A stretch of 64,000 nucleotides of DNA from Corynebacterium liangguodongii. GTDB lineage: Bacteria; Actinomycetota; Actinomycetes; Mycobacteriales; Mycobacteriaceae. A program made the position numbers and the translations under genes. Location: positions 2,293,925-2,357,924 of the forward strand of contig NZ_CP026948.1 of assembly GCF_003070865.1 (NCBI RefSeq). Reading direction: 5' to 3'. This document shows, one piece after another, positions 1-64,000 of this stretch (the first letter of the stretch is position 1; every line of letters begins with the position of its first letter). The notes under the pieces are model-generated. The model searched no databases, was not told the origin of the DNA, and saw only the letters and a list, made by a program, of their open reading frames with translations.

Positions 1-944
1 ACCGCAAGCCGCTCTACATGGCCACTCTCGTGTTCCTGCTGGCAGGCGTCGTGCTGCAGGCCGTCGCTCCCACCTACGCGGTACTCGTTATCGCCCGCGT
101 CATCGCCGCGCTCACACACGGGCTGTTCTGGTCGCTGGTCAACCCGATGGCGGCACGCCTCGGCGGGGAGGGGCATACAGGCCAGGCGGTCGCGGTGGTC
201 TCTCTCGGCTCGACGATGGCGCTCGTGCTCGGCTCGCCCGCGGTGACCTTCATCGGCGGGCTCATCGGGTGGCGCGGCGCCACGTGGGCGCTCGGGGCGC
301 TTGTCGTGGTCTCATTCCTGGTGCTCATGGCCACGCTGCCCGCGATGCCGGCGATCCTTCCCGAGCAGGCCGCGGCCAAGCAGACGCGCTCGGCGATCCC
401 GTCGTTAATTCTCTTCCTCGGCCTAGCGGTAACGGCGCTGTTTACCACGTATACCTACTTAGGGCTCATCGTGAATACGACGTCGGGACCGGCCTGGGTG
501 CCCTTCGGGCTGGCGCTCTACGGGCTCATCGGCATCCCCGGCGTGCTATGGGCGGGCCGCCGCGTTGACCGGCGCATGATCCGTCTCAACGTCGTGCCGA
601 CGATCCTCATGGTGCTCGCGTCCTCGCTGGGGCTTTTCGCCCTGAGCATTCACGGCCCCGCCGCCACGGCGTCGACGGTGGCGATGATCTCCGTGTTGGG
701 CCTGGCCGCCGGTGCCCTGCCCACGGTGGCCACCACCATCTTCCTCTTCGCGGGCGGGCCGAACCAGGACCGCGCCTCCGCGATCTACGTGGTCACCTTC
801 CAGGTGGGCATCGCCTCGGGTTCCGCGCTCGGTGCCCTCGCGGTCGACGGCGGGGTGCTCGCGGGGACGCTGGCGTTAACGGCGCTCTTAGCGTCGGCGG
901 CCGGGCTCGTGATGGCGCTGTGGTCGCGCCCGATCCTGCGCTAG
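1..944 (+). CDS. MFS transporter, 5' end cut off by the window
   Basis: This is a multidrug or sugar efflux permease of the major facilitator superfamily. The reading frame is open from the first bases; the first residues visible are RKPLYM, the tail of the conserved loop 2-3 motif (GR-x-G-R-K/R), so the true start lies upstream and the ATG at 18 is internal. About 313 residues are visible, with some nine or ten hydrophobic helices and a second loop motif (AGRRVDRRM) near residue 185. The layout resembles AraJ/Cmr-type exporters. It ends 120 bp before ssuD and is probably not part of that operon, because an operator and promoter intervene. Substrate is unknown. Confidence 0.85.
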   Translation, partial: RKPLYMATLVFLLAGVVLQAVAPTYAVLVIARVIAALTHGLFWSLVNPMAARLGGEGHTGQAVAVVSLGSTMALVLGSPAVTFIGGLIGWRGATWALGALVVVSFLVLMATLPAMPAILPEQAAAKQTRSAIPSLILFLGLAVTALFTTYTYLGLIVNTTSGPAWVPFGLALYGLIGIPGVLWAGRRVDRRMIRLNVVPTILMVLASSLGLFALSIHGPAATASTVAMISVLGLAAGALPTVATTIFLFAGGPNQDRASAIYVVTFQVGIASGSALGALAVDGGVLAGTLALTALLASAAGLVMALWSRPILR

Positions 945-959
945 CAGACCCCGCCCACG

Positions 960-975
960 CAGACCGATCGGTCTA
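960..975. promoter_or_regulatory. McbR-type operator upstream of ssuD
   Basis: The sequence reads CAGAC-CGATCG-GTCTA, a perfect 14-bp inverted repeat at 961-974. It matches the TAGAC-N6-GTCTA box of McbR, the TetR-family repressor of sulfur metabolism in Corynebacterium glutamicum, except for the first base. It lies about 55 bp upstream of the predicted -35 of ssuDCBA. Assignment to McbR is inferred from the box alone; no mcbR gene is in the window. Confidence 0.6.
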
Positions 976-1028
976 TACAAAGGCCACACCGTAGCCGGAG
1001 CTCAATAAATTCACCGTGAAACAAACGA

Positions 1029-1058
1029 TTGTGACCGTACCGCTCTGTCTGCCATAGT
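1029..1058 (+). promoter_or_regulatory. Predicted promoter of ssuDCBA (leaderless)
   Basis: TTGTGA at 1029-1034 and CATAGT at 1053-1058 are separated by 18 bp, a good sigma-A-like pair. The ATG of ssuD starts six bases after the -10, and no Shine-Dalgarno sequence precedes it. The transcript therefore probably begins at or next to the start codon. Confidence 0.5.
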
Positions 1059-1064
1059 GGCGCC

Positions 1065-2240
1065 ATGGCACTCACATTCCACTGGTTCCTGCCGACCGCC
1101 GGGGATGCCCGTACCATCGTCGGTGGCGGGCACGGCGCGGCCACATCGGGCAGCTCGCGCCCCATCACGCGCAGCTACCTCGCGCAAATCGCCCTCGCGG
1201 CCGAGGAAAACGGCTTCGACTCCGTCCTCACCCCGACCGGCGCGGAGTGCGAGGACTCGTGGCTCACGGACGCCTCGCTTATCGACGCCACCACCACGCT
1301 CAAGTTCCTCATCGCGTTCCGTCCCGGCCAGATCGGCCCGACGCTCTCCGCCCAGATGGCCGCAACCTTCCAGCGCCTGTCGAACAACCGCCTCAACGTC
1401 AACATCGTCACCGGCGGCGAGGACGCTGAGCAGCGCGCCTACGGCGACTACCTGACCAAGCAGCAGCGCTACGCACGCACCGCCGAGTTCCTCCACATCG
1501 TCACCGCGCTCTGGCGGGGAGAGACCGTCGAGTTCGAGGGGACCTACCTGCGTGTGAACAACGCCCGCCTCTCAAATCCCCCGGAGGTCGTCCCCCGGGT
1601 CTTCTTCGGCGGCTCCTCCCCCGCCGCCGGCGAGGTCGCGGCCCGGTTCGCCGACACCTACCTCACCTGGGGGGAGCCGCCGGCCCAGGTAAGCGAGAAG
1701 ATCGCGTGGATCAACTCCCTCGCCCACCGCGCCGGCCGCGAGCTCTCCCACGGCATCCGCCTCCACGTGATCAGCCGCGACACCTCGGAGGAGGCATGGT
1801 CCGTGGCGGAGAAGCTCATCGAAAACATCTCCCCCGACCAGGTGGCCAAGGCTCAGGCGGGTTTGGCCACCTCTGCCTCTGAAGGGCAGCGCCGCATGGC
1901 GCAGCTGCACGACCGCGGCAAGGCGTTCGGATCGTCCTCGCGGGCACGCGACTTCGAGGTCTCCCCCAACCTGTGGGCCGGGATCGGTCTGGTGCGAGGC
2001 GGCGCCGGAACGGCGCTGGTCGGCTCGCACGCCGAGGTGGCCGACCGCATCGAGGAATACGCGGCGTGCGGGCTGGAGCACTTCATCCTCTCCGGCTACC
2101 CCAACCTCGAAGAGACCTACCACTTCGGCGAGGGCGTCGTGCCCGAGCTTGTGCGCCGCGGCGTCGCGGTGGCGAACCGCCCCGCCCCAATTGCCCGTGC
2201 GACGAGTACTCCGGGACGCCCGCTTCGGGCCGTCGATTAG
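1065..2240 (+). CDS. ssuD: FMNH2-dependent alkanesulfonate monooxygenase
   Basis: SsuD cleaves alkanesulfonates to the aldehyde and sulfite using reduced flavin and O2, releasing sulfur for cysteine and methionine synthesis. The 391-residue protein is a bacterial-luciferase-like TIM barrel and follows E. coli SsuD closely: FHWFLPTAGD at the N-terminus, PTGAECEDSWL with the conserved Cys62, YLTWGEPP, GIRLHVI, and NLWAGIGLVRGGAGTALVG. Length is normal for the family. It is the first gene of ssuDCBA; ssuC begins 34 bp downstream. The flavin reductase partner (SsuE/SsuI type) is not in this cluster and must be supplied elsewhere. The start was chosen by alignment with SsuD and by the leaderless promoter. 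Confidence 0.95.
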   Translation: MALTFHWFLPTAGDARTIVGGGHGAATSGSSRPITRSYLAQIALAAEENGFDSVLTPTGAECEDSWLTDASLIDATTTLKFLIAFRPGQIGPTLSAQMAATFQRLSNNRLNVNIVTGGEDAEQRAYGDYLTKQQRYARTAEFLHIVTALWRGETVEFEGTYLRVNNARLSNPPEVVPRVFFGGSSPAAGEVAARFADTYLTWGEPPAQVSEKIAWINSLAHRAGRELSHGIRLHVISRDTSEEAWSVAEKLIENISPDQVAKAQAGLATSASEGQRRMAQLHDRGKAFGSSSRARDFEVSPNLWAGIGLVRGGAGTALVGSHAEVADRIEEYAACGLEHFILSGYPNLEETYHFGEGVVPELVRRGVAVANRPAPIARATSTPGRPLRAVD

Positions 2241-2274
2241 CGCGTGCCCCCAGACAAGAGAAGGAACACACCCC

Positions 2275-3075
2275 ATGACCGCAGTGATCTCCCCTCCGCC
2301 TACCCGCACCCGCCGCACCGTGCGCGTGCCCGCCCGGCTCATCTCCCCCATCGCCGTCCTCCTCGCGTGGCAACTCGGCTCCATGTCCGGCCTCATCTCT
2401 CCGCAGATCCTGCCGCCGCCTAGCGACGTCGCCACAGCCGGGTGGGAAGTCCTCACCAACGGCGAGCTCGCCACCTCGTTGGCGGTCTCCGGCCGCCGCG
2501 TGGTCGCCGGGTTCTTCCTCGGCGCGCTCCTAGGAATCAGCCTCGGCTTCCTCACCGGCACCTCGCGCGTGGCCGATACCGTCCTCGACCCGCTTCTCCA
2601 GGCGGTCCGCGCGGTGCCCCACCTCGGGCTCGTGCCTCTGTTTATCATCTGGTTCGGCATCGGCGAGCTGCCCAAGGTCCTGCTCATCGCCCTCGGCGTT
2701 GTCTTCCCGCTCTACCTCAACACCGCGAGCGGGTTCCGCCAGGTAGACCCGAAGCTCCTCGAGGCCGGCGCGGTCATGGGGTTTACCTTGCCCCAGCGCC
2801 TGCGCTACATCGTCTTCCCCTCCGCCGCCCCCCAGCTCTTCGTGGGGCTGCGGCAGGCCAACGCCTCGGCCTGGCTCTCCCTCATCGTCGCCGAACAGGT
2901 CAACGCGCGGCAAGGCCTTGGGTTTTTGATCAACAACGCACGCGATTTCTACCGCACCGACCTCGTCATCTTCGGCCTCATCGTCTACGCCGCGCTCGGC
3001 CTGATCTCCGAGGCGCTCATCCGCGCCTGGGAGAGCCACACCTTCCGTTACCGCCCCGACACCCTCACCCGATAA
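2275..3075 (+). CDS. ssuC: Aliphatic sulfonate ABC transporter permease
   Basis: This is the membrane subunit of the sulfonate importer, 266 residues with about six transmembrane helices. The cytoplasmic EAA loop (DPKLLEAGAVMGFTLPQRLR) that contacts the ATPase sits near residue 170. The frame is open upstream, but the ATG at 2275 (MTAVISPPPTRTRR) has a good ribosome site (agaaggaa) and gives the usual SsuC length. It lies 34 bp after ssuD and 11 bp before ssuB, so it is clearly cotranscribed. Confidence 0.93.
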   Translation: MTAVISPPPTRTRRTVRVPARLISPIAVLLAWQLGSMSGLISPQILPPPSDVATAGWEVLTNGELATSLAVSGRRVVAGFFLGALLGISLGFLTGTSRVADTVLDPLLQAVRAVPHLGLVPLFIIWFGIGELPKVLLIALGVVFPLYLNTASGFRQVDPKLLEAGAVMGFTLPQRLRYIVFPSAAPQLFVGLRQANASAWLSLIVAEQVNARQGLGFLINNARDFYRTDLVIFGLIVYAALGLISEALIRAWESHTFRYRPDTLTR

Positions 3076-3086
3076 AGGACGCCACC

Positions 3087-3851
3087 ATGACTTCAACGCT
3101 TTCAGCTCCCCCTGCGGCCCGGCCCGATCTCACCGCGGTTGCCAGCGTCTCAGGGCTACAGAAGTTCTACGGAGCCAAGCAGGTTCTCCGCTCTGTCTCC
3201 CTCCACATCCCGCGCGGCGGCGTCGTTGCCCTCATCGGCCGCTCCGGCTCCGGCAAGTCGACGATCCTGCGCGTGCTCGCCGGGCTCACCGCGCCCGACG
3301 CCGGCGAGGTCGACCTGCCCGAGCGCACCTCCGTTGCCTTCCAAGAGCCGCGCCTCTTGCCGTGGAAAACCGTGGTGGACAACGTCGCACTCGGCCTCAA
3401 CCACAGCGCAGTGCCCTTGTCCGAAGCTCGCAGCCGGGCGCGCACCTTGCTGGGCGAGGTGCACCTGGGTGAGGCAGACGAGGCTTGGCCGCTCACTCTC
3501 AGCGGCGGCCAGGCCCAGCGCGTCTCGCTCGCCCGCGCCCTCGTCTCCGAGCCGGACTTGTTGCTTCTCGACGAACCCTTCGGCGCCCTCGACGCCCTGA
3601 CCAGGATCACCGCCCAAAACCTCCTGCTGCGCGTCGTGGAGCGCCGCAACCTCGGTGCCCTGATTGTCACCCACGACGTCGCGGAAGCAGTGGCGCTGGC
3701 CGATACCGTCATCCTCCTCGACGGCGGGGAGATCACCCACCGGCTAGGAGTCGACATCCCCGGGCCCAAGGAGGATCGACGCAACGATCCCCGCTTCGGC
3801 GCGCTGACCGCCCAGCTCCTTCAGTGGCTCGAGGCTACCTCCCCCGCATAA
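3087..3851 (+). CDS. ssuB: Aliphatic sulfonate ABC transporter ATP-binding protein
   Basis: This ATPase powers sulfonate import. The 254-residue protein has Walker A GRSGSGKST, a Q-loop (FQEPRLLPW), signature LSGGQAQRV, Walker B LLLLDEPFGALD and the switch histidine (VTHDV). PRLLPW after the Q-loop is characteristic of the SsuB/TauB branch. The ATG at 3087 follows aaaggac, 11 bp after ssuC. A much longer in-frame opening upstream overlaps ssuC and is not used. Confidence 0.94.
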   Translation: MTSTLSAPPAARPDLTAVASVSGLQKFYGAKQVLRSVSLHIPRGGVVALIGRSGSGKSTILRVLAGLTAPDAGEVDLPERTSVAFQEPRLLPWKTVVDNVALGLNHSAVPLSEARSRARTLLGEVHLGEADEAWPLTLSGGQAQRVSLARALVSEPDLLLLDEPFGALDALTRITAQNLLLRVVERRNLGALIVTHDVAEAVALADTVILLDGGEITHRLGVDIPGPKEDRRNDPRFGALTAQLLQWLEATSPA

Positions 3852-3887
3852 ACACTCCCCGCTATTGACAGAAAGAAGCATCCCGCC

Positions 3888-4862
3888 ATGTCACGTTCAA
3901 CAACCATCCTCACTGCCGTCGTTGCGGCCCTCGCGCTCGGCCTCGGCGCGTGCTCCTCGGCCCCCGGGGACGGGGCAGCCAGCGGCACGTCGCCGCAGGA
4001 GGTCGACCTGTCAAAGGTCACCCTCAAGGTGGGAGACCAAGTTGCCGGAACCGAAGAAATTCTCCGCGCCGCCGGGAGGCTTGAGGATTCCCCGTACACG
4101 ATCGAATGGTCCTCCTTTACCTCCGGGCCGCCCCAGATCGAGGCCCTCAACGCGGGGCAGATAGACTTCGCCATCACCGGAAACACCCCGCCGGTCATCG
4201 GCGGGCCGACGAAAACGAAGGTGGTCTCCGCCTATGGAGACAACGGCGTCGGCGAGGCGATCCTCGTGCCTGCTGGCTCTCCCGTGGCCTCCGTTGCCGA
4301 CCTCAAGGGCAAAAAGATTGCCGTAGCACGCGGATCCAGCGCCCACGGCCACGTTCTCATGCAGCTGAAAAAGGAGGGGCTTAGCACGAGCGACGTGGAG
4401 TTGAACTTCCTGCAGCCCGCCGATGCGAAGGGGGCGTTTGAAAACGGTCAGGTCGACGCCTGGGCTGTATGGGACCCCTTCTCTTCTCTCGCCGAGATCC
4501 AGGGGGCGAAGCCCGTCGCGCGGGCAACGGGTGTGACGGGGAGCTACAACTTCGGTGTCGCCAGCGACAAGGCCCTTGCGGACCGGCAGAAAGAGGCCGC
4601 CCTGGCGGACTTCCTCGCCCGTGTGAGCGAGGCCTACGAATGGGGTTCCGCGCACCCGGAGGAATGGGCGCAGGCCTACGCCCAGGCCTCTGGGTTCGAC
4701 CCCCAAGCCGCGAAGCTCCACACCCGTTCCTTGCGCCTGCCCATTGCCCTCGACGACGACGTCAATGGCAAGCAAAATGAGCTTATCGACGCCTTTGCCA
4801 GCGACAACCTCATCAAAGCATTTGATTTCTCAACTATCGTGGACCGCCGCTTCGAGAAGTAG
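3888..4862 (+). CDS. ssuA: Aliphatic sulfonate-binding lipoprotein
   Basis: This is the solute-binding component of the SsuABC importer, anchored outside the membrane. The 324-residue protein starts with a lipoprotein signal (MSRSTTILTAVVAALALGLGAC, modified Cys22). A periplasmic-binding fold of the NMT1/SsuA family follows, with ITGNTPPVIGGPTKTKVVSAY, KGKKIAVARGSSAHGH and VDAWAVWDPFSSLAE. It begins 36 bp after ssuB with ribosome site gaaagaag and closes the operon. It ends only 2 bp from the convergent exporter gene, with no evident terminator between them. Confidence 0.93.
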   Translation: MSRSTTILTAVVAALALGLGACSSAPGDGAASGTSPQEVDLSKVTLKVGDQVAGTEEILRAAGRLEDSPYTIEWSSFTSGPPQIEALNAGQIDFAITGNTPPVIGGPTKTKVVSAYGDNGVGEAILVPAGSPVASVADLKGKKIAVARGSSAHGHVLMQLKKEGLSTSDVELNFLQPADAKGAFENGQVDAWAVWDPFSSLAEIQGAKPVARATGVTGSYNFGVASDKALADRQKEAALADFLARVSEAYEWGSAHPEEWAQAYAQASGFDPQAAKLHTRSLRLPIALDDDVNGKQNELIDAFASDNLIKAFDFSTIVDRRFEK

Positions 4863-4864
4863 TC

Positions 4865-5515
4865 TCAGTGGTTTGCCGCGGTTCCAACGCGGCCATCGCG
4901 CACCTCCACGACGCGGTCGCCCGGGCCGATCAGCCCGCGGTCGTGCGTGACAATCGCGCAGGCGACGTCCTTGCCTTCGACCAGCGAGCGCAGCAGGGTG
5001 ATGATCTCCCGGCTGCGGGTGGAATCGAGGGCGGCCGTGGGTTCGTCGGCAAGCAAAAGCGACGGCTCCCCCATGAGCGCTCGCGCGATGCCGACGCGCT
5101 GGCGCTGCCCGCCCGAGAGCTGCTCCATCCTCCGCTCTCCCAGGCCGTTGAGGCCGACGGAGGCGAGGAGCTCTTCGGCGCGCTGCTTCCGCGGTGCGCG
5201 GCCTCGCATGTGGTCGGTGACCAAAAGCTGATCGCGCACGTTGAGCGCCTTGATGAGGTTGGCCTGCTGAAAAATCATCCCAATTTTATTGAGCCTTACT
5301 TCATCCGAGACGCGCTCTCCCCCGACGCGCACGTCCCCCGCATCGGGAGCGATCAGGCCGGCCGCAGCAGAGAGCAGCGTGGACTTCCCTGAACCAGACT
5401 CCCCGACGATGAACGTGAGGCGCCCCGGCTCGGCATGAATGGATACGTTGTCGAGCGCGGTGAGGCGCCGCTCCCCATCCGGGAAGGTCACAGTGACGTT
5501 TTCCATGGTGAGCAT
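4865..5515 (-). CDS. MacB/HrtA-like ABC exporter ATP-binding protein
   Basis: This 216-residue ATPase belongs to the MacB/LolD family. It has Walker A GESGSGKST, signature LSGGQRQRVG, Walker B LLLADEPTAALD and D-loop DSTRSRE, and pairs with the FtsX-type permease that ends one base upstream. In C. glutamicum and C. diphtheriae this pair, next to a NarL-type two-component system, is HrtBA (haem exporter) with ChrSA. The sequence style (VTVTFPDGERRLTALDNVS) and the two-component system 2.7 kb away fit that, but a haem substrate is inferred, not shown. Confidence 0.72.
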   Translation of the reverse strand: MLTMENVTVTFPDGERRLTALDNVSIHAEPGRLTFIVGESGSGKSTLLSAAAGLIAPDAGDVRVGGERVSDEVRLNKIGMIFQQANLIKALNVRDQLLVTDHMRGRAPRKQRAEELLASVGLNGLGERRMEQLSGGQRQRVGIARALMGEPSLLLADEPTAALDSTRSREIITLLRSLVEGKDVACAIVTHDRGLIGPGDRVVEVRDGRVGTAANH

Positions 5516-6508
5516 CTACGCGATACCTCCTAGTGCTTGCTGCGGATCAATCGTGGTAATGGAGCGAGTGGCCAGCCATGCGCCGACCATGCCGAGCAGC
5601 CACAACACCAGCGGCGGCCCCCAGACGGTGACGGGGCCGAGCGAAAACGGCGCGACCTGGGCGGCCGCAAGACCGAGCAGGCTCGCGGCCGCCGCACCCG
5701 CGAGCACCCCGGCGCAAAGGATGAGAGCGGCCTGCCCGAGGGCGTCTTTACGCAGGTAGCGCGTCGACGCCCCCAGCGCCCGCAAGATCGACAAATCACG
5801 CGTGCGCTGCAGCGTCCACACCGTGAGGAAGGCGACCGTGACCAACGCCGCAATGGCGTAGAGGAAGCCTTGGATCAGCAGGAGCGAACCCCGCTCGGAC
5901 CCGTAGGCGGGCAGGGCGTTGAAGGACTTCTTCAGGGCAATGCCGGCATCGTCCGCGCGAAGTAGCACGGTGCCCGCCGCGTCTGTGTGCATCGCCGCCT
6001 GCCACACCTCGGTGGGCACCCAGAGGACCGGAGAGTGCGAGTAGTACAGGTCGTCTGCGATCTCGCCCACGCGTATCGACGCCCCGCCGACCTCGACACT
6101 CTCCCCCACCGCGACCCCGAGCCCTTGCGAGGCGACCGCTGTATCGCCCATGGTGTGGCCGGTGGGCAGGGCCGTGCCCCGGGGTAGGCCGAGAACGGCA
6201 GTGGAGATCTCCGTTCCGTCGGCCGCGGTGAGCATCGTCTGGCCGGTACCCAGAGGGATTGCGCCCACGGGGACGTCGCCACGCGCAATGCGCGAGGTGG
6301 CGTAGGACGGATCGTCCCCATCGGCGAACGTGACGGATGCGGGACGAAGCGCCTCGAGCGCGGATGTGTTTTGCTTGCCCAGCCCGGCGGTGAGCCCGGT
6401 GAGCATGACCACGAGGAGCGTGATCAGCGCGACGACGCCGGCGATCAGGCCGAAGCGGCCCCGGGCGCCTCTGATTTCTCTCATTGCTACGAACATGGCT
6501 TCAAGCAT
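5516..6508 (-). CDS. FtsX/HrtB-like ABC exporter permease
   Basis: This 330-residue permease has the MacB/FtsX topology: a cytoplasmic start (MFVAMREIRGARGRFGL), one helix (ALITLLVVMLTGLTAGLG), a large extracellular domain of about 190 residues, then three C-terminal helices. NTSALEALRPASVTFADGDD after the first helix matches what I recall of corynebacterial HrtB. The ATPase gene follows directly, so the two are cotranscribed. ATG codons at 6508 and 6496 are both possible starts; neither has a strong ribosome site. A symmetric element at 6544-6587 lies in the divergent promoter region. Confidence 0.7.
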   Translation of the reverse strand: MLEAMFVAMREIRGARGRFGLIAGVVALITLLVVMLTGLTAGLGKQNTSALEALRPASVTFADGDDPSYATSRIARGDVPVGAIPLGTGQTMLTAADGTEISTAVLGLPRGTALPTGHTMGDTAVASQGLGVAVGESVEVGGASIRVGEIADDLYYSHSPVLWVPTEVWQAAMHTDAAGTVLLRADDAGIALKKSFNALPAYGSERGSLLLIQGFLYAIAALVTVAFLTVWTLQRTRDLSILRALGASTRYLRKDALGQAALILCAGVLAGAAAASLLGLAAAQVAPFSLGPVTVWGPPLVLWLLGMVGAWLATRSITTIDPQQALGGIA

Positions 6509-6543
6509 GGCCCTAAGCAGCAGGTTTCCACATCGGCTAGGCG

Positions 6544-6587
6544 GATGAAACGCACATCAACCGATCGGTGGATCCGCCGGTTTCATC
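6544..6587. promoter_or_regulatory. Nested palindrome in a divergent promoter region
   Basis: GATGAAAC (6544-6551) and GTTTCATC (6580-6587) form a perfect 8-bp inverted repeat. Almost exactly centred inside it is the palindrome ACCGATCGGT (6560-6569). It lies between the start of the HrtB-like permease (minus) and the small membrane protein (plus), where a repressor or response-regulator site would be expected. The binding protein is unknown. It lacks the outer bases of the McbR box. Confidence 0.45.
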
Positions 6588-6603
6588 ATGCGAATATGGT
6601 GAT

Positions 6604-6948
6604 ATGACAGTTGTGAACGTCATCCTCGCGCTGAGTTTTTTCGCCGCAGCCTGGTATTGGTGGTGGACCGGGGTCAGGGCGGAGCGAGGGACCCTGCGGC
6701 CGGGCACCTTTTGTGCCGCCTCGCTCGGCCTGTCGTACTTCGACAAGCAGAAGTGGGTTGAAGGCCATTACGCTGCGTCGGGCTATACCAAGGCGGTGAG
6801 CGTTCCACTATTCGTTGCCGCGATAGCATGCCTCTTTGCCGGTGAGTCCGTATATGGCTGGATTTTCGTGACGTCCCTTTCCCTGGCGGCGGTTGCGCTC
6901 GTGGCCGCGGTGCGAAAGGCCCATGCCGCGGTTCGGCACATGCCGTGA
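6604..6948 (+). CDS. Small membrane protein of unknown function
   Basis: A 114-residue protein with three hydrophobic helices (approximately residues 3-21, 61-80 and 83-102) and a Trp-rich first turn (AAWYWWWTG). The middle part (FDKQKWVEGHYAASGY) is cytosolic or extracellular and polar. I do not recognise a family. The start at 6604 was chosen over an in-frame ATG 36 bp upstream because that one would fall inside the palindrome. It ends 11 bp before repeat copy 1 and may be part of the same insertion as fic. Confidence 0.55.
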   Translation: MTVVNVILALSFFAAAWYWWWTGVRAERGTLRPGTFCAASLGLSYFDKQKWVEGHYAASGYTKAVSVPLFVAAIACLFAGESVYGWIFVTSLSLAAVALVAAVRKAHAAVRHMP

Positions 6949-6959
6949 TGGCCCTCCGC

Positions 6960-7019
6960 CCACGCCGAACGTGTCGATTTTGGCGCGGAAAATCGACACA
7001 TCGGCCGGACGTGTCTATC
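6960..7019. repeat. 60-bp flanking repeat, copy 1 (5' of fic)
   Basis: This repeat is identical to 8124-8183 at 56 of 60 positions. It contains an 11-bp perfect inverted repeat, GTGTCGATTTT (6971-6981) and its complement (6989-6999), around GGCGCGG. A further GGACGTGTC-ATC half-site follows. It ends 8 bp before the fic ATG, so it overlaps the fic promoter. Confidence 0.85.
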
Positions 7020-7027
7020 GTGTGGAC

Positions 7028-8119
7028 ATGAACAACTCCGAGGGATTTGCTCCGGACACTCCCTACAACGATCTACCGCCCCTACCTCCGCCTGTGGACG
7101 TGGAGACTGCGGCGGTGCTCAAGGATGTCATCGAGGCGCGGGCCGCGCTGGCGGCCTTGAACACCGCCTGCGACCTCATCCCGAACCCTGAGATCATCAC
7201 CTCGACGATCCCGCTGCGCGAGGCGCAGGCGTCGACAGAGATCGAGAACATCGTCACCACCAACGACGAGTTGTTCAAGGCGGAGTGGGAGGTCGATCCC
7301 ACCCCCTCGCCGGCAACGAAAGAAGCGCTGAGATACAAGTCGGCCCTCTACACCGGGGTAAGCTCGCTCGACTCGCGGCCGGTATCGGAGAAGACCGCTG
7401 TGCAGATGTGCAGCATCCTATCCGGCCAGTCAGCGCAGATCCGCTCAACCACTGGGACAGTCATCGGCGACCCGCGCTCGAAAGAGCGCATCTACACGCC
7501 GCCCGAGGGACAGCAGGTCATCGAGCGTCACCTCTCCGCGTGGGAGAGGTTCATCTATTCGCCCCACGGCCTCGATCCCCTCGTCCTCATGGCCGTGACG
7601 CACTACCAATTCGAGGCGATCCACCCCTTCTACGACGGCAACGGGCGGACGGGACGCATCCTCAACATCCTGCTGCTCATTCAGCTCGGCGTGCTCCGGC
7701 TACCGGTGCTCTACCTGTCCGGCTATATCGTGGACAACAAGTCGGAGTACTACGCGCTGCTGCGCGGGGTCACGGCGCGGGGGGATTGGGAAGCGTGGGT
7801 CCGCTTCATGGTACGCGGAGTGCAGTCGTCTGCGGAGTCGACCACGCAGCTCATCGATGACCTGCGCCGCCTCCAGGAGGAGGCGAACGAGGCGATCCGC
7901 GCCCTCGGAATCTCGGCGGGGGCCGACCTCGCCCACCTGTTGTTTCTCAAGCCGTACGTGCGCATCGCGGACGTCGTCGACGCGGGATTGGCGCAGCGGC
8001 AGACCGCGTCGGCCTGGCTCAATCAGCTGGCCGGGGCCGGCATCCTGGCGGAGTACAAGGTGGGGCGGAGCAAGGTGTTTGCCAACACCGCGGCGCTCGG
8101 CGTATTGACGCGACGCTGA
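7028..8119 (+). CDS. Fic family protein with C-terminal winged-helix-like segment
   Basis: Fic proteins transfer AMP (or another nucleotide moiety) from a nucleotide to target hydroxyl groups. The 363-residue protein has the full active-site motif HPFYDGNGRTGR with catalytic His199. It also has an N-terminal inhibitory helix of class II type (S69-T-E-I-E73-N74), so it is predicted to be self-inhibited. Residues about 310-363 (DVVDAGLAQRQTASAWLNQLAGAGILAEYKVGRSK) look like a winged helix-turn-helix. The likely start MNNSEGF follows a -10-like TATCGT by 6 nt, suggesting leaderless expression. A 60-bp repeat lies immediately on each side. The target protein is unknown. Confidence 0.9.
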   Translation: MNNSEGFAPDTPYNDLPPLPPPVDVETAAVLKDVIEARAALAALNTACDLIPNPEIITSTIPLREAQASTEIENIVTTNDELFKAEWEVDPTPSPATKEALRYKSALYTGVSSLDSRPVSEKTAVQMCSILSGQSAQIRSTTGTVIGDPRSKERIYTPPEGQQVIERHLSAWERFIYSPHGLDPLVLMAVTHYQFEAIHPFYDGNGRTGRILNILLLIQLGVLRLPVLYLSGYIVDNKSEYYALLRGVTARGDWEAWVRFMVRGVQSSAESTTQLIDDLRRLQEEANEAIRALGISAGADLAHLLFLKPYVRIADVVDAGLAQRQTASAWLNQLAGAGILAEYKVGRSKVFANTAALGVLTRR

Positions 8120-8123
8120 CGCG

Positions 8124-8183
8124 CCACGCCGGACGTGTCGATTTCGGCGCGGAAAATCGACATATCGGCCGGACGTGTCGATC
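8124..8183. repeat. 60-bp flanking repeat, copy 2 (3' of fic)
   Basis: This copy begins 5 bp after the fic stop codon. It differs from copy 1 at four positions and keeps the palindrome (8135-8145 and 8153-8163, one mismatch) and the extra GGACGTGTCGATC half-site. It sits 62 bp upstream of the histidine kinase start, so it could act on that promoter as well. Confidence 0.85.
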
Positions 8184-8245
8184 CACCGTACATGTCCCCG
8201 CCCACACCGGGCGCGGGGCCGGCGGGCGACCTACCCTTGACTCCC

Positions 8246-9349
8246 GTGAGCAACACCACCCGAATCCTGCGGTTCCTCCGCATCAGCCTCCACGTCCTCG
8301 TCGCTGTGCTCCTGGCGGTAGGCATGGTCAACGCCGGAGGCAAGATCGTCGCCCTCCTCCTCGCCGCGTCCTTCGCGCTGCTCTACCTCGCTGGCACCGT
8401 CTACCACAACCGGGGCGGCAGGTACTCGCCCGCGCACGCCATCGCGTGGCTAGTCGGCATCACCGCGCTATGGGTATTCATGACGCTGGCCTCCCCGTCG
8501 TTTGCGTGGCTGGAGTTCCCGCTGGTTATCCTCGCCAGTTACCTCCTTCCCGTGCCCGCCTCGCTCCTCGCAGCGGCGCTCATCCTCTGCTTCACGCTGA
8601 GCATCACCGGCCCCGCGAGCGGCGTCGGCGGTCTCGTCGGGCCTACCATCGGCACCGGCATCGCGGTGCTGATCTTCCACTCCTATACCGCCCTGCGCCG
8701 GGAGGCCGAGCACTATAAGCAGCTCGCGGCCGATTTGGAGGCGGCCCAACTGGAGCTCGCCGCCGCGGAGCGCGCCGCCGGGGTGGCAGCCGAGCGAGCC
8801 CGGCTCTCGCGCGAGGTCCACGACACGATCGCACAGGGGCTCAGCTCCATCGTTTTGCTGGGCAGGGCGCTGGACAAGCAGCTAGATCGGCCGGGGGACG
8901 CGCGCGAGACCCTCGACATCATCCGGCACACGGCGGCCGACAACCTCACGCAGGCCCGCCGCATCGTCGCCGGGGTCAGCGGTGCGCACGAGCCTCTCAC
9001 CCAGCGTATCGACGCCCTCGCCCGCTCCGCGGAGCAGCGCCAACGCGCCCTCGGCACACCCCTCCGAGTCACCGTCAACGCCGCCGATCTCCCGGGCCCG
9101 GCGGCAGACGTCGCCGAGCGCGTCGTGCGCGAGGCCCTCAGCAACATCGTGCGCCACGCCCACGCCACCGAGGCAGTGATCACCGTGGACGTCCTCGGAG
9201 ACCAGGCCACCATCGACGTCTACGACGACGGGGTGGGCATCGGCACGCGCGAAGGCTTCGGCCTCACAGGCCTGCGCGCCCGCGTCGAGGAGGCCGGTGG
9301 CGCACTGACCGTGGAGGGCAACGTGCTCGCCGCGACGATCCCCGTATAA
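8246..9349 (+). CDS. NarL-type sensor histidine kinase (ChrS-like)
   Basis: This is the sensor half of a two-component system with the next gene. The 367-residue protein has five or so hydrophobic helices in residues 1-155, a coiled-coil linker rich in Ala/Glu (about 160-185), a HisKA_3 phosphoacceptor (SREVHDTIAQG, His192), and a HATPase with AERVVREALSNIVRHAHA, DDGVGIG and GFGLTGLRARV. GTG at 8246 was preferred because TACCCT lies 8 nt before it (leaderless). ATG at 8191 is the alternative. Next to an HrtBA-like exporter it may sense haem like ChrS, which is an inference. Confidence 0.82.
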   Translation: MSNTTRILRFLRISLHVLVAVLLAVGMVNAGGKIVALLLAASFALLYLAGTVYHNRGGRYSPAHAIAWLVGITALWVFMTLASPSFAWLEFPLVILASYLLPVPASLLAAALILCFTLSITGPASGVGGLVGPTIGTGIAVLIFHSYTALRREAEHYKQLAADLEAAQLELAAAERAAGVAAERARLSREVHDTIAQGLSSIVLLGRALDKQLDRPGDARETLDIIRHTAADNLTQARRIVAGVSGAHEPLTQRIDALARSAEQRQRALGTPLRVTVNAADLPGPAADVAERVVREALSNIVRHAHATEAVITVDVLGDQATIDVYDDGVGIGTREGFGLTGLRARVEEAGGALTVEGNVLAATIPV

Positions 9350-9359
9350 GGAGCTCTCA

Positions 9360-9959
9360 ATGATCAACGTCATGCTCATAGACGACCACCCCGTCGTCCG
9401 CGCCGGCCTGCGCGCCGTGCTCGATTCCTTCGGTGACATCGAGGTCATTGCGGAGGCAGCGACCGGCAACGCGGAGGTTCCCGCGGGGGTGGACGTTGTG
9501 GTCTCGGACATTCAGATGCCGGGCGCTGGCGGCATCGAGGTCACCCGCCGCCTACGCGCCGCGGGCGGGCCGCCCGTGCTCATCTTGACCACCTACGACA
9601 CCCAGGCCGACGTCGTCGCGGCGATGGAGGCGGGCGCGCTTGGCTACCTGCTCAAAGACGCCCCCGAGGCAGAGCTCCACGCGGCGATACTGAGCGCCGC
9701 CGCCGGGCAGAGGGTTCTCTCGCCACAGGTCGCCGGCGTGCTTGCAGAGCGCATCTCCAACCCCGAACAGGCGCTCTCACCACGCGAAATCGAGATCCTC
9801 AAAGCGCTACAAACGGGCGCATCGAACCGCGAGATCGCGCGCCGCGCCTACATTTCGGAGGCCACCGTGAAGACGCACCTCATCCACATCTACGCCAAGC
9901 TCGGGGTGGATAACCGCACCGCGGCAGTCGAGGCGGCCCGGCAGCGCCGGATTATCTAG
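9360..9959 (+). CDS. NarL/LuxR-family response regulator (ChrA-like)
   Basis: A 199-residue regulator with a receiver domain (acidic pair DDH near residue 8, phosphoacceptor Asp50 in VVSDIQMPG, Lys in YLLKDAPE) and a LuxR-type helix-turn-helix (LSPREIEILKALQTGASNREIARRAYISEATVKTH, split here only for description). It starts 10 bp after the kinase with ribosome site aaggagc and is certainly its partner. Candidate targets are the HrtBA-like exporter genes upstream. Confidence 0.9.
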   Translation: MINVMLIDDHPVVRAGLRAVLDSFGDIEVIAEAATGNAEVPAGVDVVVSDIQMPGAGGIEVTRRLRAAGGPPVLILTTYDTQADVVAAMEAGALGYLLKDAPEAELHAAILSAAAGQRVLSPQVAGVLAERISNPEQALSPREIEILKALQTGASNREIARRAYISEATVKTHLIHIYAKLGVDNRTAAVEAARQRRII

Positions 9960-9968
9960 GCTAGGGAC

Positions 9969-10901
9969 ATGCCCTGTATCACCGTCGTTGGTTCCATCAA
10001 TGCAGACCTCTCGGTTACCGTCACGCGGCACCCAGCGCCGGGGGAGACCCTCATCGGCGCTGGTGGGGAGGTATCAGCCGGGGGAAAGGGCGCGAACCAG
10101 GCGGTCGCCGCGGCGAAGCTCGGCGCAGAGGTCACCCTGATCGGCGCCGTGGGCACAGACGCCTACGCCGCGCCCGCGCTCGAGCACCTGCGCACCTCCG
10201 GCGTCGAGCTCTCGGCGGTCAAGGAGGTCGCCGGCCCGACCGGGCTGGCGGTGATTACGGTCTCGGCGGACGGGGAGAACACCATCATCGTCGTGCCCGG
10301 CGCGAACGCGAGCGTGGGCGCCGACGTCGTCGCGGCACATAGCGAGGCGATCGAGCGGGCTGACATCCTGCTGCTGCAGGGCGAGATCCCCGCCGAGGGC
10401 TTCGCCGCCGCGGTGCGGGCGGCAACGGGCCGCGTCGTGGTCAACCTCGCCCCGGTCGTCGAGGTCCCGCGGGAGATGCTCTTGCGCGCCGATCCGCTCG
10501 TGGTCAACGAGCACGAGGCGGGCCTCGTCCTCGCCCAGCTCGGTGCCCAGCTCGGTGCCCAGCTCGGCGCGCGCCTGGCACCCGATACTCCCGATACTGA
10601 GGAGAATGCCGCGCGGGCGCTGCTTAGGGCCGGGTTCTCCTCCGTGGTGGTCACCCGCGGCGCGCGCGGCTGCGTTATCGGCACGCAGGGGCGCATCGAG
10701 GCCATTCCCACGCCGGTGGTCGAGGCCGTGGATTCCACGGGGGCGGGCGACGCGTTCGTCGGCGCGCTCGTTTTTCGCCTCGCGGAGGGCGATGCGCTTG
10801 TCGACGCCGCCGTCTTCGCCGCGCGGGTGGGAGCCTTTGCCGCGACCCGGCGCGGCGCGCAGGTGTCCTACCCCTCGCTGCGCGACGAGCTGCCGTCGTA
10901 G
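9969..10901 (+). CDS. rbsK: Ribokinase
   Basis: Ribokinase phosphorylates ribose to ribose-5-phosphate with ATP. The 310-residue PfkB-family protein has the N-terminal glycine motif (GGKGANQAVAAAKLGA) and the C-terminal signature DSTGAGDAF with catalytic Asp261. Length is normal. It begins 9 bp after the response regulator and may share its transcript, though no functional link is evident. An imperfect tandem QLGA QLGA QLGA insert at residues 185-197 is encoded by three copies of a 12-bp unit (about 10536-10571). No ribose transporter is nearby. Confidence 0.9.
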   Translation: MPCITVVGSINADLSVTVTRHPAPGETLIGAGGEVSAGGKGANQAVAAAKLGAEVTLIGAVGTDAYAAPALEHLRTSGVELSAVKEVAGPTGLAVITVSADGENTIIVVPGANASVGADVVAAHSEAIERADILLLQGEIPAEGFAAAVRAATGRVVVNLAPVVEVPREMLLRADPLVVNEHEAGLVLAQLGAQLGAQLGARLAPDTPDTEENAARALLRAGFSSVVVTRGARGCVIGTQGRIEAIPTPVVEAVDSTGAGDAFVGALVFRLAEGDALVDAAVFAARVGAFAATRRGAQVSYPSLRDELPS

Positions 10902-10924
10902 CTCGCGGCCGGCGGGCAGGGACC

Positions 10925-13081
10925 CTACCGCTGCAGCGCGCGGATCTGGCCGGTGATGTGGTCGATCACCGGGCCGAGCGCGGCTTCGAGCGCACCGCCG
11001 AGGCGCGCCGCCAGGGCCGCTGCGGCACCGAGCGCGGCGAGCAGGCCGACGAGCACGCCGCCACCGAAGGCGGCGAGGCTGCTGCCCACCTGGGAGGAGC
11101 CAGCCTCCGGGGCCGGTGTAGGAGCGCCTTCTCCGCTGCGCGCGGTGAGCCACTGATCGGGTCCGATCGGGTGGTCGACCATCCGGATCTCGCCGATGTT
11201 GCCGTACCAGCCGTCTACCGTGTGCCCCTCCCAGGCGGAGGTGCCCAGCAGCCAGGTGAAGCCCTCGCCCGCGAGGCCCACGGGGCCGTATCCGTCGCGC
11301 AGGATCGGGGCACCATCGACGTACATGGTCACCGAGGCGTCGGCCGGGTCGTTGACCACGGCGACGTGCATCCACTCGCCCTTGGGAACTTCGTGGCTCC
11401 AGTTGGAATGGCCTTGCTTGTTGTTGCCCAGCGCCCACCAGCGCAGCTCGCGCAGGTTGGAGATTCCGAGCATCTGGATCGGGTCGCCATCATCGGTGCC
11501 GAGATCCTCGCCCGAGGCGTTGCGGATCAGGGCGTTTGACCAGCCGTTGTCGTCGCCGTTGAAGTTCTCATCGAGCTTCACAAAGGCCTCGATGGTGTAG
11601 CCGTTGGGGAAGGTCTCGGAGTTGATCGGTGCCCCGGCGGCGGTCTCGAAGTAGGACACGGCGATCTTGCTGGTCGGCTTGTCCCACCGCAGAGATCCCT
11701 CATCGGAAGAGAGCTCGTGGTGGTCGGTGCTATAGGTGATGGAATCCTCGCGCGTGCCGATCCTGAGCCGGGCCCGGGTGAAGTCCTGGCCGCCCGCAAC
11801 GTCGGGGACGATGGAACCCGCCGGGACCGCGTCGCCGTCGGCAAGGCGCCTGCCGTTGAACGTCGCCTGGCCCGGGCGCCAGTGCACCGCGGTGCCCTCG
11901 ACGGCGGGGTAGTCGGTGGGGGAGGTCGGGCGCTCGCCCGGGGTGATCTCGAACGGTGCGTAGCCCTGCTCGAGGGTGGATGTCAGCCGGGCCGTGTAGT
12001 CGGGGTCGTCTTCCTCGCCGGGTTTCCACTCGGGATCGAAGCCCGCGAAGCGCTCGGCGTAATTGATCGGCACTGAATAGGAGTCGCCAGGCCCCGCCGG
12101 CAGGAGGCTGTCGAAGTGGGTGAGGGCCGAGTGTTCTTTCCCCTTCACCCACGGGGAAAACGCCGTCATGTCGAGGGTGTTTCCGCTGAGGTCGAACTGC
12201 AGCATGCCCATCAGCCCGTTGCCGCCGAGGTAGGACATCTGGTAATCCTGCAGGATGTTGATCACCTGGTGGCCCGCATCGTTCGTGCTCAGGTGGTAGC
12301 CGGCCCCGTGGTGGTGGCCCGAGATGGTGAGGAAGATCTGGTCGTTGCGGCGGATGAACGAATCGAAAAGGTGCCTTCCGTAGTCCTCGCTGTAGAAGAC
12401 CTTTCCCTCGCCGTCGATGTTGGAGATCTCGTGCGCGGTGAGAATGACCGGGAGGTTGGGGTGGGCGTCGATAATCTCTTGCGCCCACTCCAGCGTCTCG
12501 TCCCCGGCGCGCCACCCTAGGGCGAGCACCAGGTATTTCTGGCCCTCTGCGTCGAATATGTGGTACTCGGAGTCGACCGGCTGGTTCGCGTCGTCCTCGT
12601 AGACGCCCGGGGCCTGGAAGCGCCCGCCGAAGGTCTCGTGCGCCGCCGCGCGAGAGGCCGGGAAGTACGTCGCAAACGCTGAGGCGCCGTCGTCGAAGAC
12701 GTGGTAGTCGTGGTTGCCCGGCAGGATGGAGTAATCCACCCCGGCCCGGTCGAGCTTCTCCATCGCCGCTGATGCGATCTCCCAGCTCTCGCGGTCATCC
12801 GCCTCGTCCACGACGTCTCCAAGGTGGGTGACAAACTCGGTGTTGAGCTCGTCCCGGGAATCGACAAGAAACTGTGCCTGCTCGTCGAACGGGTTAGACC
12901 CGTAGCGGCTGCCAAATATATCGCCCGCGGCAGCGGTGCCGTAGCGGGAATAGAACTGCGTATCCGGCATCACCCCCAGGGTGAACCGGGAGCCGAGCTC
13001 CTCGGCGTGGGCCGGGGCAGAGGCGATGAGATGGGGGCCGATGAGTGCCGCAATGATCGCGGCGGAGAGGGTCTTTCGCAT
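10925..13081 (-). CDS. Secreted metallophosphoesterase with LamG-like domain
   Basis: The 718-residue protein has a signal peptide (residues 1-27, ending SAPAHA). A calcineurin-like phosphoesterase domain follows with metal ligands in MPDTQFY, LGDVVDE, PGNHDYH, TAHE and GHHHGAGYH (about 35-260). A concanavalin/LamG-like module (about 490-650) contains YTIEAFVKLD, WMHVAVVND and MYVDGAPI. A C-terminal hydrophobic segment (about 670-695) is followed by a short tail, so it is probably displayed on the cell surface. Its substrate could be a phosphodiester or nucleotide; this cannot be told from sequence. Ribosome site aaggaag precedes the ATG. It converges with rbsK. Confidence 0.85.
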   Translation of the reverse strand: MRKTLSAAIIAALIGPHLIASAPAHAEELGSRFTLGVMPDTQFYSRYGTAAAGDIFGSRYGSNPFDEQAQFLVDSRDELNTEFVTHLGDVVDEADDRESWEIASAAMEKLDRAGVDYSILPGNHDYHVFDDGASAFATYFPASRAAAHETFGGRFQAPGVYEDDANQPVDSEYHIFDAEGQKYLVLALGWRAGDETLEWAQEIIDAHPNLPVILTAHEISNIDGEGKVFYSEDYGRHLFDSFIRRNDQIFLTISGHHHGAGYHLSTNDAGHQVINILQDYQMSYLGGNGLMGMLQFDLSGNTLDMTAFSPWVKGKEHSALTHFDSLLPAGPGDSYSVPINYAERFAGFDPEWKPGEEDDPDYTARLTSTLEQGYAPFEITPGERPTSPTDYPAVEGTAVHWRPGQATFNGRRLADGDAVPAGSIVPDVAGGQDFTRARLRIGTREDSITYSTDHHELSSDEGSLRWDKPTSKIAVSYFETAAGAPINSETFPNGYTIEAFVKLDENFNGDDNGWSNALIRNASGEDLGTDDGDPIQMLGISNLRELRWWALGNNKQGHSNWSHEVPKGEWMHVAVVNDPADASVTMYVDGAPILRDGYGPVGLAGEGFTWLLGTSAWEGHTVDGWYGNIGEIRMVDHPIGPDQWLTARSGEGAPTPAPEAGSSQVGSSLAAFGGGVLVGLLAALGAAAALAARLGGALEAALGPVIDHITGQIRALQR

Positions 13082-13307
13082 GGGACGGGTGCTTCCTTGT
13101 GGGCGTTGGGGGAGTGGGCGGTACCGACGGTGACCTTAGGAGGCGGACGTGTCGGCGAGGTAAAAACTGCGTGAAAAGCAGGCCACGCCTCGGCGACTCC
13201 ACTTTCGTCTACCTTCCCGATGCGCCCGGCGCGATGTACACCTCATTGGACAGCCTCGCCGCTTTCTCACCGGGCGCTTTTCTGCCGAGGAAGTATCCTT
13301 ATGAACC

Positions 13308-14645
13308 ATGATTGTTTCGCTGCTCATGGCCGTCGAGGGGGCCGAGCCCGCCATCTCCCGCGTGGTCAACGTCGATGATTCGATGGACCTTGGGATGCTC
13401 GCGCACGTCATCGATGCCGCGTTCGGCTTCTCGGGCGGCGAGAGCCACGTCTACATGGCGGCGGGGGAGGGGCGTTCGCACGTCATCGCCACCCACCCGA
13501 GCGCCGATGAGTTCTCCGAGGCGGACATTACCGTGGCGCGGATGGAGCCCATGACCTACGTCTACGATCCGTCGGCGAATTGGAACATCCACGTCGAGGT
13601 CCTCGGCACGTCACGGCTCGACGGCCCGACGCCGCTGCTTATCGACGCCCACGGGCCCGACGTCGTCGAAGCGTGCAACGGCCCGGCGCTGATGACCAAG
13701 TTCCACACCGAGGCCCGCCGCATCGCCGCCGGCCTGGACCCGAACATGGAGGTCGCCCCGCTTTTGCTGAGCTTTTTGCCGGTCATGAGCCCGGAGCGCC
13801 TCCTCCAGCGGCTCACCCAGGCCGACCAGGTCACCGTGGCCGAGCGCATTAGTTTCGTGGCCGAGGATTTGATGATCGACTCCGCAGCCACGATGGAGGC
13901 AGACCCCCTCGCCCCGGAGTTCGCCGCGGATTTCGAGAACTTCCTCGACTCCCGCCCGGACCTCCAGGACATCATCGCGATCGACCCCAACCCCGAGCAC
14001 AACCCCGCGCTCATCTCGGCCATGGCGGCGTTTTTCGAAGAAAAGCTCGGCGACCTCGCCCCGCAGCCGCCCCTCGAGTCTCCCGCGGACGGGGCCCCGT
14101 CGGGCAGCCACGATCCGGTCGAAGAGACCATCTTCGCCGCCTTGTCGCTGTTCCAAGAGCCCGTCAAGCTCACCGCCAGCGGGTACTTACCCTCCCGGGC
14201 CGTCAAGGAGCTCGGGGCGATCTTGGGCATCGACACCACGGCCCAGCGCCCCCGCGAGGCGTCCCACCCGCAGGTTTTGGCCACCCGCACGCTTCTCACC
14301 CACGCCGGCCTCATCCGCGTCAGCGCCGACCATGTGGCCCTCACCCAGCTCGGTGACCAGGCCGTCTACGGACTCGTCCCGTTTGGCAACCTCTACGAGC
14401 CGCTGCACCGCGGGCTGGAGCGCGCCCTCGGCGCCCAAGAGTGGCACACGGTGGTGCGCTGGGTCGCCCGGGAGAACGGGATGATTGCCTCCGGCCCGCA
14501 GCGCGTCCCCGACGACCTCGACGCGGCGTGTGCCCTGCTCGCGGCTCTTGCGGTGCTCGGCCCGTTCGCCTACACGGGCGCGCTGCGGCTTACCACGGGA
14601 GGGTTCCGGTTCATCGAGCGGGCGCTCGAGCTAAGCCAGCAGTAG
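13308..14645 (+). CDS. pRiA4b ORF-3-like protein
   Basis: A 445-residue soluble protein. Residues 1-90 (SRVVNVDDSMDLGMLAHVIDAAFG, then MTYVYDPSANW) resemble the pRiA4b ORF-3 / IS1096 TnpR-like fold, usually written as 'plasmid pRiA4b ORF-3 family'. The rest (about 100-445) is mostly helical, acidic and of unknown function, with a possible C-terminal winged-helix-like end. No transposase or inverted repeats are present, so mobility is not implied. A gaggaag ribosome site sits 13 bp upstream of the ATG. Its last 15 bp overlap the end of the convergent DUF202 gene. Confidence 0.6.
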   Translation: MIVSLLMAVEGAEPAISRVVNVDDSMDLGMLAHVIDAAFGFSGGESHVYMAAGEGRSHVIATHPSADEFSEADITVARMEPMTYVYDPSANWNIHVEVLGTSRLDGPTPLLIDAHGPDVVEACNGPALMTKFHTEARRIAAGLDPNMEVAPLLLSFLPVMSPERLLQRLTQADQVTVAERISFVAEDLMIDSAATMEADPLAPEFAADFENFLDSRPDLQDIIAIDPNPEHNPALISAMAAFFEEKLGDLAPQPPLESPADGAPSGSHDPVEETIFAALSLFQEPVKLTASGYLPSRAVKELGAILGIDTTAQRPREASHPQVLATRTLLTHAGLIRVSADHVALTQLGDQAVYGLVPFGNLYEPLHRGLERALGAQEWHTVVRWVARENGMIASGPQRVPDDLDAACALLAALAVLGPFAYTGALRLTTGGFRFIERALELSQQ

Positions 14646-14972
14646 CGCTAGCTCGGCGCCGCCGAGGACCAGGAGCATCGCGGTTGTCAGCGCGACGCCG
14701 CAGACGTCAGGCTCCGGCCTAGCCCCGGCGGCCATCCAAGCCGCCCGGTTCCGGTAGACCTGCCGGTTGCCCACGATGAGCCACAGGGCGCTGGCGCTGA
14801 GCAAGAAGATCGCCGCCTTGACAATCCCCGGGTGGGTATCCGACCAGCGCACGAGCACGAGGGCGCAGGCCTGCATGGCCAGCGCCGTGCGCGTCCAGCT
14901 CATCGCGGTGCGCTCGGGTTGCAGCCCGGGGTCGACGACCGTAATCGCCTCGTCTTTCACAGCACCCTTCAC
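14631..14972 (-). CDS. DUF202 membrane protein
   Basis: A 113-residue protein with the DUF202 signature near the N-terminus (PERTAMSWTRTALA) and three transmembrane helices. Its start overlaps the stop of the preceding DUF202 gene by 4 bp (ATGA), so the two are translationally coupled and probably form a heteromer. Family function is unknown. It overlaps the convergent pRiA4b-like gene by 15 bp at its 3' end. Confidence 0.85.
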   Translation of the reverse strand: MKGAVKDEAITVVDPGLQPERTAMSWTRTALAMQACALVLVRWSDTHPGIVKAAIFLLSASALWLIVGNRQVYRNRAAWMAAGARPEPDVCGVALTTAMLLVLGGAELALLLA

Positions 14973-15334
14973 AGCACACCCATGAGCACGACCGCGCAGG
15001 CGATAAAGATGCCCACCCCGAGAACCGGGACGATTGCCGGGGCGGGCAGGGGCCTGCCGTGCCTAAGCGCCCGCTCGACGCGCACCCAGCGAAGGGCCGA
15101 GCCCAGCGAGATCGCCATCGCGAGGACAATGACCACGGCTGCCGCAGCGGTGCTCCGGCCCGGCGGGATACCGGGGATCTTGAGCGCCTCGAGGGCGACG
15201 CCGGCGGCGAAAAACGCAAGCGCGGTGCGTGTCCAGGCGAGAAACGTGCGCTCATTGGCCAGCGTAAAGCGCGGGTCGGGTTCCTCCCCGTCGGGGAACA
15301 CCGCCCGCGTGAACCGTCCGCGTCCTGCGCTCAT
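14969..15334 (-). CDS. YidH/DUF202 membrane protein
   Basis: A 121-residue protein with the fuller YidH motif (RFTLANERTFLAWTRTALAF) and three helices. The ATG at 15334 (MSAGRGRF) is preferred: a longer in-frame extension upstream is Arg/Gly-rich and lacks family similarity. Coupled to the smaller DUF202 gene by an ATGA overlap. Function unknown; such pairs are common in actinobacteria. Confidence 0.85.
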   Translation of the reverse strand: MSAGRGRFTRAVFPDGEEPDPRFTLANERTFLAWTRTALAFFAAGVALEALKIPGIPPGRSTAAAAVVIVLAMAISLGSALRWVRVERALRHGRPLPAPAIVPVLGVGIFIACAVVLMGVL

Positions 15335-15390
15335 GATGCCCCTAAGTCTAGCGCCTCCGCGCCCCACGATCCCGGCGCGCGCGGCGGTTG

Positions 15391-15900
15391 CTAGCGCACG
15401 ATGGAGGCGAGGAATATCAGGCTGAGCACCGCCGCCCCGGCGGAGATGACCCACACGCCCAGGGCGTTGTTGCGCGAGGAGAGCGCCGCGGCCAGCCACC
15501 CGCCCAGGGCGGCGCCGGCGGTGTTGAAGATGACGTCGTCAATATCCGTGTAGCCCGAGGCGAAGATCCACTGCGCCGCCTCGATGCACACGCTGAGGAT
15601 CAGGCCGATCACCGCGCCCCGCTCCGCGCTGCCGAGCAGGAAACCGACGGGCAGAAAGAGCGCGACGTTGCCGAAGAAGTTCAGCCAGGGGCCGTACCAG
15701 GTTGAGGGTGCGCGGAATTCGTCGAGGGGCACGAGCCGTAGCACACGGCGTTGGTGGACGGAGACGTCCCATAACCCCTCGACGCTGAAGTGAGCCTTGC
15801 CCAGGGTGAAGTAACCGATCACCGCGATGACGAGCGCCCACGCAATCGCGCGCTGTAGCGGCGGCACTGCGTGCAGGGGACTTCGGGATGTCGCAGGCAT
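15391..15900 (-). CDS. VanZ family membrane protein
   Basis: A 169-residue protein with four or five helices and the VanZ-like core (FFGNVALFLPVGFLLG, then SVCIEAAQWIFASGYTDIDDVIFNTAGAALG). VanZ proteins are associated with low-level glycopeptide tolerance, but most chromosomal members have no proven role. The ATG at 15900 (MPATSRSPL) gives a normal length. It lies 56 bp upstream of the DUF202 pair on the same strand. Confidence 0.85.
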   Translation of the reverse strand: MPATSRSPLHAVPPLQRAIAWALVIAVIGYFTLGKAHFSVEGLWDVSVHQRRVLRLVPLDEFRAPSTWYGPWLNFFGNVALFLPVGFLLGSAERGAVIGLILSVCIEAAQWIFASGYTDIDDVIFNTAGAALGGWLAAALSSRNNALGVWVISAGAAVLSLIFLASIVR

Positions 15901-15952
15901 GGCGCCTAGCGTATCGACCTTGGCTGCGAAGCGTCCACCTAAGGTGGGGATA

Positions 15953-16140
15953 TGGATAAGACGCACTTGTCACGGAATCGGGCCCCGAGCTCGTGGACGC
16001 CCGCGAAGACTACGCAGGGGAGGGCGATACCTTCATCGATGTGACCCACTCGTCGGTCAATGACGAAGACGCCATGGCCATGGAAGGCAGCGGCATCCTG
16101 CGGGAACCCGACATAGTCCCCGGTATCGACGCCTCCAAGG
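15953..16140 (+). pseudogene. Possible decayed small gene
   Basis: An ATG at 15953, preceded by the good ribosome site aaggtgggg, opens MDKTHL and then runs into nonsense. One base of frame correction continues into an acidic, protein-like stretch VTESGPELVDAREDYAGEGD followed by TFIDVTHSSVNDEDAMAM. The similarity to real coding sequence fades near 16140. I recognise no family. It occupies part of the 345-bp gap between vanZ and the next membrane gene; the rest (to 16245) shows nothing. Confidence 0.3.
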
Positions 16141-16245
16141 CCACCCCCCGTGCCCTCCCGCTTCGACGCTCACACGGCCGCGGCCCTTGGCACCGCGGGG
16201 TAGACTGCCGGGCTCTCCGTCGCCGCGATATAGGCGGTCCTAGGC

Positions 16246-17286
16246 CTAGGCGCCCACGGCCTGGGGCTCCACAGGCACCGGGCCGCCGGAGGCCTGCCGG
16301 TAGGCAAACGCGAGCGCGAGCGTATAGGCCGGCATGAGGATCACCGTGGCAATCCCGAGGGTGAACAGGGAGACAAACATCATCACCCCGTAGAGGAGGT
16401 AGAACAGCAGCAGCTGGCCGTAGTTGCGGGCACCGGCCCTAAAGCCCTGGGAGAACGATCCGCCGAAGGTATCGGCGTTATCGGCCGCGTACCATACCTG
16501 GAAGACAAACAGCGGGGCGAGCAGGAAACTCACGACGAGCGCGATGCCGAGGATCCCGAGGATGGCCCCGGCGAGAGGCATGAGCACCGTCGGGTCAGAT
16601 TCGATCTGCGCCGGGTCGAGCCCCTGCAGGGTGTCCGCGAGGTTCACCGCGAAGAACGGGAGGGAGCCGAAGATAGGGATCAGGATGGCAAACCCGTAGA
16701 TCAGGCCGACGAGAATGATCATCCCCAGCGTGGTGCCGTAGGTGGGGGAGTTCACCCCGTCGAACTTCCAGTTGCGGTTGAGCGTCTGCAGAAGCGCCAA
16801 GGAATAAACGACAGGGTAGGCGAAGAGAAAGGCAAACTGCACGAACCCGGCAAGCGGGGTAACGAAGAGGCCTAGCGCCGCCGGCAGGAGGGCAAAGATG
16901 AGTCCCACAGGCACCCACACCTTCCAATTGGCAAAGGTCTGCTTAAAGCCGAAGGCCCATGCCTGCATCACGTCGATCTTTCCTGTGCCCTTAGCATGGT
17001 ACCAGCCGTTGGCCTGCGGGTCGTTGACCCGGTGCGGCTCGTAGCCGTCGCCGTAGGTGCCATCAACGAGGGAGGTCCCGTGATATTGAGTGGCGCCGTG
17101 TCCGGCCGCCGCGTAGTTCACATCGTAGGCGTTGTAGTCGCCGTAGCCTCCGTCGCCACCGTAGCCGTTGTAGCCGGTATACGAGGCCGACCCGGCGGCC
17201 GGGGTGCCGTAGCCGCCCGGCTCGTGAGGTTGGTAGCCTTCGGCGCCGCCTTGGGGATCCTGCCCGCCCGAATAGGGAGTCGACAT
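16246..17286 (-). CDS. Integral membrane protein with Gly/Tyr-rich cytosolic N-terminus
   Basis: A 346-residue protein. Residues 1-95 are low-complexity and rich in Gly, Tyr, Ala and Asn (YGGDGGYGDYNAYDVNY). Residues about 115-330 hold six hydrophobic helices, similar in layout to DUF975/glycerophosphoryl-diester-phosphodiesterase-type membrane domains. Ribosome site ggaaagg lies 11 bp before the ATG. It stands alone between divergent and same-strand neighbours. Function unknown. Confidence 0.75.
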   Translation of the reverse strand: MSTPYSGGQDPQGGAEGYQPHEPGGYGTPAAGSASYTGYNGYGGDGGYGDYNAYDVNYAAAGHGATQYHGTSLVDGTYGDGYEPHRVNDPQANGWYHAKGTGKIDVMQAWAFGFKQTFANWKVWVPVGLIFALLPAALGLFVTPLAGFVQFAFLFAYPVVYSLALLQTLNRNWKFDGVNSPTYGTTLGMIILVGLIYGFAILIPIFGSLPFFAVNLADTLQGLDPAQIESDPTVLMPLAGAILGILGIALVVSFLLAPLFVFQVWYAADNADTFGGSFSQGFRAGARNYGQLLLFYLLYGVMMFVSLFTLGIATVILMPAYTLALAFAYRQASGGPVPVEPQAVGA

Positions 17287-17369
17287 TAGTGGAAACCTTT
17301 CCTAGTAGTGACCTTTCTCTTCTGAGGCTACCAGGGAGGTCCGGCGGGCACGCGGTCCCGAACCAGCGG

Positions 17370-20189
17370 CTACTTCACCACCAGGTTGACCATACGGCCC
17401 GGCACGACGATGGTCTTGACCACGGTTTTGCCCTCGATCAGTTCGGCGACCCTGGGATCGGCGAGGGCGAGTGCCTCGACGGCGTCCTTGTCGGCGTCAG
17501 TGGGAACGTCGATGCGGGCCTTGACCTTGCCGTTGATCTGGACGGGGACCTCGACGGTGTCGTCGACAAGCAGCGCCTCGTCGAAGGTGGGGAACGGCTC
17601 GAACGTGATCGTGGTGCCGCCTCCGAGCCGCTCCCACAGCTCCTCAGCGATGTGCGGGGCGAGCGGGGAGACCATCTGGACCAGCGGGACGACGGCGGCG
17701 CGCGGCACCGGGCCGTCGTAGGTCTTGGTCAGGTAGTTGACGTACTCGATGAGCTTGGCCACCACGGTGTTATCGCGCAGGTTGTCGTAGTCCTCGCGCA
17801 CGCCGGCAATGGTGCGATGCAGGGCCTTGGCATCCTCGGCGGTCAGCTCGGCGTCCTCGACGCGCAGCGCGCCGGTGGCCTCGTCGACCACGAGGCGCCA
17901 CAGGCGCTGCAGGAAGCGGTGGGCGCCGACGACGTCCTTGGTCGCCCAGGGGCGCGAGGTGTCCAGCGGGCCCATCGACATCTCGTAGACGCGCAGGGTG
18001 TCGGCGCCGAAGTCACGGCAGATCTCATCCGGGGCAACGGCGTTCTTGAGCGACTTGCCCATCTTGCCGTACTCGCGGTTGACCTCTTGTCCCTGGTAGA
18101 GGAACTTTCCGTCGCGCTCTTCCACCTCGGCGGCCGGGACGTAGACGCCGCGGGAATCGGTATACGCGTAGGCCTGGATGTAGCCCTGGTTAAACAGGCG
18201 CCGGTAGGGCTCGCGGGAGGTGACAAAGCCGAGGTCGAAGAGCACCTTGTGCCAGAATCGCGCGTAGAGCAGGTGGAGCACGGCGTGCTCGACGCCGCCG
18301 ACGTAGAGATCCACCCCGCCCGGGTCGTTCTCGCCGCGCGGGCCCGTCCAGTAGCGCTCGTTGTCCAGCGCGCAGAACTCCTGCGAGTTCGTCGGGTCGA
18401 TGTAGCGCAGCTGGTACCAGGAGGAACCGGCCCACTGCGGCATCACGTTGGTGTCGCGGTAGTAGGTCTTCTCGCCCTCCCCGAGGTCAAGGGTGACCTC
18501 CACCCAGTCTCTCGCCTTCGCCAGCGGGGGAGCGGGCTCGGAGTCGGCGTCGTCGGGGTTGAAGGAGACCGGGTTGTAGTCCTCCACCTGCGGCAGCTCC
18601 ACGGGCAGCATGTCCTCGGGCAGGGAGTGCGCCTGACCGTTCTCGTCGTAGACGATGGGGAAGGGCTCGCCCCAGTAGCGCTGGCGCGCAAACAGCCAAT
18701 CGCGCAGCTTGTACTGGATTTTTTCCTCGCCGTAGCCGTGGGCGACGAGCCAGCTTATCGACGCCTCGATAGCCTCCTCCTTGCCCTTACCGTCGAGGTC
18801 CAGCCCGGCGTCGTTGGCGGAGTTGACGTGCGGGGCGTCGCCCGTAAACGCCGCCTCGCTCACGTCGGAGTCGAGCACGGGCACGATGGGAAGGTTGAAC
18901 ACGCTGGCGAACTCGTAGTCGCGCTCGTCGTGAGCCGGCACGGCCATGATCGCGCCGGTGCCGTAGCCGGTGAGCACGTAGTCGGCGATGAAGACCGGGA
19001 CCTTCTCGCCGTTGACGGGGTTTACGGCGAAGGAACCGAGGAAGACGCCGGTCTTTTCCTTGTTTTCCTGGCGCTCCACGTCCGACTTCGCGGCGATCGT
19101 CCGCTTGTAGGCGGCCACCGCCTCGGCCGGGGTGTCCTGGCCGTTGGTCCAGGCGGGGTTGACGTCTTCTGTGTAGGCGGGGGCTGTCAGGGCGTCGACA
19201 AGCTCGTGCTCGGGTGCAAGCACGACGTAGCTCGCGCCGAAAAGGGTGTCGGGGCGGGTGGTGAAGACCTCGATGTCGCCGGCGTCGGAGGCGAACTTCA
19301 CCTGGGCACCGCGGGAGCGGCCGATCCAGTTGCGCTGCATGGACTTGACCTTCTCGGGCCAATCGAGCAGGTCGAGGTCGTCGAGCAGGCGATCGGAGTA
19401 GGCGGTGATCCGCATCATCCACTGGCGCAACCGCTTGCGGAAGACCGGGTAGTTGCCCCGCTCCGAGCGGCCCTCAGCGGTGACCTCCTCGTTGGCCAGC
19501 ACAGTGCCCAGACCCGGGCACCAGTTGACCATGGAGTCGGAGAGGTAGACGAGGCGGAACTCATCGATCGCAGCGTGCTTTTCCGCGGTGGTCAGGTCCC
19601 GGAAGTTGCGGCCGTCCTTGGTGGTGCGCGCGCCCGTGATCAAATCGCGCACGAGGTCCTCGATCGGGCGGGCCTTCTGCTGCTCCTCATCGAACCAGGC
19701 GTTGTAAATCTGCAGGAAGATCCATTGCGTCCAGCGGTAGAACTCCGGATCGGTGGTGGCCACGGCGCGGCGGCGGTCGTGCCCCAGGCCGAGTGAGTCG
19801 AGCTGGCGGGTCATGTTGGCGATGTTCGCCTCTGTCGTGGTCCGCGGGTGGGTACCGGTCTGAATCGCGTACTGCTCGGCGGGCAGGCCGAACGCGTCGT
19901 AGCCGAGCGTATGCAAAACGTTCTTGCCCAGCATGCGGTTGTAGCGGGCGAAGACGTCCGTGGCGATGTAGCCCAGCGGGTGGCCCACGTGCAGGCCTGC
20001 GCCGGAGGGGTAGGGGAACATGTCCTGGACGTTGAGCTTATCTTCCGGCAGCTCCCCGCCCGTAGCGAGGTCACCCACCGGGTTCGGCGCGTTGAAGGTG
20101 CCGTTGTCGCGCCAGTAGCTCTGCCACTTGGCCTCGATCTCGTTCGCCAGGGCGGCGGTGTAGCGGTGCGCGGGTCCCTCAGTAGTCAT
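17370..20189 (-). CDS. leuS: Leucyl-tRNA synthetase
   Basis: LeuS charges tRNA-Leu. The 939-residue protein is the usual bacterial length. It has the class I HIGH-type motif within [16 protein letters not shown], a CP1 editing domain (about 230-430, including [19 protein letters not shown]), the catalytic loop as KMGKS ([12 protein letters not shown]), a known variant of KMSKS, and a C-terminal anticodon-binding domain. The ATG at 20189 ([11 protein letters not shown]) is taken as the start; the frame is open 84 bp further. No T-box or leader is seen. Confidence 0.97.
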
Positions 20190-20254
20190 GGCTACACAGT
20201 GTAGTGGGTGGGTGCCTCGGCGGTACCCGGGGCTTGACGGGCCGCGGGCGCGTC

Positions 20255-21661
20255 CTACCGGAACATCTCCCACACCGACACAGCCATGATCACCGCGCCC
20301 ATGAAGCCGACGAAGAGCGCGTCGGGGCGGTGAGCGTAGTGCGCGAACGCCTTGGCCTTGCGGAAGAGCAGGAACGGAACCAGGTAGACCAGGAACGTCA
20401 TAAAGATGCCGCCGATAACGGAGATGAGATCGAGGATCGACGGGTTGAGCACCGCAACCAGAACGCCGGTGACGAAGACGAACGCGATGACCCCGTAGCG
20501 CAAGACGCGGTCGCTGACCCCCTGCGTCGCCCTCGGGGCGATCACGCGGACCAGGTAGGTCGTGCCCTCCTCCGTGCCCAGGAGGTGGCCGAAGAAGGAC
20601 GAGGCGATCGCGCAGATGGCGACGACCGGGGTGATCACCGCCATGAACGGGGTGTTAGTGACGTTGGCGAAGTAGCTGAGCACCGGCAGGTTCTGGGCGG
20701 CGGCCTCCTCCAACCCCTTCGCGCCGAGCGCGAGCGTGCAGGACCAGACGAAGAACATCGTAAACGCCACGAGCAGCGCGGTGGTGATCAGTTCGATGCG
20801 GGAGACCTGCCTCTCGGTGGCGGCGACGTCACCCTTCTTCGCTTTTTGCACGTCGAGGGCGAATTGCGAGACCGCCGCCATGTGGCTGAAGGAGAACACG
20901 AGCACCGGCAGAATCAATAGCAGGGACTGCCACAGCGGGGTCGCCGACTCATAGGAGCGGAAGCTTGCCAGGTCCCACCGGGGGACGAGGTAGAACGACA
21001 CGCCTGCCAGCGCCACAATGAGCGGGTAGACGAGAATGTTGGCAAACCACAAGGTGGCCTTCTTGCCCAGGGCGAATGCGCCGGTGAGCAACCCCACGCA
21101 CGCGATGGCCAAAAGAACCCGGTTGACCTGGGCCAGGCCGATTTGGTTGACCAGGAAGCTCTCCATCGTGTTGGTCATCGAGATCGCGTAGATCAGCACC
21201 GTGGGGTAGATGGCCAGCCAGTACATCACCGCGGTGACCACGCCCCGCTTGCGCCCCGACAATGCGGTGACCACCTGAAGCACGTCGAGGCCCTTCACCG
21301 GCGAGGCGCTGACGATGCGCGCGTACATGCGGTGGGAGAAAAACACCAGCGGTCCGATAAGGGCGGTCGCGATGACGAGCGGCCAGAACCCGAAGCTGCC
21401 GGCGTTGAGCGGGAGGAAGAGAATGCCCGCGCCGACCGCGGTGCCGAACAGCGTGATCACCCACGACAAAAAAGTGCCGTTGGGCGCCGAGCCCCTACGG
21501 TTGAGCCGGATGTGGTCAACATCCGCGGGCGTGAGGTTATCCAGGTGGAATTCCTCGCGCGACTGCCTTAAGTGCTCCGCGCTGTGGAGCGCAGGTAGCG
21601 GCGCCGCCTCGTGCGGGCTCGAGCCGCGGGGAACAGGGGTGTGGTGGCGCGCGGAGGCCAT
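20255..21661 (-). CDS. Hydroxy/aromatic amino acid permease (HAAAP/SdaC-like)
   Basis: A 468-residue secondary transporter with about 11 helices. It begins with a soluble 60-residue leader, then the family's first helix ([19 protein letters not shown]). Members of the HAAAP group carry serine, threonine, tryptophan or tyrosine with protons. The closest style is SdaC/serine transporter, but the substrate cannot be fixed. The ATG at 21661 follows gaggaaa by 4 bp. An in-frame opening further upstream is low-complexity and rejected. leuS lies 65 bp downstream on the same strand. Confidence 0.85.
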
Positions 21662-21795
21662 GGTTTCCTCATTTCCGCACCCGGTGGCGGGTGCTCTCGC
21701 TGATGCCCGAGGGCGAGCTGACGCGATTAGTTTAGTTTTACCAATCACCTCGCCGGGGCACCGCACCGCCTACCCGCGCTGCGGGCGGTGCTGCC

Positions 21796-22131
21796 CTATT
21801 CCCGGCCGAGCTCCTCCCACGTGAGCTCGCAGCCGAGGGCGCTGAGCACTGCGTAGGCCTCCTCGGTGGCCTCCGAGAGCGAGCCGGCGAGGTCGTCGCC
21901 GCCGGCGGTGATGTCCACCACCGCCTCGCCCTGCCCTGCGGAGACCTCCTGGACGATCCAGGCGCCGCGCCCGCGCACCCCGAGGGCGTCGACAGGTTGA
22001 TCTTCGAGCCACTGCATGACGGCGTCGCGCGCGTGCGCGCCGGTGGCGGTCAGGCGCACGCGCGCCCGCGCGTCCTCATCCGATGCCACTGCCTCTAGCC
22101 ATTGCCGGTCGATTTCGTAGGGCCTACTCAT
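21796..22131 (-). CDS. Conserved hypothetical protein
   Basis: A 111-residue soluble acidic protein (MSRPYEIDRQWLEAVASDED start; HARDAVMQWLEDQPVDALGV; C-terminus LGCELTWEELGRE). No domain is recognised. Its start overlaps the stop end of the CPBP-family gene by 8 bp, so the two are cotranscribed and translationally coupled. Confidence 0.65.
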   Translation of the reverse strand: MSRPYEIDRQWLEAVASDEDARARVRLTATGAHARDAVMQWLEDQPVDALGVRGRGAWIVQEVSAGQGEAVVDITAGGDDLAGSLSEATEEAYAVLSALGCELTWEELGRE

Positions 22132-22933
22132 GGGCGCCAGGGTAGTTCTCGGCCGCGGGTTGTGCCGCGGGGAAGAGCAGGCTGAGCAGCCCGGCTCCGA
22201 AGACGTCGGCAAGCGCGTGCGCGACAACGGCGGGGAAGATCCACTGGCCGACGAAGCCCGTCTTGGAACTCGCGAGCCGCGTGAATGCGAGGAAAAGCGA
22301 GCCGGAGACAAGCCCAATGAGCGCGGCGTTGAGCAGCCCCTGGTAGGTGTGGATGGCAAAGCGCACCGCCAACGAATACGCCACCGCCTGGGCGCGCCAG
22401 CGCCCTGGAAGGGAGAGGCACACGACGAGGAAGAAAACCTCCTCGTAGACGCTATTGAGCGCCGAATAGGCCAGCAGCGAGGCGTCAGGGCCCGGCTGCT
22501 CGGCCGCGTCCTCGGCGCCCTCTGGAAAACCAACAAGCCCGCCGTAGAGCGAGTAGGAGAGGTCGAAGACGAGCCCTATAAAGGCGTAAAGGCCGATGCC
22601 GAGCGCAGCGCCCCTCCAGCTCGGGCGCAGGCTCCAGGGCGTGAGCGTGATGCGGCGCCCGCACAGGTAGGCGGCAGCGACGGCGGCCAGGAGTGCTTGG
22701 TGGAGGAGGGCACCCCAGTTAGCGGCGGCGGAAAACTCGGGCACGGTGGGCGCAACTACGTTGTCCACCTCGCACGTGCTGCGTAGCGACGCCCCCATCG
22801 CCGGGCCGAAGAAAATAGCGGTCAGCGCGGCGAGGTCCCACCACCCCATGACCCTGGTTGGTTTCAGTCTGCTCAGCGGCGTCACGCCTGGCGCTCCTCC
22901 GGTCGCGTCGTTCAGTGAGGATGAGGCTAGCAC
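22124..22933 (-). CDS. CPBP-family intramembrane protease-like protein
   Basis: A 269-residue protein with seven or eight helices and the Abi/CPBP motif arrangement: E164-E165 in VYEEVFFLV, His195 in FAIHTYQG and His239 in VVAHALADV. The first motif is normally EExxxR(G); here the Arg is replaced by Leu. Substrate is unknown; relatives process prenylated proteins or serve in bacteriocin immunity. Start at 22933 is the first ATG; an internal start at MGWWDL is possible. Confidence 0.7.
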   Translation of the reverse strand: MLASSSLNDATGGAPGVTPLSRLKPTRVMGWWDLAALTAIFFGPAMGASLRSTCEVDNVVAPTVPEFSAAANWGALLHQALLAAVAAAYLCGRRITLTPWSLRPSWRGAALGIGLYAFIGLVFDLSYSLYGGLVGFPEGAEDAAEQPGPDASLLAYSALNSVYEEVFFLVVCLSLPGRWRAQAVAYSLAVRFAIHTYQGLLNAALIGLVSGSLFLAFTRLASSKTGFVGQWIFPAVVAHALADVFGAGLLSLLFPAAQPAAENYPGAHE

Positions 22934-22934
22934 A

Positions 22935-22967
22935 AAGGTGGCACCTTCACGCTAAAGGTGCCACCTT
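22935..22967 (-). terminator. Strong hairpin, 13-bp perfect stem
   Basis: AAGGTGGCACCTT (22935-22947) pairs perfectly with AAGGTGCCACCTT (22955-22967) across a 7-nt loop. It lies just beyond the 3' end of the decayed gene at 22980-23282 and directly in front of the CPBP gene, so it probably terminated the former's transcript on the minus strand. Confidence 0.65.
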
Positions 22968-22979
22968 ACGGGGTGTGGT

Positions 22980-23282
22980 TTACTTGTCAGAGTAGTCGAA
23001 GAACCCGACGCCGGAATCGGCACCGAAGCTGCCATTATCCAACTACTCTTCCTTGAGCAGCTTGTTGAAGCCCTTCTGCCACTGCGCCGCGCCCTCTTCC
23101 TCGGCCTTCGTGAAGCCGATGACGTAGAACGTGGGCAAATAGCAATGATATCCATGACCTGCAAGAGGCCGTTCGGGCTACCGGTCGCGGCGCCCACCTT
23201 GCCCCAGACGTCCTTGCTTCGTAGACCTCATTGACGCGACGCCCTCGTCGGCGATCTGAAAGGCGTTTTTGACGTCAGCCAC
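22980..23282 (-). pseudogene. Small gene broken by several frameshifts
   Basis: A GTG at 23282 follows the good ribosome site gaaaggaag and opens MADVKNAFQIADEGVAS. The coding signal then moves between frames: NEVYEA, next DVWGKVGAATGSPNGLLQVM, next YLPTFYVIGFTKAEEEGAAQ with WQKGFNKLLKEE, then an internal TAG, then DNGSFGADSGVGFFDYSDK and TAA. At least three frameshifts and one in-frame stop are needed, so it is a pseudogene of a roughly 100-residue protein I do not recognise. The following 223 bp (23283-23505) hold only the promoter area of the next gene. Confidence 0.6.
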
Positions 23283-23505
23283 GGCACTTCCTTTCGTGGG
23301 TGGGGGAATTCTCGCGGCTCACAGCAAGTGCATCCATGTGTGCGACGGGGCGCCGCCACACCGCCATTTCCAAAGTTCAAGGCACATATACGCGAAGACA
23401 CGCGCGCACTTCATCGTGGACCTATCTGTCAGATGTCCTCGTATCAGAGCCTTTTACTAAGTGCGGCTTAGATTTTTCGCCCGCCGCGCACTATTGTTGA
23501 CGCCT

Positions 23506-24399
23506 GTGAGATTCCTTTCCGCCATCACGCCGGCCTGCGCCGCCGCAGCTCTATCGCTGTGCGCCCCCGCGGCGGGTGCCGCCCCAGAGCCGACGGCAAT
23601 CGGCGCCACGCCGCCGCGCACGAGCATGTCGTTTGCGCACAGCCCAACCGGCTTCCGGGTGGGCACGGCCAACGAACACGAGTCTCGGCCCGGGCTCTCG
23701 CTGGTCAAGCTCTACATCGCCGACTACGTCTTCGACCACGGCACCCCCGCCGACCAGGCGCGCGCATATACGATGCTGCAAACGTCCGACGATGCAATCG
23801 CCGCCTCGCTCTACGCCGCCTACCCCGATTCCATCGCGCTCACGGCGCGGAAATACGGGCTGGGGGATACCCACGCGGCCGACCATTGGGGCAACAGCAC
23901 GACTTCAACCTACGACGCCGTGGCGTTTTTGGAGGCGAGGAAGCGCGACCACGGCCTGGGCGACCCGATCCTATCCGCGCTCGCCAGCGCCTCTCCCGTC
24001 GCGGCTGATGGCTACCGGCAGGACTACGGCACCGCGGTCTTGCCCGGCGTAATCGGGACTAAGTGGGGCTGGTCGGACGACCGCGCCTCGCTCCACGCAA
24101 GCGCATCCTTCGGCACCGATTTCAGCGTCGCGGCCCACACCTTCGGGCCGGCCTCCCAGCTCACCGCGGACGTGATCGCGGCTTTCCCGGGCCCCGCTCA
24201 GGCAGCGCCGAGCCCGATCCACCAGGCTATTGACGCGGCGGCATCGGGCGCGCACAGCGCTGTCGATAACGCAGCCGGTGCGTGGGGCGGCGTGCCCGGC
24301 TCCAGTGAGTCCGCGGCCGGGGCCGCAGCACAGGCGCACTCGGGGATTGATGCCGCGGCCGCCCAGGCCCACGGCATCGCGCTGCGGGCGGGGTTCTAA
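23506..24399 (+). CDS. Secreted protein with beta-lactamase-like SxxK motif
   Basis: A 297-residue exported protein. The signal peptide is residues 1-27 (MRFLSAITPACAAAALSLCAPAAG). The core contains SLVKLYIADYV, an SxxK arrangement like serine beta-lactamases and penicillin-binding proteins, then TSDDAIAASLYAAYPDS and GTKWGWSDDR, placed where the KTG motif would be. The C-terminal 70 residues are Ala/Ser/His-rich. No general-base motif is obvious, so catalysis is uncertain. GTG at 23506 is preferred (TATTGT lies 7 nt upstream, leaderless); GTG at 23461 is also in frame. Confidence 0.6.
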   Translation: MRFLSAITPACAAAALSLCAPAAGAAPEPTAIGATPPRTSMSFAHSPTGFRVGTANEHESRPGLSLVKLYIADYVFDHGTPADQARAYTMLQTSDDAIAASLYAAYPDSIALTARKYGLGDTHAADHWGNSTTSTYDAVAFLEARKRDHGLGDPILSALASASPVAADGYRQDYGTAVLPGVIGTKWGWSDDRASLHASASFGTDFSVAAHTFGPASQLTADVIAAFPGPAQAAPSPIHQAIDAAASGAHSAVDNAAGAWGGVPGSSESAAGAAAQAHSGIDAAAAQAHGIALRAGF

Positions 24400-24405
24400 C
24401 CCTGC

Positions 24406-25659
24406 CTAGCTAAACGCCCCGATCCCCGTGATCTTCTGGCCAAGGATGAGGGTGTGCATCTCGTCCGTGCCCTCGTAGGTGCGCACGCCCTCGAGGTTAG
24501 CGGCGTGGCGGATGGGGGAGTAGTCGTGGCGGATGCCGTTGCCGCCCAGCACGGTGCGCGCCTCGCGGCAGATGTCGATAGCGGTACGGCAGTTAGCCAG
24601 CTTCGCCACCGAGATCATGGGGATGTCGAGCGTCCCTGCATCCTTGGCGCGGCCCACGTGCAGGGCGAGAAGTTGCCCCTGGTTGAGCGCGACCGCCATG
24701 TCGACGAGCTTCTTCTGGGTGAGCTGGAAAGACGCGATCGGCTTGCCAAACTGAGTGCGCTCGCCTGCGTAGGCGATGGCCTGCTCGAGGCTGTCGCGCG
24801 CGGCGCCGAGCACGCCCCAGCCGATGCCGTAGCGCGCCTCGTTCAGGCACATCAGGGGGGCGGAGAGCCCGAAGCGGGCCGGGAGGATGCTGTCCTCGGG
24901 CACCAGCGCGTTGGTGATGGTGATGTGCGATTGCGTGGACACACGCATGGAGAGCTTGTGATCGATCGGCACCGGATCGAAGCCTTCGGTCTCCCGCGGA
25001 ACGATAAAGCCGGCGACCGTTTCCTCCCGGTCCTTGCGCACGTTATCTCCGTACCCCGCGGCGATGAGGTCCTCGGTGGAGACCTTGGCCCACACGATGG
25101 TGACATCAGCCAGGTGCGCCAGACCGATCCAGCGCTTCTCGCCGTTGAGTTCCCAACCCTGGCCCTTGCGGTAGGTCGCGCGCGTGATCATCGACGCCGG
25201 GTCGGATCCCGCGGTCGGCTCCGTCAGGCCGAACGCGCCCATGATCTCGCCGGCGGCCATCTTCGGTAGGTAGCGGTTCTTCTGCTCCTCGGTGCCGTGG
25301 GCGTGGATGGAAGTCATGGCGAGCGAGCCAAGCACGAAGAAGATGGTCCGCAGGCCGGAATCGGCCGCCTCGACCTCCATCATGGCCAGGCCGTAGTCCA
25401 CCGCGGAGCGGCCGGGACACCCGTAGCCTTTGAGGTGGGCGCCGATCATGCCCATCTCGCCGAAGCGAGGGATGAGCTCGACGGGGACGTGCTGGTCTTC
25501 GAACCACTGGCCGACGTAGGGTTTGACCTCCTCGACGACGAAAGCGCCGATCGTCTCTCGCCATTGCAGTTCATCATCGCTCAATAAGCTATCGAAGTTG
25601 ATCAAGTCTGATGTGTGAGTTGGCAAATCTCTACCCCTTCCAAAGAAATCTAAGGTCAC
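24406..25659 (-). CDS. Acyl-CoA dehydrogenase, glutaryl-CoA dehydrogenase-like
   Basis: An FAD-dependent dehydrogenase of 417 residues. Motifs are GAFGLTEPTAGSDPASM (flavin/substrate loop), GEKRWIGLAHLADVTIVWAKV, GWGVLGAARDSLEQAIAYAGERTQFGKPI and the C-terminal TYEGTDEMHTLILGQ. The Glu of that last motif is the catalytic base of the GcdH branch. Substrate is not proven. It stands alone; the thiolase 0.8 kb upstream is on the same strand but separated by a gene-poor stretch. Confidence 0.87.
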   Translation of the reverse strand: MTLDFFGRGRDLPTHTSDLINFDSLLSDDELQWRETIGAFVVEEVKPYVGQWFEDQHVPVELIPRFGEMGMIGAHLKGYGCPGRSAVDYGLAMMEVEAADSGLRTIFFVLGSLAMTSIHAHGTEEQKNRYLPKMAAGEIMGAFGLTEPTAGSDPASMITRATYRKGQGWELNGEKRWIGLAHLADVTIVWAKVSTEDLIAAGYGDNVRKDREETVAGFIVPRETEGFDPVPIDHKLSMRVSTQSHITITNALVPEDSILPARFGLSAPLMCLNEARYGIGWGVLGAARDSLEQAIAYAGERTQFGKPIASFQLTQKKLVDMAVALNQGQLLALHVGRAKDAGTLDIPMISVAKLANCRTAIDICREARTVLGGNGIRHDYSPIRHAANLEGVRTYEGTDEMHTLILGQKITGIGAFS

Positions 25660-26467
25660 CGTAGCACGGGGTATCTAACCTGTCTCCGAAGTTGCCCGTG
25701 CAGTCCGGCTGACCTTCGGACCCCAGCGCCCGGCATTACGCTGCTCGTGACAAACACTCAAGGCCGCCGACAGAACGCCCCCGCGGCTCGCTAAGTGCTA
25801 AGGTCCATCCCGGTAACCATCGCTGTGCCCTAGCCCACGACACCGCCATAACACGCAAGGACGTAACCCCACGTACTTCCCTGACGAGATCGCTGCTGGG
25901 GCAGGACAAGAACTCCGCCGAGGTTCGAATCCTCACCCAGATCGGACTCTCCGTGCCATACGGCCATCGCACGCTGCCAGTGACGGTGCTCGGGCACCCA
26001 GCCATCGATGTCGTGGAACGTGCGGGCGGGCCGGCGAACCGAGCGACCTTACCAAGCACCTAGAGCTCGGCAGCGACTAATGCCCCGAGTTCGCACCTCT
26101 GCCTACCGCCACACGCTCACACCCAGAATGGCTCGGTGCGCGGGAGCGCACCGAGCGTCGACCGAGTGCCGGTTGCCATCACTATGTCGCAAGCGCTCTA
26201 CTCCCCGCAGCCCTGCGTGCACACGGAAGACCGCGCCGTTGTACGCGACGTGGTCAACGCATCCCCTGACGGCCCACAGGAACATCCCTCCACGCAGCGA
26301 TTCCCGTGAGCGGAGCGATAAAGCGGACTGCGCGCGGCCCACCGTACGTCAACTGCTCCTCGTATGTTACAGAGCTTGCGCCAGCCTTGCGCAGATGATG
26401 GACGGTGGGGATCCGGGACTGGCCTCCGCCGATGATCGTGGAGTTGCGCACGCCGCCACGCGTAGGG
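25660..26467. other. 808-bp region without a convincing gene
   Basis: Open frames here are short, start poorly and show no recognisable domain. On the plus strand about 25855-26060 reads protein-like (TRKDVTPRTSL, NSAEVRILTQIGLSVPYGHR). On the minus strand 26254-26451 reads STIIGGGQSRIPTVHHLRKA. Stop codons interrupt both. The stretch looks like decayed genes rather than designed non-coding DNA. The first ~60 bp carry the promoter of the acyl-CoA dehydrogenase. Confidence 0.5.
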
Positions 26468-27643
26468 CTATCGAAGCGACTCGATGACTAGTGCGATGCC
26501 CTGGCCTCCGCCGATACACAAAGTGACCAATCCGTAGCGCACGTCATTGTCGTGCAGCTGGTGGAGGAGCTTCGTGGTCAAGATCGCGCCTGTCGCACCC
26601 ACCGGGTGACCGAGCGCGACCGCGCCGCCGTGGATGTTGGTCTTGGCCGGGTCGAAACCGAGCTGGTCGGAGACCGCCATGGCCTGGGCCGCAAACGCCT
26701 CGTTCGACTCGATGAGATCGATATCCGAAATATCGACCCCGGCCTTCGCCAGTGCCTTAGGCACCGCGGCCACCGGGCCAAGGCCCATCACGCTCGGGTC
26801 GCAGCCAGAAATTCCCCAGCCTAAGATGCGGGCGACGGGGGATAGATCGTGTTCGTCGACGGCGCCTTCGCCGGCCAGGACGAGGGACGCCGCTCCGTCG
26901 TTAATGCCGGAGGCATTACCCGCGGTGACCAACCCCCCTTCTTGAAAGGCCGGGCGCAGCGAACCGAGCTTCTCGAGGGTGGTCTCGCGCGGGTGCTCGT
27001 CGACGCAAAATTTTACCGTCTCCTTGCCTCGACGCACCTCGACAGGCACGATTTGCTCATCGAAGGCACCGGCTTTTATCGCCGCGAGCGCCTTGGTGTG
27101 GGAGTCGAGTGCGTATTCGTCAACCTGCTCGCGGGTGTAACCTTGCCGTCGAGCGATTTCTTCCGCGGTGTTGCCCATGTGGCCGTTGCCGAATGGGTCG
27201 GAAAGGATACCGAGCCAGTCGACCACGCGTCCATCACCCATCTTCTGACCGGCGCGCATGCGGGGCAGCGAGTAGGGCGCCCGGCTCATCACCTCAGCGC
27301 CGCCGACCAGCGCCACGGCGGCATCGCCCTCGCGGATCATGTGCGCTCCGCTGATAATGGACTGGACGCCCGAGCCGCAGAGCCGGTTGATGTTATTCGC
27401 CGTAGAGCTCTCGCCCATCCCCGCGCCGAGTGCGATGGCCCGGGCGAGGTAGGCGTCGTTAGTCTCGGTGTTGATGACGTTGCCGTATACGGCAGTGTCG
27501 ATCACCTCGGGGTCAACGCCTGCGCGCTCAATGGCCGCCTCGGCCGTGGCGATTCCCAGCTCAGTGGGCGTATGAGCCGAAAGCGAGCCCATAAACGAGC
27601 CGATTGCCGTGCGCGCGGATGAGAGGATATAGGCGGTGTCCAT
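26468..27643 (-). CDS. Acetyl-CoA C-acetyltransferase (thiolase)
   Basis: A 391-residue thiolase that condenses two acetyl-CoA or cleaves 3-oxoacyl-CoA. It has the nucleophile Cys89 (NRLCGSGVQS), the substrate motif NEAFAAQAM, the His of GGAVALGHPVGATGA and the C-terminal base Cys in CIGGGQGIALVIE. Length is normal. ATG at 27643 is chosen because AGGAG lies 11 bp upstream; the in-frame GTG at 27655 would abut that site. A parS site lies 90 bp upstream. Confidence 0.92.
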   Translation of the reverse strand: MDTAYILSSARTAIGSFMGSLSAHTPTELGIATAEAAIERAGVDPEVIDTAVYGNVINTETNDAYLARAIALGAGMGESSTANNINRLCGSGVQSIISGAHMIREGDAAVALVGGAEVMSRAPYSLPRMRAGQKMGDGRVVDWLGILSDPFGNGHMGNTAEEIARRQGYTREQVDEYALDSHTKALAAIKAGAFDEQIVPVEVRRGKETVKFCVDEHPRETTLEKLGSLRPAFQEGGLVTAGNASGINDGAASLVLAGEGAVDEHDLSPVARILGWGISGCDPSVMGLGPVAAVPKALAKAGVDISDIDLIESNEAFAAQAMAVSDQLGFDPAKTNIHGGAVALGHPVGATGAILTTKLLHQLHDNDVRYGLVTLCIGGGQGIALVIESLR

Positions 27644-27732
27644 TGCTGGCTTCACTCCTGTCGGTGACTACGGGATGCTTCTGAATGCGCATTATTCCAG
27701 AGTCCGACTCGCGGGAATGAACGAATGGCCAA

Positions 27733-27748
27733 TGTTTCACGTGAAACA
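27733..27748. other. parS site (ParB-binding), intergenic
   Basis: TGTTTCACGTGAAACA is a perfect match to the bacterial parS consensus; the palindrome extends to 18 bp (27732-27749). It lies between the thiolase and the MFS gene and is the site furthest from the origin in this window, about 36 kb from the right edge. Confidence 0.95.
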
Positions 27749-27761
27749 TCGCTGCCCAACC

Positions 27762-28874
27762 TCAACGCGGCCGGCAGTTTAGGCCCGCTGCCATCACGAG
27801 CGCACCCGCCGCGACACCGAAGCCAAGTGTGTGGTGAGCGCTATACAGCGGGAGGATAAGCACCGGCGTGAGAGCGCTACCGAAGAACCGGAACGCCTGG
27901 ACGCTCGAGAGGATCTGCGCACCCGAAGAAGACCGCAGAGTCACAAGGTTCACCCCGACCTGAACACCCTGCCCCGCGGTAACGACAATGCCCCACAAAA
28001 CAGCGACAAGCACCATCGAGGACGCCAACCCGATTCCCAGCAGCCCGCACGCCGCGATGAGAAGGGCCACCACAATCAGCGGACGAGGGCCACGCGTGTC
28101 GGCCAGCCCGCCCACCCGGCTGGAGAACAGAAAGGAAGAGAGCCCACCGACCATGACGATGAACCCCCGGGCAAGGGGAGAAGCGGCGAAAAGCTCGCCC
28201 ACGTGGAGAGCCAGTACAAATCCCATGCCCATAGTGCACAGTCCAACGACCAGCAGGGTGAAGCAACCCCTGACGAACGACCAGCTCACCGCGAACGAAC
28301 CGCGCGGCGTGCGCGAAGGGGGAGCATCCGGCAGGCCAATGAGAACAATGAAGAGCGGAACCGCCACGAGAATGAGGTAGATCCATCGCCACGAGGCGAC
28401 GGAGACGACTGCGCCCGCAAACAACGGAGCCGAGAGCAGACCGAACGATTGCATGGCCGCGTAACTGCCCAGAGCTGCGCCGAGCCGTTCAGCGGGGGTG
28501 ATACGTGTCAAGATGAGCTGGAGGGACGGCAGCGTGAAAGCGTTACACAGGGCGGCAAGGATGTATGCGGCGAGGAACACCCACCACGTCGGTGAGAGGA
28601 TGAGAATGACAGCGCACACGGCGATGATCACAAATGCGACCCGTGCAACAAGCACCGGAGAAAGATTCCGGGTGAGGGAGCTTGAGAACAGCAGCATTGC
28701 CGCGAAGGGGAACGTATAGGCCGTCATTGTCAACGATGCCTGTGTCAACGTAATGCCGAAGTCCGCGGCGAACTCCGGAAGGACAACCGCCAGAGACTGC
28801 CCGGCGAAGGGACCAAGGAACCCACCGACAAGAATGCAAAGGTAGCGCAGCCGATGCGGGGGAGAAGGGAGCAT
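27762..28874 (-). CDS. MFS transporter
   Basis: A 370-residue member of the major facilitator superfamily with about 12 helices (GFLGPFAGQSLAVVLPEFAADFG start; PLARGFIVMVGGLSSFLFSSRVGGLADTRG central loop). Similar to drug or sugar exporters; substrate unknown. ATG at 28874 gives a normal MFS N-terminus; the longer in-frame opening is Arg-rich. The base composition is slightly lower in GC than that of the neighbours. Confidence 0.8.
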   Translation of the reverse strand: MLPSPPHRLRYLCILVGGFLGPFAGQSLAVVLPEFAADFGITLTQASLTMTAYTFPFAAMLLFSSSLTRNLSPVLVARVAFVIIAVCAVILILSPTWWVFLAAYILAALCNAFTLPSLQLILTRITPAERLGAALGSYAAMQSFGLLSAPLFAGAVVSVASWRWIYLILVAVPLFIVLIGLPDAPPSRTPRGSFAVSWSFVRGCFTLLVVGLCTMGMGFVLALHVGELFAASPLARGFIVMVGGLSSFLFSSRVGGLADTRGPRPLIVVALLIAACGLLGIGLASSMVLVAVLWGIVVTAGQGVQVGVNLVTLRSSSGAQILSSVQAFRFFGSALTPVLILPLYSAHHTLGFGVAAGALVMAAGLNCRPR

Positions 28875-29316
28875 AGTGAGACCATAATCCCGCGCTTTCG
28901 CCCGCGCTCGACGGGGGTGTAGGCGACCAACCATCGAGACGGGCTATATCTGAATCCGCATCACGGACCGGGACCGAAACGTAATCAGAGCTGGTCAGTG
29001 AAGGACACGTCATCTCACTGGATTTTTCCAATGCGTCCTTCGCGCTCATGAAGATTCGCGAAGGCGCATTCGCTCTCCTCTTGGTCAGAATCCGGCGCCG
29101 CCTTGACCACTTGGGGGACCACTTGGGAACCACTCGGGCTCTCTCGGCCGGAGCGCCATCGGTCGAAGCTGGTTCGCTAGTGCGGCGAGGTAGCTGTGCA
29201 CCTTCAGCATACCAATCGCAAGATCCAGCATCCTCGCTCCTGTAAGCACCCACTGCTGATGGCTCTCGGTGCAGATCTTTCCGCGTCAGCGAGCGCTCGC
29301 CTGCGATTACCGCTTC
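28875..29316. other. 442-bp gap with a bulged hairpin and a short tandem repeat
   Basis: No convincing gene. ATGCGTCCTTCGCG (29031-29044) pairs with CGCGAAGGCGCAT (29057-29069), leaving a single bulged base; it could be a terminator or operator. Nearby, three imperfect copies of ACCACTTGGG follow one another at about 29107-29135. A minus-strand fragment starting MLDLAIGMLKVHSYLAALAN (from about 29235) looks protein-like but stops after about 48 codons. The right end carries the terminus of the next gene. Confidence 0.45.
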
Positions 29317-30753
29317 CTAGTAGCTACTCGACCCTCCCGCGCCGGAAAACCCGGAACTGTAGGAGGAGTTAAATCCCGACGAAGACGAGGACTGCGCGGC
29401 CTGCGCCGCCTCCACGTTAGAGGTGTGCCAGCTGTTGAGCACGACGAACGGGACATAGTTGGAGTAGAAGAAGTCGCGGTCGTAGAGCGCCGGTCGCGTC
29501 AGTGCGTTGTGCTCCTTGACGTCACTGAACTCCTTGTCCTTCACCGCCTCCAGAACAAGGCGGTAATCCCCAAGGAGGCGCACAAAGTCATCGAGGAAGC
29601 CAGGGGCAGAGGGGTTGTGGTCGAGCTCGTTGATTTTTGCTTCCAACTCTTCGAGCTCGTCCTTCAGCCCGTCATCGTTGACTCCGAGCCGAGCCTTGAT
29701 GATGTCCTCGCGTAAGGCGGTGAGGTCGGAGCGCCTGGCGGCGGGGTCCCCGTTTTCAATCTTGAACAGGCGATTGATGTTGTCCTCCGCGTTCGAGGTG
29801 TGGCGGACAACCTCTGCCGCGTTATCAATCTCAAGGCGGCGCTCCCAGACCTGCTTGTCGTCGCCAACATCGATTGCGCCAATCCCACCTGCGCCTGAGA
29901 CTTTGTCATGAAGCGCGAGGAAACGATCGCGGACCTCGGCCCACTGCTTGCGCATCTCGGCATCGGCAAACGCGCTGGTCAGTGAGTTTGCCCGAATGTC
30001 GATCTCCCCGAGACGCTGCCCCAACGCGGCGTACTCGCGCGTGACCAGCTCGTGGTCTCGCCGCGCGCGCGTGATCGCTTGTCGACGCCTATTTCGCGCC
30101 CCCAAGGCAAGCGAGCTGCCCAACGCAGCAGCTCCCCCAGCCGCTACCCCCGCACCCACTCCAGCCCCGAAACGTTCGCTCTCCGCATCGTCGACTACGT
30201 AGGCACGAACGAGATCTATATCCATCGCGGCGCGGGCCCCTGCAAACATGGCCGCAGGAATGTTGCTGTCTCGCATTCCGCGTTTCATCTCTTCGGCGAC
30301 AGACGGTGCCCTCTCGTCTTCGTGGAGCTTCAATTGATGCGCGACATCCTCGCCGGCATAGACCCCGACCTTGCGCTGTTGCGTTCCGGCGGCGACGATG
30401 AGCACTCCGTCCGCGTACTTATCGGGGCCAATGTCATCGGGGTAGTGATCCCGCATGTATTCCTCGACGGTGTCGTTCAGGTTTTCGTGCGACTGGTTGA
30501 ACACCATCCAGTGCAACACTTCGACGGTATCGGGTGCCTCTAGCATCGCGGCATCGCGCATCATGCGCGCTTCGTCTTCGGGCGCAAGCAGATCATGAGG
30601 GTCGTCTACGACAATGTTGGGTACCCCGGCGGTCTCGATAGCGACGGACTCAGGCGCGGGGACGTCGATGAACGATGCTCCAAGTGCACCGCCGCCAAGG
30701 CCGAGAACAGCAGTGAGGATGGCGATTGCGCCTATCTGCTTCGAGGTTGGCAT
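29317..30753 (-). CDS. TPM-like (DUF5129-type) secreted/membrane protein
   Basis: A 478-residue protein with an N-terminal signal or anchor (residues 5-26) and an extracellular TPM-like domain (about 45-180; VVDDPHDLLAPEDEARMM, KYADGVLIVAAGTQQRKVGVYAGEDV). A second hydrophobic Gly/Ala stretch follows (about 200-220), then a long helical, probably coiled region (about 225-420) and a Ser/Gly-rich tail ending SSGFSGAGGSSSY. TPM domains occur in photosystem-II repair and cell-envelope proteins; the role here is unknown. ATG at 30753 has TATGTT 6 nt before it (leaderless). Confidence 0.75.
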   Translation of the reverse strand: MPTSKQIGAIAILTAVLGLGGGALGASFIDVPAPESVAIETAGVPNIVVDDPHDLLAPEDEARMMRDAAMLEAPDTVEVLHWMVFNQSHENLNDTVEEYMRDHYPDDIGPDKYADGVLIVAAGTQQRKVGVYAGEDVAHQLKLHEDERAPSVAEEMKRGMRDSNIPAAMFAGARAAMDIDLVRAYVVDDAESERFGAGVGAGVAAGGAAALGSSLALGARNRRRQAITRARRDHELVTREYAALGQRLGEIDIRANSLTSAFADAEMRKQWAEVRDRFLALHDKVSGAGGIGAIDVGDDKQVWERRLEIDNAAEVVRHTSNAEDNINRLFKIENGDPAARRSDLTALREDIIKARLGVNDDGLKDELEELEAKINELDHNPSAPGFLDDFVRLLGDYRLVLEAVKDKEFSDVKEHNALTRPALYDRDFFYSNYVPFVVLNSWHTSNVEAAQAAQSSSSSGFNSSYSSGFSGAGGSSSY

Positions 30754-30814
30754 GTACTCAACATACTGCATAGGGCGCGCGCACGGTACGAACGAACGTA
30801 GTGACATTGTTGCA

Positions 30815-31525
30815 CTAAAACGCCTCGGCCACGGCCCGCCCAATAACGACGGTGCCCGGCTCGATGATTTCCGGCAGCCGTGCCTCCACGTCCTCGAGAG
30901 GATCGGCGGTGAGGAACCATCCTGCCCAGGCCTCCTTGCCGGGGGAGAAGACCCGGTCCCCGGTGCCGATGAGGTTCAAGGTGGCGTCGCGCACCCATAG
31001 CGGGCCGACGAGGGAGGCGTGCTCGGTGCCCTCCAGGAGAGCGAGCTCCGGTTGGTAGGCGACGACGTGGGAGCGGGCCAAGAGGGCGTCGAAAAGCGAG
31101 TGCACGTGGGGGATCGCCGCCTCTGTGCCCAGGTAGGCGACGGTGACGAGGCGGAGGGGGTCCGGGCCAACGCTGTCGCGCAGCGCGAGGTCGGTGAGCC
31201 CGCCGAGCGTCGAGGGGAAGCGCGGGGTGACGAAGGGATCGTCCATGAAAAACGTCTCGATGCGCTCGTCGCGGTCGAGGCCGGCAAAGTCGACGAGCGC
31301 GTTGAGCTCGTAGAGCGCCATGGATTCGGGGTCGCGCAGGTTGCCGTAGGCGGCCTCGGTGCGCAGGTCCCAGAGGATGAACTCGTCGTCGACGGGGTGC
31401 GGGGCAGGGGAGAGGGCGAGCACCTCCGCGCCGCTGCGAACGACCCGGTCGCGCCATACCCCGTAGGCCTCGCCGAGGTCATCGCTGTGCGCGATGAAGT
31501 GGGTGGTGACGATCTCGGCGACCAT
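30815..31525 (-). CDS. Conserved hypothetical protein
   Basis: A 236-residue soluble protein starting MVAEIVTTHFIAHSDDLGEA, with the acidic patch DDEFILWDL and VAYLGTEAAIPHVHSLFDAL. No transmembrane segments or catalytic motif are recognised. A longer in-frame opening to 31627 adds an Arg/Ser-rich sequence antisense to the neighbour and is rejected. The small membrane gene starts further up the same strand, 22 bp away, suggesting cotranscription. Confidence 0.6.
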   Translation of the reverse strand: MVAEIVTTHFIAHSDDLGEAYGVWRDRVVRSGAEVLALSPAPHPVDDEFILWDLRTEAAYGNLRDPESMALYELNALVDFAGLDRDERIETFFMDDPFVTPRFPSTLGGLTDLALRDSVGPDPLRLVTVAYLGTEAAIPHVHSLFDALLARSHVVAYQPELALLEGTEHASLVGPLWVRDATLNLIGTGDRVFSPGKEAWAGWFLTADPLEDVEARLPEIIEPGTVVIGRAVAEAF

Positions 31526-31547
31526 GCCGACAGGATACCGCGGCGCG

Positions 31548-31796
31548 CTAACCCATTCCGCCCGCCGCGAGGGAGACAGCCAGGACGATCGGCCACGCGA
31601 ACAGCGTGAGCAGCGATACGACGCCAAGCAGCACGGAGCGGCTCCGGACGGCGAGGACTACTCCCGTGACGGAGGCGAGGACCAGCGCAACCCAGTAGAG
31701 CACCTGGGCCCACTGGGGCACGCGGTCACCCATAAAGGGCGTAGCCACCCAAACAAGGGCAAGCACGAGGAAGAGAACAGTCTTTTTCGCGGACAT
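31548..31796 (-). CDS. Small membrane protein
   Basis: An 82-residue protein with three hydrophobic helices (LFLVLALVWVATPFMG, VLYWVALVLASVTGVVLAV, LLGVVSLLTLFAWPIVLAV). Ribosome site gaaagga lies 8 bp before the ATG. Family unknown; related small proteins are common in corynebacteria. Confidence 0.65.
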   Translation of the reverse strand: MSAKKTVLFLVLALVWVATPFMGDRVPQWAQVLYWVALVLASVTGVVLAVRSRSVLLGVVSLLTLFAWPIVLAVSLAAGGMG

Positions 31797-31833
31797 CCAC
31801 CCATTCCTTTCGATTGAGGGTCATTTTGTGATT

Positions 31834-32426
31834 TCAGCAATTGTGCGCTCGAGGCACCAGGCGGATTGCAGCCTCAATGTAGGCTCGGTCCGCCCAGGAG
31901 TAGTCATGTTTGACCGCATTGAGGCCGTCAACAAACCGCCGGTCGCATTCACATACTTCTGTGCCACCGCTCAAGCACTGATCATGGTCGCGGCATACTG
32001 CGTCGGCGGAATTCTGCGGTTCTCCTCCATCCGTTCGATCCCTGCCGCACCAATTCCATCGCTCAGCAATTGGCCAGCCCGCCGGATCGATTGCGAAGAG
32101 CTGCACGCTCGGCACGTTTCCCTGATCGGCCGGCACGGCCATTCCATCAACAAAGCAGTGCTCGCGGTCATAATCGATCGCACGGTTGTACTCTTGACCG
32201 AACTCAACGACTTCCCCGCTCTCTCCTCGAGCAGATGCCTTGTCCACGTCAAACTTCAGAGTTGCCGGGACTACGTAAGCGTCGAGAGCTACGTCGATTG
32301 CATCAGCTTGATGGCCATGTGGGGATCCAATCTCAGCGGCTTGAGCCGGAGCGCACCAAGCCGATACCAAAGCGCCAGAAATAGCTGCGAAAGCAAAAAA
32401 CTCGCCGCCTTATTAACAGCAGACAT
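31834..32426 (-). pseudogene. Secreted phospholipase A2-like gene with a frameshift in the signal peptide
   Basis: The C-terminal 178 codons encode an exported small enzyme with the PLA2 hallmarks: WNWCGRD (calcium-loop-like) and CRDHDQCL (catalytic His-Asp pair with flanking Cys), plus further cysteines. Upstream, ATG at 32426 with ribosome site gaaagg begins MSAVNKAASF in the +1-shifted frame. One extra T in the six-T run (plus-strand A6 at 32395-32400) would restore a textbook signal peptide ending SAWCAPAQAA before EIGS. As read, the signal peptide is not joined to the enzyme. It may be phase-variable, recently inactivated or a sequencing error. PLA2 assignment rests on the two motifs. 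Confidence 0.6.
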
Positions 32427-32541
32427 GATGAACCTTTCGGTCAGAGGACGGGGAAACACGTGAGGAAATACCCCGCCGCCACGATAAAATATGAATGGAA
32501 TTGCCGCAAGTGTTTGGCGGAAAATGTATACTAAGGTAGAT

Positions 32542-32607
32542 ATGACTAACCTATTGATAAATGAAGCTCGATCTCTTCAAGGGCGAAGTGACGCGAAATA
32601 CTGCTGA
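32542..32607 (+). CDS. Possible 21-residue ORF
   Basis: ATG at 32542 is preceded by TATACT (32527-32532), one of the best -10 hexamers in the window, and by aaggtag. It opens MTNLLINEARSLQGRSDAKY and stops after one more Cys. The promoter looks real; whether the peptide is made, or the transcript is a small RNA or remnant, is open. Confidence 0.3.
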   Translation: MTNLLINEARSLQGRSDAKYC

Positions 32608-32735
32608 CTTTCGCGGACCCATGCGCCCATGGAAAGGCCCACAATGCGCCGTCCCCCATCAGCATTGTCGGTCACCAACCCGAGAGGAATAGCGATGGTG
32701 TTCCGAGACGCCGCGGCATGTTTCACGTGAAACAT
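32577..32735 (-). CDS. Doubtful 52-residue ORF starting inside parS
   Basis: The ATG is formed by the parS palindrome itself (MFHVKH) and the frame runs on as NTIAIPLGLVTDNADGGRRI, ending SMGAWVRESQQYFASLRP. The C-terminal half looks protein-like, but there is no ribosome site and the 3' end overlaps the ORF at 32542 on the other strand. It could be the tail of a decayed gene. Confidence 0.2.
   Translation of the reverse strand: MFHVKHAAASRNTIAIPLGLVTDNADGGRRIVGLSMGAWVRESQQYFASLRP
32719..32734. other. parS site within a 30-bp perfect palindrome
   Basis: TGTTTCACGTGAAACA matches the consensus. Symmetry continues outwards as GCGGCA/TGCCGC, so 32712-32741 is fully palindromic. It is intergenic, about 80 bp upstream of the MsiK-type ATPase, and could also form a hairpin in a transcript. 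Confidence 0.95.
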
Positions 32736-32816
32736 GCCGCGCCCGGTGACGTAGATTAGAGGCGTACCCCACTTAAGGATCGTTCGGCACGTACCTGCCG
32801 ATGGAGGAGAAGAACT

Positions 32817-33905
32817 ATGGCTACTGTCACCTTTGACCGCGCGACGCGCATCTACCCGGGGGCCGACGAGCCCTCCGTCAAGGCGCTCGACCTCGACATC
32901 GCGGACGGGGAGTTCCTCGTCCTCGTCGGCCCTTCCGGCTCCGGAAAGTCCACCGCACTGCGCATGCTCGCCGGCCTGGAGGAGACGAACGAGGGCCGGA
33001 TCCTCATCGGCGGCCGCGACGTCACCGCCCTCGAGCCTCGCGAGCGCGACATCGCCATGGTGTTCCAGAACTACGCCCTCTACCCCCACATGTCCGTCCG
33101 CGAGAACATGGGCTTTGCGCTCAAGCTCGCCGGGATGGACAAGGCGCAGATGAACGAGCGCGTCGAGGAGGCCGCCCGCACGCTCGGCCTTACCGAGTAC
33201 CTGGACCGCAAGCCGAAGGCGCTCTCCGGAGGGCAGCGCCAGCGCGTAGCCATGGGCCGCGCCATCGTGCGCGAGCCGCAAGTCTTCCTCATGGACGAGC
33301 CCTTAAGCAACCTCGACGCCAAGCTGCGCGTGCAAACCCGCACGCAGATCGCCAGCCTGCAGCGCCGCATGGGCGTTACCACCGTCTACGTCACCCACGA
33401 CCAGACGGAGGCGCTGACGATGGGAGATCGCATCGCGGTGCTCAACTTCGGGGAGCTTCAGCAGGTGGGCACGCCGCGCGAGCTTTACGACGCCCCCGCC
33501 AACGTCTTCGTCGCCGGCTTCATCGGCTCCCCCGCGATGAACCTCGCCACCTTCGACGTCGATCCCGCATCCTTCGCCGCCGTCGCGGGCGACACCCGCA
33601 TCCCCCTCGAGTGCCGCGTCCTCGACGCCGTCCGCCCGGAGGACCAGGGCCGGATCACGCTCGGGTTCCGGCCTGAGGCCGCCGAGCTGGTCAGCGCCGC
33701 TACTCCCGACGCCCTCGAGGTGCACATCACCTTCGTGGAGGAGCTCGGCTCCGACTCGTACCTCTACGGCACTCTCGCCGGCCGGGACGAGCAGGTGGTC
33801 CTGCGCGCCGCGCCCCACAGCGCCGTCCGCCCCGGCGAGGCGGTTCACGCGCGCATCACCGGCGCGTTGCACGCCTTTAGCGCGGCGACGGGGGAGCGGA
33901 TCTAG
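32817..33905 (+). CDS. Sugar ABC transporter ATPase, UgpC/MsiK type
   Basis: A 362-residue ATPase of the carbohydrate importer class CUT1. Walker A is GPSGSGKST, the signature LSGGQRQRVAMGRAIVREP, Walker B FLMDEPLSNLDAKLR, and a C-terminal TOBE/OB regulatory domain extends from about 240 to 362 (FIGSPAMN, GFRPEAAEL). No permease or binding-protein gene adjoins it, as for MsiK, which energises several sugar transporters encoded elsewhere. ATG at 32817 has the strong ribosome site ggaggagaag. Confidence 0.9.
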   Translation: MATVTFDRATRIYPGADEPSVKALDLDIADGEFLVLVGPSGSGKSTALRMLAGLEETNEGRILIGGRDVTALEPRERDIAMVFQNYALYPHMSVRENMGFALKLAGMDKAQMNERVEEAARTLGLTEYLDRKPKALSGGQRQRVAMGRAIVREPQVFLMDEPLSNLDAKLRVQTRTQIASLQRRMGVTTVYVTHDQTEALTMGDRIAVLNFGELQQVGTPRELYDAPANVFVAGFIGSPAMNLATFDVDPASFAAVAGDTRIPLECRVLDAVRPEDQGRITLGFRPEAAELVSAATPDALEVHITFVEELGSDSYLYGTLAGRDEQVVLRAAPHSAVRPGEAVHARITGALHAFSAATGERI

Positions 33906-33936
33906 GACCGCGCGCGCAAAACCGGGCCGCCGGCCG

Positions 33937-35139
33937 CTAGGCGCGGGCGCCCTCGAGCGTATAACCCTTGATGCGCCCCGCCGCAAAACGGTTGACGATG
34001 AGCGCGATCGCCCCGTCGCCCGTGACGTTGGCGGCGGTGCCGAAGGAGTCGACGACGATGTAGGCGGCGATCATGAGCGAGACCATCGACTCGTCGAAGC
34101 CGAGGTTGGCCTGCAGCAGCCCGACGGCCGCCATGATGGCGCCGCCGGGCACGCCCGGCGCGGCGATCATCATGATGCCAAGGAGGAGCAGGAAGCCGAA
34201 GATTTGCGCGTTGGAGATACCCAGCCCGCCCATGGAGACGATCGCGAGGGCGTAGAGGGTGATCTTCATCATCGAGCCTGCGAGGTGGATGGTTGCGCAC
34301 AGCGGCACGACGAATCCCGCGACGTTGTCATCTACCTTGTTCTTCAGCGTGGAGGCGTAGGTTACCGGGATCGTCGCGGCCGAGGACGACGTGCCCAGCG
34401 CCGTGAAGTAGGCCGGCGCCATGTTGCGCAGCGCGACAAACGGGTTGCGCCCGGCGACTGCACCGGCGACGAGGTAGAGCACAAGGATGATGACGAGCGT
34501 CATCACCACCGAGAGCACGAGCACGGTACCGAAGGCCGCCAGCGTGGAGCCGAAGCTGTCGTTCATCCCCAGGCCCAGGAAGGTGCCGAAGATGTAGAGC
34601 GGCAGCAGGGGGATGATGAAGGAGGTGACAACCTTCATGATCACCCCCTGGAGCTCGTCGACCACCCGGTACATCGTGTCGGACTTCACCGCCGTCATGG
34701 CGATGCCGACGACGAACGCCAGAAGCAGCGCCGACATGACCTCGAGCGGGGCGGGCATCTCCACCTCGAAGTAGGGGGCGAGACCGCCCTCCGAGGGGTC
34801 CGCGACGCCGGTGACGAGCGTGCGGCCGTCGAGAAGCGAGGGGTAGAGCAGCGCCGCGGTGCCCCACGCGATGAGCCCGGAGGTGATCGTCGAGGTATAC
34901 GCGATACCCGCGGTGATGCCGAGCCACTTTCCGGCCCCCTTGCCCAGCCCCGCGATGGCGGGCGTGATCAGCGAGAAGATGAGCACGGGTACGAAGAAGC
35001 CCAGGAAGTTGGAAAACAGCCCGTTGAAGGTGATAAACACCCGGGCGAGCCACTGCGGGAAGAAGAAGCTGCAGGCGATGCCGAGGGCGATGGCCGCGAC
35101 AATCCACAACAGCAGCGAGTTGAGGATCTTGTTTTTCAT
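33937..35139 (-). CDS. Dicarboxylate/amino acid:cation symporter (DAACS)
   Basis: A 400-residue transporter of the glutamate/aspartate/C4-dicarboxylate family with eight helices and two re-entrant loops. Diagnostic segments are TALGTSSSAATIPVT (serine-rich HP1 loop) and VVDSFGTAANVTGDGAIALIV (helix 8 substrate/Na+ site). Residues IHLAGSMM and ISNAQ lie between. Substrate likely glutamate, aspartate, serine/threonine or succinate. Convergent with the MsiK gene. Confidence 0.9.
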   Translation of the reverse strand: MKNKILNSLLLWIVAAIALGIACSFFFPQWLARVFITFNGLFSNFLGFFVPVLIFSLITPAIAGLGKGAGKWLGITAGIAYTSTITSGLIAWGTAALLYPSLLDGRTLVTGVADPSEGGLAPYFEVEMPAPLEVMSALLLAFVVGIAMTAVKSDTMYRVVDELQGVIMKVVTSFIIPLLPLYIFGTFLGLGMNDSFGSTLAAFGTVLVLSVVMTLVIILVLYLVAGAVAGRNPFVALRNMAPAYFTALGTSSSAATIPVTYASTLKNKVDDNVAGFVVPLCATIHLAGSMMKITLYALAIVSMGGLGISNAQIFGFLLLLGIMMIAAPGVPGGAIMAAVGLLQANLGFDESMVSLMIAAYIVVDSFGTAANVTGDGAIALIVNRFAAGRIKGYTLEGARA

Positions 35140-35253
35140 GAGATCTGCCTTTAATCGAGGATTGCACCCTGCGGTTGGAAGGGTTTGCAGTATTGTTGCC
35201 CACGACTTTTACCCACCACAACTGCTACCCCCGCCGCGCGTTAAGCTAGGGCC

Positions 35254-35682
35254 ATGAACGTGGTTTTCGGCATTGTCTTCGGCGCCCTCGCGCTCGTCTT
35301 GTTCGTGATCGGGGCGCTGGCCACGGCGGGCCGGCTCCCAGGCAACCCGGTGATCGGGCTGCGCGTGGCGGCCGTGCGCAAGAGCGAGGAGATCTGGGTC
35401 AAGGCCCACAAGGTCGCCGGGCCCTTCGTCCTCTTCGCCGCCGTTGCGCTGACCTTCGGCGCCGCATTCGCGTTCATTGCGCAGGGGTGGCTGTGGGTCG
35501 CGCCCATCATCACCGCCGTGCTCGCCGTGGTCGCCCTCTCCTTCGCGGGCAACGCCGGGGCGCGCGTCGCATCGCTTCTCGACGCCCCTTCAGACACCCC
35601 CGATAGCACCAACGCCCAGCCCACCCCCCAGGTAGACCTCGACGCTTTGCGCGGCGCGGCGCGCAAGGCCGACGGGCGCTAG
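35254..35682 (+). CDS. SdpI family membrane protein
   Basis: A 142-residue protein with three helices and the SdpI-like segment GRLPGNPVIGLRVAAVRKSEEIWVKAHKVAGP (shown in part), typical of the immunity-protein family named after Bacillus SdpI. The C-terminal 35 residues are soluble. No toxin gene adjoins it. The next feature is the trp promoter, 47 bp downstream. Confidence 0.75.
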   Translation: MNVVFGIVFGALALVLFVIGALATAGRLPGNPVIGLRVAAVRKSEEIWVKAHKVAGPFVLFAAVALTFGAAFAFIAQGWLWVAPIITAVLAVVALSFAGNAGARVASLLDAPSDTPDSTNAQPTPQVDLDALRGAARKADGR

Positions 35683-35729
35683 CGTCCCCGCGCCCCCGGG
35701 GTGGCGCGGCAATCACCAGGGCGAAGCGC

Positions 35730-35758
35730 TTGCACCGTCCCACGTCGCGAACTAGAAT
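35730..35758 (+). promoter_or_regulatory. Promoter of the trp operon
   Basis: TTGCAC (35730-35735) and TAGAAT (35753-35758) are 17 bp apart, the closest match to the sigma-A consensus seen here. Transcription should start at about 35765-35767, on the leader-peptide GTG, so the leader is probably translated without a 5' untranslated region. Confidence 0.75.
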
Positions 35759-35766
35759 TCCACATT

Positions 35767-35811
35767 GTGACTTCAACGACCTCCCGCACCCAGTGGTGGT
35801 GGCGCGCATAA
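35767..35811 (+). CDS. trpL: trp operon leader peptide
   Basis: A 14-codon leader (MTSTTSRTQWWWRA, GTG start, TAA stop) with three consecutive Trp codons. Stalling here when Trp-tRNA is scarce controls the attenuator downstream. A WWWRA ending is like the leader of C. glutamicum trp. It is too short to be found by ORF length and is supported by its position between promoter, hairpin and trpE. Confidence 0.9.
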   Translation: MTSTTSRTQWWWRA

Positions 35812-35842
35812 GCGGCGTGCCACTCGCGTTGAAGCAACTTAC

Positions 35843-35877
35843 GGCCCGCCGGCTTGGAAACCCAAGCGCCGCGGGCC
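35843..35877 (+). terminator. trp attenuator hairpin
   Basis: GGCCCGCCGGCTTGG (35843-35857) pairs with CCAAGCGCCGCGGGCC (35862-35877) with small internal mismatches and a four-base loop. It is followed by TTACGCTCT, a weak U-tract. The segment between trpL and the hairpin (35812-35842) would supply the competing antiterminator; I can point to it but not fold it exactly. Confidence 0.75.
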
Positions 35878-35929
35878 TTACGCTCTAAGTACCCTCGGTG
35901 CTCAAGAACTACAGACCAAGGAAGAACTG

Positions 35930-37513
35930 ATGAGCAACCCCCCACACCCGGACGACGCTCAGCACGCGCCGCGGGTACGACGCGTGGGCGTGAGGTACCA
36001 CGCTAACGCCTCGAGCCTGTTTTCTCACCTCGGCGGCACGGAGTCGACGGACGCGGTGCTTTTAGAATCCGCCGACATCACCACGAAGTCTGGGTTGAAA
36101 TCGGTGGCGGTGCTGCGGGCGTCGCTACGCGTAACGTGCAATGGCCCCCGCGTGGTCGCGCAGCCGCTGAGCGCCTCGGGCGAGGTGCTCGCGCGGCGGC
36201 TGCGCAGCCAGCTCGCCGATTACCTCGTCGGCGATGATGTCTACGAGTTCCCCGCCTCCAAGGCGGTCGACGAGCGCGAGCGCCTCACTGCCGCCTCCAG
36301 CGTCGAGGTGCTCCGCGCCCTGACCACCCGCGCGGGCTACCGCGAGGGCGATTTCCCCTTCCTCGCCGGCGGAATCGCGTTTGATTACCTCGCCACCTTC
36401 GAAGAGCTGCCCGCAGTCGGCGAATCCACCAACACGTACCCGGATTACCAGTTCGTGCTGGCAGAGACCCTGCTGAACATCGACCACCGCTCGCGCGAGG
36501 CCTACGTCGCCGGGATCACCTTCGACGGCACCGAACCTGCGCTCGATGAGCTCGCTAAAGACATCGACACCGCTGACACCGCCGACACCGCCGCCAATGA
36601 GCCAGCGAAGGCCGAGCCGCAGGCCACGCTGCGGGTCACGGCCGACATCCCCGACGAGCAGTTCCGCGCGGACGTGAACAAGCTCAAGGCCGACATCGAC
36701 AACGGAGATATCTACCAGGTTGTTCCCGCCCGCACCTTCACCGCGCCGTGCCCGGACGCGTTTGCGGCCTACCAGCGCCTGCGCGGGATTAACCCCTCGC
36801 CGTACATGTTCTACGTCCGCGGGCTCGCCCGCACCGGCGAGCCTTTCGAGCTCTTCGGGGCCTCGCCGGAGTCAAACCTGAAGTTCAGCGCGGAGAGCCG
36901 GCAGCTGGAGCTCTACCCCATCGCGGGCACGCGCCCGCGCGGGCTCGCCCCCGACGGCAGCGTGGACCACGAGCTCGATACCCGCATGGAGCTGCAGCTG
37001 CGTACCGACGCCAAAGAGATCGCCGAGCACACCATGCTCGTGGACCTCGCGCGCAACGACCTCGCCCGGGTCGCGGTGCCCCGCACCCGCCGCGTCGCGG
37101 AGCTGCTCCAGGTTGACCGGTATTCTCGCGTCATGCACCTCGTATCCCGGGTCACCGCGACCCTCGACGCGGGCCTCGACGCGCTCGATGCCTACCGGGC
37201 CTGCATGAACATGGGAACGCTGACCGGCGCGCCGAAGCTCCGTGCGACCGAGCTCATCCGCGAGCTCGAGGGCACACGGCGCGGCAGCTACGGCGGGGCC
37301 GTGGGCTACCTCTCTGGCAGCGGCGACATGGACACCTGCATTGTCATCCGCAGCGCCTACGTCACCGGCGGCGTCGCCTCCGTCCAGGCGGGCGCCGGTG
37401 TCGTGCGCGACTCCAACCCGCAGTCGGAAGCGGACGAGACGCTGCACAAGGCCTACGCGGTGCTCGACGCCATCGCGGGCGCCGCCGGGGCCGAGCTGGA
37501 GGTGGCGAAGTGA
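35930..37513 (+). CDS. trpE: Anthranilate synthase component I
   Basis: TrpE makes anthranilate from chorismate with ammonia delivered by TrpG. The 527-residue protein has the LLES feedback element (VLLESADITTKSGLKS) that binds tryptophan, and the chorismate-binding core (GASPESNLKF, PIAGTRPRG, LVDLARNDLARV, GAPKLRATELI). A short acidic insert with DTADTADTAANEPAKAE lies near residue 205-222, between domains. The start ATG has ribosome site ggaag. trpG overlaps its stop. Confidence 0.96.
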   Translation: MSNPPHPDDAQHAPRVRRVGVRYHANASSLFSHLGGTESTDAVLLESADITTKSGLKSVAVLRASLRVTCNGPRVVAQPLSASGEVLARRLRSQLADYLVGDDVYEFPASKAVDERERLTAASSVEVLRALTTRAGYREGDFPFLAGGIAFDYLATFEELPAVGESTNTYPDYQFVLAETLLNIDHRSREAYVAGITFDGTEPALDELAKDIDTADTADTAANEPAKAEPQATLRVTADIPDEQFRADVNKLKADIDNGDIYQVVPARTFTAPCPDAFAAYQRLRGINPSPYMFYVRGLARTGEPFELFGASPESNLKFSAESRQLELYPIAGTRPRGLAPDGSVDHELDTRMELQLRTDAKEIAEHTMLVDLARNDLARVAVPRTRRVAELLQVDRYSRVMHLVSRVTATLDAGLDALDAYRACMNMGTLTGAPKLRATELIRELEGTRRGSYGGAVGYLSGSGDMDTCIVIRSAYVTGGVASVQAGAGVVRDSNPQSEADETLHKAYAVLDAIAGAAGAELEVAK

Positions 37514-38124
37514 GCGGGATCGTGCTGCTGGACAACCAGGACTCCTTCGTCTACAACCTTGTCGACGCCTTGAGCGCCTTCGACGCGACCGTCTACCGCA
37601 ACACCGTGCCGGCAGCCACTGTCCTCGCCGCCGATCCCGAGCTCATCGTGCTCTCGCCCGGACCCGGCTACCCCGCCGACGCCGGCTGCATGATGGAGCT
37701 CATCGCACAGGCGCAGGGCCGGGTGCCGATTCTCGGGATCTGCCTCGGCTACCAGGCCCTCGTCGAGCACTTTGGGGGGCGCGTGGAGCCGTGCGGGCCG
37801 GTCCATGGGGCGTCGATTGGCATGCAGCTCACCAGCGCCGGGCTTGCCAGCGGCCTGTTTGACGGCCTGACCACGGACGATACCCCGGGACACGCCGGGC
37901 GCGACGTCCCGGTCGCGCGCTACCACTCGCTCGGCACCGTCGAGCTACCGGCCGGGCTCCACGCTCTCGCGCGCACCTCGGCGCGCATCGGAGATGTCGT
38001 CATGGCGGCGCGTTCCGACGACGGGATGTCCATCGGACTGCAGTTCCACCCCGAATCTATCCTCACCCCCGGCGGGCCGCTCATCATCGAGCGATGCGTC
38101 GAGAATCTCATGAAAGGACGCTGA
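37510..38124 (+). CDS. trpG: Anthranilate synthase component II (glutamine amidotransferase)
   Basis: TrpG hydrolyses glutamine and supplies ammonia to TrpE. The 204-residue class I amidotransferase has the oxyanion strand LSPGPGYPADAG, nucleophile Cys in ILGICLGYQAL and the His-Glu pair in LQFHPESILT. The GTG start overlaps the trpE stop by 4 bp, indicating coupled translation and equal synthesis. Confidence 0.95.
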   Translation: MSGIVLLDNQDSFVYNLVDALSAFDATVYRNTVPAATVLAADPELIVLSPGPGYPADAGCMMELIAQAQGRVPILGICLGYQALVEHFGGRVEPCGPVHGASIGMQLTSAGLASGLFDGLTTDDTPGHAGRDVPVARYHSLGTVELPAGLHALARTSARIGDVVMAARSDDGMSIGLQFHPESILTPGGPLIIERCVENLMKGR

Positions 38125-38126
38125 TA

Positions 38127-39152
38127 ATGGCAAGCGATCACTCGCTGGAGATCTTGCGCAGGTTCTTGGACAACCGCGCCCCAAGCCTAGAGGAGGCGAC
38201 CGAGGCGTTTACCCCGCTGACGGTCGGTGACTACGACGATGTGCACATCGCGGCGCTGCTTGCCACGGTGCGCACGCGCGGGGAGACCTTTGCCGACATC
38301 GCGGGCGCGGCGCGCGCGTTCCTCGCCGCAGGGCGGCCGTTCCCGGTGACGGGGGAGGGGATCATGGACTCAGCCGGCACCGGCGGCGACGGCGCGAACA
38401 CGATCAATATCTCGACCGCGGCCTCGCTGACGGCGGCGGCCGGGGGGATCAAGATGATCAAGTGCGGCAACCGCTCGGTATCGTCGAAGTCCGGTTCGGC
38501 CGACGTCCTCGAGGCTCTCGGCATCCCGCTCGACCTCGACCCAGAGCGCGCCGTGCGGCAGTTCGAGGCCTCGAATTTCACCTTCCTTTTCGCGCCGGCC
38601 TACAACCCGGCGATCGCCCACGTGCAGCCCGTGCGCAAGGCGCTCGGGGTGTCTACGCTTTTTAACACGCTCGGACCTCTGCTTTCTCCGGCACGCCCGC
38701 AATTTCAAATAATGGGTATTGCCAATCCCTCGCTTGGGCCAATTATTGCGGAGACCATGAAAGAGCTCGGGCGAAGCCGGGCGCTCGTCGTCCATGGGGC
38801 GGGTACGGACGAGGTGGCCGTCCACGGACCGACCGACGTCTGGGAGCTGCGCGGCGGGGAGATCGCCCACTTCACCGTGACGCCTGGGGACCTCGGGCTG
38901 TCCACCCACTCGCTGTCGGACCTCAGCGGGGGCGACGGGACGGAAAACGCGCGGCTTATGCGGAAAACCTTCGCGGGGGAGGGGCCCGATGCCCACCGCG
39001 ACGCCGTCGCCGCCAACGCCGGCGCGATGTTCTACCTCTACGGCACGGACGAGACCCTGCGCGAGGGCGTGGAGCACGCGCGGGACCTACTGGGATCCCG
39101 CGCGGTCGAGGCGTGGCTCCAGGAGCACGAGAAGGCGGACTACAGTGACTAA
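38127..39152 (+). CDS. trpD: Anthranilate phosphoribosyltransferase
   Basis: TrpD joins anthranilate to PRPP. The 341-residue protein has DSAGTGGDGANTINIST (PRPP loop), KCGNRSVSSKSGSADVLEALG and a C-terminal GAGTDEV. The ATG at 38127 lies 2 bp after the trpG stop and has aaaggac upstream. Its last 8 bp overlap trpC. Confidence 0.95.
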   Translation: MASDHSLEILRRFLDNRAPSLEEATEAFTPLTVGDYDDVHIAALLATVRTRGETFADIAGAARAFLAAGRPFPVTGEGIMDSAGTGGDGANTINISTAASLTAAAGGIKMIKCGNRSVSSKSGSADVLEALGIPLDLDPERAVRQFEASNFTFLFAPAYNPAIAHVQPVRKALGVSTLFNTLGPLLSPARPQFQIMGIANPSLGPIIAETMKELGRSRALVVHGAGTDEVAVHGPTDVWELRGGEIAHFTVTPGDLGLSTHSLSDLSGGDGTENARLMRKTFAGEGPDAHRDAVAANAGAMFYLYGTDETLREGVEHARDLLGSRAVEAWLQEHEKADYSD

Positions 39153-40569
39153 ATTGCCCACCGTTCTCGAGGGGATTGTCCAGGGGCGTATTCGTCACCT
39201 TGACGAAATTCGTCGCCGCATAGCCCACGTGGACCTTGCTTCCCTCCCGCGCTCCGAGCGCTCCCTCTACGACAGCCTCGCCCGCCCCGGGACGCAGTTC
39301 ATCATGGAGTGCAAGTCCGCCTCGCCCTCGCTGGGGACAATCCGCGCGCACTACGAGCCCGGCGACATCGCCGCGGTCTACTCGCGCTACGCCGCGGGCA
39401 TCTCGGTGCTGTGTGAGCCCGACCGCTTCGGGGGAGACTACGACCACCTCGCAACGGTGGCCGCCACCACGCACCTGCCCGTGCTGTGTAAGGACTTCAT
39501 CATCGACGAGGTTCAGGTCTACGCGGCGCGCTACTTCGGCGCCGACGCCATCCTGCTCATGCTGAGCGTGCTTGACGACGCCACCTACGCCCGCCTCTCC
39601 GCCCTCGCAGAGAAGCTGGGGATGGACGTGCTCACCGAGGTTATCGACGAAGACGAGGCCGCGCGCGCTGGCCGCCTCGGGGCCCGGATCTTCGGGGTGA
39701 ACCACCGCAACCTCCACGACCTCAGCATCGACCTCGGGCGGTCCGCGCGGCTCGCGCCGCTCGCACCCGCGGGGGCCCTCGTGGTCTCCGAGTCGGGGAT
39801 CCGTGACGCCGCCACGGTGCGGGCGCTCGCCGGGCACTCCGACGGCTTCCTCGTCGGCTCGCAGCTCACGAGCCAGCCGGACATCGACCTCGCCGCTCGC
39901 GAACTGGTCTACGGGCCCAACAAGGTGTGCGGCCTCACCTCGTGGTCCGCCGCCCAGGCGGCGCGCGCGGCGGGGGCCGTCTACGGCGGTCTCATCTTCG
40001 AAGACGCCTCGCCGCGCAATGTTTCACGTGAAACATCCGTGGACATCATCGCCCACGAGCCCGGGCTGCGCTACGTCGCCGTCTCCCGCCGCACCGCCGG
40101 GTGGGCAGAGCTCGCCAATGACGGGATCCACGCGGTCCAGATCCACGCGCCATACCAGGGCAGCATCGATGCCGAACGAGACCTCGTGCGCTCCGTGCGC
40201 GGCGAGGTGGGGGAGCGGGCCAAGGTCTGGCGCGCGGTGGACATGACGCGCCCGGAGGGCCCCGAGGTTGCCGAGGCGCTGGCGGGGGACGTCGACACGC
40301 TCGTGCTCGACGCGCGCGACGGCGGATCCGGCACCAGCTTCGATTGGTCGCGCGTACCCGACCCCGTGAAGCGAGGCGCGCTTATCGCGGGCGGGATCGG
40401 ACCCGACAACGTCTCCGCGGCGCTGCGCGTGGGGTGCCTCGGCGTCGACCTCAACTCAGGCGTCGAGTACCCGGCCGGCGCGGGGGAATGGGCCGGGCGC
40501 AAAGACGCCGCGGCCGTCCGCCAAACCTTCGACACCATCCGCAACTTCCACCAACCACCTACCGAGTGA
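39145..40569 (+). CDS. trpC: Bifunctional indole-3-glycerol-phosphate synthase / phosphoribosylanthranilate isomerase
   Basis: A TrpCF fusion of 474 residues. The first ~260 form the IGPS barrel (MECKSASPSLG, VLCKDFIIDEVQVYAARYFG, VNHRNLHDL, VSESGI). The last ~210 form the PRAI barrel (KVCGLTS, GGLIFEDASPR, VLDARDGGSGTSFDW, IAGGIGPDNV, DLNSGVE). The fusion covers two consecutive Trp steps and is found in corynebacteria. The GTG start overlaps trpD by 8 bp. A parS site is embedded in the PRAI half (NVSRETS). It could also be named trpCF. Confidence 0.94.
   Translation: MTKLPTVLEGIVQGRIRHLDEIRRRIAHVDLASLPRSERSLYDSLARPGTQFIMECKSASPSLGTIRAHYEPGDIAAVYSRYAAGISVLCEPDRFGGDYDHLATVAATTHLPVLCKDFIIDEVQVYAARYFGADAILLMLSVLDDATYARLSALAEKLGMDVLTEVIDEDEAARAGRLGARIFGVNHRNLHDLSIDLGRSARLAPLAPAGALVVSESGIRDAATVRALAGHSDGFLVGSQLTSQPDIDLAARELVYGPNKVCGLTSWSAAQAARAAGAVYGGLIFEDASPRNVSRETSVDIIAHEPGLRYVAVSRRTAGWAELANDGIHAVQIHAPYQGSIDAERDLVRSVRGEVGERAKVWRAVDMTRPEGPEVAEALAGDVDTLVLDARDGGSGTSFDWSRVPDPVKRGALIAGGIGPDNVSAALRVGCLGVDLNSGVEYPAGAGEWAGRKDAAAVRQTFDTIRNFHQPPTE
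40020..40035. other. parS site inside trpCF
   Basis: TGTTTCACGTGAAACA, a perfect consensus match, is part of the trpCF reading frame and encodes the residues VSRET in a loop after PRN. It therefore serves as protein code and as a ParB target at once. Confidence 0.95.
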
Positions 40570-40575
40570 GGACCA

Positions 40576-41832
40576 ATGACTGAAAGCTTCCACGATGGCG
40601 GCCGCACGCTGCTGCCCGCCTACTACGGCGAATTCGGCGGCCAGTTTGTCGCCGAGTCGCTCCTCCCGGCGCTCGATCAGCTCGAGAAATCCTTCGTCGA
40701 CGCCATGAACGACGAGGCATTCATGGCCGAATACCGCGCGCTGCTGCGCGACTACCTCGGGCGGCCCACGCCGCTGACCGAGTGCCGAAACCTCCCGCTC
40801 GACGGGGCGAACGCGAGGATCTTCCTCAAACGCGAGGACCTTGTTCACGGCGGAGCGCATAAGACCAACCAGGTGATCGGCCAGGCGCTGCTGGCCAAGC
40901 AGATGGGCAAGAAGCGCATCATCGCGGAAACCGGCGCCGGCCAGCACGGCACCGCCACGGCACTCGCCTGCGCCCTGCTCGACCTCGAATGCGTCATCTA
41001 CATGGGCGTGGAGGACATGGAGCGCCAAGAACCCAACGTCTACCGGATGAGGCTCATGGGGGCCGAGGTCGTCGGCGTCAACTCCGGCTCGGGAACTCTC
41101 AAGGACGCGGTCAACGAGGCGCTGCGGGACTGGACGGCGAGCTTCCACGACTCCCACTACCTGCTGGGCACGGCCGCCGGGCCGCACCCCTTCCCGAAGA
41201 TTGTCAAGGAATTCCACCGCGTCATCTCCACCGAGGCGCGCGCGCAGATGTTAGAGCGCACCGGGACGCTGCCGGACGTCGTCGTCGCCTGCGTCGGGGG
41301 CGGATCCAACGCCATCGGGATGTTCGCCGATTTCATCGACGACGAGGGCGTCGAACTCATCGGCTGCGAACCCGGCGGCGAGGGCTACGGGGTCGGGCGG
41401 CACGGCGCGGCCATCGCCGCCGGCACCGTCGGCATCCTCCACGGCACCCGTTCCTACCTCATGCGAAACGGAGACGGCCAGGTCGAGGAATCCTACTCCA
41501 TCTCCGCCGGGCTGGACTACCCGGCCGTCGGCCCGGAGCACGCCTACCTGGCCAAGACGGGCAGGGCCACCTACGTCCCGGTTCCCGACGGCGATGCGCT
41601 GCGAGCCTTCCAGCTTTTGAGCAAGTACGAGGGAATCATCCCGGCGCTCGAGTCCTCCCACGCACTGGCCTATGCGATCACGCGCGCTGCGGACGCGCCC
41701 CGGGACGGGGAGCCGCTCACCATCCTCGTCTCCCTCTCCGGGCGCGGCGACAAGGACGTCGCTCACGTGCGGCGCACCCTCGAGGAGCACCCGGAATTCG
41801 TCATCACCAAAGAAACGGAGCACAACCGATGA
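40576..41832 (+). CDS. trpB: Tryptophan synthase beta chain
   Basis: TrpB condenses indole with serine by PLP chemistry. The 418-residue protein has the PLP lysine in [17 protein letters not shown], the phosphate loop [24 protein letters not shown] and a C-terminal SGRGDKDV. Length and motifs match canonical TrpB1. Starts 6 bp after trpCF; its stop overlaps the trpA start. Confidence 0.97.
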
Positions 41833-42671
41833 GCCGCTACACTGCAACCTTCGAGGCCCTCAAGGAGCGGGGGGAGGGTGCGTTCGTCCCCTTCATCATG
41901 CTCGCTGACCCGAGCACGGAGGAATCGATCGAGATCATCGCCGCCGTCGTCGAGGCCGGCGCGGATGCCCTCGAGCTCGGTGTGCCGTTTTCCGACCCCG
42001 TCGCCGACGGGCCCGCGATCCAAAAGGCCCACGTGCGTGCCCTCGACGGGGGATCAACCGTGGCAAAGTGCCTCGAGATCGTCCGCGAGATCCGTTCCCG
42101 CTACCCGGACCTGCCGATCGGGATGCTCATCTACGCCAACGTCGCCTTCGTGCGCGGCGTCGAGAGCTTCTACCGCGAGTTCGCGGACGCCGGGGCGGAT
42201 AGCATCTTGCTTCCTGACGTCCCCGTGCGCGAGGGCCGTCCCTTCGAGGCCGCCGCCGAGGCGGCCGGGATCGATCCGATCTACATCGCGCCGGCGAAGG
42301 CGCACCCGCGCGTGCTCGAAGGCGTGGCCGCGCACTCGAAGGGATACATCTACGCCATTTCCCGCGACGGCGTGACCGGCACCGAGCGCGAATCCTCGGT
42401 CGAAGGGCTGCGGGACGTGGTCACGAACGTGCAGTCCTACGGCGGGGCGCCGGTGCTGCTGGGCTTCGGCATCTCCACGCCTGAGCACGTGCGCGACGCC
42501 ATCGCGGCGGGAGCGGCAGGCGCCATCTCCGGCTCCGCGATCACGCGGATTATCGACTCCCACGTCGTCGGCGAGCATCCGCACCCCGGCCGGGTGCGCG
42601 ACATGGCATCCCTCACAGAGGAGCTCGCCTCCTTCGTCTCGGCGATGAAGCGGGCTACGATCAAGCCATGA
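41829..42671 (+). CDS. trpA: Tryptophan synthase alpha chain
   Basis: TrpA cleaves indole-3-glycerol phosphate to indole, channelled to TrpB. The 280-residue barrel has catalytic Glu in [16 protein letters not shown] position, [18 protein letters not shown] (catalytic Asp) and [10 protein letters not shown] near the phosphate site. The ATG overlaps the trpB stop (ATGA). The next gene's ATG in turn overlaps the trpA stop, so the operon extends beyond trpA. Confidence 0.96.
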
Positions 42672-43042
42672 CCTGTTCTCGACGCCTCTTCCTCCTCGGC
42701 ACCGCCACCACCTTCGCAGGCGCGTTTCTCGCCGCGTGCGGCCAGGAACCGACCGGCGACATCGCGAAAACCGCCGTCCCGGTGGGCGGCTCGGTGATCC
42801 TGGATAAGTTCATCATCGCCCAGCCCAGCGAAGGACACTACGTCGCCTACTCCGCGACCTGCCCCCACCAGTTCCAAAAGATCACGGTGGCCCAGGGGGA
42901 CACCGTTCGCTGCACCGCGCACGGCTCGACGTTCAACATCGCCGACGGCTCCGTGGTCTCCGGCCCGGCGATCAACGGGCTGCGCAAGGTCGACCTTGAG
43001 GATCAAGGCGACCGCCTCGCCGCGAGCGACCCACAGGCTTAA
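42668..43042 (+). CDS. Exported Rieske [2Fe-2S] lipoprotein, trp operon's last gene
   Basis: A 124-residue protein with a twin-arginine start ([10 protein letters not shown]), a lipobox (FLAAC, Cys24) and a compact Rieske domain. Its cluster ligands are Cys65 and His67 (CPH), and Cys82 and His85 (CTAHG). It should be a membrane-anchored iron-sulfur electron carrier exported folded by Tat. Its start overlaps the trpA stop by 4 bp, so it is cotranscribed and coupled. A role with the trp pathway is not evident; its electron partner is unknown. Confidence 0.88.
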   Translation: MTCSRRLFLLGTATTFAGAFLAACGQEPTGDIAKTAVPVGGSVILDKFIIAQPSEGHYVAYSATCPHQFQKITVAQGDTVRCTAHGSTFNIADGSVVSGPAINGLRKVDLEDQGDRLAASDPQA

Positions 43043-43078
43043 CCCCACGGGGCGGGCCAGGATTCGTAGACTTGGCCC

Positions 43079-44047
43079 ATGTTCTCTTTTGCCAAGGACC
43101 CGCTCATCCAGGGGATCGTTGCCGCCGCCGTGCTCGCGATCCTCCTCCCGGCCCGTGGGGGATGTGCAGAGGCAATCGGCCTTGCCACCACGCTCGGCAT
43201 CGCACTGCTTTTCTTCCTCTACGGCGCGCGCTTATCCACACAGGAGGCGCTGCGTGGCCTGCAGAACTGGCGCCTCCAGCTCCTCATCCTCGCCTTCACC
43301 TTCATCGCCTACCCGCTCATCGGTGCCGCGCTGCGCCCCACGACCGCGCTGATTGGAACTGAGCTCTACCACGGCATCCTCTACGCCCTCCTCGTGCCCT
43401 CGACGGTCCAATCCTGCGTCGCTCTCACCGGAGTGGCCCGAGGCAACGTCGCCGGCGCGATCGTCGCGGCGAGCGTCTCTTCGATCGTCGGCGTCGTTGC
43501 CACCCCCGCCCTCGTCATGCTCCTCATGGGGCAGGGGGAGGGCATTCGTATCGACGCCTCCGTGTTCGGCAGCGTCGCCCTCCAGCTCCTCCTGCCCTTC
43601 GCCCTGGGGCAACTCGCGCGCAACATCGCCCCCCGGGTAGGCGACATGGCAGGCAGGAAGGGCACGAAGCTGGTAGACCGTATCTCCATCTGGTTGGTCG
43701 TCTACGCCGCGTTTTCCAAGGGCATGGTCGCAGGGGTGTGGTCGCAGGTGGCAGTCTGGGAGATAGGCTTCCTCATCGCCCTGACGGTGTTCCTGGTCGC
43801 GGCCATGCTGTGGATGACTCGGGCCGTACCACGCGCCCTGGGGTTCGGCTACGGCGACCAGGTCGCCGTGCAGATGTGCGGGACCCAGAAATCCCTCGCC
43901 GCCGGGCTACCCATGGCATCGGTGATCTTCGGCGGGGCAACGCTGGGAATCCTCATTGTGCCGCTCATGATCTACCACATGGCCCAGCTCATCATTTGCT
44001 CTGGGCTCGCCGCGCGCTACGCGCAGCGCGCCGAGCCGGAATCCTAA
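43079..44047 (+). CDS. Bile acid:sodium symporter family transporter
   Basis: A 322-residue BASS-family protein with about nine helices, containing LFFLYGARLSTQEALRGL, VPSTVQSCVALTGVARGN, ALPFALGQL-like turns and MCGTQKSLAAGLPMASVIFGG. It belongs to the YfeH/SBF-like branch rather than to eukaryotic bile acid carriers; bacterial substrates (organic anions, pantoate, arsenite) vary. Starts 36 bp after the Rieske gene; the same transcript is possible. Confidence 0.85.
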   Translation: MFSFAKDPLIQGIVAAAVLAILLPARGGCAEAIGLATTLGIALLFFLYGARLSTQEALRGLQNWRLQLLILAFTFIAYPLIGAALRPTTALIGTELYHGILYALLVPSTVQSCVALTGVARGNVAGAIVAASVSSIVGVVATPALVMLLMGQGEGIRIDASVFGSVALQLLLPFALGQLARNIAPRVGDMAGRKGTKLVDRISIWLVVYAAFSKGMVAGVWSQVAVWEIGFLIALTVFLVAAMLWMTRAVPRALGFGYGDQVAVQMCGTQKSLAAGLPMASVIFGGATLGILIVPLMIYHMAQLIICSGLAARYAQRAEPES

Positions 44048-44064
44048 CGCGCACACAAAGGAGA

Positions 44065-44080
44065 CGTTTCACGTGAAACT
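44065..44080. other. parS site at a start codon
   Basis: CGTTTCACGTGAAACT keeps the 14-bp core GTTTCACGTGAAAC (44066-44079). The next gene's GTG start (44073) is the GTG of the palindrome, so ParB bound here would occupy the translation start region of that gene. Confidence 0.9.
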
Positions 44081-44381
44081 CTACATTTACATGCGGTACA
44101 CGGTGCCCGACATCGGCGCGGAGCTCGTCAACATCGCCGAGCTCGAGGAGCTCTCGGCTGATGAGTGCTCCATGGTGCGCATGATCGAGTTGGACCCAAA
44201 AGGAGTCATCACCGGGATCTACGTCGAACACCGGGTGATCGGCCAGGCAAACGAGCCGAGCAAGACCGTCCCGCACCCCGATACCTACCACCGCTACGCC
44301 GGCATCACGGCCCGGCGCATCGCCGCTACTGAGTTTGAGGGGCTGTGGCAGGAGGCGCTGCAGAAGTTCGGGCAGGCCTGA
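44073..44381 (+). CDS. Conserved hypothetical protein
   Basis: A 102-residue soluble protein (MKLYIYMRYTVPDIGAELVN; ECSMVRMIELDPKGVITG; C-terminal FEGLWQEALQKFGQA). It vaguely resembles DUF6881-type proteins, but I would not assign it. The GTG start lies within the parS core; ribosome site aaaggag lies 9 bp upstream. An ATG at 44091 is an alternative. Confidence 0.6.
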   Translation: MKLYIYMRYTVPDIGAELVNIAELEELSADECSMVRMIELDPKGVITGIYVEHRVIGQANEPSKTVPHPDTYHRYAGITARRIAATEFEGLWQEALQKFGQA

Positions 44382-44397
44382 AACGCCCATTAGAGCT

Positions 44398-44736
44398 CTA
44401 GAACACGGCGTTAACCATCAGCATGTAAGCCCCAGTGCCGGCGAAGATGGACAGGGCGGGGGAGCGTCGCCACGCGTGCACGGCGAGGGTGATCGCCGCC
44501 GCAACGAGCGACGCGAGCGGCCCGCCCGGGGAGCCGGCCGCGGTGACGACGGTGTAGACGACAAGGACAACCATCACCCCGACCGGCATGAGGCGGCCAA
44601 GAAAACCCACGAGGGGACTGCCGTCTAACGCCCGCACGAAGGAAAACGGCAGGGCCCGAAGCACCACTGTGACCACTCCCACCGGGATGAGGACGGCGGC
44701 GACCATCGACAGGGTCACCCCGTCTGGCAGTCCCAT
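44398..44736 (-). CDS. azlD: Branched-chain amino acid exporter subunit AzlD
   Basis: A 112-residue protein with four helices, the small partner of AzlC in branched-chain amino acid (and azaleucine) export. Segments LIPVGVVTVVLRALPF and LGRLMPVGVMVVLVVYT are typical. The ATG at 44736 lies 4 bp after azlC. The pair corresponds to BrnFE of C. glutamicum in family terms. Confidence 0.85.
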   Translation of the reverse strand: MGLPDGVTLSMVAAVLIPVGVVTVVLRALPFSFVRALDGSPLVGFLGRLMPVGVMVVLVVYTVVTAAGSPGGPLASLVAAAITLAVHAWRRSPALSIFAGTGAYMLMVNAVF

Positions 44737-44740
44737 GGCG

Positions 44741-45445
44741 CTACACCTCCCAGCGCAGCCGTTCGTCCACGGCCGGGAGGGAGAAGCGCACGATGAGGAC
44801 GACGAAATAGGCCGTGAGCGCGACCATGAGCATCTGCGCCGGCGCGACAAGGCCCGCGAGAGCGCCAATCCCGGCGGCGAGGAGCACCGCCGAGAGGTCG
44901 CGGGAGGCCTGGAAGGACTCGTAGGCGAGCACAACGAACAGCGCGGTCAGCGCGAACTCCATGCCCTTGATCTCAGGGGGGATCGCCCGGCCCGCGAGGG
45001 CGCCGACGATGCCGGGGAGGACCCAGAGGAGCTGGCAGAAAACCTCGATCGTGAGCACTCGGACACCGCTGCGGGGCTGGGTCGCCGAGGCGATGGCGTA
45101 GCATTCGTCGGTAAGCGCGTACGTCGAATAGGCGCGGCCCGCGCGCGAGCGGATGAGGCCGCGCGGGAACGTCAGTCCGTAGAAGATGTGGCGAAAGTTC
45201 ACCATAAACCCCGTCACGGCCGCCGAGAGGGGCCCTACGCCGGCGGTCACCATAGAAAGGGCGAGAAACTCCATGGAGCCGGCGTAGATCACCGTGGAGA
45301 AGATCGGCGTCCACCACCAGGCGAAGCCGGATTGCGTCATGAGCAGGCCAAAGGCGAGACCCAAGGGGACGACGCCGAGCCCAACGAGGGCCGAGTCGCG
45401 CACGCCGCCGCGGATTTCCGCCCATGTTTCACGTGAAACGCCCAC
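44741..45445 (-). CDS. azlC: Branched-chain amino acid exporter subunit AzlC
   Basis: A 234-residue AzlC-family permease with GVVPLGLAFGLLMTQSGFA, IYAGSMEFLALSMV and VNFRHIFYGLTFPRG near the N-terminus. GTG at 45445 (VGVSRETWAEI) starts 2 bp after the yqgE stop and gives the usual length. The parS site at 45425-45440 forms codons 3-7. An upstream in-frame extension antisense to yqgE's end is rejected. Confidence 0.85.
   Translation of the reverse strand: MGVSRETWAEIRGGVRDSALVGLGVVPLGLAFGLLMTQSGFAWWWTPIFSTVIYAGSMEFLALSMVTAGVGPLSAAVTGFMVNFRHIFYGLTFPRGLIRSRAGRAYSTYALTDECYAIASATQPRSGVRVLTIEVFCQLLWVLPGIVGALAGRAIPPEIKGMEFALTALFVVLAYESFQASRDLSAVLLAAGIGALAGLVAPAQMLMVALTAYFVVLIVRFSLPAVDERLRWEV
45425..45440. 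other. parS site in the azlC start region
   Basis: TGTTTCACGTGAAACG has the full 14-bp core and one outer mismatch. It is coded as VSRET in azlC, on the minus strand. It lies 1.4 kb from the previous site and is the parS nearest the origin in this window, about 18.6 kb from the right edge. Confidence 0.92.
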
Positions 45446-45447
45446 GT

Positions 45448-46056
45448 TTAGTTGTCCTCGAGGTCGGCGGGGAAGGTGGCGTAGAGCGGCAGCGGCATCG
45501 CTTGACGACGCATCACATCGCCCCACAGGTCCGCCGCCGCGGGCGCGATAACGTCAGAGGGCAGCGCGGGAACGACGAACCAGTCGCCGCGCTCGATTTC
45601 GTCGTCAAGCTGGCCCGGCTCCCACTGCGCGTAGCCGCCAAACAGGCGCATGCCGGTAAGCAGCGGGGCCACCTCGGCCGGCTCCGCGCGCAGGTCCACC
45701 TGGACGAGCCGGTTGGCCAGGCGGGTGAGCACCGCGTGGTCTTCGATGGCCACGCCCGGGCGGGTGACCCCGAGCCCGACCGCGGAGCGCGGGCTTACCG
45801 GCCCACCGATGTAGAGCGCCTGCGGCTCGGCCACGCACTCAAGCCACTGCGGCAGGGCGTTGTGCACCGCGACGTCGCTACGCCGGTTGAGCACCACCCC
45901 CAGGCTCGACCGGACGCTGTGCTCGAGCAGGAGCACCACCGTGCGGACAAACTTCCGGGAATCCATCCCCGGCGCCGAGACAAGCAGCATGCCCGCCGCC
46001 GGCTCCTCGCGCTCGAGCCCGTTGAACAGGCGATCCGCGTAGAAGAAATCAGCCAT
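45448..46056 (-). CDS. YqgE/AlgH family protein
   Basis: A 202-residue protein of the UPF0301 family, with PAAGMLLVSAPGMDSRKFVRTVVLLLEHS (shown split), GVVLNRRS, ALYIGGPVS and LFGGYAQW. Its biochemical function is unknown. The ATG overlaps the end of the cca gene by 8 bp, so the two are coupled. Confidence 0.9.
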   Translation of the reverse strand: MADFFYADRLFNGLEREEPAAGMLLVSAPGMDSRKFVRTVVLLLEHSVRSSLGVVLNRRSDVAVHNALPQWLECVAEPQALYIGGPVSPRSAVGLGVTRPGVAIEDHAVLTRLANRLVQVDLRAEPAEVAPLLTGMRLFGGYAQWEPGQLDDEIERGDWFVVPALPSDVIAPAAADLWGDVMRRQAMPLPLYATFPADLEDN

Positions 46057-47542
46057 TGTCTTCCTCCCACCACTTCTTCAGCTCCGCGACTGCCTCCTCG
46101 CGCGGCAGCTCGCCGCGCTCTAAGCGCAGCTCCTTCATGAAGTTCCAGGCCCTGCCCACATCCGGGCCGGGGGACAGGCCGAGAATCGACATGATCTCGT
46201 TGCCGTCCAGGTCAGGGCGCACGCGCGCCAGGTCCTCCTTGGCGGCGAGCTCCGCGATGCGCTCCTCCAAGTGGTCGTAGGTGCGCTGAAGGCGCTGCGC
46301 CTTCCTCGCGTTGCGCGTCGTACAGTCCGCGCGCACGAGCTTGTGCAGCCTGGGCAGCAGCTCGCCTGCGTCCGTAACGTAGCGGCGCACCGCGGAATCG
46401 GTCCACTGGCCCTCGCCGAAGCCGTGGAAGCGCATGTGGAGGTAGACGAGCTGGCCGACGTCCTCGATCACGTGCTTCGGGTACTTCAGCGCGCGCAGCC
46501 GCTTGCGGGTCATCTTCGCGCCGACGACCTCGTGGTGGTGGAAGGTAACCCCGCCGCCCTCCTTCGGCGCACGCGTCGCGGGCTTGCCAATGTCGTGCAT
46601 GAGCGCCGCCCAGCGCAGCTCGAGGTCGGGGCCGTCCTCCTCAAGCTCCGTCGCCTGGCGCAACACGGTGAGCGAATGCCGGTAGACGTCCTTGTGCTGC
46701 ATGTGCTCGTCCGTCTCCAGACGCAGCGCCGGCAGCTCGGGGAGGATGTGCTCGGCAATGCCCGTGTCCACGAGCAGGTCGAGGCCCTCCCACGGGCGCT
46801 GCCCGAGCATGAGCTTGTCCAGCTCGGCCTGCACGCGCTCAACCGTGATGCGGTTAATCTCCGGTGCCATCTCGCGCATCGCCTCGAACACCCGGTCGGA
46901 GACCGCGAAGCCGAGCTGGGAGACGAAGCGGGCCGCGCGCAGCATCCGCAGCGGGTCATCCCGGAAGGACACCTCCGGCGCCTGCGGGGTGTCGAGCCTG
47001 CGCCGGAGCACGTCGTTAAGGCCGCCGACGGGGTCGTGGAAGGAGGGGGCCAACGCGTCGTCGACAAGCGAGAGCTCGATGGCCATCGCATTGCACGCGA
47101 AATCGCGCCGCACCAAATCGCCCTCGATGTTCTCGCCGAACGTGACCTCGGGGTTGCGGGTCACCCCGTCGTAGAGGTCCGCCCTAAACGTGGTCACCTC
47201 GACCATTTGGCCGTGCTTGACGGTGGAGACCGTTCCGAATTCGATTCCCGTATCCCACGTCTTCTCGCCCCACTGGCCCAAGATCTCCGCGATCACACCC
47301 GGGCGCGCCGAGGTGGTGAAGTCGAGGTCGCTGCCCAACCTGCCAAGCATGGCGTCGCGCACGGGCCCGCCCACGAGGTAGAGCGACTCGCCGCGCGCCG
47401 CAAACTGCCTGGCCAGGGGCTCGAGGAACCCCCGCAGCTTCTCGACGCCCGCCTGCGCCCGCGCCAGCAGCGCTGGGGCCGCAAGCGGATCGTCGGGGTC
47501 TGGCAGGCGGGAAGGCTCGGGAGAATTGGCTGGCGTGGTCAC
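46049..47542 (-). CDS. cca: CCA-adding tRNA nucleotidyltransferase
   Basis: Adds or repairs the 3' CCA of tRNAs. The 497-residue class II enzyme has the nucleotidyltransferase motif [20 protein letters not shown] (catalytic DxD), [25 protein letters not shown], and a C-terminal HD-type domain ([12 protein letters not shown]). GTG at 47542 ([12 protein letters not shown]) is preferred because TATCCT lies 8 nt upstream; a further in-frame ATG lies 27 bp upstream. Divergent from the Nudix gene. Confidence 0.93.
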
Positions 47543-47617
47543 GCCCACGAGGATACCCGGCGCGCACACGCACCTATAAATACCGAAAAATCGCCGCAGG
47601 CGGATACGATGAAGCGG

Positions 47618-48496
47618 ATGACTGACAACTCCCGCCCCGAGCCCGGCGATTCGGGGAAGACCACCCCGCCCGCGCGCAAGAGGCGCCGGCGCGGGTCTCG
47701 GCCTGCCTCACAACCCGGGGCGACGGCGGGCAACGGCGGAGATACCGAGCAGCAGGGCCGCAGCGGACGGCGCCGCCGCGGCCGCGGGAAGGGCGGCGGC
47801 TCCGCGAAGGCCAACCAGCACTCCAACGCCAAGGCGGGGGAGAAGGGCAAGGGCACGCAGGCGGGGGAGAAAGGCCCGAAAAAACAGGGCGGGAAGCGGA
47901 GCCGCGGGGCCTCCGGCCGGGGGCGCAGCGGACGGCCCAACACGAGCCGCTACCGCAAGGGCTCGCGCGGCCACAACACCCCCGACACCTCGATTGAGAC
48001 CCGCGACGAGACCTCCGCGGGAGGCCTCGTCGTCTCCGGCATGGCAGAGGCCGTCGGCCCCGGGGGAAAGGTCGATCTCTCGCGCATCTACGTCGCGCTC
48101 ATCGGGCGCCTCGACCGGCGCGGAAGGCTCCTGTGGTCCATGCCCAAGGGCCACGTGGAGGCCGGCGAGCACCAGTGGGCGACCGCCGAGCGCGAGGTGT
48201 GGGAGGAAACCGGGATCCATGGCAAGGCCTTCGAAGAGCTCGGGGTGATCGACTACTGGTTCGTCTCCGAGGGCGTGCGCATCCACAAAACGGTCCACCA
48301 CAACCTGCTGCGCTACGTCGACGGGGTGCTCAACGACGAAGACCCCGAGGTCACAGAGGTGACGTGGGTGCCCATGAACGAGCTCATCGAGCACCTCGCC
48401 TACGCCGACGAACGCAAGCTCGCGCGCATCGCCGTGAACCGGATGCCGGATCTGGCCAGAAAGGAAGCAGACGCCGGAAGGGCGACCCCGCGATGA
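47618..48496 (+). CDS. Nudix hydrolase with long basic N-terminal tail
   Basis: A 292-residue protein. Residues about 1-115 are highly basic and low-complexity ([35 protein letters not shown]). Residues about 125-275 form a Nudix domain with [22 protein letters not shown] (Nudix box, shown split in two: [14 protein letters not shown] and REVWEETG). The tail suggests binding to RNA or another polyanion. ATG at 47618 follows TACGAT by 7 nt (leaderless); ATG at 47609 is in frame too. The next gene's start overlaps its stop by 4 bp. Confidence 0.85.
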
Positions 48497-51057
48497 GCCG
48501 GGCCCTCACGCGCAGCGCCGCCGCGGCGCTCTGCCTCTCGCTGAGCCTCGCCCCCTCCGCGCCGCGGGCAGCCGGCCTGGCCATCCCCGTGGCCCCTGCC
48601 GACCCGAGCGTCGCCGACCAATGGGCCAACCCGGCCGTGCGCGCGGGCGAAGGGACCCTTGCGCGCGTGAGCCTCGTCTCCGCCCCGGCCATCGTCGGTG
48701 CGCACGACCCGATCAAGGCCACGGTGCTCATCACCAACACCTCCCGCGAGCGCCTCGAAGGGCTCAGCCTCACCCCGCGGCGGGGCCCGGCCACCGGATC
48801 GGTGGGGGACCAGCGCGCCGCAACCGTGGCCAACCCGTCCGACTACTCGGTCGTGGGCAGCACCGTGGACGTGGATACGCCGCTCGCGCCGGGGGAGAGC
48901 ACGCAGCTTGAGCTCAGCATCACCGAAGACGCGCTGCCGCTGCCCGGCATCGGCACCTACCCGCTGATGTTCGTGCTCTCCGGGCCGGGGGGAGACCCGC
49001 TGGATACCGAACGCTTCCATGTCACGGTGCGCGGCACCCCCCAAGAGGCCGTTCCCGCCGGCATGACCACGCTTTTTCCCGTCTCCGCCCCCGTCGATAT
49101 CGTCCCCGGTGAAACCGGGGCAGCGCCCGGGGAGCCTCCCTTAATCCTCGCCAGCGAATCCTTGGCCGACCAGCTCGCGCCGGGCGGGAGGCTGAGCTCG
49201 CTTATCGACGTCTACTCCACCGCCTCCACCGACCCCGCCGTGGCAGACTCAACCTGCCTTGCCCTCGACCCGGCGCTCATCCACACCGTCGACCGCATGG
49301 CGGAGGGCTACACCGTGAGCCAGGCGCGCCCCAGCCTCGCGGACCCGCCGAAGCGCCTGCGGGACTCCTGGGGCGAGGCGCTCGGCTCGCCCACCGATCC
49401 CGCCGCGGGCAGCCCGGGGCGCGGTTCCGAGGACGCGCACGCATGGCTGGGGCGGCTCACCGCGATCGCCGCGACGCGCTGCGTCATCGCGCTGCCGTGG
49501 GCAAACGCCGACCTCAACGCCGTGGCGCGCACGGGAGATACCTGGCTCATGCGCGAGGCCGTCGAGCGCGGGCCCGCCGTGCTGGCGCAGGTGCTGGGCG
49601 CCAGCGGCGTGAAAAACACCGTCGTGCCCGGCGCGGGCTACGCCCTGCCGGGGGTGCCGCAGGCCCTGGGATGGGCCGACCACAGCCGCTCGCGCATCGA
49701 AACGGAGGGGATGCACGGCGCGTGGGAGCGCGCGCAGGCCGCGGCCGACGCGGAGTCGCGGGAAGACTCCGGGCCCGCCGAGGCGGGATCCGCCCCGGCC
49801 CTCGACCGCAGCGACGTGCCGTCCATCGCCGCGGCCGCGGCCCCCGAACCGGGGGAGCCGGTGCGAGTCCTGCTCGCCGCGAACGGCGTGCGCGTATCCG
49901 AGCCTGGCCGGTTTTCCTGGCTCGCCCCGGGGGTGATGGCGGTGACGTACCAGGACTCGCTCTCCGCCGTGCTCGCCACCGTCGGCGAGCACCCGGAGAC
50001 GGCTGGGTACTCCAACGATTACTACCGCTTCGACTACACCCTCGACTCCCCGAAGGCGCGCTCCGTCAACGCCGCCAGCGCCGTCCACCTTGCCGCCCAG
50101 GAGGCGTGGACCTACCGCGACCCGGGCGAGGCGGACCCCGCCGCCGATTCCCAGCCTGAGGCCGGCCACGACCCGGACCCGGTGCTGATCAACCCGCCAG
50201 CGACCTGGGACGCGGACAGCGCCGCCGACGTCATGGACGCGGTGGCGAGCACCCTGCACACTCAGGCCGCGCGCCCGATGCCGCTCGAGGACTACCTCGC
50301 CGCCCCGCCGGGGCGCCCGATTGGCGCGGGGGAGGTGCTCGGCTCGCCGTTTGCGGACCCGAGCGCCTACACCGACACCGAGATACTCGCCTCGAGCCAG
50401 CAGGCGCGCTTCATCAACGAGCTCTCGAGCCTGCTCGTGCAAGACCCCGCCATCGCCCTAACCCGCTACGGGTTCACACTGCCTCTGCGCCGGGACATCC
50501 TCTCCGCGCTGTCGGCCAGCGGCAGGCGGGCCCTGACGTTCTACGGCCAGGCGGAATCCGCCACGCGCTCGCGGCTCGGCGGCAGCAGGGACGCCCTCAA
50601 CGCGCTGCGCTCGGCGGTCGCCCTCATACCGCCGGGAAACGTCTACACCCGCACCTCGCCAACCTCGCCGCTGCTCATCGTCGCGCGCAACGGTCTGCCG
50701 CTGCCCGTGGACGCCACGGTGCGCTACATCGGCCCGGAGGAAGCGCGCCTCAACGTGCCCGCCACCCTACGGCTGCCGGCCCACGGCTCGATCACCATGA
50801 CGATGACCGCCGACCTGCCCGAACAGCCCGGCGGGACCGACCTGAAGCTGTTTTTGGCCACCCCGCGCGGAGACCAGATCTCCGAGCCGGTCGACATCGC
50901 GGTGCGCACCGCCGGGGTGGCCCTGCGCGGGTGGTTCGTCGTCACGGCCCTCGCGGCCGCCTTGGCCATGCTGCTGCTGTTCAATGTGGGCAAGAGGCGC
51001 CGCTTAAGGCGCCAGGGCGCCTCGCACCCCCCGCCCAGCCGGGGCCACACGCCGTAG
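48493..51057 (+). CDS. Secreted/membrane protein of the DUF6049 type
   Basis: An 854-residue exported protein. The signal peptide is residues 1-27 ([14 protein letters not shown]). The large extracellular region contains beta-rich segments ([37 protein letters not shown]-like acid patches). A C-terminal helix (about 815-837) and a basic tail (KRRRLRRQG) follow. In corynebacteria and mycobacteria this gene regularly precedes murJ; its function in the envelope is unknown. Coupled to the Nudix gene by a 4-bp overlap; murJ follows 50 bp later. Confidence 0.8.
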
Positions 51058-51107
51058 CAAGAAACTTCAGCCGACAGAACCCCACCTGAATGAGGAGATG
51101 ACGTCTC

Positions 51108-54100
51108 GTGACCCAGCAGGAACCGGACCGGCAGCACGCGGGGCTGCGGCGCCGCATTGTCCCCCCGGCGCCCCCGGCGCCGGTGCCGGCCCCCCGCGCC
51201 GCGCCCAAGCCCTCGGAGGCAGAGCCGGTGGAAGACCGCTCCGCGCTGACGATCAGCCCCTCGGGCGAGGCCTTAGCCTCCGCTGCCGGGGACGAGGCAG
51301 CCGTCGCCGCCGCCTCCGTCGCAGCTGCCACAACCACAGCCACAGCCACAGCCACAGCGGGACTTAACGACGGCGACGGGGAGGACCAAGGCTCCGATTC
51401 GGCCACCGACATGGTGCGCTCGACCGGGTCGATGGCCCTAGCCACCCTGCTCTCGCGCATCACCGGGTTCGTCCGCACCGTGCTCATCGGCGCCGCGCTC
51501 GGCGCCCCGGTGGCATCTGCCTTCAACACTGCCAACACGCTGCCGAACCTCATCACGGAGATCGTGCTCGGCTCCGTGCTCACCGCGCTCGTCGTCCCCA
51601 TGCTGGTGCGCGCCGAGAAGGAGGACCCCGACCGCGGGGCGGCCTTCATCAGGCGGCTGTTCACGCTGACGTTTTCCCTCATGGTCGTCGTCACCGTCAT
51701 CGCCGTGGCGGCCGCGCCCTGGCTCACGCGGACCATGCTCGACGCGGACGGGCGCGTCAACGTCATCCAGTCCACCTCGTTCGCCTACCTCCTGCTGCCG
51801 CAGATCTTCTTCTACGGGATGTTCGCGCTGTTCATGGCGATCCTCAACACCAAGGAGCACTTCCGGCCCGGCGCGTGGGCGCCCGTGGCCAACAACGTCG
51901 TCTCCATCGCGGTGCTCGCCTGCTACATCGCATTGCCGGGGGAGCTGAATCCGGCCACGCCGGCGTCGATAAGCAACCCGCACGTCGCGCTGCTCGGCCT
52001 GGGCACGACGCTCGGCGTCGTCGTGCAGTGCGTCATCATGCTGCCGGCGCTGCGCAGACTCGGCATCGACCTGCGCCCGCTGTGGGGCATCGACGAGCGG
52101 CTGAAGTCCTTCGGCGGCATGGCGCTGGCGATCATCGCCTACGTGGCCATTAGCCAGTTCGGCTACGTCATCACCACCCGCATCGCCTCCGCCGCCGACA
52201 GCGCGGCGCCGATCATCTACCAGCAGCACTGGATGCTGCTCCAGGTGCCCTACGGGGTAATCGGCGTGACGCTGCTAACCGCGGTCATGCCGCGGCTCTC
52301 CCGCAACGCCGCCGACGGCGACGACCGCGCGGTCGTGCGCGACCTCACCCTGGCCACGAAGCTCACCTTCATCGCGCTGATCCCCGTCATCGTGTTCATG
52401 ACCGCGCTGGGCCCCGACATCGGACACGCCCTGTTCGCCTACGGCAACTTCGACCAGGGCAGCGCGCGCACCCTCGGCATGGCGATCAGCTTCTCCGCGT
52501 TCACCCTCATTCCCTACGCCCTCGTGATGCTGCACCTGCGCGTGTTCTACGCCCGCGAGGAGGCGTGGACCCCGACGTTTATCATCGCCGGCATCACCAC
52601 CACCAAGGTCGTTCTCTCCCTCCTCGCCCCGCTCGTCGCGGTGAGCACCTCCAGCGTCGTCATCATGCTCGCCGGCGCCAACGGGTTCGGGTTTATCGCC
52701 GGCGCCATCATCGGCGCGCTGCTCCTGCGGCGCAAGCTCGGCTCCCTCGAGATGGCCTCCGTGTTGCGCACCTGTGCCTGGGCGCTGGGCTCCTCCCTCG
52801 TCGGCATCGCGGTGGTCTTTGGGCTGCGGTGGGCCCTCGGCGCGGCCTTTGGCGCGGGAGTACCGGGCCTCTTCGCCGCCCTCGGCGCCGGGTTTGCCTC
52901 CGTCGGCTTCCTCGTCGAAGTCGCGGTTGAAGGCCTGCTCTTCCTCGCCGTCACCGGCCTGGTCTTGTCCCGCTCCGGCCTGCCGGAGGTGCACAGCCTC
53001 GGCCGCGCCCTAGCCCGCGTGCCGGGCCTGGGCCGCATTATCCGTCCCGACGACGACGTTGCCGAGCAGCTCGGCGTCGGCGAGGTCGATCCCCGCGACG
53101 TCTCCGCCCAGTTCCTCGCCGCCGACTCCTTCAACGCCTCTCCGGTGCCGCCGCCGATGTCCGCCGGTGTCGTGCGCGGGCCCCGCCTCGTGCCGGGCGC
53201 GGCGGTCTCCGACGGCCGCTTCCGCCTCCTGCGCGACCACGGCTCGACGAAGTCCGCCCGGTTCTGGCAGGCCCGCGAGCTAGCCACCGGCAAAACCGTC
53301 GCGCTGACCTTTGTCGATACCTCCGGTTCCGCCCCCATGGCCCCGGCGAGCCCGCGCGAGGCCGCCATCAACGCTGCCGGGGTGGCGCGGCGCACCAGCC
53401 GGCTCGCCGAGCTTACGCACCCGGCCGTGGCGGACAACATCCAGATCCTGTCCTACCGCGCCGGGGCGCTCGTCGTCGCCGACTGGATCCCGGGCTCGAG
53501 CGTGAAGGCCGTCGCCGAATCGGGCCAGACGCTGCACACCCAGGCCGTCGCGCACGCGCTCGCCCCGCTTGCCGACGCCCTCGGCGCCGCCCACGAGGCG
53601 GGCGTATCGCTCGGGCTGGACAACCGCAACCGGCTACGCGTCTCCTCCGACGGCATCGTTCGCCTCGCCTTCCCGGCCGTTTTGCCCGAGGCCACCGCGG
53701 AGAAGGACGCTAGCGCCCTGGCCTCCGCGCTCGAGCTGCTCAGCAGCAACGTCAGCTCCGCCGGCCTCGAGGACGTCACGTCGAGCGCGCGCTCGCTTGC
53801 CGACGCCGCCGCCGCCACCCCGGACGATTTCCGCTCCATCGCCTCCACCCTGGAGCGCCTCAGCGGCGCGGAGGCAGAAGCGGATGCCGCCGACGAGGAG
53901 GCCGCGGCGCCGCGTGCGGCGGCCGTGGCCGCGGGCGATCAGGTTGTGGCACCCGCCCCGGAGCCGCAGGTCGACCCCGAGGCGCTCAGCGGTGGGTTCG
54001 GGCGCCGCAACTACCGCCCGCTCGGGCTCTTCGCCATCCTCCTCGCCGCGACCAGCGCCGTCGTGCTCATCGCGGCGCTCACGACTTACCTCGTCGATTC

Positions 54101-54605
54101 GCTCGGCGGGCAATCGCCGCGCGACCCGCTCGCCGAGCAGCCCGCGGCGACGCCCACCGAGCACGACCAGCCGGGGTCAAGCGGTGGGCCCGACATCATC
54201 ATCGGCGATATCACCGCGGCGCCGCCCGCGGCCCAGGCCGCCTTCGACGGCGACCGCGCCACGACCTGGACCGGGAAGCGCGGCGCGGTGCTCGCCGCAA
54301 CCTCGCCCGCCGGCTCCGCCTTCGACCTCAACCAGATCGTGGTCACCGGCGCGACAGCGGGTAGCGCCTACGAGATCCATGGCATCCCCGCGGAGCTCGG
54401 CATCGCCAGCCCGGGCGCGGCGGCACAGCTCGACCCGGCGGGCCTGCCGGCCCTCGCCGCAGGGACGTTCGACCGCGGCCAGAACTCCATCGAGGTGGGC
54501 TACGAGGGGTTGCTGCAAGGGGTCGTCGTCACGCTGCCAGGCTCTTCCGCAGAAGGCGACGTCGGGATCAGGGATATCGCGCTCGTGGGCACCGCTGCCC
54601 GCTAG
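51108..54605 (+). CDS. murJ: MurJ lipid II flippase fused to kinase-like and C-terminal extracellular domains
   Basis: MurJ moves lipid II across the membrane for peptidoglycan synthesis. The 1165-residue protein has a Pro/Ala-rich cytosolic tail with an Ala-Thr dipeptide run (residues 1-100) and 14-15 helices of the MOP flippase fold (about 105-630; STGSMALATLLSRITGFVRT, FNTANTLPNLITE). A cytosolic kinase-like domain follows (about 690-930; FRLLRDHGSTKSARFWQARELATG, DPEA), lacking visible HRD and DFG motifs. Next come one more helix (about 970-990) and an external galactose-binding/discoidin-like end (about 1020-1165). The GTG at 51108 is the start. Confidence 0.93.
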   Translation: MTQQEPDRQHAGLRRRIVPPAPPAPVPAPRAAPKPSEAEPVEDRSALTISPSGEALASAAGDEAAVAAASVAAATTTATATATAGLNDGDGEDQGSDSATDMVRSTGSMALATLLSRITGFVRTVLIGAALGAPVASAFNTANTLPNLITEIVLGSVLTALVVPMLVRAEKEDPDRGAAFIRRLFTLTFSLMVVVTVIAVAAAPWLTRTMLDADGRVNVIQSTSFAYLLLPQIFFYGMFALFMAILNTKEHFRPGAWAPVANNVVSIAVLACYIALPGELNPATPASISNPHVALLGLGTTLGVVVQCVIMLPALRRLGIDLRPLWGIDERLKSFGGMALAIIAYVAISQFGYVITTRIASAADSAAPIIYQQHWMLLQVPYGVIGVTLLTAVMPRLSRNAADGDDRAVVRDLTLATKLTFIALIPVIVFMTALGPDIGHALFAYGNFDQGSARTLGMAISFSAFTLIPYALVMLHLRVFYAREEAWTPTFIIAGITTTKVVLSLLAPLVAVSTSSVVIMLAGANGFGFIAGAIIGALLLRRKLGSLEMASVLRTCAWALGSSLVGIAVVFGLRWALGAAFGAGVPGLFAALGAGFASVGFLVEVAVEGLLFLAVTGLVLSRSGLPEVHSLGRALARVPGLGRIIRPDDDVAEQLGVGEVDPRDVSAQFLAADSFNASPVPPPMSAGVVRGPRLVPGAAVSDGRFRLLRDHGSTKSARFWQARELATGKTVALTFVDTSGSAPMAPASPREAAINAAGVARRTSRLAELTHPAVADNIQILSYRAGALVVADWIPGSSVKAVAESGQTLHTQAVAHALAPLADALGAAHEAGVSLGLDNRNRLRVSSDGIVRLAFPAVLPEATAEKDASALASALELLSSNVSSAGLEDVTSSARSLADAAAATPDDFRSIASTLERLSGAEAEADAADEEAAAPRAAAVAAGDQVVAPAPEPQVDPEALSGGFGRRNYRPLGLFAILLAATSAVVLIAALTTYLVDSLGGQSPRDPLAEQPAATPTEHDQPGSSGGPDIIIGDITAAPPAAQAAFDGDRATTWTGKRGAVLAATSPAGSAFDLNQIVVTGATAGSAYEIHGIPAELGIASPGAAAQLDPAGLPALAAGTFDRGQNSIEVGYEGLLQGVVVTLPGSSAEGDVGIRDIALVGTAAR

Positions 54606-54740
54606 GCCGTACGGTCCTCGGGCGAGTGTCACTGAAATGTACCTTCGCGCCCAGCGGGGCAATGCCGCCTCGGGCACACTAGGGAGGCACTGGCTCTGCT
54701 GGGTCTATTGGGCACAACAATCGGGGGGAAGTACGTGATC

Positions 54741-55325
54741 ATGGGGGACTACATCGCGCTCGCGCAGCGCACGGACAGACAGCTCGTCGAGGCCTACAAG
54801 GCCGGGGATCCGCGGGCCTTTGCGCACATTGTCAAGCGCCATACGCCGCGGCTGGTGCGCATAGCCAGGCGCTACGCCCGCAGCGAGGAAGACATGCAAG
54901 ACATCGTGCAAGAGGCGCTGTTTCGGGCCTCGCGCAACATGCACACCTACCGCAGCGAAGCCACGCTCTCGACCTGGCTGCACCGCCTGGTGATGAATTC
55001 TGGCTACGACCACGTCGCCGCCGCCCGCAAGCGGTTCCGCGACGTCAGCCTCGATGACGGCGCACAGGGCGCGCACGAGGCCAACCCGCTTCTCGCGCAC
55101 GACCCGACCGGGTCCATCGACCGCGACATCGTGTTGCGCCAGGCCATCGAGGCGCTGCCCGAGGCGCAACGCAAGGCGCTCCTGCTTATCGACGTCGCAG
55201 GGCTCACCATCGAACGCGCGGCCTGCGAGATGGGGGTCAAGCCCGGCACCGTGAAGTCCAGGCGCTCCCGGGCGCGGGAATCAGTGTTCAAGGCTGTGGG
55301 CCCGCGCGCCGCGACGGGCGCCTAG
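54741..55325 (+). CDS. sigM: ECF sigma factor SigM
   Basis: A 194-residue extracytoplasmic-function sigma factor with region 2 (AFAHIVKRHTPRLVRIARRY, DMQDIVQEALFRASRN) and region 4 (GLTIERAACEMGVKPGTVKS). Its position in front of trxB-trxC matches SigM of corynebacteria and mycobacteria, which responds to thiol-oxidative stress. ATG at 54741 has ggggggaag upstream; no anti-sigma gene is adjacent. Confidence 0.9.
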   Translation: MGDYIALAQRTDRQLVEAYKAGDPRAFAHIVKRHTPRLVRIARRYARSEEDMQDIVQEALFRASRNMHTYRSEATLSTWLHRLVMNSGYDHVAAARKRFRDVSLDDGAQGAHEANPLLAHDPTGSIDRDIVLRQAIEALPEAQRKALLLIDVAGLTIERAACEMGVKPGTVKSRRSRARESVFKAVGPRAATGA

Positions 55326-55400
55326 CCGGCGGGGCGCGTGTCCGAGGGGTCAGTAGACTGGCCTCAGAGAACACGCACACGTCGAAAGAGATGCACATCC

Positions 55401-56411
55401 ATGACCAACCCAGGCTTTAACTTCATCACCCCGAAGGGCGCAGAGGCAGAGACGGCCCCGGCCGCAACCACGGAAGACGCAGGTGGCGCGGTGCACGACG
55501 TCATCGTCATCGGCTCCGGGCCCGCCGGGTATACCGCGGCGCTCTACGCGGCGCGCGCGGAGCTCTCCCCGCTCGTCTTCGAGGGCTACGAGTTCGGCGG
55601 CGAGCTGATGAACACCACCGAGGTGGAGAACTACCCGGGCTTCCACGAGGGCATCATGGGCCCCGACCTCATGATGGAGATGCGTTCCCAGGCCGAGCGA
55701 TTCGGCGCCACCCTCACCGCCGAGCAGGTCGACAGGGTAGAGCTCGACGGGGACGTTAAAAAGGTCTTCGTCGGCGAGACCTGCCACCGCGCCCGGGCGG
55801 TCATCCTCGCCACCGGCGCCGCCCCGCGCCACCTCGGGATCCCGGGGGAGGCCGAGCTCACCGGGCACGGCGTATCCACATGCGCCACCTGCGACGGGTT
55901 TTTCTTCAAGGACCAGCACATCGCCGTCGTCGGCGGCGGGGACTCCGCGATGGAGGAGGCGAACTTCCTCACCCGCTTCGCCTCGAAGGTCTCGCTCATC
56001 CACCGCTCCGAGAACTTCCGTGCCTCCCAGATCATGCTCGAGCGCGCCCGGAGCAACGACAAGATCGAGATCATCGCCAACACCGTGGTCGAGGAGGTGG
56101 TGGGCGATGGCACGAAGGTCACCGGCCTGCGGGTGAAAAACGTAACGTCCGGGGAAGAGGGCGTGCTAGACGCCACCGCCATGTTCGTCGCCATCGGCCA
56201 CGACCCGCGCTCGGCGTTTTTGGAAGGGCAGGTGGAGACGGACGAGGCGGGCTACGTCACGGTGGAGCAGCCCTCGACCCGCACCTCGCTTCCCGGCGTG
56301 TTCGCCTGCGGCGACCTCGTGGATAACTTCTACCGCCAGGCGATCACCGCCGCCGGCTCGGGCTGCCGAGCGGCCATCGATGCCGAGCACTACCTCGCGG
56401 GACTAGAATGA
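55401..56411 (+). CDS. trxB: Thioredoxin reductase
   Basis: An NADPH-dependent FAD enzyme that reduces thioredoxin. The 336-residue protein has [16 protein letters not shown] (FAD), the redox pair Cys161/Cys164 (STCATCDG), [15 protein letters not shown] (NADPH) and [11 protein letters not shown] 30-residue N-terminal tail rich in Ala/Glu precedes the FAD fold. ATG at 55401 has gaaagag upstream. The stop overlaps the trxC start. Confidence 0.96.
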
Positions 56412-56740
56412 CGCCCATGAGCGCACCGATTGACGTCACCCAGGACACCTTCCGCACCGAGGTCGTCGAGGCGGCAACCCCCGTCGTCGTCGACTTCTGG
56501 GCCCAGTGGTGCGGCCCGTGCAAGAAGCTCGGCCCGCTGCTTGCTGAGATCGCCGAGGAGATGGGGGAGCAGGTGAAGGTGGTCAAGGTGGACGTCGATG
56601 CGCAGCGCGCGCTCGGGGCAATGTTCCAGGTGATGTCCATTCCGACGGTGATGATTTTTAAAGACGGCGCGGCAGTCGATACCATCGTCGGGCTCAAGCC
56701 GAAGGACGAGCTCGTTTCGCGGATTCAGGCCCAGCTCTGA
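56408..56740 (+). CDS. trxC: Thioredoxin
   Basis: A 110-residue thioredoxin with active site WCGPC (Cys35/Cys38), [19 protein letters not shown] and the cis-Pro region SIPTVMIF. It is the electron carrier for TrxB encoded just upstream. The ATG overlaps the trxB stop by 4 bp; an in-frame ATG at 56417 would shorten it by three residues. Confidence 0.94.
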
Positions 56741-56804
56741 GTAATATAAGGTTTCCTTAGTCAGTTTTCATCTCGCTCGGCCTATGCGGCCAGAAAGGTG
56801 CCCC

Positions 56805-57989
56805 GTGACCGAAATTCTCCGCGTCGGCGACTCGAGCGCACGCGTCGCAGAAGTGCGCTCAACGCTGGCGCGGCTGGGCATGCTCGACGGCTACGACGGC
56901 CGGGTCGGCGAGTGGAACTCTCGCCAATTCTCGCCGAGCGAGCTGCTTTTCGACGCCCACTTGGCCGACTGCCTCAAAGCCTTCCAGCAATCCCGCGGCA
57001 TCGTGCCGACCGGGGAGATCGACTCGGTCACCCTGCGCGAGCTGCGCGAGGCGTCCTACTCCCTCGGCGCGCGCGTGCTGTCCTACCAGCCCGACCACGT
57101 CATGGTCGGCGACGACGTCCGCCAGCTCCAGCAGCAGCTCCAGGAGCTCGGGTTCTACTCCCACCGCATCGACGGCCACTTCCACCGGCAGACCCACGAC
57201 GCGCTGGTAAACTACCAGCTCAACTCCGGGCTCGACCCCGACGGGGTGTGCGGCGGCGACACCCTGCACGCGCTGAGCCTGCTCGGCCGGCGCATCACCG
57301 GCGGTTCCGCCCAGGCTATCCGCGAGCGGGAGAACGTACGACAGGCCGGCCCGCGGCTGAGCGGAAAGCGCGTCGTGATCGACCCCGACATCAGCGACTC
57401 CGCGGCGGCAACGAAAGTCGACGGCCGCTTTGGAGAGATCTCCGAGGAGGAGATCCTGTGGGACCTCGCCCAGCGCATCGAGCAGCGCATGGTGGAGGCC
57501 GGCATGGAGGCGATCCTCTCGCGGCCGAAGGGCGATAACCCCTCGCCGAAGGAGCGCGCGGAGCTGGCCAATAGCTTCGGCGCGGACCTCATCATCTCGC
57601 TGCAGCTCGACCGATACGCCAACGAGAAGGCTAACGGGGTGGCCACCTTCTACTTCGGCTCGGAGCTCGGCGCGTCCTCGATGACTGGCGAGACCCTCTC
57701 CGGCTACATCCAGCGCGAGATCGTCGCGCGCACCGACCTGCGCAACTGCTACACCCACGGCCGCACGTGGGAGCTGTTGCGCCTCTCCCGGATGCCCGCG
57801 GTAGAGGTCGTCGCGGGCTACCTCACCAACCCCGGCGACGTCGCCATCGTCACCGATCCGCGGCAGCGCGACGCCATCGCCGAGGCGATCGTCGTGGCCG
57901 TCAAGCGCCTCTACCTCCTCGAAGAGGACGACAAACCGACCGGGACCTACACGTTTTCCGACCTGCTGCGCCAAGAACGCGCCATGTAG
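56805..57989 (+). CDS. cwlM: CwlM, amidase-like regulator of peptidoglycan synthesis
   Basis: A 394-residue soluble protein with two peptidoglycan-binding-like modules (about 5-75 and 90-160; LGMLDGYDGRVG, LGFYSHRIDGHFHRQT) and an Amidase_3-like domain (about 185-385). The canonical zinc ligands appear lost: the DPGHGG motif reads DPDISDS and the second His site reads SLQLDR, while the Glu (EEEILWDLAQ) remains. No signal peptide is present, so it acts in the cytosol, like mycobacterial CwlM, which controls MurA. GTG at 56805 has agaaagg upstream. The pair TAAGG/CCTTA at 56747-56759 lies in its leader. Confidence 0.88.
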   Translation: MTEILRVGDSSARVAEVRSTLARLGMLDGYDGRVGEWNSRQFSPSELLFDAHLADCLKAFQQSRGIVPTGEIDSVTLRELREASYSLGARVLSYQPDHVMVGDDVRQLQQQLQELGFYSHRIDGHFHRQTHDALVNYQLNSGLDPDGVCGGDTLHALSLLGRRITGGSAQAIRERENVRQAGPRLSGKRVVIDPDISDSAAATKVDGRFGEISEEEILWDLAQRIEQRMVEAGMEAILSRPKGDNPSPKERAELANSFGADLIISLQLDRYANEKANGVATFYFGSELGASSMTGETLSGYIQREIVARTDLRNCYTHGRTWELLRLSRMPAVEVVAGYLTNPGDVAIVTDPRQRDAIAEAIVVAVKRLYLLEEDDKPTGTYTFSDLLRQERAM

Positions 57990-57995
57990 GGGGGC

Positions 57996-58646
57996 TTACC
58001 CGCCGGCGGGAACCTCGGCGAGGAGTTGCGCGACCTCGCGGGCGGCCAGTGCGTCGTTCGGCGGGGGCAGCTCCACGCGCAGCCGCGGTAACACGGGATG
58101 GTCGCGCACGACCCGAAATCCCGCCGATTCGAGCGCTGGGACCTCATTGAGGCCGATCCGCCCGGCATCGCGGATCAGCCCCTCGCACAGCGCGGAGGTG
58201 GGCACCGCGCCAGGGCGCAGCCCGAAGGCCTCGAGGGCGACCGCCCCGCAGTCGGTGGCGGCGGCGATGGCGGCGTCGAGAAGCACTGCTTCGAAGCCAC
58301 GGCCCCGCCAGCGCTGATCAATATGCAGGCTGGTTAGCGCCCACGCATCACGGCTCATCGGCGCCGTGGGCATGCGCACCGCCCCGGGTGCGTAGGCGGT
58401 GGGGCACACCAGCACGGTGGCGAACGCGCCGACCGTCGTGTTCGTCTCAACGATGCTCACGCCCACGGCGGGCTGCTCGGCGGCGCGCGCGACCAGCCAC
58501 GCACCCTTATCCACCTCCGGGTGGGAGCCCGAATACGCGGGCGCCAACGGGTCTAATTCCCAAAACGTCGACACCGCGCAGGCCCGGTGGATCCGCCCCA
58601 GGCTCTCCGCGCCCACGCGCACGATGAAGGCCCGCGGTGCGCCCAC
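57996..58646 (-). CDS. GNAT-family acetyltransferase-like protein
   Basis: A 216-residue protein; the acetyl-CoA-binding stretch is probably WALTSLHIDQRWRGRGFEAV (R-x-x-G-x-G/A type), followed by LLDAAIAAATDCGAVALEAF. Substrate unknown. GTG at 58646 (VGAPRAFIVRVG) is the start, 8 bp after the parB stop. It is convergent with cwlM, 6 bp apart. Confidence 0.7.
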   Translation of the reverse strand: MGAPRAFIVRVGAESLGRIHRACAVSTFWELDPLAPAYSGSHPEVDKGAWLVARAAEQPAVGVSIVETNTTVGAFATVLVCPTAYAPGAVRMPTAPMSRDAWALTSLHIDQRWRGRGFEAVLLDAAIAAATDCGAVALEAFGLRPGAVPTSALCEGLIRDAGRIGLNEVPALESAGFRVVRDHPVLPRLRVELPPPNDALAAREVAQLLAEVPAGG

Positions 58647-58654
58647 GATGACCC

Positions 58655-59719
58655 CTAGGCCTCGTCGCCCTGGATAAGTGACAAGATCCGCTCGAGGTCA
58701 TCCCGGTCGCCGAACTCGACGACGATCTTGCCCTTGCGCTTGCCCATGGTCACTTCGACTTTGGTGTCCCATTCGTCCGCCAGGCGCTCGGCGGCGCGCG
58801 AGAGGTATTCGGGCTGTGGAACGGGGGTGCGTTTCGGCTTTTCTGGCTGGTCCCCGAGCCGGTTGAGCAGCGTGACGGCCTCCTCGGTGGCGCGCACGCT
58901 CAAGCCCTCGGCAACAACCCGGTCAGCGAGTTTCTCCTGCTGCTGCGCGCCCACCTTCACGCCGAGCAACGCCCTGGCGTGCCCCGCGCTGAGCACCCCC
59001 GCGGCGACGCGGCGCTGCACGCCCACCGGCAGGTTGAGCAGGCGGATGGAGTTGGTGATCTTCGGGCGCGAACGGCCCAGCCGGTCGGCGAGCTCCTCTT
59101 GGGTCACCCCGAACTCCTGGAGCAGCTGCTGGTAGGCGGCCGCCTCCTCGAGCGGGTTGAGCTGGACGCGGTGAATGTTCTCCAGCAGCGCGTCGCGCAG
59201 CATGTCCGCGTCGTTGGTCTCGCGGACGATGGCGGGGATGTGCTTGAGCCCCGCCTTCGACGCCGCGCGCCAGCGGCGCTCGCCCATGATGAGCTCGAAG
59301 CCCTGCTCCGTCTCGCGCACGACGATGGGCTGGAGCAGACCAAACTCCTTGATGGAGTGCACGAGCTCTGCAAGCTCGTCTTCGTCGAAGACCTGGCGGG
59401 GCTGCTTCGGGTTGGGCACGATCGCCCCGATCGGCACCTCTTGGTAGCGCGCGCCCACGGGAATGGCCTGCCTGACCCCTTCGCGCTGCGCGGTAACAGT
59501 CGGCGCGCCCGGGATCGTCGGGGCGCCCTGAACGCGCCTGCCCTCGCCTTTGGCCGACTCCTTGGCCGCCCTCGCCGCGCCTGGGGTGCCGCCGATGATG
59601 ACGTCGGTGGCCCCCGCGCCGAGGCGCCCGGTCTTGCCGGTGGAGTCGGTCGATTCCGGGTTGGACGGGATGAGCGCGGCCAACCCGCGCCCGAGGCCGC
59701 CCTTACGTTCTGCTGCCAT
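58655..59719 (-). CDS. parB: Chromosome-partitioning protein ParB
   Basis: ParB binds parS and spreads as a CTP-dependent clamp to organise the origin. The 354-residue protein has an N-terminal ParA-activating segment ([11 protein letters not shown]), the CTP-binding motif GERRWRAAS, a helix-turn-helix ([26 protein letters not shown]) and a C-terminal dimerisation region. Five parS sites are in this window. The ATG lies 4 bp after the parA stop. Confidence 0.96.
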
Positions 59720-59723
59720 GGGT

Positions 59724-60701
59724 CTACTCTCCGTCCTGCGTATCGTTTAGTTGCCGGGCCACCTCGGGGCTCACGCCGATCGCCCCGGTGGTTGCGTGAG
59801 GCTGGTAGTCGCCGCGGCGGGCGAGCTCGCGCGCGGCGTCGAAATACGCCAGCGCGCCGCGGGAGCCCGGGTCGTAATCAATAACGGTCTGCCCGTAGCC
59901 CGGGGCCTCGGACACCTTCACCGAGCGCGGGATGACGTTGCGCAGCACCACCTCGCCGAACTGCGAGCGGACCTCGCCGGCGACCTCTTCTGAAAGGCGC
60001 GTGCGCGCGTCGAACATCGTCAGCAGGATCGCTGAGATGTGCAGGTCGTGGTTGAGGTGCTCGCGGATCATGCCGATGTTTCCCAGCAGCTGACCCACGC
60101 CCTCGAGCGCGTAGTACTCGCACTGGATGGGGATCAAGACCTCCTCGGCCGCGGTCATCGCGTTGATGGTGAGCAGCCCGAGCGAGGGCGGGCAGTCGAT
60201 GAAGACGTAGTCGAACCCTTCCTCCTCGATATGCCCGCGGCGGATCGCGTCGTGGAGGCGGTATTCGCGCCGCACGAGGCTAACCAGCTCGATTTCCGCG
60301 CCGGCGAGGTCGATGGTGGCGGGTATGCACCATAGGTTGTCGTTGCCCGGGGAGGCCTGCACCGCCTCGCGCGCCTCCGCCTCCCCGATGAGGAGTTCGT
60401 AGCTCGAGGTCGTGCCCGCGCGGTGCTCGACACCAAGGGCCGTCGACGCGTTTCCCTGCGGGTCGAGGTCGATCACCAGCACCTTCTGGCCCTGGCGGGA
60501 GAGCGCCGCGGCGAGGTTGACCGACGTGGTGGTCTTGCCCACGCCGCCCTTCTGGTTGGCGATGGTAAACACCCGCGCCCGGTCAGGCCGCGGCAGCTGC
60601 TCGGAGCCCGTCACGACCCGCGCGGCGCGGCGCGCCGCCTCAGCAATCGGTGTGTCGTCCCACTGGGACTGCGGCGAATCCGCCTGTGCCTTCTCGCTCA
60701 T
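59724..60701 (-). CDS. parA: Chromosome-partitioning ATPase ParA
   Basis: A ParA/Soj ATPase, 325 residues, with the deviant Walker [14 protein letters not shown], Walker A' [13 protein letters not shown] and Walker [18 protein letters not shown]. The 40-residue N-terminal tail is polar and precedes the ATPase core. ATG at 60701 (MSEKAQAD) is preferred because AAGGACGG precedes it by 6 bp; an in-frame ATG at 60725 overlaps the rsmG stop. Confidence 0.95.
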
Positions 60702-60721
60702 CCGACCGTCCTTAGGGCTCA

Positions 60722-61384
60722 TCATCGCCTCCCGCTCTCGCGCGTGCGCACGACGCGAATCAAGGTCGCCGGCTGCTCGAGGATGCCCTCGCCGACGGTG
60801 AAGATCTCGGCCTCCCCGCCGCCCGCCCGCGCGATCTCCGCGGAGTCTCGCTCGAGCTCGTCCGCCACCGACTCACCCTTCATCGCGATCATGACCCCGC
60901 CGACTTTCACCAGCGGCAGCGACCACCCAGCGAGCTTACCCAGCGGCGCGACGGCCCGCGAGGTGACCGCCTCGTAGAGGCCGGTCTTTTGCTCCTCGGC
61001 GCGGCCGCGCAGCACCGAGACGTTGTCCAGCCCGAGCTCGGCGACAACCTCGCGCAGGTAGGTCGAGCGCTTCAACAGCGGCTCGATCAGGGTGACGTGC
61101 AGATCGGGGCGGGCAATGGCCAGCGGGATGCCGGGCAGGCCGGCGCCAGAGCCGATATCGGCGACATCCATCTCCTCTGCGAAGGCCTCGCCGATGACCC
61201 CGCAGTTGAGCAGGTGGCGCTCCCACAGCCTGCCGACCTCTTTGGGGCCGATAAACCCGCGCTCGGCGGCGACGGTGGCCAGGGAACGGTGGTAGGCCTC
61301 TGCCAGGGCAAGGCGGTCGCCGAAGACCTCAGCGGCGGCGGCCGGGGTGGGCGCGGGGGAGGGAGAATCAGTCGGCTGCGGCAT
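60722..61384 (-). CDS. rsmG: 16S rRNA (guanine527-N7) methyltransferase
   Basis: RsmG (GidB) methylates G527 of 16S rRNA. The 220-residue protein has the SAM-binding motif VADIGSGAGLPGIPLAI and WERHLLNCGVI. ATG at 61384 (MPQPTDS) gives a normal length. The gene called jag/khpB, which lies between yidC and rsmG in many actinobacteria, is absent here: only 91 bp separate them. Confidence 0.93.
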   Translation of the reverse strand: MPQPTDSPSPAPTPAAAAEVFGDRLALAEAYHRSLATVAAERGFIGPKEVGRLWERHLLNCGVIGEAFAEEMDVADIGSGAGLPGIPLAIARPDLHVTLIEPLLKRSTYLREVVAELGLDNVSVLRGRAEEQKTGLYEAVTSRAVAPLGKLAGWSLPLVKVGGVMIAMKGESVADELERDSAEIARAGGGEAEIFTVGEGILEQPATLIRVVRTRESGRR

Positions 61385-61419
61385 GCTACCGACTCTAGTA
61401 AACCGGCCCGACATGCGAT

Positions 61420-61452
61420 AAACCGCCGCCCAGAGGGTGGGGGCGGCGGTTT
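61420..61452 (-). terminator. Intrinsic terminator after yidC
   Basis: AAACCGCCGCCC (61420-61431) pairs perfectly with GGGCGGCGGTTT (61441-61452) across 9 nt. Read on the minus strand the stem ends in TTTATCG, a short U-tract. It separates the rpmH-rnpA-yidD-yidC transcript from rsmG-parA-parB. Confidence 0.8.
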
Positions 61453-61475
61453 CATTGGCGTCGACAAGCGGGAAG

Positions 61476-62453
61476 CTAGCTGCCCTGCTTGCGCTGCTTC
61501 TTCGTGCGCTTGTCCACCTTGCGGGCTCCGACCTGCGGGGCGGTGGCGCGCTTGGCTTCGAGCTTCGCGGCCTCCTCTTCGGCCTCCTCCTTGTCCATCT
61601 TGTCGAAGACGATGCGGGTCTGGAAGAAGGTCCAGACGTTGTTGGCCAGCATGTAGAACAGCAGCCCGATGTGCCAGAGGAAGCCGGTGGCCAGCATCAT
61701 CACGGGGAAGATCCACAGCATCATCTTGTTCATCACCTGCATCTGCTGCTGCATCATCTCCGCCTGCTCGTCGACGGGCGCGCTAACCTTGCCGGCGAGC
61801 CGGCGCTCGTTCTGGCGCTCGATGGAGAGACGGGCGTTGAGGTGCGTAAACACCGCGGAGATCACCACGAGCGGCAGGCAGACCATGATGATGTTGGTAC
61901 GGGTGAAGTCAAGGCCGGTAAAGGCCCCGAACGCGCTCTCCGGCATCGACATGTAGGCCGAGAGAGGCACGCCGAAGAAGTCGGCGTCGAGGAAGGAACG
62001 GACGTCTTCGGGGGAGAAGATGTAGTTCGCGGTGTTGCGGTTTTGCTCCACGCTCATGCCCAGCTGTCCGGGGCCAGTGCCGGTGCGGTTAAACGAGCGC
62101 AGCACGTGGAACAGGCCGACAAACACTGGCATCTGCACCAGCGGGACGATGCAGGAGGCGAACGGGTTGGTGCCCATCTCCTTGTAGAGCTTTTGGGTCT
62201 CCTGCGCCATCTTCTCCCGGTCGTTTTTGTACTTCGCCCGGATCTCCTGCATCTTCGGCTGCATCTCCTGCATCTTGCGAGCCGAGCGCATCTGGTTGAC
62301 CATCGGCTTGACCAGCAGCACGCGGATGGTGAAGGTGAGGAAGACGATTGCCAAGATCCAGGCGATGCCGGAATCAGGCGAGAAGAGCGTCCCGAAAATC
62401 TTGTGCCAGAACCACAGCACAGCTGAGATCGGCCAATAAACGAAGTTCAGCAC
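61476..62453 (-). CDS. yidC: Membrane protein insertase YidC
   Basis: YidC inserts and folds inner-membrane proteins. The 325-residue Gram-positive-type protein has the first helix region (FVYWPISAVLWFWHKIFGTLF), the long cytosolic coil with MQEMQPKMQEIRAKYKNDREK, the core helices (CIVPLVQMPVFVGLFHVL) and a basic C-terminal tail ending KRTKKQRKQGS for ribosome contact. No lipoprotein Cys is seen at the start. Confidence 0.94.
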   Translation of the reverse strand: MLNFVYWPISAVLWFWHKIFGTLFSPDSGIAWILAIVFLTFTIRVLLVKPMVNQMRSARKMQEMQPKMQEIRAKYKNDREKMAQETQKLYKEMGTNPFASCIVPLVQMPVFVGLFHVLRSFNRTGTGPGQLGMSVEQNRNTANYIFSPEDVRSFLDADFFGVPLSAYMSMPESAFGAFTGLDFTRTNIIMVCLPLVVISAVFTHLNARLSIERQNERRLAGKVSAPVDEQAEMMQQQMQVMNKMMLWIFPVMMLATGFLWHIGLLFYMLANNVWTFFQTRIVFDKMDKEEAEEEAAKLEAKRATAPQVGARKVDKRTKKQRKQGS

Positions 62454-62468
62454 TTGAGAGCGTGCCTC

Positions 62469-62777
62469 CTAGTCAGTCGCAGGGTCAGTCGCAGGGTCGG
62501 CCGGCGCGGCGCTGCCCGGCACAGGGTCGTATCCGCCCGGGTGCCACGGACCGCACTTGCACACGCGGGCAGTGGCCATCAGGCTACCTTTAATGGCGCC
62601 GTGGCGGGAAACCGCCTCCAGCGCGTAGGCGCTGCACACGGGGTAGAACCGGCAACTCGGCCCCATTTTCATTGGGGAGAGGTATTTCTGGTACCCGCGC
62701 ACGAGTGCGACCAAGGCCCGCGCCGGGGCCGACGGTGGCCGGGGGATCTCTTCGCCGAGGAAGTTGTAGTAGGCCAC
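62469..62777 (-). CDS. yidD: Membrane protein insertion efficiency factor YidD
   Basis: A 102-residue YidD with the conserved [25 protein letters not shown] and a C-terminal Ala/Asp/Pro tail. The C-terminal stretch PATDPATD derives from a short repeated DNA unit. It overlaps the rnpA stop by one base and precedes yidC by 15 bp, so the four genes rpmH-rnpA-yidD-yidC form an operon. Confidence 0.93.
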
Positions 62778-63157
62778 TAGGCTCCCGCCCGCTTCTCCGC
62801 CTTCGCCAGCGCGGCAGCGAGCGCCGCCGCGAAATCCTCTCGCAGCTGCGCGCTCGGGGCGCGCGCGGCGGCGGGAAGCGCGCGCACGACGACGTCGTGG
62901 GGGCGGGCTAGCTTATCGACGCCCCCGTGCACCGCCTCGAGCGCGATATGGCGTAGCTGGCGCGAGACGCGGTGGCGCGTCACGGCGTTGCCGACGGCCT
63001 TGGAGACGACAAACCCGAACCGGGGTCCGCCGGTGAGAGCGAGATCGGTTCGGGTGGTGACGTGCACCACAAGGGTGCGCGATCCGGCGCGGGTGCGCGC
63101 CGATGTCGTGCGGCGGAAATCAGCCGACGACGACAGCTTGTGCGCCTTGGGGAGCAC
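62777..63157 (-). CDS. rnpA: Ribonuclease P protein component
   Basis: The protein subunit of RNase P, which trims tRNA 5' ends. The 126-residue protein has [23 protein letters not shown], a variant of the RNxxKRxxR core, and [19 protein letters not shown] at 63157 ([16 protein letters not shown]) gives the right length; a longer in-frame opening runs over rpmH. It starts 16 bp after the rpmH stop. Confidence 0.92.
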
Positions 63158-63173
63158 GGCCTTGAAGCGGCTC

Positions 63174-63311
63174 TTAGGCCGTGAGGCTCGCGCGGCCCTT
63201 GCGGCGACGAGCGGAGACGATGGCGCGCCCGGCGCGGGTGCGCATGCGGGCGCGGAAGCCGTGCTTACGAGCGCGGCGGCGGTTGTTCGGCTGGAAAGTC
63301 CGCTTGGACAC
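63174..63311 (-). CDS. rpmH: 50S ribosomal protein L34
   Basis: A 45-residue L34 ([20 protein letters not shown], then [19 protein letters not shown]). GTG start at 63311 with the strong ribosome site aaggag. It heads the rpmH-rnpA-yidD-yidC operon and marks the origin region; the 434 bp to its right up to the first DnaA box (63312-63745) hold its promoter area and no other gene I can support. Confidence 0.97.
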
Positions 63312-63699
63312 GGAGAACTCCTTGTGATGTGTGCGACGGCCGGCGGCCGCGCCACCCCGTTGCCAGGCTGGCGCGGCCTCCCGGGGCATTGGCCGTCCCG
63401 GTGAGAAATATGAAGCCGAGATGCGTCGCCACCGCCGGGTGAGCGGCAGGTGCCGTGTCGCGTGCTCCACCCGCGCCGACTCGCCACGGTAGGCGGCCCG
63501 GTGCACTGCGCCGGTGGTGCTCTCGAGCACATCGCGTGAAATCGATGTGACAGACCATTCCAGGTTACGCCACCGCCGAGAGGGCGCACAAATCGGCGTT
63601 GCGCCGTATGGCCCCCGGGAACCGGAGGAAGCGACGGGGGTACCCGAAATGACAAGAGTGTGTTTTTTCGCAGGTCGCGGAGCGACACGCCGAGACTTC

Positions 63700-64000
63700 C
63701 TGCGGCGCGAGCCGCGCGGCGGGTTAGACAGGTGTCTTCGAGAAGTTATCCACAGCGGAGGGCTCGCGGAAAGTTTGGACACGCGCCGGATAGAGGGGGT
63801 AACAATGTTTTATCGATGGAAAGGCACCACAGGATTTCACACTCGCCGTGTGGATAAGTCTTAACAACCAGTTGAGACTTTCGGGTTAATCGCGGTGAAT
63901 GCCGAGGTCAAGGCACTTATCGACGATCCCCGAGTTATCCACAGCCTCGGCGAGAACTTGTGGAGAAGACCCCACCGCGGGTCTATCCACAGGTGTGGAT
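63700..64000. other. oriC: oriC region with DnaA boxes, upstream of dnaA
   Basis: Consensus DnaA boxes TTATCCACA are at 63746-63754 (+), 63849-63857 (-, TGTGGATAA) and 63935-63943 (+). Near matches are at 63959-63967 (-) and 63983-63991 (+, CTATCCACA), with TGTGGAT running off the end at 63994. A comparatively AT-rich stretch (about 63800-63890) lies between. Position after rpmH is where dnaA is normally found, so the rest of the origin and dnaA should start just outside the window. Confidence 0.85.

Follow-up and report, generated by a model that had tools for sequence, protein, structure and literature searches.

A half-site lattice flanks a SoFic-type fic gene in Corynebacterium liangguodongii and is its probable operator

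The fic locus and its repeats

The window, a 64,000-nucleotide stretch of Corynebacterium liangguodongii DNA (contig NZ_CP026948.1), carries a fic gene with a half-site array on either side (Table 1). The protein matched the Pfam families Fic_N (E = 7.4e-24), Fic (1.1e-14), and SoFic-like_C (4.9e-17), in that order. In Fic enzymes, the catalytic motif is defined as HPFx(D/E)GNGRxxR and the inhibitory motif as (S/T)xxxE(G/N); the corresponding motifs read from the sequence, HPFYDGNGRTGR and STEIEN, both fit the definitions for class II. The protein scored 360 bits against the PADLOC SoFic model and 445 bits against the NCBIfam SoFic equivalog NF046030, which is under the 550-bit cut-off of that model, and we therefore treat it as a SoFic-type homologue and not as a certified equivalog. 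Its nearest solved relatives by sequence were 9vjc and Shewanella SoFic, with PDB entries 9tb0, 9tc4, 9tch, and 9tcl bearing the name SoFic; by fold, Shewanella SoFic was again nearest (44% identity). An AlphaFold model (mean pLDDT 80) placed helices at residues 297–306, 312–317, and 323–335 and strands at residues 340–344 and 347–351, with residues 323–335 as the recognition helix and Gln322, encoded at 7994–7996, as its N-terminal neighbor. The original prediction, made from this DNA alone, had described the C-terminus of Fic as resembling a winged helix, and both the SoFic-like_C match and the model agree.

Table 1. Coordinates of features at the fic locus, counted from the first nucleotide of the window
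Feature	Position	Strand	Basis or detail
Divergent ABC permease	5516–6508	divergent	left neighbor of the insert
Insert relative to relatives	6575..8226	.	ORF126, both arrays, fic; between ABC permease and HK-RR pair
Small ORF, unknown family	6604..6948	+	126 aa from GTG 6568, 114 aa from ATG 6604
Upstream (U) array	6971..7030	+	sequence; lattice also upstream of SoFic genes generally
U array cores			TGTCGA 6972–6977 (+), TCGACA 6993–6998 (-), TGTCTA 7012–7017 (+), TGGACA 7023–7028 (-)
Predicted fic promoter	6993..7021	+	-35 TCGACA 6993–6998, 17 bp, -10 TATCGT 7016–7021
fic, SoFic-type class II Fic adenylyltransferase, 363 aa	7028..8119	+	Pfam, PADLOC, PDB sequence and fold
C-terminal winged helix	7919..8110	+	AlphaFold model; recognition helix 7997–8035
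Downstream (D) array	8135..8194	+	sequence; U-array lattice kept, no -10
D array cores			TGTCGA 8136–8141 (+), TCGACA 8157–8162 (-), TGTCGA 8176–8181 (+), CGTACA 8187–8192 (-)
Sensor histidine kinase (HK)	8246..9349	+	GTG 8246; HisKA_3, HATPase_c; next gene, outside cassette

The gene is bracketed by a 60-bp direct repeat (6960–7019 and 8124–8183) whose copies match at 56 of 60 bases (93%), and the four differences noted in the original prediction were all recovered. That prediction put fic within 8 and 5 bp of the repeats; the start codon does lie 8 bp past copy 1, but the stop codon ends 4 bp before copy 2. Throughout the 2.36-Mb genome the repeat occurs in these two copies only, a third match being the reverse strand of the palindrome in copy 1. 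This palindrome, TGTCGATTT-N9-AAATCGACA, occupies 6972–6998 and 8136–8162 and has an expectation of 0 in shuffled sequence. The pattern TGTCGATTTN{0,14}AAATCGACA had no genomic match beyond the two repeat copies, and the much looser RTGTCGAN{13,17}TCGACAY gave one extra match, at genome position 394985. An inverted repeat and a third half-site had been predicted in each copy; both are present, and so is a fourth half-site. An array built from four half-sites (cores 6972–7028 and 8136–8192) is thus the better description of the repeated unit; the half-sites are of the types TGTCGA (+) and TCGACA (-) and variants of these, with centre-to-centre spacings of 21, 19, and 11 bp in the U and D arrays alike.

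When the window was compared by blastn with six loci carrying HK orthologues, the conserved flank stopped at 6574 and resumed at 8227 (best match L198). Searches with tblastn found fic in none of 29 HK-orthologue loci. The ABC permease gene lies at most 455 bp from the HK gene in 28 of these loci and ~1.1 kb away in L202, and only scattered, chance-like matches to the palindrome with three mismatches were seen in the set. As the HK-orthologue loci have neither fic nor array, the insert in the window either brought both arrays with it or is where they arose. The small ORF sits within the insert directly before the U array; it had no Pfam or NCBIfam match and no tblastn match in the 29 loci. A near-palindrome of the TCAACCGATCGGTTGA type, ATCAACCGATCGGTGGAT at 6556–6573, is kept between the ABC permease and HK genes in relatives and is perhaps the site of the response regulator.

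The upstream array overlaps the predicted fic promoter

A promoter scan of positions 6500–8400 reported TCGACA-17-TATCGT as the sole promoter-like site, and the D array had none. A possible HK -10 element, TACCCT at 8232–8237, was picked out by eye and was not reported by the scan. The fic start codon follows the predicted -10 by 6 nt, and the transcript would thus be leaderless. Half-site 2 of the U array is the predicted -35 element, the -10 extends into half-site 3, and half-site 4 reaches the ATG, so that palindromic sequence overlies the predicted -35 and -10 of the gene's own promoter, as with self-repressing Fic-HTH proteins of the CccR type. The layout TCGACA-17-TANNNT-6-ATG recurred in 23 of 36 Corynebacterium SoFic loci. 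Genus counts refer to these 36; the remainder of the 42 SoFic-bearing Corynebacterium genomes were unfetched, partial, broken, or aberrant.

The lattice recurs upstream of SoFic genes in several phyla

The whole 28-base palindrome had no exact match in named genomes because the spacers differ between species, and half-sites were searched for instead. SoFic loci were collected from Corynebacterium, other actinobacteria, proteobacteria, Acidobacteria, Verrucomicrobia, and other groups, as judged from record titles. From this collection, 12 rows were dropped, namely eight duplicates (L036–L039, L121, L125, L184, L187), a pseudogene (L188), two proteins whose HTH is of another kind (L193, L195), and one gene with a shortened start (L429); the resulting set of 145 loci is still partly redundant, since each of the pairs L014/L096 and L064/L424 seems to come from a single genome. 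In an earlier set of 120 loci, duplicates included, inverted repeats matching at 10 or more of 12 pairs were found in the 190-bp upstream regions of 94 SoFic loci, compared with 90 of 815 control windows drawn from the same loci. At least two identical RTGTxyz half-sites preceded 123 of the 144 SoFic genes scored, as against 53/815 control windows and 7/91 other Fic genes, and at least three preceded 88/144, 4/815, and 0/91, respectively. A scan of viral contigs yielded mostly other Fic proteins, and these served as controls.

The spacing of neighboring half-sites was sharply quantised. Convergent half-sites lay 21 bp (93 cases) or 11 bp (34 cases) apart and divergent ones 19–20 bp apart (100 cases), and other distances were few, apart from sums of these values. 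Exact lattice pairs occurred upstream of 106/145 SoFic genes and in 5/661 control windows. The 39 SoFic loci that have no exact lattice pair count against self-repression through the array. So does L425 (KRQTAS), from which the array is absent; a survey of 398 Pseudomonadota genomes added three SoFic loci, of which two (L424, L425) had no array. In E. coli, in Cedecea, and on several rhizobial plasmids, the region leading to the start codon is a succession of alternately long and short palindromes. A distant DNA search detected a SoFic gene in 45 of 5426 E. coli genomes, with 36 of the matches covering at least 80% of the query.

Several loci deserve mention in their own right. Two E. coli loci (L426, L427) have long rows of half-sites before the SoFic gene, with five alternating palindromes in E. 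coli. On a Salmonella plasmid (L428), SoFic lies among type IV secretion genes and also follows a long row of half-sites, in which there is no exact lattice pair of one type. In Corynebacterium genome G270, a Fic paralogue that is not SoFic has a SoFic-type palindrome ~100 bp upstream (L279 3619–4951).

Two other lines were abandoned. The Actinomycetota set gathered with the PADLOC SoFic model, which is broad, was dropped as a replicate, since only 21 of its 56 loci (49 plus 7 viral) aligned to SoFic at E <= 1e-40. A genome-wide SoFic regulon was also set aside: by eye, arrays matching the specific pattern in SoFic-bearing genomes had a SoFic gene or pseudogene no more than 3 kb away, with the one exception in G270. 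The looser RTGTCGAN{13,17}TCGACAY matched in 98/201 Corynebacterium genomes, versus 16/201 for the reversed control, and its further matches elsewhere look chance-like.

Half-site bases and the recognition helix

The residue preceding Arg323, the first of the recognition helix, varies among SoFic proteins. In lattice arrays associated with lysine at this place, the half-site bases were CGA in 63 of 64 cases and CGT in the other; with glutamine they were CGA (15), CGC (2), CGT (1), and TTA (1); and with serine (n = 11), AAA (8), TAG (2), and TCG (1). None of six proteins with threonine had an exact lattice pair; in one of them, the Corynebacterium locus L127, TGTTAA half-sites flank the gene on both sides, with no exact neighboring lattice pair upstream. 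Under a looser array call, bases other than CG were found in 15/19 serine or threonine loci versus 9/106 of the rest. The serine or threonine exceptions were L009, L015, L043, and L076 (4/19), which scored CG. L042, L056, and L073 are counter-examples of another kind, in which lysine or glutamine proteins have TGTTTA-rich promoters. In a quick tree built with the winged helix left out, the residue class changed six times and supplied four independent pairs on supported branches; a mean of 2.4 pairs (all loci) or 3.1 pairs (array-bearing loci) changed in the same way and 0.0 in the opposite way, a result that is not significant. These comparisons are suggestive of a tendency for half-site bases and the residue just before the recognition helix to change together.

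The downstream array

A search allowing two mismatches found the palindrome upstream of fic in 30 of the 36 Corynebacterium SoFic loci, downstream in 13, and on both sides in 12. By exact lattice, 13 of 29 array-bearing Corynebacterium loci had a D array and 16 had none, whereas outside the genus a D array was present in 2/77; a second copy devoid of a promoter is thus found chiefly in Corynebacterium, and the promoter is therefore the general partner of the array. Where both arrays occur, the D array starts 7–41 bp past the fic stop codon in 11 of 12 loci. The third half-site was TGTCGA in 9/12 D arrays and in 0/12 U arrays, where it is mostly TGTTTA or TGTCTA and comes with the -10. In the parts that vary freely, U and D arrays of the same genome agreed at 0.77 and 0.84, compared with 0.42 and 0.58 across genomes (permutation p = 2e-4), and only 3 of 12 genomes had the same nine-base centre of the long palindrome in both arrays. 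The D array is a genuine feature whose half-sites look maintained and whose function is putative.

Occupied and empty sites

Evidence for gain or loss of fic came from a site between putA and AKR genes. Of 19 AKR loci, 12 had no putA within reach and were uninformative. Among the seven informative loci, the order array-fic-array was found in G240 and G242, one array and no fic in G373, G284, G310, and G345, and neither in G335; G242, whose contig ends inside AKR, was counted from a separate analysis, and the G345 array has one changed arm base. The arms agree among the four empty sites, and the central nine bases all differ. The existence of occupied, single-array, and arrayless versions of one site indicates that paired arrays are also a mark of fic having been gained or lost. 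At a FAD-oxidase site, G374 is occupied and G371 has a single array; this comparison is weaker because the match is on the left side only.

The specific palindrome was present in 32/42 SoFic-bearing and 13/159 SoFic-lacking Corynebacterium genomes (p = 3e-18), with the reversed pattern in 2/201; the SoFic-bearing class was cut at E ~2e-77, with the next matches at 3e-71, and includes the partial G337 and G349 and the odd paralogue G352. With these counts, the possibility that the unit occurs at many unrelated loci, which the original prediction had named as the finding that would speak against it, was mostly not borne out. By eye, ten of the 13 SoFic-lacking genomes have half-sites or near half-sites at all four lattice places; the other three (G223, G311, G346) have the palindrome with no other half-sites and may be chance matches. 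A SoFic-like_C domain scored above the cut-off in none of the seven SoFic-lacking palindrome genomes tested, five of which (G373, G332, G310, G371, G230) belong to the ten with four lattice places. Recent loss of fic is the simplest account of these arrays, and a pure SoFic operator would be insufficient to explain them unless the loss was recent.

Some of these regions have features of their own. In G258 (L275 4965–5171), a vestige of SoFic, its final 42 residues, lies behind an array and looks like a deletion scar. In G230, where no SoFic was found in the genome, a type I-E CRISPR-Cas locus sits between 140-bp direct repeats (94% identical; L182 4033–4172 and 15630–15769), both of which contain an array; the locus has 29 CRISPR repeats, and Cas3, Cse1, CT1975, CRISPR_assoc, and Cas1 families were recognised among the ten proteins scanned. 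In G252, again with no SoFic found in the genome, a SoFic-type palindrome has a Schlafen/AlbA_2 gene on one side and a gene for type I restriction specificity on the other (L181 3266–6362). The idea that arrays are a general device of defence cassettes rested on G230 and was rejected, as the other orphan arrays scanned were, with the exception of G252, mostly beside ordinary genes such as those for proline dehydrogenase, transporters, and an aminotransferase.

A model for the arrays and its alternatives

Our preferred reading, to which we give a probability of roughly 0.8, is that SoFic represses itself through its array. It starts from what can be seen directly, namely the arrays, the lattice, the overlap with the predicted promoter, and the occupied and empty sites. 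SoFic dimers would bind RTGTCGA half-sites through the C-terminal winged helix on a rigid lattice of inverted pairs, alternately 21 and 11 bp apart, with 19–20 bp between pairs. Since the U array extends over the predicted -35 and -10 elements as well as the start codon, bound SoFic would shut off the leaderless fic promoter, and a self-toxic anti-phage AMPylator would thereby be under negative autoregulation. The D array would add a binding platform, most likely as an auxiliary operator for cooperative or looped repression. Being a direct repeat of the U array 1.16 kb away, it would also make fic deletable by recombination that leaves one array behind. The original prediction had offered operators for Fic itself as one of two readings, and comparison across genomes supports this choice well through the lattice shared among phyla, the overlap with the predicted promoter, and the tendency of half-sites to change with the recognition helix.

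The other reading offered there was that the repeats are recombination ends. In its strong form, with the arrays as ends of a mobile cassette in which fic moves by (site-specific) recombination and transcriptional control is secondary, we consider it improbable, although parts of it stand. Single-array empty sites in four species against array-fic-array in two at putA-AKR fit such movement, as do the neighbor genes of array-bearing SoFic, which differ from species to species, the repeats around the CRISPR-Cas locus of G230 in a genome that has no SoFic, and the closer likeness of U and D within one genome. Known recombinases, however, generally use crossover sites whose centre is identical in both ends, and the U and D centres seldom coincide. 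The five proteins that were scanned, encoded by fic, ORF126, HK, RR, and PfkB genes, included no recombinase, relatives have no array at the place where the window's insert lies, D arrays are rare outside Corynebacterium, and D, with its own third half-site, is no plain copy of U. We place a further proposal on the same doubtful footing, that the array is a DNA antitoxin: lattice-bound SoFic would be held inactive, with the contacts needed for toxicity engaged by DNA and its own gene silenced. If this were true, arrays on both sides would enlarge the trap for SoFic, and phage takeover or breakdown of host DNA would free active dimers and derepress fic, so that infection would be sensed as loss of the array.

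Two readings give the D array or the palindromes a different partner. It had been predicted that copy 2 links the HK promoter to Fic, and D might then be an operator or promoter element of HK that ties SoFic to the two-component system. The HK start does come ~50–110 bp after the D array, and through the insertion the conserved TCAACCGATCGGTTGA-type motif known from relatives has stayed beside ABC, at 6556–6573, and away from HK. We nevertheless think the link quite unlikely: the 29 HK-orthologue loci have no fic and only chance-like palindrome matches, no promoter-like site overlaps the D array, and elsewhere the second copy follows the fic stop codon whatever gene comes next, including convergent genes in L117, L119, L124, and L135. 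Least probable of all, and hardly credible in our judgment, is that the palindromes act in RNA as a hairpin, a terminator, or an RNA antitoxin. Inverted repeats of 10–11 bp could fold as RNA, but the predicted promoter lies within the U array and puts the long palindrome upstream of the predicted transcript, which argues for a DNA operator; moreover, the half-site sequence itself, and not pairing alone, is kept across phyla, and positions 6500–8400 hold no terminator-like site.

Comparison with known systems

SoFic has been reported as a self-toxic, single-gene anti-phage toxin, and the mechanisms that regulate its toxicity were described in 2025 as remaining elusive (PMC12249575). A 2023 report stated that DNA binding by SoFic had not been demonstrated (PMC10628234). 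Among the matches listed from the open-licence literature, none described an operator for SoFic or a SoFic gene between repeats. The Fic protein of the window resembles SoFic (SO_4266 of Shewanella oneidensis, EcSofic; NF046030; PADLOC SoFic) in domain order and in its active-site and inhibitory motifs, and it has the same fold as the Shewanella protein at 44% identity; it differs in scoring under the NF046030 cut-off (445 of 550 bits). As for a separate antitoxin gene next to fic, as in FicTA or Sofic-AS1, the 3' gap (8120–8245) holds no ORF of AS1 size in the fic orientation, the sole contained ORF of at least 20 aa being 21 aa long; on the 5' side lies the 114–126-aa ORF, which matched no known domain.

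The nearest published case that we found is CccR of Yersinia pseudotuberculosis, described as a Fic domain with a C-terminal HTH that represses its own promoter through a palindrome and as 29% identical to SO_4266 over 45% coverage (PMC9755527). The operator is different. For CccR, one pair AGATAATCAT-N26-ATGATAATCT with 36 bp between centres is given, whereas the window has a TGTCGA lattice spaced 21/19/11; the passages on CccR covered here mention no second operator copy, and the window has two arrays. CbFic2 of Coxiella burnetii is likewise reported to be a Fic protein with a DNA-binding C-terminal winged helix whose activity is altered by DNA, and its authors raise the possibility that the binding is non-specific (PMC10628234).

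With the half-site and lattice common to several phyla, E. coli included, the C-terminal domain of SoFic becomes a candidate repressor for which both the target and the residue governing specificity can be predicted. The flanking copies may, in addition, exemplify an operator of a defence gene that doubles as the repeat across which this gene can be lost. Toxin-antitoxin operators with several phased sites hold toxin expression down by lying as an array over the promoter. The arrays described here would resemble them in this respect, and would differ in that, for SoFic, repressor and toxin would be one polypeptide.
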